From Phoenix dactylifera (Eukaryota; Streptophyta; Magnoliopsida; Arecales; Arecaceae): DNA of 64,000 nt. Positions 1 through 64,000 of this stretch are shown piece after piece (the first letter of the stretch is position 1; the number at the start of each line of letters is the position of its first letter). Made by a program: the position numbers and the translations under genes. The stretch is from the NCBI RefSeq assembly GCF_009389715.1, contig NC_052401.1, forward strand, positions 3,259,530-3,323,529, read 5' to 3'. A model generated the notes under the pieces. The model searched no databases. It had not been told where the DNA came from and saw nothing but the letters and a program-made list of their open reading frames with translations.

Positions 1-1109
1 ATCCTCGTAAAACTCTATTATTATACAAATACCCATAATATAACGATTGTTCTATAAAAAAAATTATATTTATATTAATTAAAAATAAACTAAAATTTTA
101 AAATTACGCTATTATTTTTGTCTTCTTCTCCTGCTATCGGGATCGCGATCTATTTGCATGTCTACCTATTAAAAGTATTCTAATCATTTTAATTTGAAAT
201 AGTTAATTTTTTAGCGTCATTAAATAGCATGGATATATACGCAAAAATAAAAATAAAAAAGAATAGAATGGTAAAACAAGTCTTTTACGAGAGTATACAT
301 GCAAATATCAATTTTGGAAGGGCATTCATGCACAATCCGATATGTGGGAGAATATTCATGCAAAAAAAAAATCCTATTAAATATAAGGTAGGTCTTTGTT
401 CTGCTCACCCATTGAGGAACATGGACTTGGTAGGGCTATTTTCATGATGGAGATCATATCTTGACAGTTAGATGAGAATTTGGCAGGAGATGGACAAACA
501 AAACTTTTGCAGGAGATGGATACCAGCATTCTAGACCGTTGAGTCAGTGAGATTTAATGGCATTCAATGACATTCAGCCTTCATTTAGAGGTAGGTTCCA
601 TGTTTGTAATTTAAAAATATTTTCTTTGATCTGAATAAATTTTTTATTTCTTTCTTTTAACAAGAAATAAGTTGGGTTTAATTATCAAGACTATTTGATG
701 ATCCAATACATGCAGCCCAAGCCATCTATAAGACTATATCAAGATGAGAAAAAAAAAATGTTCACATTTGTGCTAACATGCATCCCATATGATCTCATTT
801 ATTTTGCCATGCATCTTGTTGATGTTTGATAATTGCCTTGTTACTCTCAACTAATTGTTGAATACGATTTGCTCCTCTGAAGATAATATTAATGTGAAAT
901 AACAAATGATTCTTATGAATCAAACCACGCCAATTGTTAATTTCACATGCATAGGATGAAATGTGAATTTATGTGGGTCTTGAATGGCAATGTGAATAAC
1001 AATCGCCTAGCATTGAAAGCTAAATACTAAACTAGTCCAATATGGATATGAAAGAATTGTGCAATGCAAACAACCCTTTGATAGCTAATGCAATGGTGAA
1101 TAATTTTGC

Positions 1110-1246
1110 TATGAGAATCCATGCAGGCGTATATTTAGTCTCACATTGGCTATCCTCCAGAAAGATTTTGGGTACTTGTACAAAACTTAGAAATCCAAAT
1201 AATACCTTCCGACTAGCCTTTTTGGGTGAGGTCTTAGGTTATTGCA
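1110..1246 (+). mobile_element. Solo LTR of the TRIM-like family
   Basis: 137 bp, the same length as each LTR of the element at 59844-60271, and similar throughout: TATGAGAATCC start, TTTAGTCTCACATTGG, TTGGGTACTTGTACA, AAATAATACCTTCCGACTAG, GGTGAGGTCTTAGGTT and a TTGCA end. No partner LTR or primer-binding site is seen next to it. Confidence 0.75.
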
Positions 1247-1499
1247 TTTGTGGCTTTAAAAATCACCCAGCAAGTAGCTTCTTTATGTTGGTATTCCTGA
1301 GTTAAATAGTCGAGTGTAATCGATATACTAAAGTTTTGGGGATGACTAATCATCTATCAAATAACAATTGCATGTGTGAATGCATTCATAGATGTGTAGA
1401 CGTTTTACTCAGAAATCGAGGGGAAAAGGAAGATAGGTAGATACTAAAATTCTCCAACTGTAATCTTGTTGCCGATTTCCTGTTTACCTTTTAATGCAC

Positions 1500-2760
1500 T
1501 AAACAGATCATTGTTAGAGCCGACAAACAAAGTTTTAGATTAATTATACTCTTATCTTTTCTACTCGAAAAATAGTGGTCGTAAGAGGTCGATCCACAGG
1601 GAGGCGATTGGAGTTGCATAAAAATCAAAACGTTCACTCCGATTCAAAGCCGATTTTTGAATAATAAGAAAAAAATATTACTTCGGGGATGTTGAATGAT
1701 TCTCTAGTCTACCAGAGAATGTTTTCTATTTGAAAATAACGAAAAGACAGATACTTGGAATCGAAGAGCATTTCTAAATTTAATGAAATATTTAACTATT
1801 CAAAGGAAAACTTTGGCATGGATGAAAACAGTGCTTAAGAAAACTGAAACTTAGAATATAGATTGCATAAAAATAAATTTATGGATTGCATAAAAGGACA
1901 ATTACAAAAATAAAATGAAGATTGGAAGCCTAATGCTTCCTCCTTCTACAAAATAAAACATAAAAACAAAGGAAGAAAGAAAAAGAAAACTCCTCCTGTG
2001 GCACGCTCGGTGGGCTTTTTTTTAATATTTCCCTTTCTTTCAAAAACAAAGCATGGCTCTGTTTCTTGGCTTTCCTTCCCCCTCTTCTCCCCTATTTCTT
2101 GCCGCTGGGAGCTGATCGTGGGTGAAGATCCGGCGCAGATGCAGCGATCACGGAGAGGGGGTCACAGGATGCGGAAGGGAGCTGAAATGCGGCTGGAGCG
2201 GCTCCTTGATGGCGAGAAACGGAAGTATCCGAACGCGGGGCTGCAAGCATCGTGGGAAGATTTTTGAAATGGGGGAAAGAGGTGGACGCGGGGGAGGCGA
2301 TGATGCGCATCCCGGCTGGGACGCTTTCCGGATGAAGAGGACGGCCGTGATGCGGACGCTAATCCGGAGAGGACACCGCGGGATCGTTGGGAGGATCGCA
2401 TGTGAATGGCTGCTAATCCGAAAGCTGAGATGCGTTGTGGAACGGGCGCTGGAAATGGAAGAAGTTGCACGAATGCTGGGATGGATCGTGGAGGAGGCTG
2501 GAGCCTGCTTTGACGCGGAAGAGGCGGACGGGCGTGGGAGCTAATCTGGAAGGTGATCCGTGGAAGATGGACGGCCGTGATGCACTACGGGAGGAAGAAG
2601 AAGAACAGTGAACAGAGCATATTTTTCGTAACACTGTTCATATGAACCGTGTTTTCACGTAACACTGTTCATATGAACAGTGTCATCTCAAACACTGTTC
2701 ATATGAACAGTGTTTTCAAGCCATGAACAGGGATAAATGTCATTATTAATTTCATAGCTG
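1500..2760. mobile_element. Probable retroelement-derived block with GC-rich core
   Basis: Starts near a motif common in plant intergenic retroelements (AAGAGGTCGATCCACAGGGA), runs through an A-rich stretch, then about 2080-2600 turns GC-rich with overlapping ORFs on both strands and no recognised domain, and ends in palindromic repeats. The class cannot be fixed by eye. Confidence 0.4.
2631..2713. repeat. Three copies of a 22-bp palindrome in a 30-bp tandem array
   Basis: The half-site ACACTGTTCAT is followed directly by its reverse complement at 2631-2652 (one mismatch), 2662-2683 and 2692-2713 (both perfect). Spacing is 31 and 30 bp. Related half-sites (GAACAGTG) flank the array. Confidence 0.9.
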
Positions 2761-3109
2761 TTGGGAATAGGCGAAATGAATATGAAAACAATTTGATTGG
2801 GTCATCGCAATTGGTTGAGATGAAACTTCTGTCCATAACAATAAGGATGAATCGTGATGATGCAGTAGAAAGATAGGGAGTGACCCAAGTTTCAGGTGGG
2901 CTTGGCTCGGAAGGACCTTCAATTACAATATGAAAACCAAAATAAAAAATTACATCTTTTTAAGAGTTATATGCAGAAGAACTTTAGAAAATTAGGTACA
3001 AAAGAGTGCTAAAATGTGCATGTGCACTTAACAAATCTCATGCATCCAAACATCACTCTCATACTTGGGAAGGTGACTTCTTTTTTTTTTCTTTTTCTTG
3101 CTGTAATGG

Positions 3110-3275
3110 ATAATTCATACAATCCTAGTATAGATACGTCCAAAAAAATCAAGAAATAACAAGTCTCGAAGTGCTTTAGGCACCTCCCTCATCTCTCCAA
3201 CTCACAGGGCTCTTCTGGAGTAGTCAGCCACATACGAGGCTCAAACAATCTACGACTCCATTAGCCAAAGGTGAC
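3110..3275 (+). repeat. Dispersed repeat, copy 1
   Basis: Shares a diverged but collinear sequence with about 8080-8205 (GTGCTTTAGGCACCTCC..., TCTCCAACTCACAGGG, AGTCAGCCACATACGAGGCTC). Probably a degraded transposon end; class not identified. Confidence 0.5.
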
Positions 3276-5687
3276 TTCTTCTTGGTCTACTATAATATAC
3301 CATTTAGGAGAAGCCATTGCTATAAATGATTTCTTTTGGATTGACATGTGTTGCTCATATGGATGTGGAGATTTCCACTTTTTTTTCCGATGGTAAAGAT
3401 TTCCACCTTATCAACCACGACTAATTCTTCATTCTTAATTAGTTCCTAAGTGAGGAGTTCTAGAATATAATAAATTTGCACAAGGTCCAACATAACATCT
3501 AGCGCAATCAGTGAGGTTACAAAGCTCGTAACTTAGAGTGTAAGAAGCATACATTCTTGGTAGATGTTGTTAAGTTACAGCTACAAGTAGCCTAAACCAT
3601 TTCCAGGCGAAATCTGACTTTCTTTTTATATATGCCTTCATTGTGTATCAAACTTCTATATTAGAAAGATTTTATCAACAAAGAAACATAACCATTATTA
3701 GTCCGATTGCATCTGCCCAAAATTTTAATAGAGGACTAGATTAAGATGAAGAGAGGTGTTAGCTACAAAGAATCAAGACATTATTGCTTTCCTCCAGTGA
3801 TATGCTGATATAACTTCATTTTTTTTCCCTTTTGCTGCACAAAAGTTCCGGCTAATGTCAAGTTTGGAAGCAAAATTAATCTCATGTTGTGACATGAAGA
3901 AATATGAAGCAGCCAGTATTTTTTCTATGTTTGGTGGTACAAGTTTAGACAATATTCTTGAATTGATGGAGGATATAAGCCCAATAATAATCATTGCATA
4001 AGACGTATTTGCTTAACACAACAATGAAAAGTACTTGACGCATCATCTTATGTGAGGATTCTTCTACATAAAGTTTTCTTATTGTATAGACATTTTCAAA
4101 TTAATTTAATGACATGACATGTTTGAAGATGACAACTAAGACTTCTAGCTATTTGGCCTTGGCAACATCATTAGATATATAAATCTTTTGCCCAAGAAAC
4201 TTCAAGGCATTTGTTCCTTTATTTTAGTTTCGTAGGGCAAATTTGGCACTTCTGTGAAGACTTCTGCGGTATGAGAAGGAGACCGACCTTCACTTCTTTC
4301 TGTGGACAAAGCATCAGAGAAAAAGATTTCCTGATAGATCAGGAAAAAAAAAAGGCATGGAGTTGAATCTCTCTTTCAGAAGATCTGGCTTGAAGAAATT
4401 GCAAAACATTCACAAATATATTAATTCTGTGGTGCATGTTTTTTCTTCAGCCAGAAAACTGATGAAAGGCTCGTGTTTCCTGCTGCGGGGATCCTCTCTT
4501 TCCAATGATGGATTCAGCTCCAGATCCAGTCATTTTTCTGTTGGACATTCCTGATGCTTTATATATTTGCTGCTTTTAAGACTATTTATTGAAATTTTGT
4601 GGTTTGTTAATGGATCTGTATCTCCATGTTTCTTGGGCTGCACCATTTCTGATGGTCTTTGTCATTAAATTTTGTTAATTTTGTTTGTCATATCTTCGTT
4701 GATATAATAGATCTTCTTTTGGGTTTGCTAATGGCATTTCTTGTAACATTTTCCTTTGATCTATGAACAGGTAGGCGTCTTTGCAAACTCGAATCCCTTA
4801 GGGATGGTTTTCTAAAGAAAAAAAAAAAAGTATATATATCGCCAACTTAACAATAAAAAGATACAGGTTGATGGTTTGAATGAAGAACATTCGGCTAAAC
4901 TGAACAACAAACCAAAGAAGGTATACCTTAATTTCACCCACAACATACGTTTACTTGTAGTGAACCCTATCTTGACCTATTCTTTCAAAGTTGCAACATC
5001 AAGATTCAAGAAAGGAGGCTGGAAGAAGTCTCGATCAACTTACCCACTTGCTTCATCAGCTATGCTAATGATATCCAAGAGGGGAAATGCCATCTTGTGA
5101 GAACTTCATTTTATCAAGAACTTATGTTCTCTTCTATACGGAATAGATTAAAAAGGGTGAGAACCAATCAAAACATATCTTCAGACAAGCGAAATAAAAA
5201 GAAAAAGGAATGACAGTAGGTACCTTTTTGCATGCTTTTTGACAATGTCTTGGAACTAAAACTAAAAGGGTATTACCCTTGCTTGTGTTGACAACTTAAG
5301 ACTCAGAGGCTGCATTTATATTTCAAGAACATGTACATACATGGGGATCAAATTTTATAAACTAGGTCCATGTTATAGGATGGAATATATCCACTACAAG
5401 GGATTCATAAGGAGACTTAACTCTGCCATCGACCAAATACTTCAACAGCATATATATTTTAGTCCATCAAAATAAGGAAATGATCAAATCAACAAGATCA
5501 AAAGCATCGATAAATTAATGAACTGGAAGTTTTGATAGTTCAGAATAAATATTAGCTTGTGATAGAACCATGAAAATTTCATGATACCAACACACTGCAA
5601 ACAAAAACCATTGCCAACATGGTTCTCTCTCCTAATTTAGCTATCTAACCTAACTCCAAGTATGCAGATCTGCGATAATTTTTGAAT

Positions 5688-6889
5688 TCAAGAGGAGATC
5701 CCAACACCCAAGAAATCGATAAAGGGAATATGCTTGCGTTTCAAGGACTCGTCGCCATCATCTTGCTGGTTATTATCAGTTCTACGGTTCATTGCTCTAG
5801 CTGAAGAATCCCCAAGTCTAATTAATTCACTTGCACTCACTACCTCACTTCCACAACCATCGCTTGTGCCGGAGAATCTGATAGAATGAGGAACCACCCG
5901 GGTGTAGCCTGCGTCGCACAATGCATTGAAACTCCTGTAAGTATGATGAGAAGGGCGAAGGGACTGGTCATGGAAATGGGATCTCTGGAGAACATCATAA
6001 TTATATTTAGGACTATAGAAGTTCCTTCTCTGAGCGCCAAAAATTTGACGTGATGAGGAGATATTCGATCCAGAGAAGGCCCAAGGAAGTGATAAGCTTG
6101 AAGGTGACGCAGGGAACCTATCACTGGTGGAGCTTCCAAACTCAAAGAGTCTACAAGCATTAAACTGGATGTGATTTGAGTTGCTTCCCTCTTGAGGAGC
6201 TGAGCATGAAGCAAAAAGGCCATTCGCAGTACGATCGGAGCTGCTGAGGATGTGATCCTGACAACTTCTCTTGCCAAAGAGCCTCGATCGCTCTCTGTGC
6301 CGTCGAGCCATGATCACATGCCAATGGTTCTTCACAGCATTATCGGTCCTCCCAGGGAAAAGTCGGGATATCAACGCCCACTTATTTCCATGAATGCGAT
6401 GAGCTGTGAGGAGCCTCTCTTCCTCTTCCTCCGTGAATGGTCTCTTGTTAATTCTCGGGTCTAGTTGGTTAAACCACCTCAACCTACAGCTCTTTCCTGA
6501 AAAGAGCGAGCCATAAGAACTCATATCTTAGAAAATAAGATAAAGGAATTTGCCATAGCTTCACAAGCTTGAATTTGGAGACTTGTTTATGAGATAATAG
6601 GGATTACTATTGTGAGAAGAAAGATGGTAGAGATGTTGTAGTAGCATCTCTTCTTCTCTTGTGAATATAAACATACCGATATCGGAGAAGACTATTGAGA
6701 GTGACGAGTTGATCTTAACTATTGGGACACACCTGATCTTCCTTGCAGCTTCTCAGCGATTGAGTTCCAGTTCTGAGGACCGTACTGCTCGACAAGCTGC
6801 CTCAGCTTCTCGTCTTCGCCAGGTCTCCAGTGCCCGCGAGGGCAAACCTTGGTGTCATCGGATTCAATGGCTCCAGCTGACGATCCCAT
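5688..6889 (-). CDS. R2R3-MYB transcription factor, subgroup 21 (MYB52/54/56/105/117-like)
   Basis: Nuclear DNA-binding transcription factor. Exons read on the minus strand: 6889-6733 (phase 1, donor CAG|GTGTGT) and 6496-5688 (acceptor TTTTCAG), giving 321 aa. Repeat R2 spans about residues 20-66 with Trp at 21, 41 and 60; R3 follows with Phe73, Trp92 and Trp111. The stretch [18 protein letters not shown] after R3 and the C-terminal [10 protein letters not shown] are typical of the MYB52/54/56/105/117 group, known from work on secondary walls and organ boundaries. The tail between is Ser-rich. The start is the only ATG that gives the short acidic leader before CPRGHW. Many R2R3-MYB genes have a second intron inside R3; here R3 is read without a break. 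Which member of the group it is cannot be settled here. Confidence 0.95.
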
Positions 6890-6995
6890 CACTCAGGAAG
6901 GTGCTTTGCTGCTGTTCAGATTTCCTCGATTGGAGATGATCAGAGGCAGCAGGATGCGAAGAGGATAAGGGGGTGGAAAAGAAGGAATGGGGAGG

Positions 6996-7003
6996 ATAAA
7001 TAG
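6996..7003 (-). promoter_or_regulatory. TATA-like box upstream of the MYB gene
   Basis: On the minus strand the sequence reads CTATTTAT, about 107-114 bases upstream of the MYB start codon, which is a plausible TATA distance with a short 5' leader. Seen as a motif only; no start-site evidence. Confidence 0.3.
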
Positions 7004-8079
7004 AAGAAATGAGAGACTTGGGTTGGTTTAGGGTTTGGATGGGAAGTCGTTTTTGTTAGTATAACACGACAGCGAGGGATGACATCATATATGCCCATGT
7101 AGCATCCTCACAACTTGGCGTGTTGGGCCATTGGCACATAACCATCCCTATCAATTGCACCTATCCTTGTAACTTAATAATGTTCTCAACTTCCTTAACA
7201 ATATTCCTTACAAAACTATCTCTCTCTCTCTCTAGACACACATTAAAATACATGATTGTTTGATCATTGGAGTTTAGAGCTCATGCATTAGAAATGTCTA
7301 AGGTGCGAGCGAGTGATCTTGATCGTCCATGAGTGCAGAATTGTGGTTTGATATAAATTGGAAGATGGATAGCTTCTAGTGTTTTGATCAAGTATATATT
7401 TGGTGGACCTAGAAATTAGCAAGGTTATAAAAAAATTAGACCATTAAAAAAATATTACAAGCCATATGTGCAGTTTTTAGTGCTCTTTCTATTTTCTAAA
7501 CCTACCAAACTACTTTGGTAAACGGTTTAGCTGGCAGCTGGACTGCCCACATTAGAATTGCTAAGTTTAGAGGAAGGTGGGTAAATTAAAACCTTAAAAC
7601 CCCAAATTTGGAGCATGAACTCGTATACATATATAGAGAGAAGTTTTTAATGCATCCACACGGTTCGCACCCTTGGGAACTTTAATTGAAATTGCACTAT
7701 AAATTGCATTTTAGAAAGACTCTGCTGAAGATAAAGTTGAATAGCTGGATGATTTTATCTTACGCAATAATTGGACTTAAATCCATTACATTGCCATTGT
7801 TAATCCCAAACACAAGTCATTTTGCACAGAGAAAATGCATGGATGTGACTACGCGGAAATATTGTTTAAGAGGGCTGGCATAAGAAGAGGACTAAGAAGA
7901 GCTAAAGAAATAGTTGGGTTAAGGAATGATTGGGATTATGGATATCTTATGTGGATATCATTTGGATTCATTTATGTTACAATAATTAGTGATGTTGGGT
8001 TTAATACATTAACTTATCATCTTGCTCACTATATCATTTTTTATTTTATTTTTTTTGTTGCTAAAGCGGGTTGATCATA

Positions 8080-8205
8080 CCTGACAAGTACGGATGCACC
8101 CAATAAAGTCGGAAAACAAAATGCCTCGGACTGCTTAGGGCAACTCCATATCTCCAGCCCACAAGGTACTACCAGAATAACTAGCCACATAAGCAGCTCA
8201 CTACA
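8080..8205 (+). repeat. Dispersed repeat, copy 2
   Basis: Partner of about 3110-3275: GACTGCTTAGGGCAACTCC, TCTCCAGCCCACAAGG, ACTAGCCACATAAGCAGCTC in the same order and spacing. Confidence 0.5.
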
Positions 8206-8939
8206 TCATTCTTGGAGAGTGCAAAATGATACTTGCTTTTAAGTTTCCAAATAACAAGAGCAATAAGAGTTCATGCCCTTAACTCACTAGTGCGTTTCAT
8301 ATTAAATGGCTATAGCTTTGTATATGCACAGATCATCATCTAATGTTCAAAAAATATCTGAAAGTACACAAATGTAATTTATCAATGAAATGGGCCTTTT
8401 ACTTTATTGCCTTCTTACCTTTTGTGAAATTGATGAAACTTATGGCGTGTAAGTATGGCATCAACAGAAAAATGGGTGGCCTATCTCCTTTTCTTCACCT
8501 TCATGTAGATGGCAAGTCCAGTGTTATTGATAGACAATTAGGAGGTGATATTTTTCTGTTGATGGAGGATTTTAACTGTACTAAATTGGACTGTTCTCCT
8601 TCACATTTCTTTCACATATATGTACCTGCAAACAAGCAATGGAATCATTCGATCCTTCGATGTCGATGCCATGCAATTACTGTAGATGGTTTTCTTGATG
8701 AATGTGATGGCCATGCACCAACTAATAATACTTTTCAATTTCTTTTAGTCAAAGTAGTTTCACCGGTCAGCATGCGGGCGCAGTGAGAAATCTATGCTAT
8801 CCAACGACATGGGTTATCTACTACAATTGATATGGCCATCCTCTATGCAATATGATATTCCATGGCAACGGCCAGTATTAATTAAATGAAACTGTAATAC
8901 TTAATCTTGTTTGAAACCACCTTCATAGTATACCTGTGG

Positions 8940-8941
<2 letters not shown>

Positions 8942-8988
<47 letters not shown>
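8942..8988 (+). repeat. (CA)n microsatellite
   Basis: About 23 uninterrupted AC/CA units followed by a short TA tract. Confidence 0.98.
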
Positions 8989-8993
<5 letters not shown>

Positions 8994-10202
8994 GTTATAA
9001 ATCAGTAAGCTTTTCTTATAGAACTCAGAATCACAGGAACAGTAACATAGTCAAAGCAAATGTTATGCATTCCAACAAGGGCTCCTAAAACCTTAAGAAC
9101 ATAAAATATTTCTATTAACAAGGAAAAACTGGACAAACCCAGGTGGCATGTACCAAACGAATTCCTTCAAAATTTCCCAAAATGGGGCAAGGCAGAATGG
9201 CCCCATGCATGTGTGAATGATGTGGAAATAAGACAGGTGGGGCCTCTTTAGTCCACAAGTGATCCAAGATTTTGCTAGAATTAAAAGGGACATCACCCAA
9301 TGACCACAGGAGGAAGGAATAACAAGAAAATTGTCGGCACCATTAAAGTACACCATACTCAACCATATTCCCATTCCTCATCAAAAGCGACCTCTTTAGA
9401 TATAGTTAGTATGCAACAACTTGGATTCATGGAAAATCAAGAACCAACTTCTATGTAATAGTGCCTGGGCACGTGCAACACACCGCCATCCTCGATGTAT
9501 ATGTTAAAATTACTACACTTATCCCAAAAACTTAAGCCGGTAGGATGAGGTAGATTTATTTATATATTTTATATTTTCTTACAGTATACAAAGTTGAATA
9601 GAGATGAGGCATTATAAAGATGGTATTTCTTGAAAAACTTTTTCTTGTTCTCTAATTGATGGAAGAGATGCACGCACGATGCCTGCCATCAAATTTTATC
9701 ACCTTTGGGTATCAAAATCAATTTAAAGCATGCATGCAAGAAATGTACGCCTTTGTGCCTCGTAGTCACGTATACAAATTAAAGGTGTGAATGTCGATGT
9801 AGGATATGCCTAATGGATGATTAACTATGGATACATAACTATGCATACAAGTTCTCATGTTTGCTAAATACGTGTGCTTGCTTTGGCTTGAAAATGACCG
9901 CTGGAGAAAAAATAATTGCAATGAAGTGTCTTACTTCTCTTCTCTTTAGTCTATTATTATTTTGGTAGTGCATGTGTGGTGTCGTAAGTCATATGTTACA
10001 TACGCATTGGTTGAGAACTGGAGAGGAAGTAGGGTCACCTACTTACATTGGATAGTTGGGCACGCATTAAACACCACAGGGTGTAGGTTTCATCTCCTTA
10101 CTTAGACTTCTCTTTGCTATTTTTTCTTTTTTTACTTTCCTTTTAAATTTTGTAGGTGGACCTTTTTCTGAACCTCTAGAAGGGCTTTAGACCTACAAGT
10201 TT

Positions 10203-10455
10203 GCATCATCTACGCCGATGCAAGATTTTCACCGTAGAGAACGGTATAGCTCTAGATGCATGACCGCCGCATCATTCGATCATGGATGTAGATGGCTATC
10301 AAATAAGATGGACATTACGTGCCATATATGATATGTTTTGGATGCTATACACCGGATCTTGTTTGATAACTATTTGTCTCTATGATCGAATGATGTGGCG
10401 GCCATCTAAGGTTGTGCCTCTCTTTGCAGTGCAAAATGCGCATCACAGAGGATCC
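10203..10455. mobile_element. Fold-back / MITE-like long inverted repeat
   Basis: Left arm about 10203-10309 and right arm about 10356-10455 are reverse complements with scattered mismatches (for example GCATCATTCGATCATGGAT against ATGATCGAATGATG, and CTATCAAATAAGAT against ATCTTGTTTGATAAC), separated by a 46-bp loop. No ORF. A transcript would form a hairpin of about 100 bp. Confidence 0.75.
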
Positions 10456-10647
10456 TGAGACTTAGTTCCAGTGTCCCGTGAGCAATTTCCTTGATGGACT
10501 CCTTTACGAGGATAGCTAGCTCGCGTATAAATCACATATACATATGTATCATTACATTGAAGGATTCAGCTAAGCAAAACTGTCCAAGAGCACCACCACA
10601 TCAACTTACTCTTGGAAACGAATATCGTGAGGACAGCAGACCACTCA

Positions 10648-10670
10648 TCTCTCTCTCTCTCTCTCTCTCT
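10648..10670 (+). repeat. (CT)n microsatellite
   Basis: About 11 uninterrupted TC/CT units. Confidence 0.95.
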
Positions 10671-12485
10671 GATGTTTGGACATGAATTGGGAGAGGTTTG
10701 GAGTAGCTATCAGCAAGTAAATGCAGAAGCTTTTCGTTACTTTGGACAGGCATCGATCCATTGCCTCCTACTATAAGGCTATTTCCGTTGGGAATACTTC
10801 AACAAAAGGCCAACATGAAGTTAACACCTAAGCACACAATGCAACAACCGGTCATCTCCCCTCTATCACTATTTCAAGCTAAAGCATCTTTTCCCAACTA
10901 CACTTGTTTTTGACATCAAAAACACATTGAAAACAACAAGAAACCAATTCAAGCAACCCTTCTTCCCTTCTAATTCCCGAGCCATGCATTTGACCATAAG
11001 AAAAGTTTAGGCAACACCCTCAACGGCCATCCAAATATGAAGCATTCCCACATGAAACCATGCTCCATATATATGTATGTATGTATTTAGAACCCTAGCT
11101 TATCAAAGTGCACTGCTTGCAACCTAGCTTTCATTTATTAGATGGTGCCTGTGGGTGGTTATAAACCGACCTGTATTAAATATTTGGATGCTAACCATCA
11201 CTTCAACGCTGTTAAGATCTTGACTAGTACCTAATGGAACCTCTTCTTTTCCTTCTTTTTTTTTTTTCTTTTGATGATGATGATAGTTTCTAATGAAACC
11301 TTACCTAGTAGAACCGATCAAACTAGAGGTTAGTGTTTGCAGGATTTGACCGTCCATTTTTTTCCTTATCGATACATGGGTTTGATACCATCCAACTTTT
11401 TTTTTAAAAAATCGTTCTCTGAATCAAACCATCCACCTATCTAAAACAAACTTGAATGAAGTAAATATTAGAGGGAATCGGTGTATGCTAGGTCATGGGT
11501 CCTCAAGTGACAGCCACATATATCAAAAATATGATACAATAGCTCTCTCTCTCTGGATGGCGGCTTAAGTTGCCATGGCGTGTTTTGCTACTTCATGAGG
11601 ACCTATGGAGACCATTTCCTTTTCCTTCTTCAACTTCATGTTTATGATCACAAGCTAACCATAAAAATATAGGTCAGAAAATATGGAGGACAGCAATAAT
11701 TAATGCTGATTATATGTTAAAGATCAAGATGTCCTTATTGAAATTTTGCTTCAAAACATTAGCTTGTGAGCCTAAGATGAAGACGTTTCAGCTACTCTTA
11801 GTTTTTGGGAAGGACAAGAAATCTAGGAGATCATGCGAAGCTTCCAACATCCATTTCAAGGCTTACATGTTCTTGATAGTAGTCATACATGAAGAAACTA
11901 TATTAATGAATTATAGATGTGGCATAAGAATGATAGCAATGCTAAATCACCAGTCTGTCATCCCATTACTACAATCCATATGCCCTTCCTGCTACGTTAT
12001 GTTCGCTAAAATTAAGTGAGATTGGTTCCATAATCACTTTGACATAGGAACAAATACTCATAATTTTGCTATGAACATCTGAACTAATTGTGTTGCAATG
12101 CAAAGCTCCGTAGCTTATCGTCAGGCACTTTTTGCTCCTAGGTGGTTCTACCAGAGCCAAATCCGTGTAACAATATACTCGAGGCTCGAAATGAGTAGTA
12201 TTAGCTTAGTAATTCGATGAGTAATCTTACCCCTATGGTCATAGATAGTGTTATATGAAGTTCATGAAGTGTGGTGGTTGGATGAAACATCTTTCTCTGG
12301 TGCAGTGAAAACTGCTAATCAGTCATGTAACTTATAGGGAATAAGTTGCAAGCCATGGTTCAGATCCTTTTATTTGTTTCTAGCCTGCAGCAAAAATACT
12401 TGCAAGAGTCTAAGATATTGTGGTGTAAAGTAATATTGCAATTATATATAACATGTATAGTTAATCTAAAGTTTTTAGGTAGTTG

Positions 12486-12513
12486 AGGGGATAGCTCAGT
12501 TGGGAGAGTGTTC
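12486..12513 (+). pseudogene. Truncated tRNA-Phe-like 5' half
   Basis: GGGGATAGCTCAGTTGGGAGAG followed by TGT matches the acceptor/D-arm half (A box) of plant nuclear tRNA-Phe, but the sequence departs before the anticodon arm and no B box or T arm follows. Either a broken tRNA copy or the head of a tRNA-derived SINE. Confidence 0.6.
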
Positions 12514-12522
12514 GGATGTGAT

Positions 12523-12840
12523 GCACATATTTCAGTTTTCTACAATTTTACATTTAAAGCGCTCTATTTAAACATATCTCTACAAAATCCTTCACACATA
12601 TTTCAGTTTTCTACAATTTTTACATTTAAAGCGCTCTGTTTAAACATATCTCTACAAAATCCTTCCCTTTTCCCCCGCTTTCTGTTAATTTACATTTTAA
12701 TTTTCTTTCATTTTCAACCCCCTATTCATCAATATTTCCAAAAGATACTATTTAACCAAATCTCTATAAACATCCTCCTCTCCTTTTTCAGTTTTCTGCT
12801 ATTTTTATATTTTAAACTCTCTATGTAAACATACCTCTCA
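12523..12840 (+). repeat. Tandem repeat of about 71 bp plus diverged third copy
   Basis: The unit starting CACATATTTCAGTTTTCTAC occurs at 12523 and 12594 nearly unchanged (both with TTTAAAGCGCTCT and CATATCTCTACAAAATCCTT). A weaker copy starts near 12785 (TTTTTCAGTTTTCTGCTATT). It directly follows the tRNA-like fragment. Confidence 0.85.
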
Positions 12841-14069
12841 AAAAATCCTCCCCCTTCTTCCCCAACTTTCTATTAGTTTAAATATTTAAATTAGTTTACA
12901 TCTGATACCCCTTTTGACCATATTTCCAAAAAAAACCTATTTAACCATATTTTTAAAAGCATCCTATCTCCAAGAAAGCCTTCATCTTTGACAATATGCA
13001 TTATTCATGTTAAACTCCTATTTTGGATAATCTAAACTAGAGCTCAGCCCAAGCTTATTTTGGAGAGCATTGAGTGCTTAAAGCCAAGCTGTTTGTGGCA
13101 TAATGCCCAAGAGGCTTGCCTAGTTAATACAGATCTTAACTATCTATAACAATGATCTAAAACCATAGGAACAGTCAAGCTTAGGAAAAGCACTCACGGG
13201 CATCTGTTTTTTTGTCAAGAACATAATACAGATCTCAATTTATCATCGAGTTTTCGACTTTTCTCGACCTTGCTAAATCACTATACTTCTTTATTAACTC
13301 GATGAATCAGAGGAGTTCCTTTTTTTCTTTTTTTTGCTGAAAAGGAGTTCCTTTTTTTCTCAAAATACGTAAATAAATATTAAAAACAAAGTGTTATTTG
13401 CGCAAGTTTCAAGGACATGATTGATTCACTCCAAGCTATATGTTAAACCTCTCTCACATCCATTTGAGACCCCTTCCTCTACATTCAAGCTAGAAGTATC
13501 ACCGTCAGGGAACTGCTCTTCCAGACAGCAAAGCTCGTCCGGTGCAGTCACAACCATCATCAATTCGTCTTACCAGTTCAACAAGCCATTAAAATGGCGG
13601 AGCCAATCGGCATGGCTCACCCAGGGAGTTACCTGAATAAAAATATTAATTATATATACACAATCAGATAATGGTGCCCTCGTTCTTAAGCATGTAATTG
13701 TGGGCAAGCTCTGATAGCATTTACACTGGCCTTGGCCAGGTTAAATGACTGAGTAGACCCTGTTTTTGATTGAACTCATGCGAGATCATCAAAGCATGGA
13801 TGAATAAGCCTTTAAAGGGTTTCAGCTGTTCTTGATTTGTAGCATCTTTAAGACCTTAACTCTGTTGAATACATGCTGCACGCTTATGTTTACTTGTTAA
13901 TTAACCCTTAATGACTGGAAGCTTGCAAATTATAGAAATACGCTAAGAAATTAGGGAATGACTCTTAGGGACGAGTAAATTCCACATTCCAGAGTATAAA
14001 AATTACAACACTTCAACCGCTGATGGCTACAATTTTTCTCAGGTGTGTTTCACAAAAAACATGTTTTGC

Positions 14070-14340
14070 AACAATGGATTTTCACCGTACTGAGCTTGCA
14101 GCAGCACAAGGTTCCTTCTCTCTTTCCATCATTATGGAGCTTCAATCCCCCCAAATATTTGCGGCAGGTCAGCTGGATGGTTATGCTCAAGGTCCATTGC
14201 AGCAATAGCATCCTCGAAGATAATTTTCACTTTAACGAGCTTGCAGTAACACATAGTTCCATTTCTCTTTCCATCATTATGCAGCTTCAATCCCCCCCAA
14301 ACATTTGGGGCAAGGCCGGACGATTATGTTTATGGTACAT
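14070..14340 (+). repeat. Tandem duplication of about 140 bp
   Basis: Shared blocks in order: TTTTCACCGTACTGAGCTTGC against TTTTCACTTTAACGAGCTTGC, CTCTTTCCATCATTATG, and AGCTTCAATCCCCCC. It lies just 3' of the SDN5-like stop codon, so it may be part of its 3' UTR or flank. Confidence 0.8.
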
Positions 14341-14452
14341 GAAGCTTTAACAATTCCTGGCAAGAAAGTAACAGTATCAGTGATGCCTTTTGTTATATGA
14401 GTAGAACACAATGAATGGACACTGGTGAAAGCAAGCTACCATATCTACATAA

Positions 14453-17400
14453 TCAATGTTTTACGCTAACAAAACATAGGGCAACTTCAGCTTGGGCTTG
14501 GAGCTCTTCCAAGGCTTGTACAAGTTTCTGCCTGCTGATTGATGGTTCAAAGCCTTCCTCAAGCATTTTCCTCAACCTTCAGACATTATTTATGAAGCAC
14601 CAAGAAAGGAACACTTGTCAGAATAATTAACATAACTCAAAATAGAGCAAATGAATCATAGCAAGAAATAAAACAACCACTTTGAGAATTAAAAGCATGA
14701 CAAGCACGACTCAAACAGATGGGAAGGGGATGATGCATATACAGGATCATTTCAACGAACCATGTTCTTGTACTTAGAAGAACAGCATGGCATGGCCATC
14801 CAAAAATTTCGTACAGGTTGGATATATTAATACGTTGACAGACAGGTGAAACTTAAGAAAAGTATAGCACGGCATGACATTTTACAGTAATATGTCAGGT
14901 GCACTGCATATAGCAGGGTGTTGGAAATAGCTATGACATGAAGTTTGGGATGCCCTAATCTACAAAATACATATGCCGGTAGTTGGCAAGAACTCAGTGA
15001 CGAGTGTCCCCAGATTGTATGCTAGTAAGTTGAGACCTCCATTAAATACTGTCTACAACTAGAGTTTAGCCTGAATCTGAGGCCCTCTCTTCCAAGAGCA
15101 TCTTTAGCTTACTGGAATTGTTTGAACCACTGAAAACATTTCCAAATTTAATGCCACACGTAAAGATCATACGTCTCATTCATCTGCCCCTGTCACAACC
15201 AATGTTATGACCAATGCAGTCAACTCACAGATAGAATGGTTATTAGTTTTCCTCGTCTTCAGAAAATTACAATTGCATAAACACTCTAGTGGCACATACC
15301 AGTTCATCCATGTAGATCCCTTAGATATCTCTCTCCCTCTCTATCCTAAGAAAAATCAATGTTAAAGAGGAAAAATGGAAAGCCTTTGTTAAGTCTTCTG
15401 TAAACTAATTCTCACTGCATCTCCACGTATAACCTCGCCAAACTTGAGCTCCAACTACTTGGTACTGGTTTTACAAAATTCCAGCCTTTAGCTTCTAGAA
15501 ACTTCCACTGGTCTAATTTGAGCTTTAATCCCACCTTACTTTCATATATCAACTCTATTATATAATAAAAACAGCAAATGTGACCTTTTAGATATTAACA
15601 GGCCATGCATATGTAACAGGCGAATAAAGACAAGGGCTTACAGCTGAGTTCTACAACGCTACTACCACTAGATATTCCAACTTCATATGCCTTTCTTAAC
15701 ATTGTCAATATACATATCAATACAGCTGATATCACAAGGTCCAGGTCCAACAATTAGGTATAGTTTTACCAACAACATATCTGGATGCAATTCAATCTAG
15801 AACACAGAACACAGACCCAACTTGATAATTTACACGGTACAAAGCTAGACCTTTTGAATAATGTCTGAGTCAAAAGTCCAGTCCTGATATGTCAGTGACT
15901 TAGGGACCAACGTCTATAATATTGGACTTGACTTGATCAACTTATTCAGCTAAAATATACCAACATACTTGTTCAACAAAATTCCAGTGGCCTAAAACTT
16001 TTTTGAGTCAAATTGTGTGCATGGACCGGCCATTAGTGCCACAAAGAAACAAAAGAAAAGGAGATCACATAGAAGAAGAAGGTAAAATATGATGATGATG
16101 ATGATGATGATGAATAGAAGAAGGTAAAATAAGATGATGATGATGATACTCACCCTTGAACCATGGCAGTATCTCCATGACCAGAAGAAACTATAAGCAT
16201 AGCATTATCAGGTAATGCTTGGTAGAGTTTTCTGATTTTAATATCTATGCCAGTTAGAATATCCTTCAATTCAGAACTTATTCTACCGTGCTTTGTTTCT
16301 TTCCTGGATGATTTCTTCTTACATGTCAGTAATGATAACACCTCTGCAACTTGAGATTTCAACTTCTCTGCATCTTGTGCTTGAGCCTTCAAATAAGAAA
16401 TCAACCCTGAAAATCGGGTCCAGATAAAGTTCACTTTTTCATTCTTTACCTACAATAACAGATCACTTTTTCATTCTTTACCTACAATAACAGATAAATT
16501 ATATACAAAGCAACTGATGAGACATCCAACTATCACTGAAGCAAATTATTCAGAGAGTTATATTATCAACCTCTTTTATAGCCCTGGAAAGAGCTTCATC
16601 ATCTGAAAAAATTGGAATTGTATTGCATGAATCATCAGAATATCTCTTGAGGATGGATATATCATCAATGAGAGAGCAGGTTTTGCCACTTTGATGCAAA
16701 ACTGAGACCAGCTTGCTTCGCATAAATTTTGGAGGTGAGCCAAATTCTGGTCCTGGTGCAGCAGAAGTTTTTTGAAGTCAAGTACTAATAAAATTGTCTC
16801 GTACTTTTAAAGCAAAACAAGAGAAGATGTCCAAATTGCATTCAAGATTTATAAGAAAAGGGTATTCCATTTACAAAAGAACAGAAGCTTTCTATACCCA
16901 CATAAGAATAAGCATATCAGGCAGCATATATAAGAACAGTTGCTGCAATAATGATTTCTTATTTTCAACTTTGTTTTAGTTGTGAGGATGGTCAACCTTA
17001 ATATGTTTCAGATGTTAGAACATGTAAAAGCTAATGATGCATTTACATGACCAGTGAATGGTAGAACATTTCCATTGATAGGTGGCTTCAATGTCGTACA
17101 ATCATTTTTCCTTCGATAAAAAAGAGATTCCATATGTTTCTTGAAATGTTGAAACCTATGCTCATTTATACTGGGGCTATATCTTGACCCCCATCAAAGA
17201 TTATCTCAAATAACAGTGCTTGAACAGGTCATTCAAAGGATATATGACAAGCCGACAATGGAATGCATTTGCACCAAAACATGGGCCACTTTGAAGTTAA
17301 ATCAGACACAAATTCTACACTATTATCTTGCATAAAAACATTAAAAGATCATTAAGGTTGTTTGGAACAGGTAATGGGGGCAAAAAATTGGGAGTTCAGT

Positions 17401-20400
17401 CCCTTGATCAATGTACTGGGAACAACATTAAATGCAAGGTTCCACGTAACAATTAGTAGTCACAAGCATTGAATATCTATGCCATTACTTGTCCTGAAGA
17501 TGTAACAAAGGATCCTCTTCTGTAGTGGAATTTGAAACGTGATCATTACTTTATGCTATCCCATGAAGTTCTCAAAATATACCCCTTAATCTCGAGCAGT
17601 CCATGTAACATTGTCTATATTTAAGGCAACAGAAATCGGAGATTAACAATTATTATTAACAAAAATAAGGATAATTTAGTTAGGGTTAAAGTTGGGTTCA
17701 ATTATGTGCTCTGGCTGCCAAAGAGGTGGAAATGTGATACTTACATATGAAAAATAAAAAAGCTTTACAAAGTTCCAACCGATTCTAGGCATCTCATAAT
17801 TATTTAAGCAATGCTACCAATCTAAGACATCAAACTACTTGTAGTCAATGTTTTTACCACACGCAAAAGATAAAATTATATGAAAATAACAAATAAGTGA
17901 AAACCTCTCATCTACTCTAAGCATTGTCAACCTTCTCATGTGCTGAGTTCAAAAGGTAAGCTGTGACAGACTTGCCTAGGCCCTTCCTGGTAAATCATAT
18001 GCCACTTATTGCATATTACTCTTACACATGCAAACAACTGCTGCATACTTAATGAAGACACAGACACTACTTAAATAGTATATGAGAAAATGTACTACAA
18101 CTCTTCATTTGTATAATATGATGTATGGCCACTAACAAGCAGATTTCTTGTTCAAGGAAATTGCAAAATTGAAACATATACAACTTCAGAAGAAGCTGAG
18201 ATACAATAACTTTGACAAAATCTCCAACAGAGTCTTTTTACATTTGTGCAGCTATTACATAATCCTGCAATATCCCTATATGGGTAGGGACATACATTGA
18301 AGAATTTGAATCAATTAATTCCAGGAGGCGGAGAAAGATAGGAGGAATCATAAACACAAGCCAGTTGACACTGAAGTCTCAAAAATTTATATACTGCCAA
18401 TCACCTTTAATGTGGTAACCCACAAAAATGTACATGACTAGAGACCCCCGACTCATTGATTACAAAAGGGCCCAACATCGCCCTCTCATAAAATAAATAA
18501 ATAAATAATTCAAATCATATCTGTGTCAACTTATGGTGTATCCCATGGAAATCACAACCAAGAATCAAGAAAACAGTCAAATAATTGGGTAATGGACGAC
18601 ACAAACATCAGAATATAGTGCAAACTTAGGGCCCAACCTCACCCCCTCCCAAATAAATTAAATAAATAAATAAAATCATAACTATGTCAACCTATGGTGT
18701 GTCCCATGGATATCACAACCAAGAATCTAGAAAACTGACAAAATTGTTGTGTCAATGTAGGACACAAACATCAGAATATAGTGCAAAGTTTACCATGTCT
18801 AATCTTCAGCAGTGCTAGTTCCATAGCAGCTCTTGCATCTTCAATACTGTCATGTCCATTTCCTGACACCTGGATCTGTCGGGATAGAAATTTCCTTGAC
18901 AGGACCCGTAAAGCTGTCTTGTGACCACGGGGGTGCTTGTACAAAACAGCAGTATCAATCACCAAAGCATGAGATATTTTCAATGCTAAAAGGTCATTCT
19001 CCAGGGAATGACCTACAAGAATCGTTTCTTTGCGAACAAGCTCAAGAAATTCTTCCTGAAAACATAAATCAGGACTACCATCAGATAAACCGGTTTAAAA
19101 CTTATAATTATGTTTTTGTCTAGAAGAAGAATACAAGCATGCATGCATACATAATACTTAACTAGACAAGACATACATATAAGAAACAATTTACCATTTA
19201 ATATATAACAGTAAAAGGTCACCTCCAAAATATTAAACAAGAACAAAAGACAAACTCTTGTACCTGAATATCCTTGAGTGTTGTTGTGACACCATTTAGC
19301 ATTTCACAGGTAATTCCACTATACCTGCATATCCCAAAATATTGACTTTTACAAGAAACAGATTGATGTAAGCCATTAGCAACATATGTTATAACTATAA
19401 CTATAAAGATCGCAAGCACAAATTCTCATGGTCTTATTGACCATATTTACCACAAATATTAAACCATATGTAAAAGGCAGCCACAAACTATAAGGTTTTC
19501 CATGTGGCATGGGATCAAAAGCACATAGACTCAGATGTCCCTTTATAAAGGCATGAGCAGCCCCTAAATTTTACATAATTAATAGGGATAACCTCAGATT
19601 GAAAGGTGGTAAATACAATGCTGTAATATCTAATAATTCCTAAATATCATTTTTATCTATTAATTCAATCATTAAAATAACAATCCATAAGTTGAAAATG
19701 CATCAATCTTCTAGTCCTGTCACTTTCAAACGCATTGTTCAGACCATGGTCTGCCGTACCAGTCCGTACCGGCCGGTACGAGCCGGTACATACCGGTTCG
19801 GCCTGGGACCGGTACCGGATCAGTGTGGAATCCGGTACCGGTAGCTTATCATTGGAGAACCAGTATAAAACCGGTACGGACTGGTATGGGACCGGTACGT
19901 ACCGGTCCAGACCGCCATCGGTACGCCGACCAGTACCGGTACGACGGACCTTGGTTCAGATTATATGATTAAAAGTCATTAAGATTAAAAAAATATATGG
20001 AGTATATAGTTTGCCCTCATAAATCCTATGACATACAGGATTCTTCCTCTTTTTTTTCAACGAAATGACAACAAACACTATGTAGCTTGCCCTCATAAAT
20101 CCTATGATATGAACGGTCCACATGCATAATTTATTACAAATTGATATTCAAAGCAAGCAATTAAGCCAGCATGAATAAATATACAGATTAACACAGAAAT
20201 TAAATTTAACTTAGAAAGTGTAAATTCTTCATTTCTAGAGCATGTGAAAGCAACTTTATTGACATAATTCATTGTAATCATGAACTATTCTTCTATCATG
20301 ACAGAATAATTCAGGCAGTTCACAGGTTAGCTAAGGAATATATCTATCGGTAGCTGATATGTTCCATTTATAAACTTCATGATCTCAAAATAAATGTAAT

Positions 20401-23400
20401 ACGCACCTAGTATTATAGTCAAGGATAGCATTGGAAGGCTTAACTAATTTGTCTAGCACAACCTGGAGTGAGAAAAGTATAATCAGATTCAATCAGTAAA
20501 CAGTAAACATTTGGAGAAATTGCTTAAATTCAAAGAATACAGCCAGTCAGAGAAATAACACAAGCAATATACTATGTTAAAGGAGAAAAATACAAGGCCC
20601 AATAATAACACTTGATCATTCACAGACAATTATATTCATCCAGGGTGAAAATCATTTGCTGATGAACAGACATCCAGAGTGGAAGGATCCAGACCATTTA
20701 AAAATAAAGAACACCAAGCATACAATACTTATGAATAAACTGCATTGTTATAAACCAGCAAAAAAGTACCAATATTTTGTACTTCAAAACTTTCTTATAG
20801 TGCTGGTGCCCTTAGGTTATATGCTATCATTCATCCATCATAATTCTACTTGCTACCAGTCACCAGCTAATTCAATTTTTTTTTTTGTTTACTTTCTTCA
20901 TAATCCATGAAGTTGGGTATAACTGCGGCTAGAAGACATGCCTATTTTTAACAGCTTGGAGAATCAACACATATACTTTGGAAGAAAAAGATCAGTGGGA
21001 ATCTGACCTTAAGGAAAATGTTTGATATCCACATCATATTCATTTAACATAGTCATAAATATGCATGAGTTGATAATGTGCATGAGGATTTCATATATTA
21101 TAGTAGAAATCTTTGATTCCATGTGCTGGCTTGCAAACATTGAGCACCGACCACACTTAAAAGATTCATATATTTTCCATTTATATAAAAGATCAAATGG
21201 CTCAATAAAAGGACAGCAACCTGGATGGTCACTCTCTGGTATATTAGAATTTCGTTTTCTCATTATTTCAGACGATTAAAATAATTCTCATAGAAGATGA
21301 GTTATTCTATAGCAAAGGGCTACTGCAATTAGAGGGCAGCCTTGGTGCAACAGTAAAGTAGCTCCATTGTGACTTGGGTATCATAGGTTTGAAATACAGA
21401 AACAACTTCTCCATATGCAGGGGCAAGTCCATATACATTTGACCCTCCCCAAATACTACAATGGTGGAAGCCTCGTGCATTGGGACGCTCCTTTTAATGA
21501 GTTACTGCTATTAAACCATTCAACTGCATTTACGTCCATAAGTGCATTTGAAGTGCATAGACCCTCTAGACATGTGATTCAAAGAAGAAATTGCAAATTA
21601 GAAGCCAACAGATTGAAAAGGGAATGGTTTGGGTTCTTCTCTTTATTCTCTCAAGGACCATTTTACATTTAGAAGCTAAGCTGATCATGGTGGATAAAAG
21701 CTTCAATGTTAAAGCAATTGTTGGTAAAAACATGGGAGTAACATGGGAGTAAAAAATGGACAGTGCTTAAGAAACCAATGCAACTGGGAGGGGAGGATGA
21801 CCATGAAAAATAAAAGCAATATTATTTTGTAGTTAAAGCAGCCTAGAAACATCCTGATGCCTACATGGAAAGCACCCCAGATGTATCAGAAGAAGATGAA
21901 TTTAGATTGGAATTCTTTCAGAAAGTTGGTACGTACTGGAAGAGGAGATGCATTTGTTTAACTCATCTAGGAGAAATAATGGAGTAACTTTATGACGAGG
22001 AACCATTCTTGTTGAGGACCACGTTGATGAAAATATTGTGATTCAGTGGAACTATTGAGGTAGAGCCATGGAATCAGGCTTTCTTAACCAGTTAATGTAA
22101 AGCGGACAGGAGGAGGGAATCCTTCATGAAAACTCACATCTGCTGATGAAAACTAAGATTTCACCCATTTGAGATGAAGGGTCACATTCTACTCATGCCC
22201 AAGTTCAAGCTGCCAAATTTTCTTCCTAAAAGAGAATCCTTATCTCATTTTTTTCTTCTATGCTGTTATACCCATAGAAAATGACTTAGCCATATTTGAT
22301 TAACAAGCCAACAGGGCCCTTGAAAAAGTAATAAATTAATCTTCTCATAGAAGTTTTGAGCAAATAGTTTCTAGGAAGCATATATAGTATACACGACTAT
22401 AACAGTTTTTAGGATATTTTCTTGATGACATAAAGAAAATGGGATTACCTCTCCTGCAACATCAACCAACGTCACCCTTGTAAGTTCAAGCCCCTCAACG
22501 GTCACACACTGATAAAATTTAGCAAAAAACATCAGGAAACAAAAATGAGGCATCTTAAAAAACTTGCTAGGGCTCAAGCATTCCAAGAATTATATCAAGA
22601 GAGGCCAACAAATAGTGATTTCAACAACGCTCACAAAAATCTCCAATGGTATACACTGCTGAGATGTGGTTCTCAGTTGCATGGTCATTTTTCTGTTTTC
22701 AATGTGAGTTGCAAACATAACATATGCAAAAATATATTCAAGGATATGTTCGGTTCACAAGATTTGGTAAACATGGCATTCCCTCCATTGATATCAATAG
22801 TAAAACAGCAGAATAGTCGGTAGCAATTTTTAAATCTTATCAAATTCAAGCTCCAGAATAATACCTAGTTACCTACACTTGGTGACAAGTATTAATTTAT
22901 GCATAAGATAACCACATTTATAAAGGATTTAAAGAAAACATGAACCCATGTGTTCGAGCCATCTACAATGACAATGCCCACTCCGAAATATTTAAAAATC
23001 TTAAACTCAACCGACTTAGAATAAAACGGTGTTTTCATTTGGTTTTGCACTTCATTATACCAGTGCTTTAACAAATGAATAAACGACTTAGAATATACAG
23101 ATGTCACTTGGTAATATGTAATGACCCGAAATCTAGCCAGTATCCTTAACCTAGCCAATGCAAATCCAAGAACCTGAGGGGCTTGTCATAATGCATAAAA
23201 CATCAATTTATGATTGCTAAACCTACTCTGATGGCTGTCAAATTCAATTCCACATATTTTGTGGGTGTTTTTTTTTTGTTGTTGTTTTGTGGGGGGGTGA
23301 AAGTTGAAGCCTCCATGCTTATTACATAGTAGCTGCATGCAGCAATAAAATTTTGATGCCTATTAGTGAAGCAATAATTGCTAAACGTATGCTGCTTGAA

Positions 23401-26400
23401 GAGTACTCCATTTTCTATGTTATTTCTTTTTATACACTACTTCCTATTATCCTTTTTCGATTTGGGATTTATATAAAGCTAACCAAACTTCTTCATCCTT
23501 CTTATTTCCAACAACATTGTTAGCAATAGTTTGATATATAAGTCAAAGATGTTAGTTAGTGTCTCAAGGTATGCAGTACTGACCGAACCGACGTACCGGT
23601 ACCGAACCGGTTTAGGAAAAAAAAACGCGTGGACGCATTATACTAAATGCCACTTTGTGGCATTAACAGCCCACGAGAGGCAGCCCGCATGGGCGCGTGG
23701 GCTCGCTGCCCCGCGCGTGCGATTCCCAGCGTGTGGACGCGCAGTTTGCACCGTGTGGAACGCACGCGGGCGCGAATCGGGGACATATTTCTCCACTCGC
23801 GCCCACGCCCCCGCGCGTGAGCACTATTCCCCTGGCCTCTCTCTCTCTTTTTTTTCCTTTTTTTCCTTCTCTTCTTCTTCCCAAGCCGTTCTCTTTTCTT
23901 CCCCTCTCTCCTCCTCTCTTTTTCCCTTCTCCCACGAGCAAGAAAGGTCTTCTTCCCCGCGAGGTGCTTGGGAGAAAGAAAAAGGCCCGGTAGTCTTCTT
24001 CCCCGCAAGAGAGGTCTTCTTTCCCCCTTCGACAGAAAGTCTTCTCCTCTTTCCCTTCTTCTTCCTCTTCTTTCTTCCTCTTTCTTCCTCTTCTTTCCTC
24101 TTCTTCCTCTTCTTCTTCCCCGCGAGTACCGGTGTGAACCGCCTTCCTCTTCTTCCTCTTCTTCTTCCTCTTCTTTCTTCCTCTTCTTTCCTCTTCTTCT
24201 TCTCCGCGAGTACCGGTGCGAACCGGTGCGGTTCCCACCGATATCGGGCTTGTACTGGTGCGAACCGTTCAGTTCCAACCCCTTTGGGTCGGAATCGAAT
24301 TCTATGGTTGTACCGTACCGATGCCGGCCGGCACCGGTACAATACAGGCTGAACCGGTCGGTTCCGAGCGGTTCAGCAGACCTTGGTGTGTCTATCATAT
24401 GCAAGACGATTTAATCTACATTACATATAACTGAACCATTGCCCTTGTCAGCGTAGTATTGCACTTATTCTATCATTTTATCTTTAGGGTTACATTTTAT
24501 CGAATTAATTCAAAGTAGGCTTTGATTCAAATGCTCTGGCTTGATAATTGAGAGTTTATCTGTGGTTGGCACCATATATTTAACTCATGAAAAGGTGTTA
24601 ACCGCACTGATGATATCTGTTCATTGACCGACATTAATAGCTACATCATAGAAAAAATTTATCTCTCTTCATATTTTTAAGAGATTAAGCAATTTTGTTA
24701 ATTGGATTATAACAATATGACCAGCATGGATGATTCTTCTCCCTTATTACCCTTTCATGTTAGTCATAAAGGAGAGAGGATAATTATATTAAATGACATT
24801 CAATTAACAAATTGCACTGCAATTATATGAGACAAAATGCAACTCTAAAGAACGCTATCAGTAGGCATCAGAGATAACTTTCTGAATTCAACACTCAATG
24901 TTTTTATCTGCAGTTTTATCACCTCATGCTCCAAAATCTTAGGAGTTGTAATAATTGTGATATCTCTCCATGAAAGTCAAAAGAGTTTCAGTGCATTGAA
25001 GCCTTACCATCTCACAGTCAAGTGCAAGAATTTCATAGGGAGAACACCCTAAAGGAGCAGGAATAGTGGAGACAAAACCTGCAGCAAAGGGTAAGCATAA
25101 AACTTTCGAACTCAAGAACTGAAACAACAGGGAGGGGGAAAACAAGCTATTATGCAAAGCAGAAAGCCACCTGGTTGACTGAAACAATAGCCATTATCCT
25201 CTAGCTCCTTGTTGGAAAGCTTGTAATATGAAATAGGGAATGGTAGTTCCTTTCGATTTTTCAAAGAAAATGGTTTTTCTAAACCAGAATTACAAATCAT
25301 GAATGATATTAGATTGTATATGAATTTTCAAATCAGCATGAAATGGAGATAAGAGGCAAATACAAATAAGTGAATCTTCTTTTGCACTATTACTGACCTC
25401 GTTTTGAAGATTGATCGAGCATCTGGGAATCCGAATCAATCTCCTCGTGTTTTCTTTTCATTCTGCATGTTAGAAGTGCATCGATTGTGTGCATCTCATC
25501 TGACACACAACTAGCAATAACACATACAAAAACGCATTAACAAGAAATTGCCATAGTAGATGCATGATATAAGTTGAACTATACAGCAAACTTCCTGAAG
25601 CATCAATGCTTTAAGAAACAACATACCGTAATGCTCAATACTTATTGTTTTGCAACAGTGATAACAAAAACTACTATTTCATTACAAACCTCAGAGCTAA
25701 AACTGGCTTAGGAGTACCACAACTTTCCCTTAAACCAGCAAGTGTGCTGCACTCTGACATATACAAGGCTGCATCCAAGCCTGGAACATAGAGCAGGACG
25801 ACTTTTCGTATAAGTGGCTTGTTCTGAGAATCACAAAGACACTAATCAGTGTTGAAATAAACATTCTTGTAAATAGAAAGTGATCTCAGACAGCTGTGTG
25901 CAACTACATAGAGCTGTACAATCTTTGAAATATAAAAAAATTAAGTGTACCATAAGTTTTTCTACAGTGCTATCCTGCATATAAGGAAAAAGTTTAATCC
26001 AGATTAAGGCAAACAGAATAAAAAGCAAAAAAGCAAAATCAAACAGTAGTAAGCTTCTGATTCTAGTTTTGTTTAATACTTAGCCATTTCATGTCATCTT
26101 GACTTTCTAGATTCCTTTTTAGTGTCATTCTCTACATATGAAAAGAATAAAAAAATTTAGCATAAAATTTGAGTCATGGTTGTATTAATGTGCCTAATTA
26201 AGGAAAGATCTCATTGGACTTACAAATGGTAAGTCAAACGGGACATAGGAAGATGTATTAAGAAGATATTCATGCAGTCATGAGGATATTGATAGTGTCG
26301 AAGCAATACTTGAATGTTGCCTCTGCTTTTCATGATTCTAAATATGTTCTACCACCACTACAAACTGTGAAAATTCTTCCATTCCCACAACTTGCTCCTA

Positions 26401-28523
26401 AAGTCCAGTCCACAAACTGGTACTTGATGCATGTCAATAGAAGCCACTGCAGAATGACAAGGTCTACATTTCATGCTCTATGTGATGATTTTGGTTAAAA
26501 GAGCTGCTTAGCTGAATCAACCATGACATACTTGCCTTCACCATGCATCACCTTCTCCATTCAAATTGAAGATTAAAGCAGGACAGGACCTTACACATGA
26601 ACTCAACCTAAGGTTAGAACAGAAACTGGCATATTCACTGTGTAATATCCGACTACTTTATCGACTGCAAAATGTTCATGTTCATCGATCAAGGATGCAC
26701 ATGGAGAAAAACAACAAAGTCAAAACAGGTAACACAAAACAAGAGTGCATTGATGAATCATATGTCACTAAAGTGTGAGTCTCAAGTCCACCAAAATTCT
26801 TCATATTTAGAATAGATATTTTGGAACATACGTACTAGATTCAAGAGAAGGAAAAGAAAGGAACACTCATACTTTGACAAAAACCCAAGATGGCATGAGA
26901 CCATCACCAATGACCCATGTGACAAGTCCTTGAATATCCTGCTTCACAGAGTAAACACCAATCAAATGTTCAATATAAGCAGAAAACTCAATAAAAATTG
27001 AATATTGCAAAATGGACCTGCAGATTTAATACTGAATCAGCTCCAGGAGTTTTAAAAATAACATCTGCTTTTCCCTGCATAGAACATGAAGTTTTTAGCA
27101 AGATAACCACTCTCAGAAGTCAAAAATAATCTACTATAAGGAAGACACCATAAAATGATACATAACAGAGCGCAGTTTTTTGTAGAGAGAGCCTACTAAC
27201 TCAGATAGTCCATGCCTTTCCCCCCATCAAAATGGGATCAGATGCAGCTGAACTCGAAGTCATAAAGACCTTATGGAAGGACCGAGTAAACTTTTATGAT
27301 CAGCTATCAATATGACGCCGACCTCTTTAAAATTAAAGTTATTAATCAAGGCAACTTTGGACATGAATGTGGCCTATCATTGAACCAAGAAAGCCAGTTG
27401 GAGGATAGACAGACCCCTTTCACTAGTTGTAAACTCATGCAGCTAGGAAGCGACCCACCAGGGTCCATAATAACCTGGACAAAGGGGAAGGGTCTAGGTG
27501 AAGAGGGAAGATGACAACTTTTTATATATTTGAACTTTAATCATCTCCGGGGCAACACTTCAATGGAACCCAAACCACAATCCTTCCTGTAGATTTACAA
27601 AAACATACACTCTCTGGCACACAGTTTACGGCTCATAATATACCAAAACCTTTTGAGAGACAGATATGGGGCACCTGTTCCCTAAGGGCTTTCCCTTGAA
27701 GGAGGTCTAGGGTTCGAATCCAGAATATTGCTCAAAAAAAAAACCCTTGTTCCAACTCTATGAACCCTCTTCCTTAGTAAGTTAGTATACACTTTTTTCA
27801 TAATTTAACAAGAATCCAGAAGAATGCATATCCATGGCAAGAGCATCGATTCTTTCACATCAAACCTTGAATCTAGAATCTAAAATGTTGGCTATTCTTG
27901 CCGATATACAATATGGATTCTACTTCGTTTCATAAATGCTATCCCTGCCATTGTTTCCTTATGAAACCATGATGAAGAAAGTTAGCTGCGATCTCTCTGT
28001 TGACTTAGCCGCAACTTCCATCAGTTAGTTAATCATGATTTAGCTAATTGTGAACCATTTCCACGGATGCCTCAAGAAAACTCCAAAGAAGCATTTTTAT
28101 TGATTTAATTTCTTAAAGTTGGATGACTGATAGCATCCAAGAATCTTTTAGAAGTTAACATCAAAAGAAACATCCAAGAGGGCTTAAAAGCGCTCTCTGG
28201 CGCTCATCCCACGAACTTGTTTCTATCTCACAGCATTGTTCTACCAACTAAACAAAGGAAACAACTGCAAACCCTTTTACCACCAAGAAAAGGAAATAGA
28301 AAAGAGCACGAACGAAACCCTTATTTTTCCAAGAAAAACTAGGGTAAAGCTCGCGGCCAGAGCATGGCAGGTACGAGAACAAGAAGAAGGAAAGAAAGGA
28401 AGGAGAGGGAGAATGGGAGAGGGGGCGTACGTCCGGGCCGTAGACATCGAAGTAAGGGGAGGCGTTATCTTCCAGCCGGTCTCCGCTAGGGTTTTCAGGG
28501 CTTTTGCGGGAGGACGAGCCCAT
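14453..28523 (-). CDS. SDN5: Small RNA degrading nuclease 5-like DEDDh 3'-5' exonuclease
   Basis: Predicted 3'-to-5' RNA exonuclease of the REXO/SDN type. Coding exons (minus): 28523-28431, 27074-27018, 26938-26873, 25823-25690, 25510-25398, 25278-25171, 25078-25008, 22508-22449, 20462-20407, 19324-19264, 19055-18794, 16752-16571, 16449-16154, 14576-14453. All are GT-AG with matching phases, giving 560 aa; a 24-nt micro-exon at 25974-25951 would make 568. Catalytic motifs: ALDCEM with D211 and E213 (Exo I), GHSLEND with D294 (Exo II), GHDSIED with H341 and D346 (Exo III). The N-terminal region ([26 protein letters not shown]) and the C-terminal half ([12 protein letters not shown]) match plant SDN5-like proteins. 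The link between residue 190 and the nuclease domain (FVSTIPAP) is shorter than in the Arabidopsis protein as I remember it. Introns hold two GTACCGG elements and an Au SINE. Confidence 0.93.
16091..16148 (+). repeat. (GAT)n microsatellite pair
   Basis: Two GAT runs (16091-16112 and 16133-16148) separated by AATAGAAGAAGGTAAAATAA, itself a copy of the sequence before the first run. Located in the last intron of the SDN5-like gene, next to a splice donor. Confidence 0.9.
16431..16494 (-). repeat. 32-bp tandem duplication carrying a splice acceptor
   Basis: On the minus strand the 32-bp unit from GTAAAGAATG to TTATTGTAG occurs twice in a row, so the acceptor of the SDN5-like exon 16449-16154 is present in two copies. 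Using the upstream copy would give an in-frame TAA within the second unit, so the downstream acceptor was chosen. Confidence 0.9.
18468..18790 (+). repeat. Tandem duplication of about 161 bp in an intron
   Basis: Copies 18468-18628 and 18629-18790 share GGGCCCAAC, an AAATAAATAAATAA run, TATGGTGT.TCCCATGG, ATCACAACCAAGAATC and GACACAAACATCAGAATATA. The second copy stops a few bases from the donor of exon 19055-18794; the donor itself is not duplicated. Confidence 0.9.
19744..19954. mobile_element. GTACCGG-repeat TIR element, copy 1 (211 bp)
   Basis: Starts CCATGGTCTGCCGTACC; its end, reverse complemented, starts CCAAGGTCCGTCGTACC. Flanked by TTCAGA at 19738-19743 and 19955-19960. The inside is almost wholly made of GTACCGG/CCGGTAC units in both orientations. 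Lies in an SDN5-like intron. No coding sequence. Confidence 0.8.
21332..21502 (+). mobile_element. Au-type SINE with target duplications
   Basis: Typical Au SINE order: GCAGCCTTGGTGCAAC (A box), GGGTATCATAGGTTTGAAATA (degraded B box), ATGCAGGGGCAAG, CATTTGACCCTCCCC, GGAAGCCTCGTGCATTGGGA, then a T run. Flanked by TACTGCAATTA (21321-21331) and TACTGCTATTA (21503-21513). Inserted antisense in an SDN5-like intron. Confidence 0.88.
23564..24386. mobile_element. GTACCGG-repeat TIR element, copy 2 (823 bp)
   Basis: Starts TCAAGGTATGCAGTACTGACC; its end, reverse complemented, starts CCAAGGTCTGCTGAACCG. Flanked by AGTGTC (23558-23563) and TGTGTC (24387-24392). Both ends carry GTACCGG/GAACCGG units; the centre (about 23830-24200) is a long CTT/TTC-rich tract. 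Low stop density gives overlapping ORFs on both strands, which are not taken as genes. In an SDN5-like intron. Confidence 0.78.
25951..25974 (-). other. Possible 24-nt in-frame micro-exon of the SDN5-like gene
   Basis: Between the exons at 26938-26873 and 25823-25690 lies ATGCAG|24 nt|GTACAC on the minus strand. It is in phase, has no stop and would insert DSTVEKLM between FVK and NKPLIRK. I do not recall this insert in homologues, so it may be chance or a cassette exon. Confidence 0.35.
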
Positions 28524-30326
28524 CTGGGGCGCCGAGAGTTCGAACGCCCGATTTCCGACGAACCGAGAGCGGCGGAAGAAAGAATCGAAGAAAGGAGCAG
28601 AAAGAGCTTCGAGACGAAATTTATAGTAGAAAGATGAAGGGCAGAAGCAATTGGTTTTGAGGGAACCGCCTCGAATTGGGCCAGCTATCCGTTCCTGAAC
28701 TCTTGGGTTCGCTCTTGGTTAATCCTGGCTAAGAGTCCAAGAGAGGCACCTTGGAGTCCAGGTACCAGAGTTAGTATTCATTTTTCTTTTCTTTGTTTAT
28801 GGTAGTAGAATAGACTCATGAGCTACATAACATAAAGTAGCACCTTCCCGAGTACCCTTGATTCCCAAACAACTGCAAAAGCAAGTGACTTTACCTGGTT
28901 CATAAGTCCTTTTTTTTCCAAAAGAATACCAGTTTTTTAAGCTAGCATCTTGTGGCGATCTTTTCTACCAAACCCAGCTGACATGAGAATAAATAGCAAT
29001 TTTGAGCTAAGCTAGAGTGAGTCTATTAACATTTAGAGCATGCTTGATGGGAGAAAGTTGAGCTCTGAAATAAAAATAAGTGACTACTATTCCTCCTATT
29101 TGGTTGGAGAGAATTATGTTTCTATTTTGATTTTAGGAAATAATGGAGACTCTCACTTAGTATTAAATCTCATCCCAATTTCGATTCCAATCGTGAACTA
29201 AATGCGTCAGAGAATAAATCCATTCCGATTTTCATTTTAATCTATTTAATTCTGATTCTGATCGCGAAATAAACACACCCTCAGAATGGCCTTTGGCTAA
29301 TTAGCAAGTCAACATTTAGAAATCTTGTTCGGGCATGGTATGATCTTAGCTCAAAGGTTGACAGGGACAATGAAAGGGACAAATCTTAACCCCAAGCAAA
29401 CATGAACCAAGTTCAGCTGATGGATACCTTCAAGCTCTTTGCATGAGTGCCATGTCCTAGTAGTTTCCCTGAAACTGCTTCCAAAAAGGCTTCCCGGCCG
29501 CCCTCTCTCACAGACATCCACTTTGGTTTGTCACAAGCAATCAAATAGGAGCCTATCTGAAATTTATTTATTTTAGCTATTTGTAAACTGGTATTAACAA
29601 ATATAGTCATTTAAAGAACCAAACAACCTGGTTTGAAGGGTATTTTCTTTTTCCTATTAAGACAAATTTAGAAACTCGAAAACTTAAAATGAAAAGATTC
29701 TTCAAAACTCAATGTTTCATTACCTTGTAATACTAATTTTAGACAATTTTGAAAAAATAATTCTCAAGCTGACTCCATCATAACCCAAGCAACTTTCTTT
29801 TAACTCTGCAATTTTTTGCACGCAATAAATCAAATTTTTCTATGTTTCCCTTCATTTTATCACTCTTCTATTCTCACTGCGACCAACACAGCATCAAGGA
29901 GAAAATTCAAGATTACGAGGGTGTCCCAATCTTGTGTGATGCATATCAGTAAATAAGTTTGAACGGCCTGAACCAGACATTTCAGATATGCTGGGTAAAG
30001 ATGCACTTTCTGAAATTCTCAGCTTCCAGTACCAATCAATTCTTCTGCTTTTAGTAGTGAAATTAGTTTACAGAACAACAGTTCAGTTAAGCATTTCAAA
30101 CAGCCAACAAATGCCATTAAATTATAGACAATAACAAACCATGCAAATTCTAATCGTCTGAAAGAGGTGTAGGAATGTCCCCCAACAAAAATATTATCAT
30201 GTGGTGCATAGATCAAAACAGGGTTACAAAGCTACAATGTGTGAGCACCACCTTGTGCTCCCTGCTACGATTTGCAGATACAAGTTGGGTTGAAAACAGA
30301 AAGGTAAAACCACTTTGCTGAAACAA
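28524..30326. other. Intergenic region between the SDN5-like and PEN-2 genes
   Basis: Contains the 5' flank of the SDN5-like gene and the 3' flank of PEN-2, plus a MITE-like stretch (29036-29282). No ORF with a recognisable domain. Confidence 0.6.
29036..29282. mobile_element. MITE-like element
   Basis: Left end GAGCATGCTTGATGGG and the reverse complement of the right end GAGGGTGTGTTTATTTC resemble the GGGTGTTTGGTT-type ends of plant MITEs. The interior repeats TTCCGATTTTC / TCTGATTCTGAT-like tracts. Target duplication not clear. Confidence 0.45.
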
Positions 30327-33300
30327 TTACACCCAGCCTGCCAGACCTAACCTGTCTGCAAGATTGTACATGACAAGATCCTGCCAGACCGGGCCGAAGA
30401 GGTGCTCACCTCCTATCAAAAATATGAGGACCCACGAAGAAAGGAGCACGGCAAAGACCAGAAAACCTATTGCTGAACGCAGAACATCTGTACAAAATTC
30501 TACGATCAGATTAGCATGACACAAAAAAGTGAATTATCAAGGAAGAAATTCTTCGAAGAAAAGTAAGAAGAAGGCATGTAACCAGTTGCCACACAAACCA
30601 AACAGAAAAAGGAAAAAGAAAATTGGAAAGCATGCACCCTTTTTCTGTTCTTCAATCTAAAATACATGTCAAAGAATATTTTGCTCTTCAATCATCAACA
30701 GGAACATAAAACTTAAGTTTTGTCACAACACAAATGGATGTAATCTTGAAGATCCCCATGTTTTCCCGTCTCTTACTTATGTATCCAAAATTTATCAAGT
30801 GAAACAATCAATCATTTCACAATTACTTTGTTAGTCAGACCAGCCACAAGAAAATGAAGCATGTCAGTCGTGCAGGTAGATGCATTCAAAGCTATCAGAT
30901 ACATAAATTTCAATTGGAGCAATGCTTACACCTCTAAGCTGATCTTAATTATAAATGAGATAAAACTAGCAGCTTCTGAATGCACTAGGAGAGTTGATCA
31001 TTTAACTTGAATATCAAAGAAAGACTATAGGCAGGAAAATAGATTCATCATAGCCATAAAGCTTCTTACATGCTTTTCCCTCTGTTCTATGAGAAGGTTT
31101 TACCAAAATCAGAACAACAGAGTCTACATATGAAGGAGGCTGAGATGCTAATGCAGAAACAAAATTGTAATCCACAACAATAAACTTCATTAAACAGGCT
31201 GTCAACAGAAAATCTGAATGAGAGCATATATGCAGAGTAAATAATGAATCCCAGGACTTCAACATGTTCTAATAGTTAAAGATGCATGCAACTGAAACAA
31301 ATAGGCTTAAGAAATTGAAAGAAGGCATGTTATGAAAATAATATTGACCATGGCAGCTCCATCTGGGCATGTATATAACTAATAATCCACTAGGCCTAAC
31401 CCTAGTTGCCAGAATTAGGAGCAGGTGCAGGAGTAGGTTTGGGTGTGGATGTAGGCGCAGGTAGCGGATCTTTTAAAAACACCTTGAGGAATTGCTACAA
31501 AGCAGGTGCAGCTTCGAGTTTTCAATTTCTTGAGTGTGTACACTATCCTAGATAGAATAGGAACACTAGTAGCTTGTTATAAATGTATCAGGATAGGACC
31601 CACAATTTTTCCAGCTCTAGAATGATCACAACAACCATGGATGATTACCTAGGCATGAAAATGAATTATATATAATTTAAAAAGCAAATTCCAGTAATCT
31701 ATTACAATTGGCTATGCACAGTGAATTGGAGTTACTTAAGTAGATTAATCAGGCAACCATTTTTCTTCAACATACTAAACTAACAAAAGTCAAGTACCTT
31801 TGCTGATTAAATCAATTGTTGGTCTGAATAATCTGAAAAGCTATAGTTTTCTTTTTCTAATATTTCTTCCTAGGTTTATCATTGTCTCTGCAAATCAAGA
31901 TTGAAGAGCTACTGTATGAAATTATGCATTGTAAACGGTGACCACAAAGCCACAATTGTAGATTCCTGCATACAACAATTTAGTAAGTTGTTGAAAAGGT
32001 TTGATTTTTGGCAAGTTTACAGAGCCATGTCGTAGCAGCTTCAATTGTGAAACTCCAGATCTTCAAACCTCAGATTAGGAAGAAATCTTTCAACAGTCAT
32101 TTTAGAGGTTCCCCGCTAACTGTTGCCTATTTATGATTAGGGGTTCTCTAAATATAAATTATCCATGGCCCATTGCTAAGGATACATATGCACAAGTCTC
32201 CCAGATCATCATCAAAAAAGCATGGGATTGCCTATGGCTTACCTAGTACCAACAGAATTTTCTTTCTTTCTTTCTTTGTTTTCGAGAATGATTTACTCCT
32301 TATTTCATCCATACACATAATAATACCAATAAATATCCTCTGAAAAAAACAAAGCTCTTCATTTATGGGAGAAAGTACTATTGATGTCAAGACAACCATT
32401 AAAACTATCAAAGACCCCTTTCCCTCCAACCATCTGGATGTGACTCAATAAATCTGTTTCTCATCATGGATGTTTTCTATTTGACGATCCAAGCATCAAG
32501 GAGGAACCATGCAGTCATAGTAATTATCTATTGCAGTGTTCTCATGAGGTTGTGATATAAGAAAGTTGCATCAGAAATTATTCAATGCATAAGGAAGTTA
32601 GGTGGACCTATCTTTGTGTTATTCTTGACACATAGGCAACAAGAGTGCTATACAATACAAATGCATGAAGTGGTCCTAGTCATCGAATTTGATCATTGAA
32701 AAAAAAGTATATCAATCAGCAATTGTGGCAATTAGTAATCTGAGAAGGTTGACAAAGTTAATATAAAGCTGAAAAGATGTGCATGAGTTCTCTTTCAACA
32801 AGTGGCATTCATGCAGCGAAACTCTAGATGTATCCAAAGAAGGCCTTCAAGCTGAAGCAAAAGGGTTTGGAACCTCAAGGGATTCCTTCCTAGCCAAGTT
32901 GAGATCTATAGTACAATTCAATACATGCCCAAAAATTTTCAGTTTTATGGACAATTGTGAGTATCTTATATGGTTTTCCTAAAAGGTATTAACCATTTCT
33001 ATGAGTTAAATCAGGATAACCAATTTGTATAAGTCATAAAAGGTGTAGGATTAGCTAGTTATGCAGGGATGAGGCCGGTAATTACACTAATTGTTTGGCA
33101 ATCTTGGGTTGGCTGCCTTATTCTTGGCTAGCAAGGATGGGTCCACATTTTCATTTTTAAAAGTGGGAAAGGATATGCACACAAACACCATCCTTTTCTT
33201 ATGAGTCACAATTTCATAGCAGGGGACGGGCTAGGTAGCAGGCCACTAATGCCATTTTTCATAGTCCCGCATCAACTAAAAAAAGGGGTGCCACATAGGT

Positions 33301-35003
33301 TTATTAGTCTAGGACAGTCCTCCAACCAACAGCTTAAACTGCAAGTCCGTAACAGGTGACATCAGAGCCAAGCCCAATGTGCGTCACAACCTAATCAGTC
33401 ATGAGAGACCCTCATTAGAGGATACAGCCCAGGCCATTGGTGGGTCCTTCCTCTCAAGTAGGGGACAATCCATGATAAGGATGTCACGAGGTTGGTTGGG
33501 GAGAGAATATCATAGTCCCACATCGACTAATAAAAAGGGTGTCATATGAGTTTATTAGCCTTGGTCAAAGAATGTTGTACCGGCCTAAACTGCCCAATTC
33601 AGGATGTACAAAGCCGAACCTGGGGCAGACCGGCATGGTTCCATCCCTTGGTTCAAGAAACTAGGGAAGGGGGGAAGAGGGAGAAGGCAAGAGAGGAAAA
33701 GAGAGAGAGGGAGGGAGGAAGGGAGCGATGGAGGAAGGGAGGGGGGGAGAGAGAGACTGAGAGAAGGAAAGAGAGGGGGCTTTTAAGCCCCCATCTCCTC
33801 CAGCACACGAGAACAAGGGCTCCCCCTCCCTCCCTCCCCCTCCCTCTCTCTCCCTCTCCCTCTATCTTTTCCTCTCTTGCCCTCTCACTCTCCCCCTTCC
33901 TTGCCAGCTCTATTGTGTTAGTACGGACACAAAACGAAACAGCACAGTATCACACCATACCGTACCACTGCCGATACAAGCACAGCAAGCCTTGGCCTCG
34001 GTAGTCCTCCACCCAGCAGCATAAGCTTTTGGGTTGTGAGTCTATGAGACATTGCTATATTCCAATTCAGAGCTATATCTATTGCCATAAAAGTAGTCTA
34101 AGATCATTCTGAACTACCAACATCCATGCCATATTTCTATATATGTGTGCGGTTTGATTAATTAAGCTCTTTTGGATCAGCCCTAATTCCACTAATCCCC
34201 TTTCCCATCAAGTTTTGACGTGGCCCTTTCTTACCACCTACCAAACCATTTCAGCCTGCTCTCATCATCAGTTCCTACTCTCATTTTGCTAATCACGGAT
34301 GCCCTTGTCAAGCTTAACCATTTATTTGCAACAAATTTTTCATTCATCTAAATAATTTTTTAACAACATATTGTAAAAATCACTAGAAAAACAATGATAC
34401 GCCAAGCAGAAGTATCTCACACGCCAAAAATCACAATTGGATGATGGCACTAAAAATCTCTAGCTTATCTGTCAATAAGTTCGCAATTTTCTCCCTTAAC
34501 GGATAAATTAGCAGAAACCATCATAAGAATTCACTTTTCTAAAGCGATCCCACTTCAAAGAGATACCAAGAAGAAAATGAGTAAAATCACATTCTGATTC
34601 GAATTTGACCCAAAAGAAGGTAAAGAAATGAGAAATTAAAGAGAAAAACCCCCAAAAAGAAAGAAAGAGTTTGCTTACAAGGGCGAATGCGAGAGAAGGA
34701 AGACGGCGATGAGGAGGGACGGCTCCGGAGGACGGGCCAGAAGTAGAAGCAGTTGACCGCCCAAAGGAGGGGAAGGAGGGCGAAGCCCCACAGGAAGAAT
34801 CTACGGGCGTAGGCGACCGATTCCTCCTCCGAGAGGCCCAGGGGGCCGTCCACCGTCGGCCATTGGTGCGAGCTGGGGTCGCTATCCCCCCCTCCACCTC
34901 CTCCACCGCCACTTCCGGCGGCGTCGCGCCGGAGGATGAGACCCGATCCCCCGAGGTGGCGCCGCTCCTCGTCCTCCTCGTGCTGTCCTCGCCCCTCCAT
35001 CAA
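30327..35003 (-). CDS. PEN-2: Gamma-secretase subunit PEN-2 homologue
   Basis: Small membrane subunit of the presenilin/gamma-secretase intramembrane protease, found in endomembranes. Two exons (minus): 35003-34679 (phase 1, donor CCTT|GTAAGC) and 30487-30327 (acceptor TTTTGTACAG); the split codon makes Tyr109 and restores the conserved IRPYVLRSAIGF. The protein is 161 aa. Residues 1-56 are a low-complexity leader with a Gly run (32-39). The PEN-2 core starts at LSEEESVAYARRFF (57-70); hydrophobic segments lie at about 69-92 (ALLPLLWAVNCFYFWPVL) and 113-134, followed by GGEHLFGPVWQDLV and the C-terminal ADRLGLAGW. The Arabidopsis protein is about 146 aa, so the difference is in the leader. 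The second Met (35000) is an equal alternative start. The 4.2-kb intron contains a small LTR element with a nested GTACCGG element. A CT-rich leader lies just upstream. Confidence 0.95.
33260..34051 (+). mobile_element. Small LTR (TRIM-like) retroelement with a nested insertion
   Basis: Left LTR about 33260-33354 (CATAGTCCCGCATCAACT ... GTAACA) is followed by TGACATCAGAGCC, a variant of the initiator tRNA-Met primer-binding site. The right LTR starts at 33511 (CATAGTCCCACATCGACT), is broken at 33564 by the GTACCGG element, and resumes at 33996-34051. No coding sequence. In the PEN-2 intron. Confidence 0.72.
33565..33995. mobile_element. GTACCGG-repeat TIR element, copy 3 (431 bp)
   Basis: Starts TCAAAGAATGTTGTACCGGCC; its end, reverse complemented, starts CCAAGGCTTGCTG. 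Flanked by CCTTGG (33559-33564) and CCTCGG (33996-34001). The centre is a GGGAGA-rich tract followed by a CTCCCT-rich tract. Nested in an LTR. Confidence 0.75.
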
Positions 35004-37668
35004 TCCCTTGATCTCTCTCTCTCTCTCTCCCTCTCCCTCTCCCTCTCTCCTTTATCGAGCTGTTGGGTCTTCTCTGCGACTCTGCCCTCGTACCTACATT
35101 TTATCTTCTATGACAAGGGTCCAGGGCACGCAACGCTTTGATTTTAGCATGAACGGTGAGGATTTGAGGTACGAGTGTTGTACAGCGTACGCTGACAACG
35201 CAATAACGTACTTTTTTTTTATTTTTACAATGGCTTTGAGATAAAAGATCAGAATCAGATTCCTTGCTAATCTCAGTTATGAAAAGAAACACAAATACAA
35301 TCAACATTATATATCTTTTTTACAAGAAAATCATGTACTTTGTACAAATCAAAATCTAATGATAATAAAGCAAAAAATTGCAAACTTTATTCATGATAGA
35401 GCAACAGCAGTTATAATTGCAAGATTTTACAACAGTGTAGTAACATTAACCATATATTTGGCCATACAAAGAATGTTCGTAGCTGAAAATTGGCATTGGG
35501 TTAGCATCCAAACACGGCTCGAAGACCCGTCTAAACTAGAATTAGGGCAGATCCCTGGTTGAACATGGAGACTAGAAAATTCTAGTCTCCACTCTATATA
35601 AGCTCCTTTCCATTTTTTCCATCCTCCTTTATCAGAAAGCTGACCTTAATTGGAGCTTTGTCCGTCTTGCGGTATACATGGCTTGCTTTAAAGATGGTGC
35701 CCGGCATGTTCTTTATAAAGAAAGCAACCGGCAAACCTTCTAGCAAATTAAAGGCATTTCAGTTGTACCCAAAAAAAAAAAAAGAAAAAAAAAATTAAGG
35801 TGTTTCAGCTGACCAGTCACATGAATCTACGACTACCTTGTCGAGTTCATGTACTTCATAAATGCTGATATTCGGGTTATCTTCTCCTGTAGTTTGCAAA
35901 GGTATTCCTTGCCTCTCTCTGAAAAGAAGAAAAAGAAAAGGTCATTTTTGGCTGTTACTCTGGTTGAATAGTAATTAGTCGAAGGTTCGTACATAGTGCA
36001 TATCTGCATGCATAGAAATTATAACACAGTGCTACATTTGTTTACATAGAGCAACATTTTCTTCATAAAATGAATGAATGACAAGGCAATCCTTCAGGTG
36101 TTCTTATTTTTTTCATGAACCAAGGGCCTCTGTCCAGAAGAGTGCATTAGAGAAATGGAGGCTGGTTCCATTGGTCATCGAGAAGAATTTTCAGAGACTG
36201 AAAGAAGCCAATTCATCCAGATGTATCCTAAATGCCTTGAGTTGCATGCTAACATTCAAGGACCGGCTCATCTTCTACCTTGGCTGTGAAACCAACTCTC
36301 TTTCAACAGAGTAGGCTACTCTTGAAATGATTACATGCATTCAATGCCTCTAATTCATGTTATCGGCATTAAGAGGGGAGCATATGATGTATAGGTGTTG
36401 ATACGCCTCCAAATCGGTTACAGCGCACCAAAAAGACCATTCAATCAAAACATGCCATAGCTCCAATATGTGGCGGATCGAAAGTGATCACCGGGCAGGC
36501 CCAGTGCCATGCCCCTGAGCTTTTCTATTGAAAGCTCTTTACAATTGGTTGCATCTTTACTAGGGGATCTAGTAATCATCACGATCCCACCAATGTGATA
36601 GACAGGACATCATTCACATGCGAAGCATTTATGCCCGATTTTCAAGCTGTACTTAAACTGTCACTTCTGGTCGACCCACGTGCCCACGTCCTCTGGTGGC
36701 AGGTAAACTCCTTCGTCCAATATATACGAAAAAAAAAATGTAAGCAAACAAGAAAAACACTGACAAACTGAGAGACAACCTACTTCTATTTTCTTATGAA
36801 TACACCGACTTAGATATCAGAGGGTCTCTCGTCAAAAACATTCCGCCCAGTGGACTTCTTTACTCGATGTTGTTTTAGGTTGTGCTGCTGTCATCTGACG
36901 AAGATCCAACAACAGCAACCGAGCACCGCTCGTCTTCCTTAAATTTGACCAAAGTAACTGACCACCAAGCTCTCTAGTATTATTACATCTTTTGCCGCAG
37001 TGCTTAAGGCTAATCGGTTCTTGGCGACAATAGGTATCATCTCATAAAGCTATGAATTGTTTGAGAAGAAAATTAAGAGACAATGTGCGCATGGCCATAC
37101 AAGCAAATGAAGATGTAATTGCTGATTTGACACCATCCGGCAAATCTCGCATTACCTCAAAGAAGGGTATTAGATATTGTTATTTTCTATTGATTTCCTC
37201 TCTCTCAATGGCAGTGCATATAAGCTCAAAATGAAATAATAGAAAACTTCACATCAGGTGTCGAAACTCTTTTTTTTTAGATATTCTGCACATGATAGTA
37301 CTGCTGAAATATATTATCACTTCGGCGATAGTTCCATGTTGTTAATTGGATTATTTTATGCTTTTAGTTCATTGTCATTGATCACAATAAATTGAATATT
37401 TCTGAATAGGATCAGCTTTAGTTCCTGACTTTTATATTTTAATATCAAAATCATTTATATGGAATTTAATGATGTTCCATGGTTCGGGTTTTGGAAAGAA
37501 CTTTGAGATGCATGTCAAAGAAACATATATATATATATATATAAAGAGAGGCTGCAGAGGCAGATGATAAAACACTTTGCATTTCACAAACCAATCCAAT
37601 AATCCTCCTAAAGAATTCCTTTTCTTTCTCAGGCAAAGAGATTTTAGTTCACCGTGTACCAAAAAAAC

Positions 37669-37715
<47 letters not shown>

Positions 37716-38368
37716 AATTCATCTACGATCACAATAGAACAAATCTTACAGCAAGTCAATTTGTCTACAAACATGTAGATATGATCTGGCTTGAAAGCAA
37801 TACTGGTTAAGCGCAGCACCTGAGTATGATACAAAATATAGAGATATCAAGATTTAAGTGCTATAGCTGAATCACACATGTAAATTTTAACCAAATAGCA
37901 TTTTTATTTCACAGGGATAATGTCTGATATTTCACAACAAGACAGCCCATGCCCTGTGTTCGAGCAACCAATGACGATCATAATCACAAATCTTGACCTA
38001 GCTCGCCACAGGAATTCAGCTAGACAAGAAAAACAGCTAAGAATGCCCAATCAGAGGACCATATTGAATGCACCCACCTTGCATCAACAACCAACAGGAA
38101 TTCTCAGAAAAAATGTCTTAATGCCTGCACATCAAGAACAAAATGCACCCAAGAAGGGTGATCAATTAACAATTGGCACGAAAATATTTGCAACCAAACA
38201 AACAAGATTTACAGTAAGCAAAATTTCGCTGCAATATGAACAAGCGAGGAACAAAAATGCATATCATTGAGCTCTTGGAAGTTGGAATTACTCCTTGTGG
38301 GCTGCGAGAGTAAGGAGAGCAAAGAGCACCATTTGACATTGCCAGATACTGCAGTAGGGGTTCCAAGG
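35004..38368. other. Intergenic region between the PEN-2 and ndhO genes
   Basis: Begins with a CT-rich leader of PEN-2 (about 35010-35050). It holds a (GA)n microsatellite (37673-37711) and small low-complexity tracts. The 116-codon ORF at 37920-38270 (plus strand) has no domain I recognise and is not called. Confidence 0.6.
37673..37711 (+). repeat. (GA)n microsatellite
   Basis: About 19 uninterrupted AG/GA units. Confidence 0.98.
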
Positions 38369-39708
38369 TCATATTCTCTCATAGTTAAGCTTTTCTGACT
38401 GCCAATGATCAGAAAAAATATAAAAAGTGAGTATACCATGAATTAGCACTCGCTCTAGCTTCTGCTTGATACATTCAGGAAAATAAACCAAGTCTACGTT
38501 CTAGTCTGCATACAGTGTTCCTTTATTCAGATTTAATAAGATGATAACTGATCAACCATAGATATTAACACAAATCTATATATGACTCTCCCATGGATAG
38601 GCTACTCCCCACAACTTGAAAAGAAAACATCCATATGTGCACTATTTATAAGTACAAGAAAAAATGAAGATCACTGGTAAAACAGAACACGGAGATCCTT
38701 AATTTAGAAACCATGACAAGCTTACCAAGGAACATCTGTAAATTAAAGAGATCAGCTCTAAGCCATAACTGAAAGAATTTTGTGTATTATCCCTAACCAT
38801 TTAACATGCATCTTGCAAGTAAAATACTTACTGTTATACAATTAATTAATTAATTTGATAACTTGGCTTTTTACCCTTGACTAGGGGCACCAACCATATC
38901 AGGTTGGGTCGTCAGAAAATCCCAAACCTGAACCTGACATGTTTATTAAACAGGTCCAGATTTGAAACCTGAACCCATCATCTTTAATAAACAGTTAATC
39001 TGACCGACCTGTTTAACCTGTTTAATAAATAGGTCAGGTCGAACCGTAAACCTGTACCTGTTTAACATACACAAGTATAACCTAATTAACACTTAGCAAA
39101 CTTGTAAATAGCACAAAGTTAGCAGCAACTTATAATTTATAAATAAGTTTAAACTTTACATCAAGCAATATAACAAACGGTTATCTCTAAATAGCCACAA
39201 AATGACCGATAAACTAAGACTCAACGAGCTTGAAATAAAAGATGTGAGAGAGAGGGAGACAACAATGCTGCTACAAATAACATCACATTAAAAAGTAGTT
39301 ATGTTAGCAGTATGTTTTCCATCCAACCTGCAAATTTCTAAAGAAACATTACAGAAACCAGTAAAAACAAATATTTAGAAAAGCGAAGAGGGGAAGAGGA
39401 AGAGGAGGCTCAGATTCACAATTAAATCAGAATGACTGCATTGTTTGCAGAATGGAAACAGACCATCCAAGATTTCTTGTCATCCGAATCATCTCCGAGT
39501 TTGCTTCACAATGCAGCAAACTCTCGTCCAAGAATCATCCCAGCCTCTTCATACAAACCTAAAAGCAGGCTCCTAGGTGAAATCTAGTGAGGCTTTAGCC
39601 GTCGCAGAGCCTCCCATCTATCCGGATGACAACCTTGTAGAGGATAGAGACACAGAGAAAGGAGGGAACAGGGTTTGCAAAAATGGAGCCACACACACAC
39701 ACAGAGAG

Positions 39709-39745
<37 letters not shown>

Positions 39746-42700
39746 CAGGGTTTGCAAAGGATGGACTAGGTCAGAGAGAAAGGGCAAACAAGGTTTGAGG
39801 ATGGAACCATAGATAGAGAGAGGGACAAAGACAAGATTGATTCTCCACGGGAGATTGAACATTGAGGAGGGGCTCTTCCTCCTCTCAGTTAGAGCCTCAA
39901 AAAAAGGGCAATCAAAGCCACAGAGTTATGGGAAAAACACTCTTCCTCTTCTCCAAGAAACCCTAACGCTGACCACTTAAAGAGTCGAGGTGGACCAGTC
40001 TTCATTCTAGACAGAACCTTGATTTGAGGCAGCAAATTAGAGATCAAGGAGGGGCTCTTCCTCTTCTTGGTCAGAGCCTCAGAGAAAGAGGCGATCCGAG
40101 CCATAGAGTGACGCGGGTAGCGCTCTACCACTCTCCGAGAAACCCTAACCTTAACTACTAAAAGAGCTGAAGATGGAAGCAAAGATAAGATGGAAAGAGA
40201 AAAAAAGGGCCAAACCAGCATTCTCCGGCCACCGCTGACAATGGTGATGAACCTAGCCACCGCCGAACCAATCTCCTCCACAGACTTACGATTTGAGGGC
40301 AAGAAATTGGAGATCCAGGAGGGGATCTTCCTCTTCTCCCTTAGAGCCTCATAGAAAGAACAATTGGAGGCCGAAGCCGGAGCCACAAAGTGACAAGGAG
40401 CCGGGGAGAGTTGAAATGCGCTCTTCCAAACCCTAACCCTTGAAGTCGAAGATGACTCAAGAGAAGGAAAAACTGGAGAACTCTCCAGAAGCCCAACTGC
40501 CTAAGCCATTTTTAAGTATTACGGGTTTGGAATTTGGATGGGAAGTTGGGTTCGGGCATAGGATCCGTTATATAGGTTAGAGACTTAAATAGGGGAATAA
40601 ATGGGTTAAACGGGTTAAACAAGTCGCGGGCCTGGAACCCGAACCCGATCCGATTATTAAACAAATAAAATGGGTTGACTTGTTTAAGACCTGAAGCCAT
40701 TTAGCCCAAACCCAAACCTGCTTATGGCAAGTGAAATTTTGACTGGTTGAGTCAAATTTTGCTAGCCCTACCATTAACCATCCTCTTAGTGCTAGTTTTT
40801 CATTATTGCATAAAGCCCTTTCAAGTAAATCAATGCAGAACAGAATACTCTACTGCAAAACTATATAGTCATTTTAAGATAATGAAAGATAAAAATCCCT
40901 TTCAAGAGCAAAACAAAATGACAGCTATGTGCAATAGATCCCATGTCCTACGTCAAGGCTGATTGGGCCTTTCTCACTAAGCACAAGGCAAGACTAGATT
41001 ACCTGAGCATGAGGACATCCTAATGGCAGCCACACACTGACCTGACTTCTGAGGCAGCATGTGAAGTGAACATTATAATTGGCTTAGGATACCCCTCTCC
41101 CTCTCCTATACCCCATCTCAACCCTTCTCTTCTCCCATCATCTTCCTCAATTCAACAGATTGCAAAATAGGATCATCTTCCTCAATTCATCTTCCTCAAT
41201 TCAACAGATTGCAAAATAGGAGCACACTTGGAAAAGGTTGAGAAGGAGGCGACTGAAGCAGCTGAAAAAGGAATCTAGGGATTCTGTTGGCTTGTGAGAA
41301 AGAAAAGGAGACCTAAAATTAGTGATTGAATAGGTACAATTACCAAATCTTTTCCTTCTTATTCACCAAAACTTTTTCAATTTGAACTCGGAATTGCAGG
41401 TAGAACTTCAGATCTTACAGAAGAAATCTGGGAGAAGAGCAATATTAACTAATGAAGCTCTAGATTACAACCTATATAACAGGTTGACCTGGTGGACAGG
41501 AACCTTGCAAAATGTTAGCAGGAGGTTGCCACCAAATATCTTTGATTTTACACGGTACCATCAGCTGTCTTCATGAATCAGTTAGTTCCTTTAAACAGTC
41601 GATAGCATATCACATAAATTTACCATAGGCAGAAAAACTAACAACTTTTACTTGAGCTATCATCATCAATGGAATGTGCATAACTCCTCAAGTCGGATGA
41701 TACAATATCATAATTATGCTGCAAAAACTTTTCAGGATGGTAATCATACCTTGATAAGCATATAAGTAGGCAGCCATGCTGGTGGGGTTGGTATCCCAAC
41801 CCAAGCAACCTGTCATGCAAATAATGGGAAGCATGATTAGAATGCACGCCTATCTGATTTTGCCTTAAGCTGGCAGAATTTAAATAATAGAAATTTGTGC
41901 AACAGTACAGCTCTACTTTCAAACAAAAACATCTTAAAATAGACTCTACCAATTGAAAAAAAAAAAGATCAAATAAGAACACTAGAGGAAACTTAGATAA
42001 ACAAGCAGCAGATAGAAGATGCAAAGGCAAGAATGTCACAGTAGTTGGAAAATAATTATTTGCTAATATTTCCTTTAATTGCTATCCAACTGTTCCCGAA
42101 GAATTGAGCCTTTTAAATGATATATTTATCCTCAAGACTTTGTGTTCCAAGGAAAACACCTATTGATCCATTCTTGGCTCTTGCAACTTTTGAATTCTTA
42201 CTGACACCACAGTACCATAACTTAGCAAACATTCCAGATTTTTAAGTTCCATAACCTCAACTTCGATGTCAAGACTGTAGATCCCCCAACCATTCCAAGG
42301 TGCCATAAAATATCACTGGATACACACATAGACAAACATATATATACATGTATACAAATATATATTAGAGTGCACTAACTGAAAGTGCTTTGGATGGAGT
42401 GGTAGCAATAGCTTATGGTCGAAATAACAAAAAGATTTTAAGAGGGAAATCCATGGAGTGAAAATCGGAGCAAGTATGACTTCCTAAATCAGATGCAACA
42501 CCTGTGGCAAAAATAAAAGTCATTATATCTACGTTCCTGCTAGCCGTTTGAACTGACAATCAGTCAAAACCTCTTATGACTCCCACATACCAAATATCCA
42601 ATAGATCAACAAACAACTCTCAAGTTCCACTACTACCGCTAACCGTTTGAACTGACAATGAGTCAAAACCTCTTATGACTCCCACATACTAAATATCCAA

Positions 42701-45700
42701 TAGATCAACAAACAACTCTCAAGTTCCACTACTACCACCTTATTGGCTAGTGTTCGAACCCCCAAACAGACCTAGCTTTATCCGCCAAAACACTACCTTG
42801 TCATAAACTGCCAGGGACACCTACCACATGTTCAAACCAACATACTTGGTAACAAAACCGACAATTTTCCAATAAAAGTACTAGCATTTCTAATTTTAAA
42901 AAACACTGCTTTTAGAAGTTGAATAGGTGAGTGGAGCCCATCTAGGGCAATAGAGGTGCATGGCCCCCTTATTGAGAAGGCGTCCATTAAGTGTTGGTCA
43001 CTATATGAATTTAGAGAAGGGTGCCAAAACAATGCCTTAAAATGGATAGACAAAATTGCTTTATTAGCCACTCCTATGTCAACTAGTGAATGACCCAACC
43101 ACTCAGCAATCTCAACTAGACTAGATACTAGATGTAGATGAGCCCCCAGCTGCATGGTCCATAGGTCCACTTGGTTTGGGTTTAAATTCAATTTCAGCTC
43201 CATAATTCACAATTTGTTATTTAAAAATATTGAGGCCCACTTTAGCAATGATACAAGAGCAATGGTTCATATAATCTATTTTCAAATATTATTTGGTTTA
43301 TAGAAAGTTTGTCAAACGGTCTGGCCTCTGGATTAATCATGTATACAAGACAATATGGAAAATTCAGAGTTTCAAAGAGAAGATGAGGAGACATTACCAA
43401 TTTAGTATTTAATTTAAATAAACTTCCATTTAGAATTCTTTCGCTCATCTTTTCATATTAGATGGAACGACAAGGGAACTGATTACTTTTGTACCAATTC
43501 GCAATACACCAAATCAAGCAAATTAGAAGGTATCTATGCATATAAACTGGGACACATCAGAGCCTCATGTACACACTACGAGTGATTTATTCCAACGCCT
43601 TGCTCCCTACTATAAGATATCAAAATATTGACTTCCTCCAAACCATCACACACATCTCCCAAATAAACCTTCTCATGCAGAATTTCATTCTTTCAAACAA
43701 AATCCACCTCCCAACCTTTTTGATGCCACTTAGCCTTGTCCATTATGTGAATCTTCTAAACCATCCCCTCACAAAAAACAGTGTAAGAAACACCAGAAAG
43801 ATGAGCACATCAACCAATCCTCAATTTTTCATTTTCTGTACCCTAAAAGACGTAGATTTCTTCCCAAAAGGCCAAATGCTAGTGAAACCGCCAGCCTAAT
43901 AAATTTCCTCGGCTTAAAAATAGAACAAACCTCATTTAGTCGACCTCATTTCCATCTATGTTTTCCTTTTCTTTAGTTTATAACATATCAATTCAACAAT
44001 TACCCAATGCTAAAACCCACTTTCACCATAGAATAGCTTATTTTTCACATTCCAAAGAATCCCTTCATAATTGATACCTCCACATCTTCATCCATAGCCT
44101 CCACCCCTGACATACCACAGATTTCTAACCTTCCCATCCACTGCTTCTCGTAAGTCCAATTTCTACCATTTCCGAAGAAAGATTCCTCCTATCAAAGACT
44201 CAAAATCACTTCTACCTATGTTGAAGTATCAAAGTACATTATCCCCCCACCCCACCCTTCAACCCAGCCCATCATAACTTTGATCCCCAGCATGACCTCT
44301 ACCAAAAGGAGGTTCCCACTTCACCAATCATCTCCATCAATTCCTTTTTCTGATTATGCCAAGTCCTTTTCTTAATGCTAGTCTCCTCATTATATTATGA
44401 TGTACTGTGTCGATCAGCCTACTCAACCTGTCAGCATTTTTTGCCAATCACGCCATCACAAAAGCAGCATAATATCTACCCTGTAGCTCACCCTTATTCT
44501 TCATTGTAGATGTCTGATTTGGCCCCATGGTTGCTTATGCTACTCTCATCTTAAGAAGAGAATGCAAAATATGTAAACCCATTGTGCTGAAAGAAATTCT
44601 ACTATGCACTAAAATTTATTTCCAAGAGAGAGCATGCAGCTTTATTCTTCATGTGATTTTGGGCATATCTCGTGCATTCAGATATCAAATTTTGGTCAGC
44701 AGATCTGTCACTACTTCATATGGAATAAATCATGTGATAGTGTGGCGCAGAAGCAAAGCAGATTGTAAACGTACAATCCAGGTCATTGTAACTGTTTTGC
44801 ATGCTCATGCATAGCTGAACAATGCAGCGAGAGATCAATGAATACCAGTTAAGATCCAAAGTCCAACCCTCCCCCAATTACCCCACCCAAAAAAAGAAAA
44901 AGAAAAAGATTTTTGTTGCTCCATTTTCTCCAAAAAAAAAGGAAAGAAAAATAAAAATTGTATGTCTATAACAACAGAAAATAATATGCTAATTTTTGCT
45001 CAAAAAAATGATAATCCAACAATAATTATTCTTTCAAGGAACATATTGTCTTTAATCACTTGATGATGGTAACAAAATATGTAGAAAGAGAGAACAGAAG
45101 AAAAGTTACTTACAAGAGCATGCTCCCCAGTTTCAAAGATCCGTACGTCCAAGACCTAAGAGATCAAGCAACAAAGATAGAAGATAGAGGACAAAAGATA
45201 CAAAGAGAGGTAATTATAAAGATAGAAAAAGGACACTGCAAGAAATTCAAGAAAGAGGGAGGATTTATAGATTTTAAATTTGGTAAATGCATACAAACAG
45301 ACTATGTAAACAAAATACAAGTAGAACAAAAAAATCTTTTAAAACCAATTCAATAGGTGTCACAGATTGGAGATTACCTCACCACGGTCTTCATATATGT
45401 AGTCCAACCCTTTATAGTGAGGTGGATGGCCAACAGATAAATACTGAAACAGATCAACAGGTGCATTCAGCATATGCACAGAAACAGAAAAATGAAAGCA
45501 GAAAATGTTAAGGAAGTTGCCCATTGCATGTGCTGTTAATTACGTCAAACAAAGTTTATAGGCAGAGTTCATGTGTGCAATAAGAATGGTTTATGGAGCT
45601 CACCGGTATGTTATTGAACAACATGTAATATTTTATGAAAATTAAGAAAGTTTAGATCACGTAATGCAGCTTTACTGCATTCTGCAATTAAACAGGACAT

Positions 45701-47395
45701 GACATGAGCACATACTCAAAATTTCATGTGAATAAGATAGAAACAGACTGATACTTTAGACTTTCTGTTAATGGGCACAAAAAGTGTCCAAAGAGGCAGG
45801 TAAGCATGTATAAGGCCAAGATGAGCAGAAAACCATAGCTCTCAGTAACAGAACTCATTCGTCAATAAAATTTAGGGAGATTAAACTTCTTAATCAGCCA
45901 ACAAGCACAGATTGTCATTTGGATATCCTAGAATTCAGCTTGGTATGCTAGAAAACAAAGGCCAAGGAAATAACTGGACAAAGTCAAGCAATGGGATAGA
46001 CATAATGTGTATGAGGAGAGGGGGGGGGGGGGGGGGGGGGGGGATGTGAGGCAGGGAGAGAGAGAGAGAGAGGCTTACATTGATGCTATTTAGGTACTTC
46101 TCTTTGTCCACGCGTACAATTTGCCCTTTCTTCACTGGAAAGAACAACAAGAAAAAACATATGACATTTCTTTTCTAAAAGACACATCGGAAGTAGATAA
46201 TAGGGATATAAATACAGTTTTCTACATGAGACATTTCATAACTATAACACAAACATAACCAAGAAGCTTTGTCTGAAATATCTGAGCCTAGATTTATCAA
46301 TCTCTTAGCCATTCATTTCAACAAAAGGCTACATAATCTACCAAAATGCAAGCTCCAGCTCATCAAATAACAAAACCAACAGAAATATAAGGAATCAATA
46401 ATCGTCTTAAGCACCAATTTACATCACCGCCCCACTACATAATAACAAGAGATCAATTATCCTTTCTATCAAAATATAGTCATGAACAATCAGTTATATA
46501 TCAAAATTAGTTTTTCCTCCATAAAATCTAAATTCTGGCATCAATAAATACAAAAATCAAAAGGTGCCAGTCATCCTCCAATCATTTCAAACCCATTGAA
46601 AAAAATTCAAAATTAAGAAACATGCTATGTTTCAACTCATCAGTTTTGAGCATGGAAATCTTACGGAATAACGGCAGATGCATGGAAATCTTCACCATTG
46701 TGAAAAGCAAGCTTGTAATAATCCTCACGTATGCAAGAAATTATTAGAAACACTAATATAAGCTACTCCCAAGATTACCATCCAGCAAAAGGCGAAAAAA
46801 TATTACCTTTTTATGGTAAATAAGTAAGGTAGCGTCTATAAAGAAAGAGAATGGAAATTTTCTGGCATAACACGTGGTGCATGAAAAGCAAGGTTCTAAT
46901 AGTCCTTACACATACAACATATAATTAGGAACACTAATATAAGCTACTCCCAAGATTATTGCTTAAGAAAAAGAAAAAAAGATAAAAAGATAAAAAAAAA
47001 AAAAAAAAACATCTTGTTACGATGAATAAGTAATGTAATATCTATAAAGAAATACGCATCGATCCAAGGGACAAAAAAGCTTGCCATGATTCCAGAGATA
47101 AGGTTTGTCAAGATTCAAGATTTCATCGAGAAAGACGAGCGGGAAGAAGGCGGAGCCTACTTGAGTACTCGGGCTTCTTTGGCTTGGGAGAGGAGACGGG
47201 GGACGGCGGCACTTCAGTGGGAGTCTGGACAAGCTTCTCCTTCTCCGGCTCGGCGGAGCTCGCGGCCCTGATCCATGGGGCGCTTCGGGTCGGAGGCTTT
47301 CTCACTAGGGTTTTGGCGGCGAGGGGAAAGAAGTCAGCAGAGGAACGGGAGAAGAGAGAGCTGGAGGACGAGAGGAGAGACGCCATGGAAGCCAT
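38369..47395 (-). CDS. ndhO: NAD(P)H-quinone oxidoreductase subunit O, chloroplastic
   Basis: Nuclear-encoded subunit of the chloroplast NDH complex (cyclic electron flow, thylakoid membrane). Six exons (minus): 47395-47161, 46134-46079, 45443-45378, 45155-45114, 41809-41750, 38398-38369; phases agree and all are GT-AG, giving 162 aa. Residues 1 to about 50 are Ser/Ala/Arg-rich, like a plastid transit peptide, followed by a Pro/Lys linker. The conserved core runs MKKGQIVRVDKEKYLNSIN, YLSVGHPPHYKGLDYIYEDR, VLDVRIFETGEHAL, VAWVGIPTPPAWLPTYMLIK and ends SEKLNYERI. The first donor is TCAA|GTAGGC; using it forms the ATG codon of MKKG across the junction. The last exon holds only nine codons plus the stop and lies 3.35 kb away, across an intron containing a hAT-like element. 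Met at 47386 is an alternative start. Confidence 0.95.
38882..40770. mobile_element. hAT-like non-autonomous element in the last ndhO intron
   Basis: Left end TAGGGGCACCAACC and the reverse complement of the right end TAGGGCTAGCAAAA share the TAGGG start common in hAT elements. Flanks CCCTTGAC (38874-38881) and CCATTAAC (40771-40778) match at 6 of 8 positions. Subterminal parts repeat TTTATTAAACAGGTC-type and AACGGGTTAAAC motifs. The ORF at 39889-40386 inside shows no transposase motif. Confidence 0.6.
39712..39743 (+). repeat. (GA)n microsatellite next to (CA)n
   Basis: A GA run preceded by an AC run at about 39691-39702, inside the hAT-like element. Confidence 0.95.
42539..42736 (+). repeat. 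Tandem duplication of 99 bp
   Basis: Two near-identical units (42539-42637 and 42638-42736) with CCGTTTGAACTGACAAT, AGTCAAAACCTCTTATGACT and CAAGTTCCACTACTACC. In an ndhO intron. Confidence 0.95.
46020..46043 (+). repeat. G24 homopolymer
   Basis: An uninterrupted run of 24 G, followed within 15 bases by a GA run. On the ndhO transcript it is C24 about 36 nt inside intron 2. Length is prone to sequencing error. Confidence 0.9.
46683..47055 (+). repeat. Tandem duplication of about 180 bp in ndhO intron 1
   Basis: Both copies contain TGGAAATTTTC/TGGAAATCTTC, GAAAAGCAAG, ACACTAATATAAGCTACTCC, AAATAAGTAAGGTA/GAATAAGTAATGTA and TCTATAAAGAAA in the same order. Break near 46860. Confidence 0.85.
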
Positions 47396-49574
47396 GGTCG
47401 AAAGCGGCGATGGCTCGAGACAGCGGCGCCCAGGTCGAGTGGATTTGAGGTTTAGATTCCGCCATTCGTTTCCGTTTCGTTCGTTTGTGTTCCTCCAGAT
47501 AAGAGAGAGGGCGCGAACTCCCAGCCCATCGCAGCGTGCGGTCGGTTGTTCCCGTCACCGCTGCCGTCATCGTCTAATGACCCCCATTACAATATTTTTT
47601 TCTTTTTATTATTTAATTTATATAAAATTATATTATGCTAGAATTGGATTTTTTTTTAATTTCAAAATATTCAATCTTGCAATCATGTGCAAACTCAAAG
47701 ATATTTCTCTCTTTTTGAAAAAAAAAAATACCTATCTTAAGTTTTCCTAGATCATGGTACATTTAGATTTTATATTGTTTATCCATTATTAAGTATGTGT
47801 ATAAAATAAAATAATTATGTGCATTCATTATAGAGATATAACAGTCCAATAAGATCCAAAGAGGATTTTATGACATGAAAATAAATAGAAATTTAGTGTT
47901 GCATAAATGAAAAATAAAAAATTATCTGGCATGTGAATTTGATTGCCAAACAATGCTGCTTTTTTGTCCCTTGCTTGACCGCTTGCTTTAAACTAATTAA
48001 ACATGACTTTTCCTGAGCAGTCTCGCTTTGAAAAAGAAGATTCTAATGAAATTTATAGCAACCTGATGATATTCCATGCTAACTATGTCTACCGTATGGA
48101 GCCAACTGTCGCAGTACATCGCGTGCCAAACGAGTCTCCCACCACATCCTGAACCAAATCCGATCCTAGAGGCATCTCGAAAGAAAATATCTATTTTGTG
48201 AATTTGACGTTGAGATCGATGGCTGCCTTCTTGCAAATCATGACGGCGCCTTGTATAAATCCTACTTGTATTATATATAGGTCTGAATTAAGTTCACCTG
48301 AGTGAGGATTGGTTTCTAGTTTATTTTCGTTTTCCCTGTCCAGCACCAGCACTTTGCATATATTTCATTTCTTGTGTCTTTCTTGAAGGCCAAACTGATC
48401 ATATAAACGACCACCATTAAATTATATTATTTTTTATAGAGAAAATATTCTTGGAATATTTCCCTCTTAGGATTGGGTATGGTTTTACACCGACAGCAAA
48501 GGTAATTACATGTGTAAATATTTTGTGGGGAACTACTTCAGATTTCAGAGGTTTGGGTGAAAATTCCATTACTGGATTTGGTTTCAGCGTGCCGGTTGTC
48601 AATATGCAATTGCCTGACTCTGGCTTGTAGAAGTACTGATTGCAGGCTCTCTTGCACACGAGCAGCTTGCACCGAAGCAAATTGCAGAATTAAGCACTTG
48701 CGTCATTTCTTTGATGCATTGTTGGAGTCAGAAATGTTACTTATAAAAGCTTGTTGCAGAATTGAACCTTCATCTGCTAAGAAATCTCTCATCTAACATA
48801 AATTCCACATGGTCAAAAACACCGTGATCCAATATGGATTCTGCCAATCTTTTAGATGTATGGTAGCTGCCTATAGATTACACAAGGAGATGCATTGAAC
48901 CTGTAGCAACTAGAAAAACCATGGCGGGCGTCTGGACTCTGGAGGAGGCAGTGTTTCCCAGTAGCAGGGTTTTTCTGTTGTGCAATCATAGTTAGAGAAC
49001 TTTGCAGCATTCCAGTAACATCACTGCTGCCGAACTGTGCTCTCAAAAAACGAAAATGCTGCTGAATGGGTGTTTTAAAGCCTCCATAATTTTACAACCA
49101 TGATTGCTTTGCCATGGAAAATTTCTGCTCAATCTATCTACAGGAATAAATCACCAATTTACATTCCGCAACTCAATTATTGTTATTAAGCTCCTGATGA
49201 TGAAACACTGATACTTCGGAGAGGGAATAAAAGAGCCCATGATGCCATAAATGAAACAAAAAAAGGCTATCAACTCTTTTACATCTAATGAAACAACCTT
49301 TGCTCTGTACAGAATGTGGGATGTGATCTTACAATTACATCGATCATGTTGAAGTAGTACATATTTTATGAACAGAACCAATAAAATCAGACCACCCCTG
49401 CAACATCCCAGCAAGATCAGTTACATGTGTAGCCATCTCATCAATACTCCTTTCAGACTCTTCAAATGCATTTGCATTTGGATGAACTTTCAATGTTTAT
49501 CCTGATCTTCCACCAGCAGTAACCCTGACTGCAATGATTTTTTTTCACTATTAGTATTTGTCTACAAATTCCTC
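47396..49574. other. Intergenic region between ndhO and the MAPKKK gene
   Basis: Holds the 5' flank of ndhO and the 3' flank of the kinase gene. Short ORFs only, none with a domain I recognise. Confidence 0.6.
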
Positions 49575-52500
49575 CTATAGTCTTCTTGGAGAGTCAAAAG
49601 GCGTGGAAGCTTTCGGCTGGGCAATGTCTGGCCAACGATCTGCAAAATTGTTGCTTGGTCTCATTGGATAGAGTGCCCGATTGATTGGACTACAGTTAAT
49701 TGCTCCAGCAGAAAAAGCTGGACGAGGGGGAGAAGGCAAGCAACTTCTATTACTCTGTTTGAATTGCCGTAGTGGACTTGAACAGGGTGAAACGGGCAAA
49801 GACATATTCGTTCTTATGCTCATTGCATCACTGCAAAAGAACAGAATTTGTGCTAGTCCGATAAGAAGCAGGCATTTGATTTATCAATGAAGGATTCAGA
49901 TGATGATACCTTGGGTTTCTATATCCTGAAGAAAATGCTGAGGGATATTCAGTTACATGTCTTATCCCATAATCTCTAACACGTAGAGGAGAAATACTTC
50001 TCTTGGAGGAAAATTTTGCGGTGATCTGCATGTGATTCACAAGTTAATGGTCGTAATGCTAAAAATCAATCGCTCCAATATAAATTAGCTATTCAGATCA
50101 GGTAGATCAGTCGCATAAATTAATTCCTTTGCAGTAGAATTTTCTACCTAGAAAATAAGTTGAATTAACAAATATCCATGTTTGGGCAAAAAATACTAGT
50201 GGAAGTCATATTTTTATTTCAATATCTTAGGGGCAAACTTCGATTCTTTTGAGTTTGAAGAGAGAGAGAGATAAACAGGGAGAAGGAAAATGGAAGTGAC
50301 ACCCTCAAATCTTTCTCCATTAAATTTATTTAACAAGTCATTAGCTAAAAGAACATATGCAAAACTAATCCCCCCTTAAATAGTTACATCTGTTAAAGCA
50401 TAATATACCTTGTTGACCCTTTACCTATCTGCTTATGCTTTTGGAGTAAATTGGTTGGTTAACATGGTATCAGAGCTCTGGTTTGGTGGAGGTCATTAGT
50501 TGGAATCCCCTTCATGTCAATAGTTTATCTAATTATCAACAGTTATCAGTTGTTCTAATTCCCCTTTCCTTATCAACTTAGCCTTTTGTGGCCAATAGGT
50601 CAGTTAACAACATCTAAATATACAAAGCTATGCACCAATTCCTCTAATTCTTTCTCCATGAATTTACATTGACGGGGATACCAGATACATTTTACGAAAA
50701 AGACTCCTGCAAACAATTTTTGTGAGAAAAGTCACTATTTCACAAAAAGAATTATAAGATGGCACTTTGCAAAGAAACCTGATTACCTAACCAATTAACA
50801 GATGTCCCATTTGTTTTGGAATTTGGATCGAGTAGAGCATCACATTTCATGTCACTCTTCTAATGCAGCGCAATACCCCCTTCCAACTGAGCTTTGTCAA
50901 TATTTTTTCCTCATCACCTTCCCCCCCCCCCCCCCCCAAACACACACAGACACACTTTCAGAGACATGGCAAGTCAAACAACAAAGTGTCCCTCCAGCCC
51001 TCCATGAGAAGGGGGAAATATGTAAATATATTGATCCAGGAGCCTGTGGCATGCATAGTTATTGTGCTCTTATAATTATGTTAACGTTATATTTTTATGC
51101 AGCAGTTTGTCTATATTGAAGCAAATATATATACTGATTAAGATTCTTCCATGTATTGATTGTCGATACTTCTGAGTGTGGGATTGTAAATATTTTTTGC
51201 AAGAAGCGGAGAACTGATTAAGACTATAGAATCTATGATTTGACTGCTTGACAGAATGACAGTTCATAAACTGAGGAGAAAAAACATATAAATAGAACGT
51301 ATGTAATTGGAGGCCGTGAAAAGAAATATTGTGTGACTCTATATTAATTCAAGACATGGGTTCATAGGTTTTGAAAACTATACCTTAGTATGACTTCCAT
51401 CAGAAGAAGGCAACATGTCACTAATCATATTGAATTTTGCAGCTTTTATGGTTGGTTGATCTCGAACAAAAGGGTGATCCATCAGCTGAGCTGCTGTAGG
51501 ACGAGCTGATGGGTCACGCTGCAAGCATAGCTTTAGAAAACATTTTGCATCCGAAGAAAGGTTCTCTGGGATTTCTGGTATATCTTTGCTATTTGCAATT
51601 TTAAATATTGCAGCTACCTGTGAAGTGCAACATAACTTTAACACACAGGAAAACAACTAATATAGCCCTAAAACCTCACGCATCCATATCAGATGAGATC
51701 ATGTTGTCAAAAGGAAAAAGAGAGAAAATAATAAGTAGCTCACCCCTTCATACTGGCTCCAAGGAGGTTTTGAAGTTGCCATCTCAAGAATTGTACATCC
51801 AAGGCTCCATATATCCACTGAAAGGTTGTAGCCATTGCCATTCATGATAACCTGCAAAAGTTCAAGTGCTTGGTAATCCAGGCATGAAAAGGAAGAAACA
51901 GGTCGAGTAAATGTCATCTGAAATAACTAACCTCGGGAGCCATCCAGTAAGGGCTTCCTTTGAAAGAACGTATTGAAGTGTAAGATGAAATCTGTTTCAA
52001 GAAAAATGAGCATAACAGAATCAGAAACCAACTCTTATATATATAATTTTCAAGATATCACACATACATTACATAAGAGGAGAATGAGGATTATTTGTAC
52101 AGACATCAGACAAGAGCTTAGATGATGATTGGACTTCAAGCTCTAAGTTAATATTTGTTCATCCTGGTAAATATTATATTTTTAAACTCTAATTTTGCGT
52201 AACCTTTTCAAATATAGGCTTATATAGATGGCCTCTATTTAGTGCAAAAACATTCAACAGGCATTAATTACTTCCTTGGATCTGCCTATCTAAATGTTTT
52301 AATTTTGAATAAGCATGAATCATGGCTTTTTGCTAGAAGGAGGACCTAATAACATAAAGTCACACATCAAGGTTGTTGTCAAAAGGTTTTATTTTTTCCT
52401 CCTTCAAATTTCAGATTTAGTCTAGAAATAACTGTATTTGCAAATGCACTGCAATCTTTGGCAACACAGACAGCTATCAGGACTTGCTTACTTTATTGCC

Positions 52501-55500
52501 ACAAAGCGAGTTAGCTTTCCACTTCATAATGTCCACTGCAGTCTTTTGGGCATTAATGTAATTATAAAGAAAGTTACAAGGCACTTGAGCCGTAAAAGTG
52601 GACCTTACTGCTTTGCTTTTCTCTCATCCTTCTTTCTCCTACTCTGTGGTATCATATTATACCATCACCAAAAATTCATCTCAAATTCAATGTGTCTTCT
52701 TGTCATTCAGACCTTTTCCTTTGTTTCCTTCCTTTGTGTAACCTACTTCTATTTGCATCAGCAATTCCTCCAGTGAGCACTTGCTCTGACAAATCTGTCA
52801 CCAGGTCAAAGCTACAGGTAACAACAGATCATGAAGACGAGATCAGGTTGCCCAAGTTCTTCCTATCAGTGGCAAGAAAATTGAGTCACGAATATCAAAG
52901 TTCATATTAAGGAAGAAACTGAAGCCCTTAGGAAATTCAAGAAAGTTTCTGAGATAGCTGGAATGTTGGGCCTCTTTTGCATCACTCAGAATTGCCTTTT
53001 CACCTGCCTGTCCTAGACTTTCTTTCAGATCATCTGATGTAACTTCCTCCAGTCTGCTAAGTTCTAACAGATGAACTGAAGACCAACATATCAGCTGCTA
53101 GAAAACATAATTTCCATAAGGCCAACTTTCACACCTTATCCATGCTTGTATGCTTCTGCAAATGTGCCTCTTAATAAGAAGAAATATAACTGCAATAATG
53201 GCTGGTCTCCAACACACCTAAAAATATATCAAATAAGACAATGACTATTCAATTCTACTCTTGCCATATCTTGGCCATTGATGCAATGAAATATCTTAGT
53301 ATAATTCTATCCTTCTCATCCAATCCTTCTTCACATGTAGTCACTCTCTTTTGACATCATTTTGTCCCATCCAGGCAGTCAGTCACCACTATCTTTTATT
53401 ACTGTGCATCTTATCAGTTGAGTAAGCAGCAGGGTTCAATGAGCCTCAGCACACAAGTCATTTTCCATAATTCAACTAACACCCTAATCTTCAAAGAGCC
53501 AGAACCAAACAAATCACCATTATGGCATTTAAATGCCTCTTAAAAATGCTACTATGATCAATATGCAACAGAAGGGAGCACAAAATCTCTGAAACCATAT
53601 CAGTATATACTTAAGATATCCTTCCTCCAAAGAATGCAAACCTTTCGCAGGACATCTCTAGATCCAATTTGCCAAGAAACCCTAACAACTGGCTTTTACA
53701 TGTCCTACCTAAATTAACAACTTCCTTCGCGATAACACTAGTCTAGCAATTTCAATTTTGTACTGAACTGGTTAATGGGGCCTCTCATCTTTACAATAAA
53801 AGGATTAATTACTTGACAAATAAAAGGATTCCCATCAGTCTTATTGTATTCAAAAAGCTTAATTACTTGACAAATAAAACTTTAAATCAAGTATGCCTGC
53901 CAGCAAAACAAAGACCATAGACATTACATTTGGATACCAGAAAACCACTTGGGAATTACTTTTCGAGGGGAGAAAAAGAAGCTCATCCACCACCAACTTT
54001 ATTTTCAAACACATCAGAATTTGATTCCTGGTTCTCATTTCTGTCCTGTCAAATTCATTTTGACCACATTGTGATCATGAATATCCACAACTGCAATAGT
54101 ACTCTTAGAAAACTTTATCCTACAAAAGAAACTGTATTATGAATAAATTTAAGCTACAGATGCTGACATTGTCCTCCACATAAACAATTAGGTGTTCTCA
54201 GCAACTCAAGTGGCTTTTTCAGCCAACCTGCTTGCCTCTGAATCAGAGAAGCTACATATATTATAAGTTCTCTCACAAGTGAGAAGGATTCCCATGGCAA
54301 TGACAAGCTAGGGTACGAAAAAGTTTGTTTGATGCTTCCATGAACAAAAGGCCAAGGAACACTGCTTCATGATGCATTTGATGACCTGAATGTTCCAGTT
54401 ATAAATTACTTCAACAGTTCAACTATCAGAAATATATTTCAAGTTTATCCAAATTTACTAGCAAATTGTAACTTTCATAAGTCAAGGGAGCTTACATGTT
54501 TGGCCATGCCAAAATCAGCAAGCTTGATTTCACCATTAGAGCCTACAAGTATGTTCGCCCCTTTAATATCCCTGCCAGGTAAACAGTCAACCTTCAGTCA
54601 TCGCCGCACTAACCAACTACGAAAATATATCCTTTGCAAGTGTATATAACTAAAAATGTTTGGCAGCCAAGTACCTATGCACAGTATTCCTCCCATGTAA
54701 GTAGGCAAGCCCGAAAAGAATCTGTCCAGTATAACTACGAATTACAGGTTCTCTGAAAGGACCGTACTCCTGAAGTAACTTATGTATAGAACCACCAGAT
54801 ACATACTCAAGATAAACTGAAAGTGCGTCTTCAGCCTGTATTAAGAAAAAATGAAAAAGAATATTATTTCAACTCAATCCAAGTCATTTTCACATGGTTG
54901 TTAATTTAAAGAAAGAAATTTCCTAAATAACTTCCGAAAAGAAGTTGAATTGCTAGAGAATGGAATCATTTATGCCAAAATATCTTGGTTTCATATTCCA
55001 GGTTTCCTTGATCCACTTTGGTGAATGTTCAATTATGCAAGATGGCACCCCTGCATTAAGCATATCAATTGTGGGAATGAAAGGGGGACCGCATTTGTGG
55101 ACCTATTCATCCTTGCATTGATTGTGCTGCACCCTCAGTCCTACATTTATTGGACTTATTCATCCTTGCTTTGGTCTTTATTGATCCTGTTTTAAGACTA
55201 ATTGACCTGACAATAGAAGTTAAGAGAGGCCATCCCCATTACTAAGATTGAAGAATTATGGCCCAATTAGTTTTCATGTGGGGTCTAGGTCATCAGTTTC
55301 TTTTTTCTCTTACCTCCTTTACAACCTCTTTTTCCATTATGATAGGCCCATTAGTGCACAGTCCACCTTGATGGACTGCATTATCATTCCATTATCTCTC
55401 TACCCTTGTCATTGCATATTGTTTACTTTTTTTCCTAAAGTGCAGCATATAGAGTAGCACTGAAAAAGAGATAATATGAACAACCAAATACATATAAATC

Positions 55501-57944
55501 ACCAGGTCATTGCTACAGAGAAATTACTGAACAGATTCAAATTACCAGTTCACTGCCGTAGTACTGCACAATATTTGGATGTGAGAGCTGACTAAGCAAA
55601 GTAATTTCCTGCATTCATGAGAATAAAAGTCAACTTAAATCCTATGATTTGATTTGGTCATGCAAATCATAATTTCATATTAACCTATGACAGGAAAGAA
55701 TCTAAAGTAATACAGAAATGGGAATATATATGTGTGTATCTGTGTGTGTTCCCTGATAAATTGATTAAGATTAGAAAATACCTGGTTTAGTTGCCTGAGG
55801 CACTCTTTTGAATTTGAGTCATCAGAAATAACTGTGACCTCCTTAATTGCACACATCTGCCCACTCTCACTGCAGAATACGCACCACAAATATCAGCTCT
55901 ATAGAAATTTTATAATTTGAGACAAAAGTTTAGATCTCAAATGCACATGTTGAACATGAATGAAGAGATATTTTATAATTTCAGCGTAATAAAACAATTA
56001 ACATATCTAGAATGTAATGGTTTGAAGAATTTTGCCTCCCAAAAAATAAAAATAAAGAAATTTTACAAAGGCTTTTAAGTTCATTTTCAAAAGATTTCTT
56101 TAGTATAATTTAATGCATCCAAGAATTTTTTCTTAAGCTTTCAAAAACATTCATAGCACAAAATGTTGCATCTCTTTAGAGGAGAAAAGAGACCAGGTAC
56201 CTGTTAAATCCGAGATAGACATGGCCAAATGTTCCCCTTCCCAATAACTTTCCCTTCTTCCAGTGTGACTGAAGAGAATGTGTAGAGGAAGATCTGGGAG
56301 AACTTGGAGGAAGAGGTAATGGATGAGGTGGGCTTCTCAGGTCATCCTGCTTTTGAGTTGGTGATCCTGGGCATAAACTGAACGCTCTGGGATGTCGCGG
56401 GGATGTAGGAAATGGATGGCATCTTGGACCAGGGGGAGAACTAAGCGTTCTTGTATGGAAGACAGTCTCAATGGGAGTCTGGAAATGAGTATAAGCATTT
56501 CCATTGGAAGAACCATCAAAACCATGTCTTTGAAACTCTTTTCCCGGAGAAACAGGGAGCTCGGTGCATCTAGGATGCTCCAAAACTGGACTGCATGAGA
56601 AGAGATGTCTGTCATGGGTCCCATGATGATGCCTCTGTGAATCAGTTGTTGTATTTCTGCCCCTTGGCATGTTGATCGGGTCCGAATATCTAATCATTCC
56701 AGCATAGAGATAAAATAATTAATATAAATCAAACAAACCTGCATTTGAAATGAAATGATGAAATGTTTTAGACTTTCACAAAGCATGCCCAAAGTACAAA
56801 AAAAAAATTACACAGACTTGAACAATTTCAAGAGGCAATAAGCCTAAGAATCTCAGTATCATAAACTATCGAACAAGTTATGGTGCCTAACTACCTGACA
56901 AACGTTCCCATCATACCAGACATCCAGATTGGTCTGAAAACCATAGTGACCAGACTCAGAAACATTCCACCGAACAAGCCAAATCCTAAAGTACTGATAC
57001 ATAAACAAACAAGAGAACGAAATAAAGAGTTCGAATGCGGAAATAATGAGCCCCATCCCCTTAATTTCATTTAGCTCTATGAACTATCAGAAAATAGAGA
57101 AACAAAAGAAAAAACTTACATCAGACCATTAGATCATATGACAAGTTCATCAACAATTTCAAGATAATATATTTCCATCAATAGCGACAAACACTAGGAT
57201 AAAACCCGTGCATCACAAACTTCAGCCCTGATCAATAATCCTTGGCAAAAGAATGTGAAAATTTGGATCTCATTAGAAACCCTGAGAGTAAAAAAACAGC
57301 ACTCCCCGAGCACACAATTCCGGTAAAGCAACCAAACACCCGATGAAAACCCAATCTTTTAAAGACAGATAGGTCTCACAACGGAATCAAGCACCAATTT
57401 CTGATGCCGAAGCAGAAATGAATACAGGCTCGATCTAATCGCGACAAATCCATGAAGCAAACATCAAGAAAGACCCAAATAACAACAAAAACTCAATCCA
57501 AGAGACGAAACCCCGATACCTATAGAACCCCAGATCCGGGGTCTCCTCCGAAGACCCCGAGGAGCTGGAACTGGACGCCGACGCCGACGCCGACGCCACC
57601 CCAGGGTCGTGGGGCGACGTCGGCAGCGGCGACGAGATGGACGACGGGCGGGGGAGAGGATGCCCAAGGACAAACCCTGCCCCCGGCCCACGACCACGGG
57701 CACAACCGACGGGCGACAGATCTCTGCTCTTCCTGGCGAGAAGAACCTCATCAAAACTGTTAGCTTTCTCCTTCTTGTTGCTTCCCCTTTGAACCCGCTC
57801 CCCTTCCTCCACCACTACCACCTCCGCTGCCGCCGCCGCCGCCGCCTCTGCGTCCTTTTTCCTTGGACTCGAAGTAGACCTCGATTTCCATTTCGATTTC
57901 GACTTTCTCCACCACGGCAGCATCTTCGCAAGAAATCTCGGCAC
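49575..57944 (-). CDS. MAPKKK3: MAP kinase kinase kinase, MAPKKK3/YODA clade
   Basis: Ser/Thr kinase at the top of a MAPK cascade. Eleven exons (minus): 57944-57520, 56689-56201, 55869-55782, 55608-55546, 54835-54675, 54571-54496, 51991-51932, 51851-51744, 51617-51384, 50025-49910, 49830-49575; phases agree, giving 691 aa. Residues 1-284 are Ser/Pro-rich and low complexity with an Ala run (GCC repeats), and begin with a basic [11 protein letters not shown]. Kinase domain about 285-541: P-loop GRGTFG (292-297), Lys314, HRDIKGAN (408-415), DFG (428-430), GSPYWMAPE ending at 454, SVDIWSLGC. After it come [12 protein letters not shown] and a tail with [12 protein letters not shown], which I associate with MAPKKK3. 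YODA shares much of the kinase domain, so the exact orthologue is less certain than the family. Met at 57923 (MLPWW) is a possible later start. A 2.5-kb intron splits the activation loop region. Confidence 0.93.
50380..50490 (+). mobile_element. LTR retroelement remnant with primer-binding site
   Basis: TTTTGGAGTAAATTGGTTGGTTAACA is broken-LTR-like and is followed at 50465 by TGGTATCAGAGCTCTGG, the common initiator tRNA-Met primer-binding motif. No second LTR was found. In a kinase-gene intron. Confidence 0.5.
50921..50937 (+). repeat. C17 homopolymer
   Basis: A run of 17 C followed by a CACACACA tract, in a kinase-gene intron. Confidence 0.9.
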
Positions 57945-59067
57945 AAACGAAGGAGAATTCGAGAGAGCACGAATCGAGAGGAAGTGTCTGAGAGGAGAAA
58001 AGGAGATATTTTTAGGTTAGCGAGAAGCTGCGGGTTTGGAGGGGGAGGCGACGGGTTTTGAGCTACAGTGGATCACAGCTCAGCAGCCTACCGGCGGAGT
58101 GGGGTTGGGGTTAGTTGGTAAATAAGGAGAAAACCGATAGTGACACGTGAGACGGGATAGAATCTTCCTCGATATACACCCCCGTATCGATGATTTATCC
58201 AAGACGGAATAAGATATCCCCCATGTCCAATTTTCTGTGCTTGCTTAATGATAATATATACACGCCATGGCCATATAACCCAAGCATGCCCATGTCACAT
58301 AGAAATCATTCTCTAAAGATAGAGAAAGTAAGTTATTATTATTATTATTATAATTCTTTTATCTTATGCTAGTACAATTATTAGATTCATTGTAAGAGCC
58401 ATGTTCATCTCGAATTAGTAAGAGGTACTGTCATCCGAACTAGGGTTCGCTGGTGTTGATTTTGGTTGGAATCGGCAGTATTATTCTCAACATCTTCTTC
58501 TTTTTTTATGTAATTTCATTATATTTTATAAGTTTGTTAACGCATATAAGTGTTCCTAGCTTTGATGAATGTTCAGTATGGGTTGGATATTTTCCTGATG
58601 TCTGAATTGTGATTTCTATACGGCATGGGATCTGTTGTTCGTGTTGCTCTTAGGCAACATCAAGACTATCTTCTAGATGTCCATTGCCGTCTTCCATGTC
58701 TATTTTGATATGACGCCAGGTGAAGCGTCACCTTTTTTTATTGTAGGAGGAGGTGTGGTGACTCTGTGCAAATGATAGCGATGCCAAATGCAATAGCTGC
58801 ATTAAAGCTTCTATGGTCATTTTCATATGGTAAAGTCGGTATTGTCCACATAACAGATCTTTATAGGTGTACTGATCTGATTTTGTTGGCCGTATTCACA
58901 CCTGCGGTGTATGAGCTGCATTCACACCTGCAATGTATAAGTCACCATTGCACTTAAAAAAAAAAAAATACAGTGATCGCCTTTTAAGAAGATGGATGCA
59001 TTCTTCTTTTTCAATGTGGGAGGTGGATTCATAAGGTTGAGGTGGATTGATATTAGAATTTAAAATT

Positions 59068-59099
<32 letters not shown>

Positions 59100-59843
59100 T
59101 GTTATATTAAATTTTTTAACCTCATAGCATGGTAATGCTTTATCTTTTGTTATTCGTGTTCCATATTAAAACCAAATAATTAATTTAATTTGAAGTTCGA
59201 GAGATAATGTCCAAAATTTTTATTTAATTAGAATCTTTTGAATTTTGTTGCTTGTGCAGTGTACAAGAAATTGCAAAACAAAAAATGCATCAGTTGGGAA
59301 AACAATTTGGTATCTGATTTATAATTGCTTCGACATTTACTTTTCTGATACGAGCTTAGATCTTGGCTAAAGTCTAGCTAAGCTCTTAAGATTTGTGGGG
59401 AAGGCAACTCAAAATATTCCGAACCAATTATCAATCAAGTTTGTGAAGATAATTTTTCTTATCTTGTAATGCTAGCTATACTCAATTCCTCAATTGATTC
59501 TGTGGCCGTGATTTTGGGTGCAAGTGTACGCAAATCAAGTGCCAAATTTGGGTTAGAGTGACTCATGCCTGTTATAGATTCTAGATGCACGTAAATAGGC
59601 ATGTTTGCATGGAGCATGCATGGTTTCACATATGATGAAGCCATATATATGTATATATATATCACTTTGATGACTTTTCACTACATTCCAAAAGCCATTT
59701 TTTTCCAAAATGAGTCAAAGATATATGTGGAGCTTAAATTCTTCCTTCTTAAAAGTCTGTGCTTAACATCAAATTAGTTGCACCAACTCCCGTGATTGAA
59801 CAATCTCATTGGTTTTATTTTCTCATGTATGGAGAGAGGGCGA

Positions 59844-60271
59844 TGTGAGGATCCATGTGGGCATGTGTTTAGTCCCACATCGATTTTTCGTTAGGTAGAT
59901 CTTGGGTACTTATATAGAATCAAGAAATTCAAATAATACCTTCCGACTAGCCATTTTAAGTGAGGTCCTAAGTTGTTATATATGGTATCAGAATAGACCT
60001 GAGCCATAACCTATGTAGACTAGGGGACACTGCAGCACGGATCTATTGGAGCTAACCACAAACCGATTATAGTATTTGTGATTAGATTTGAATCCTTAGC
60101 CTGACGAGGATATCAGGACTTGAACGGAGAAGTATGTGAGGACTCGTGCGGGCGTGTATTTAGTCCCACATCGGTTTTTCACTGGGTAGATCTTGGGTAC
60201 TTATACAGGATTAAGGAACCCAAATAATACCTTCCGGCTAGCTATTTTAAATAAGATCCTAAGTTGTTACA
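59844..60271 (+). mobile_element. Complete TRIM (miniature LTR retrotransposon), 428 bp
   Basis: Two 137-bp LTRs (59844-59980 and 60135-60271) start TGTGAGGA and end TTATA/TTACA, with TTTAGTCCCACATCG, TAGATCTTGGGTACTTATA and AAATAATACCTTCCG in both. A primer-binding site TGGTATCAGA at 59983 matches initiator tRNA-Met. The 154-bp interior has no ORF. Flanks GGCGA and GGCTA may be a 5-bp target duplication with one change. Confidence 0.88.
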
Positions 60272-61116
60272 GGCTATTAGCAAGCAAAATAATTAGTTAA
60301 GGAAACCGAGAGGATAAAGAACTAAACCTGCCTCTAGAATTTTCCTTGAACTTAATTGTAAGAGCACTCATTAAGGTTTGCTTAACATTATCCGATCTAG
60401 GCTAATAAATTAAGGGCCACGCTTTTTTGATTTCTTAGCAGAGCCATTCCAATATTTTCGTGGTGAGAGGTGGTTGTCTCATGCGTGGTCCTATAAGCAC
60501 AATGTGGCTGCTTTTCTTTCTTTCGATTTTTGCTCATAAATAGTGTCATCCAACGAGTACATGTCTTAATGACATCACCGGGCCCATAGTGACGTTAGCT
60601 AGATCTCCTTTCTGGAAAAAATTATATCCTGCACCAGGTGTACCAATATAACTGCTATAATATGTAGCCTTTTTTACCACCTCAGTGTAAGGCTAAATAA
60701 AAAAAAAAAAGAGTGGATTTGGCTAAGCCTCTGCCCCTTCTTATGAAAGAATAGAATCCTAACCAAGCGCTCGAGGGAATGAAACATAGAAATAGAGTGC
60801 ATGGATAGCTTCTAGAGTTGTGACGGTTTGGAGCACTCCGATTCCGAATTGAAGAAGAAAAATATTATTTAGCTCTTTAATCTACCTTGAGAAAACTTTA
60901 CATTTTTTTGGTATAAAAAAAAACTCATCGTTTCATGCACATGTCCAGTGTGTTAGGCATTGCTCTTTATGAATCATTCTAATTATTCATAAGTGGATTA
61001 ATAATTTCGAACTGTTTTGATCTCAAAATAGGCTAAGATGCAATCAATAATTGTGTCTATGGTTTGGATATTGCCTACTGATATAAATTGTTGTGCATCA
61101 GACGTAGAGTGTCACC

Positions 61117-61503
61117 TAAGAGTGGCAATCAGATAGGATCGAATCAAGTACTAATCAAATCAGATGTAGAAAGTTTATTAAATAGGTCAAAATTTCATAT
61201 CTAAATCCGACCTATTTATTAAACGGATAATCTGATCCGACTCGTATAACTTATTTATTAAATAGATCAAAATAGGCTTAAACAAGTGAAGCAGATCGAA
61301 TTAAATAGATTTGAAACAGCACGTTTTAAACAGGTCAGATGAATTGAATTATGTCCAAACTTAATTATTAAATAGATAAAAACAGATTAAACAAAATTAA
61401 GTCTAAACTTAAATCTAATTTATATAATAAATACGTCTAGAAAGGGTTGACCTAATTATATCCAAATCCATCGATGTCAAATCCAAAAAATTTTAAAGCC
61501 CCA
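61117..61503. mobile_element. hAT-like non-autonomous element (387 bp)
   Basis: Perfect 8-bp target duplication GTGTCACC at 61109-61116 and 61504-61511. Starts TAAGAGTGGCAATC; its end, reverse complemented, starts TGGGGCTTTA. The interior has repeated TTATTAAATAGGTC-type motifs like those of the element at 38882-40770. No ORF. Confidence 0.85.
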
Positions 61504-62135
61504 GTGTCACCTTTCATATGGAGGTAGTAGATTCGTTCCCTTATCTTTAAGAAGATTTGTATCCCAGTATTTCCATGGGCCATGCTCCGTACCAACAACC
61601 TTTTAAATGAGATAAAATAATATCTAATCCATTATGGAGGCGGCTAGCGAGGTGACGTTTAGCTATAAACTATGGTTGGACCTGCAGCTAGAGTATTAGC
61701 ATCAATTATATTTGAAAGGCCAATGGGCACTTGACTAGTTTGCTGATTCTTGGTGCTTGGGGTGGCAGCTTGGAATTGACTCACTCTAAATTTAAGCTTA
61801 AATCGGATCATATGTCAAGAGGTCCAGGTATATTGCCCATTGGATCATTATTCATTATAGTATGGTCATTGGCTTGATAAACTGACAAAATATTTGGAGA
61901 CACCAATTTGCAATACATCTAGTTCAGTGTAGTCACAATCTTGATCAGCTTGTCTAGATTCCTAAATGACTTGACATCCAATAGTTAAACAAATTTAATA
62001 TTACACTAACATTTTTTAAAAAAATAAAAAATAGCCAAAATAATTGAATATAAATATATATAAAGGATTGGGATGATTGAATTCAAGTTATAACTAATGT
62101 TTTTACAAGTTGGGAGATTTGGAGGTAGCAAGATG

Positions 62136-62168
62136 TTTTTTTTTTTTTTTTGAGAGAGAGAGAGAGAG
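62136..62168 (+). repeat. T16 run joined to (GA)n
   Basis: A run of about 16 T directly followed by about eight GA units. Confidence 0.9.
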
Positions 62169-63159
62169 AAATATGGAACAAACTATAGTTGCTTCTTCGT
62201 TCATCTCTAACTCACCATGACAATACCACTTGCTTAGCCTAGTGCCAAGCTAATACAAGGCAATCAGGTTCGACGATAAAAGGGTTGGATTTGATTACAT
62301 GAATGGATTGATGGTAGCTGAAAATTTTGCATGTCAACATTTCTCTTCTTTCGTCTCTTTTTTGTTTTGCGAAGTCAAAAAGGGCACTTGCAGAGATCAT
62401 AGAGTATCATGCGGATGAGAACCTTTATCTTAAATAATGGTACGCTTAAATCCATAAGGTCTTATAATTACTATACTTGAGTCTCAATCACTATCACTTA
62501 TTAGATAGATTTCGCTTTCTTTAGATGAGGGTAGTTAGAAGGGCTCTTTAAATTTGAAGGATTTGGGAGCTACCTTAATTGTTTTTAATCATTACTCAAG
62601 GTTAGTTGATGACTTGCGGAAAGAACAAAGAAAATTAAGTATAAAGTAATGGCCACCTTGAGAGTTACATATTTAGCAAAGATTAGAGATCTCTGGTTGC
62701 TTCCATGCCATGCCATCTTCGAGAGCATTTATCAAATTGATTAGGCATTGTATCAATATCAATTTTTATCAGGAACAATGTCCCGTGGTTAATCATCATA
62801 TCCATACTAACTAATGCAACTAATCAACAAATAATATACAATAAAATTCTATTACAACATAACACTGTCTTGAAGGGCATCTAATGCACACCAAAATGCT
62901 TAATTATGTTCCATTTTCTTGGCACTGGAGATCAGTTTTATAATCCATTACTTCAAGTATCGGTGGCCTTCCTCAGATAAATTTGAGCATGAGTACCGTA
63001 GATTGAATGGGTACAGATTTCATGTGACATCAATGAATTAGCCCCTAAGAACATGTACTAAGGTAATAGGATCACAATTTGCATCGTGATTACACCAAGG
63101 TGCTAAAGTGATTGCTTTGGAGGACAATGAAATACCATAGAAATAGATCAAGGTAAAAC

Positions 63160-63297
63160 AGTGAGGACCCGTACAGAACGTGTATTTAGTTCTATATTGG
63201 TTATACGCCGAGAAAATCTTAGGTATTTATACATGATTAAGGAATCTAAATAATACCTTTTAGCTAGCTATTTTGGGTGAGGTTCTGCGTTGTTACG
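63160..63297 (+). mobile_element. Solo LTR of the TRIM-like family
   Basis: Collinear with the LTRs of 59844-60271: GTGAGGACCCGTACAG, TATTTAGTTCTATATTGG, TTAGGTATTTATACATGATT, TAAATAATACCTTTTAGCTAG, GGTGAGGTTCTGCGTTGTTAC. About 138 bp, no primer-binding site follows. Confidence 0.8.
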
Positions 63298-64000
63298 AAA
63301 CCATATAAGATTGCCAAGCATGCATGCCCCTATCAATGCATTCTATTTTTCTTCTTAGAGAACTTTCCTCACTTTTTCTTCTTGATAGCTGAATCTGATA
63401 CAAGATGCAAGTCTGCAACAAAGTCGGACATCCATTGATTGCTTAATTTGAACCAAAGCCAAATATATGCTCCAAGAACCAGAGTCTCTTCAAATTGGCC
63501 TCCTTAGGCTAATCTTTTGTTTGTTGAGGACTACTTTGAAAGGTTCAAATCCGACGTGATTTGTCATCAATACTTTTGATAAAGGGAGCATTATATTATG
63601 AGGTACCAATCATTAAGATTCTAATAATATCTTCATAGGCTTTGTGCCCCTAGCAATCCAAATGGGGCCCTGCAAAAATAAAACCTTCATTACTTCCCAA
63701 CAAAGCAATTGACACTATGTCCTTGTCCAATGCCCAAGGATTATAGCATGATGCTTTGGAATTATGTAGTTGATCGCAATCAAAGATGCATTTCCCGGCA
63801 CATTCATCGGCCTAACAACAATGACCAAAGGGAACACGAGAGCGAACTTAAGATCTTGCTATCGTCTCATAATGTGATGATTGATTCTCCATCTAATCTC
63901 TACTCTTTATAGTTTGGTATAGGCCCTTGGTTTTAAAATTCCATCAACATGCTTAGATTTAGTCAGCGAAGATTCCTTTGAGTTTAGTGAGGATAAGGTT

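Follow-up and report, generated by a model that had tools for sequence, protein, structure and literature searches.

We describe here three GTACCGG-dense, GC-rich elements in a window of 64,000 nucleotides of date palm (Phoenix dactylifera) DNA, the window being the whole stretch analysed, and conclude that they are almost certainly non-autonomous hAT elements, cut-and-paste DNA transposons that include MITEs and slightly longer derivatives. The assignment is made because the copies have 8-bp target duplications and hAT-type ends, and because larger elements with such ends encode hAT transposases. Terminal inverted repeats in hAT elements are short and of the CA(A/G)GG type, and here we find short repeats of this kind (CAAGG, CATGG, CAAAG and CAGGG) together with an 8-bp duplication and a coding relative for copies 1 and 2. 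A candidate new transposon superfamily is thus removed, and is replaced by a hAT system with defined boundaries, a defined duplication length and source transposases for two of its three families.

The window elements and their ends

Copy 1 (19745..19953, plus strand) is a 209 bp member of MITE family 1, supported by its genome relatives and by alignment to the ends of a larger element, L108:96-4571, and is flanked by GTTCAGAC (19737..19744) and GTTCAGAT (19954..19961), which agree at seven of eight positions. Copy 2 (23565..24385, plus strand), of non-autonomous hAT family 2, is 821 bp long with a CT-rich middle, is supported by genome relatives and an end alignment to the element C14:8225049-8229777, and lies between TAGTGTCT (23557..23564) and GTGTGTCT (24386..24393), a 6/8 match. 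At 821 bp it exceeds the usual length of MITEs. Copy 3 (33566..33994, plus strand; 429 bp) is a fold-back element of non-autonomous family 3 whose 75-nt GGGAGA/CTCCCT arms (33671-33745 and 33822-33896) are 81% complementary; its boundary follows the start point of its relatives, and its flanks, GCCTTGGT (33558..33565) and GCCTCGGT (33995..34002), match at 7/8.

All three have related inverted ends that are hAT-like (CAAGG...CCTTG), with left-end exceptions of CATGG in copy 1 and CAAAG in copy 3. A sequence-only reading of this DNA had proposed that these are mobile, bounded by terminal inverted repeats and flanked by target duplications, which the window copies and their genome relatives uphold; the common ends that it saw on three copies are real, but its boundaries lie one base too far out in each. 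The motif GGTCTGCYGTACCGG, allowing up to three mismatches, has three matches in the window compared to 0.42 expected, with three reached in one of 100 shuffles, and these matches correspond to both ends of copy 1 and the right end of copy 2, with none in copy 3. A strict paired-end scan of the window (ends at least 9/12 complementary, duplication at least 7/8) recovers copy 1 alone, and none from the reversed window; taken alone, copies 2 and 3 fall below these thresholds, and their case rests on genome relatives. Copy 1 is strongly self-pairing (z -7.8) and has 12 occurrences of GTACCGG in its 209 bp. Comparison of the window with Rfam gave no match at the gathering threshold, and Pfam reports Myb-like domains in one of ten window ORFs and nothing else.

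Genome families and transposase-bearing relatives

The end motif GTCTGCYGTACCGG has 454 exact matches in the genome on both strands, compared with three for a backward-read control. When 60 fetched copies with duplications of at least 6/8 were clustered, copy 1 grouped with 46 (counting its own place, L009), copy 2 with 13 (counting its own, L039) of 617-849 bp, and copy 3 with none; separate relatives of copy 3 were found. GTACCGG occurs 569 times in the 20,184 bp of these 60 copies versus 77 times in 152,959 bp of flanks. Among the family-3 pieces listed, four start exactly at 33566 and none but copy 3 itself starts earlier, and the family has CAAGGAATGTTGTACC and CAAGGTTTGCTATGC as its ends. 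Four relatives of copy 3 were fetched, with right ends chosen with the duplication included in the score: two have clear duplications (8/8 and 7/8), a third is ambiguous, with candidate right ends at 255 bp (7/8) and 579 bp (5/8), and no right end was found for the fourth.

A source for family 1 came from a genome search for DUF659 (1,003 candidates, 150 scored), because one match lay between two end-motif places. This element, L108:96-4571, is 4,476 bp long and has the same ends (the left matching the end motif at 16/16) with GTACCGG repeated in its subterminal regions, and AATTGGAT, an 8/8 duplication, stands on its two sides. It contains zf-BED (E 6.8e-6), DUF659 (E 5.5e-56) and Dimer_Tnp_hAT (E 7.5e-12) domains, and is the larger transposase-bearing relative that the sequence-only reading suggested looking for. 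That reading had set hAT aside on duplication size, a judgement reversed by the 8-bp duplications and the dimerisation domain of this coding relative. The coding region is broken into three separate open stretches, and given this interruption the copy itself need not be active. In copy 1, bases 9-75 align at 87% and bases 145-209 at 83%, one stretch to each end of L108:96-4571, and a reversed-sequence control gives no match for any of the three copies. Copy 1 is a MITE in that it is short, non-coding and multi-copy, with ends and duplications common to a coding family.

Six further transposase copies had their ends fetched, and three have 8/8 duplications, two of which share one sequence; in the other three no convincing second end was seen within the fetched stretches (duplications of 5/8, 3/8 and 4/8). 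Of 102 places scored, 37 have near-identical transposase stretches (at least 98% identity), and 17 of these have an uninterrupted 614-aa frame. The ends are absent from 12 sampled hAT 3' flanks of 1.2-1.4 kb, drawn from 150 scored places of a PF05699 search, and the DUF659 stretch has no sequence match in the PDB at E 0.1.

A second transposase subfamily, 81% identical to the first in the DUF659 stretch, is associated with family 2. Both of the places fetched have copy-2-like ends and 8/8 duplications, with 0 and 0 in a swapped-flank control, and the last 176 bases of copy 2 align, from the exact terminus inwards, to one end of C14:8225049-8229777 at 72%. The fetched 3' stretch of a copy of this subfamily (L122) starts inside the region matching the L108 dimerisation domain and aligns onward at 69-84%, so that Dimer_Tnp_hAT in this subfamily is judged by alignment to L108. 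The left end at a further DUF659 place, C109, is also of the copy-2 type. Family-3 sequence has no match to the fetched ends at C14 and C109, the two places compared, and no transposase source for this family was found there. Copies 2 and 3 are both multi-copy in the genome and free of Pfam domains in the open frames scanned, and sharing with a coding family is seen for copy 2.

There are two further ways to relate the three families. The first, a refinement within hAT to which we give an even chance, is that copies 2 and 3 belong to hAT lineages that resemble copy 1 in their ends only and use different transposases. The ends of copy 2 match those of the 81% identical subfamily rather than the first, and copy 3 clusters with neither the copy 1 nor the copy 2 family, which favors it; however, a CAAGG and a GTACC-like stretch are common to the ends, and both transposases fall in one DUF659-hAT group. 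A second set of models has a single set of ends capturing and moving arbitrary cargo, as in a Pack-type element, and is close to the earlier suggestion that the ends mobilise different cargo. In their middles the three window copies are indeed unlike, as had been observed, and for the middles of copies 2 and 3 no match to the transposase elements was seen beyond terminal regions, within the stretches examined, which cover part of the second-subfamily interior. Nonetheless, we consider cargo capture improbable: the same middles are seen again in other copies, each flanked by a duplication of its own (13 of 60 in family 2, itself counted, and the relatives of family 3), the four open frames in copy 2 (three) and copy 3 (one) hold no Pfam domain, and the part of copy 1 that does not align to L108 is only about 70 bp. 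Although the middles differ among the window copies, each recurs within a separate family, and they are better read as three derivative families (46/60, 13/60 and 0/60 in the clustering), so that the unlike middles point to separate multi-copy non-autonomous hAT families and not to a new superfamily.

Length of the target duplication

The duplication had been read as 6 bp, and a new superfamily with this property would have some appeal, since the inner six bases of copy 1 match at first sight (TTCAGA/TTCAGA) and a C or G frequently stands at the outer edge of what looks like the terminal repeat. Duplications of 6-7 bp are known in Dada, IS3EU and other superfamilies, although the likeness goes no further than the apparent length, since the window elements have 8 bp and hAT transposase domains in their relatives. 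With the boundary shifted one base inwards, eight is the sole matching length in a register test of 68 genome copies (mean match 0.89), with 43 perfect duplications and 58 of at least 7/8; eight copies match at 5/8 or fewer. Lengths of 3-7 and 9-13 have mean matches of 0.21-0.31 with 0/68 perfect (0.30 for length 6), and randomly pairing flanks of different copies gives at least 6/8 in 2.9%.

End pairs for this test were picked on terminal-repeat mismatch alone, ignoring the flanks. The set consists of 88 loci less L069-L071 (the same places as L004, L006 and L007), L031 (a duplicate of L026) and 16 loci having no end pair under 1 kb with at most four mismatches per end, and it includes window copies 1 and 2; L035/L036 and L044/L046 have common flanks and were all kept, so that there are at most 66 independent copies (42 perfect).

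The 6-bp reading arises because an outermost C or G that is part of the target duplication was assigned to the terminal repeat, and the 6-mers noted previously are exactly the inner six bases of 8-mers. This outermost base varies, and agrees with the opposite flank base in 60 of 68 copies at position 1 and 56 of 68 at position 8. Comparison of filled sites with related empty ones, which had been suggested in similar form, also argues against 6 bp: the L006 site and a neighbouring repeat at the same locus align over 112 columns, ungapped, with a single AATAGAAG, and the L074 site compared to L066 has a single GTTGCATC, with weaker comparisons for L074 with L015 and L012 with L049. With the register test and empty sites both favoring 8 bp, and hAT transposase domains found between the same ends, we reject the 6-bp superfamily as highly unlikely. 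The weakest reading, an immobile satellite or simple GC-rich repeat, is consistent with the strong internal GTACCGG repetition but is less probable still and is rejected, as the copies are dispersed, each with its own 8-bp duplication, and have related empty sites. A general lesson is that a variable terminal C or G in a family of terminal inverted repeats can cause the duplication to be read one base short on each side, and hAT to be wrongly excluded.

Among the 43 perfect duplications, 26 have T at position 2, 31 have A at position 7 and 17 have both, where the background is T 0.29 and A 0.30. This agrees with the target preference 5'-nTnnnnAn given for Hermes in PMC10368747.

Proposed mechanism and relationship to known elements

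A transposase encoded at another genomic locus, combining a BED zinc finger with DUF659 and a hAT dimerisation domain, may act in trans. It would bind the CAAGG terminal repeat and, through its BED domain, the GTACCGG subterminal repeats; the element would be excised and reinserted at an 8-bp staggered target, generating the 8-bp duplication. Copy 1 would represent the two ends of one transposase-bearing element joined with loss of the coding middle, copy 2 a derivative of the related transposase subfamily, and copy 3 a member of the third family. The hAT group may presently be active in its host, and family 1 is a candidate for recent activity there because its open transposase stretches are near-identical. 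We tentatively raise the further possibility, which we regard as rather doubtful, that a recently active hAT group, comprising two or more subfamilies of transposase and three families of non-autonomous elements, uses dense palindromic GTACCGG arrays near the ends as BED sites, such that MITEs consisting almost wholly of the arrays out-compete coding elements. This recent-activity reading would be testable because near-identical transposase stretches exist.

The window elements would appear to belong to a known kind of hAT element. Six end strings of 15-19 bases were not found in print, and among the matches listed for hAT elements and MITEs in date palm and other palms, and for DUF659 hATs, none describes these families by title or abstract opening. 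The closest likenesses are to the hAT-superfamily MITEs BniHAT-1 and BniHAT-2 of Brassica nigra (PMC7385995) and the non-autonomous hAT elements nDart1, dTok and nDaiZ of rice (PMC12595863), which, as described, resemble the window elements in being short, non-autonomous, multi-copy and assigned to hAT. Relative to these descriptions, the window elements differ in being GTACCGG-dense and GC-rich, and copy 1 in being strongly self-pairing. Hermes, as described in PMC10368747, makes an 8-bp duplication, has a BED domain, and has a repeated motif clustered at both ends, and the system described here is similar in its 8-bp duplication enriched for T2 and A7, its BED transposase and its motif clusters at both ends. 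It departs from Hermes in that the motif is GTACCGG, a putative binding site, and in that the transposase carries DUF659.

The window elements and their target duplications

The window does include the three GC-rich elements described in the sequence-only reading, whose ends are CCAAGGTCTGCYGTACCGG-like: copy 1 at 19745-19953 with the duplication GTTCAGAC/GTTCAGAT (7/8), copy 2 at 23565-24385 with TAGTGTCT/GTGTGTCT (6/8), and copy 3 at 33566-33994 with GCCTTGGT/GCCTCGGT (7/8). The 6-mers proposed in that reading as target duplications form the inner six bases of these duplications, but the length does not hold: the elements themselves stand and the key number, 6 bp, gives way to 8 bp, the sole matching register among 68 loci. 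A strict scan limited to the window yields copy 1 as its only element, and none in the reversed window, so that copies 2 and 3 are supported through their genome relatives. The end motif GTCTGCYGTACCGG has 454 exact matches on both strands of the 773-Mb genome, against three for the backward-read control. Genome queries with copies 1, 2, and 3 returned 1,524, 528, and 165 first-look candidates respectively, which are loose tallies rather than copy numbers, and 40 were scored for each.

At the 30 loci retrieved with copy 1, the base at the outer limit of the apparent terminal repeat differs from locus to locus and in most cases is the same as the flank base across the element. For the register test the element was set as CAAGG...CCTTG, with end pairs picked on terminal-repeat mismatch alone and flanks compared afterwards; 68 of 88 loci were kept once duplicates and loci lacking an end pair were dropped, two duplicated places still being among the 68. 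The 8-bp register has a mean match of 0.89 and is perfect in 43/68, and registers of 3-7 and 9-13 bp have means of 0.21-0.31 and are perfect in none of the 68. Flank match is 0.82-0.94 at each position within the eight bases and 0.12-0.46 beyond them, and flanks paired from different copies reach at least 6/8 in 2.9% of draws. Eight of the 68 loci match at five or fewer of eight positions.

Comparison of joined flanks with fetched DNA recovered related empty sites for three insertions, in the genome stretches L006, L074, and L012. The cleanest are that of L006, a neighbouring repeat within that locus (79% identical over 112 columns, gap-free, a single AATAGAAG), and that of L074 in L066 (70%, gap-free in the junction region, a single GTTGCATC); L074 with L015 is weaker (63%, many gaps), and L012 with L049 (68%) has gaps near the junction. 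The left boundary of copy 3 has independent support, in that four genome-search pieces start exactly at 33566 and, copy 3 itself apart, none starts further left. Clear duplications are seen at two of the four places, all family-3 relatives, from which these pieces come (8/8, 613 bp; 7/8, 699 bp), one is ambiguous between 255 bp with 7/8 and 579 bp with 5/8, and at the last the right end was not found; unlike in the register test, these right ends were picked with the duplication counted in the score.

We also note a minus-strand open stretch at 5688-6527 with a Myb-like DNA-binding domain (E 6.7e-19), probably a host gene, and a repeat matched four times in the window (1127-1238, 59844-59992, 60135-60258, and 63161-63299) that is also present in the right flank of the L023 insertion.

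Transposase-bearing relatives

A genome search with DUF659 placed one match between two occurrences of GTCTGCYGTACCGG, and the larger relative with the same ends that had been sought is found there, at L108:96-4571. It is flanked on both sides by AATTGGAT, carries GTACCGG repeats at both ends, matches the motif over 16 bases at its left end and with three mismatches in 16 at its right, and has three minus-strand open stretches carrying zf-BED, DUF659, and Dimer_Tnp_hAT. Copy 1 aligns to both ends of this element, bases 9-75 to one (87%) and bases 145-209 to the opposite one (83%), with no match in the reversed-sequence control, and therefore reads as two ends joined. Of 1,891 candidate relatives of the DUF659 stretch, 102 were scored; 37 of these rows, counting the place of the query itself, have at least 98% identity, and 17 of the 37 keep an uninterrupted 614-aa frame. 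Six further transposase copies were fetched with their ends: three have 8/8 duplications, of which two share one duplication sequence and are perhaps one event, and the other three show no convincing second end within the fetched stretch.

Downstream of the L108 element lie two family-1-like copies with 8/8 duplications, at L108:6733-7108 (GTCTATAC) and L108:7713-7889 (ATACATAG). Several genome places also have two matches of the 614-aa group in opposite orientation, some 4-5 kb from each other (for example C51:290159 (-) and 294440 (+); C13:662870 (-) and 666645 (+); C9:9111350 (+) and 9116525 (-)); these pairs may be inverted dimers or may reflect local re-insertion of the element.

A second transposase subfamily, 81% identical within the DUF659 stretch, has elements of 4.73 and 4.79 kb with ends CAGGGTCTGCTGAACC / CAAGGTTCGCGGTACC and 8/8 duplications at the two places examined (CATGTACC, GGTGATAT); swapping flanks between the two gives no such pair. 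These ends resemble those of family 2 (such as CAAGGTCTGCTGAACC / CAAGGTATGCGGTACT), and the final 176 bases of copy 2 align to one of them at 72%. At its opposite end copy 2 gave no reported alignment, the likeness there being confined to the terminal repeat. No transposase source was found for copy 3, and none of 12 hAT 3' flanks sampled from a separate search has these ends. The 3' flanks of another hAT group (L101, L102, and L105) are GC-rich in places, for example at GGCACGGCCCGC in L102, and these stretches may represent a different subterminal motif.

Mechanism and relation to known hAT elements

The account with the best support is a cut-and-paste mechanism in which a hAT transposase encoded elsewhere would act on the elements in trans; hAT, which the sequence-only reading had set aside on duplication size, is the answer. 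By analogy with Hermes, the BED domain of the transposase would read the GTACCGG repeats as a putative target. Among the open-access papers listed, none was seen to describe families 1-3, which are at most new members of hAT, a known class. The duplications have T at position 2 in 26/43 and A at position 7 in 31/43; in Hermes, the BED domain is reported to bind subterminal repeats and the duplications to be 8 bp with a target preference of nTnnnnAn (PMC10368747).
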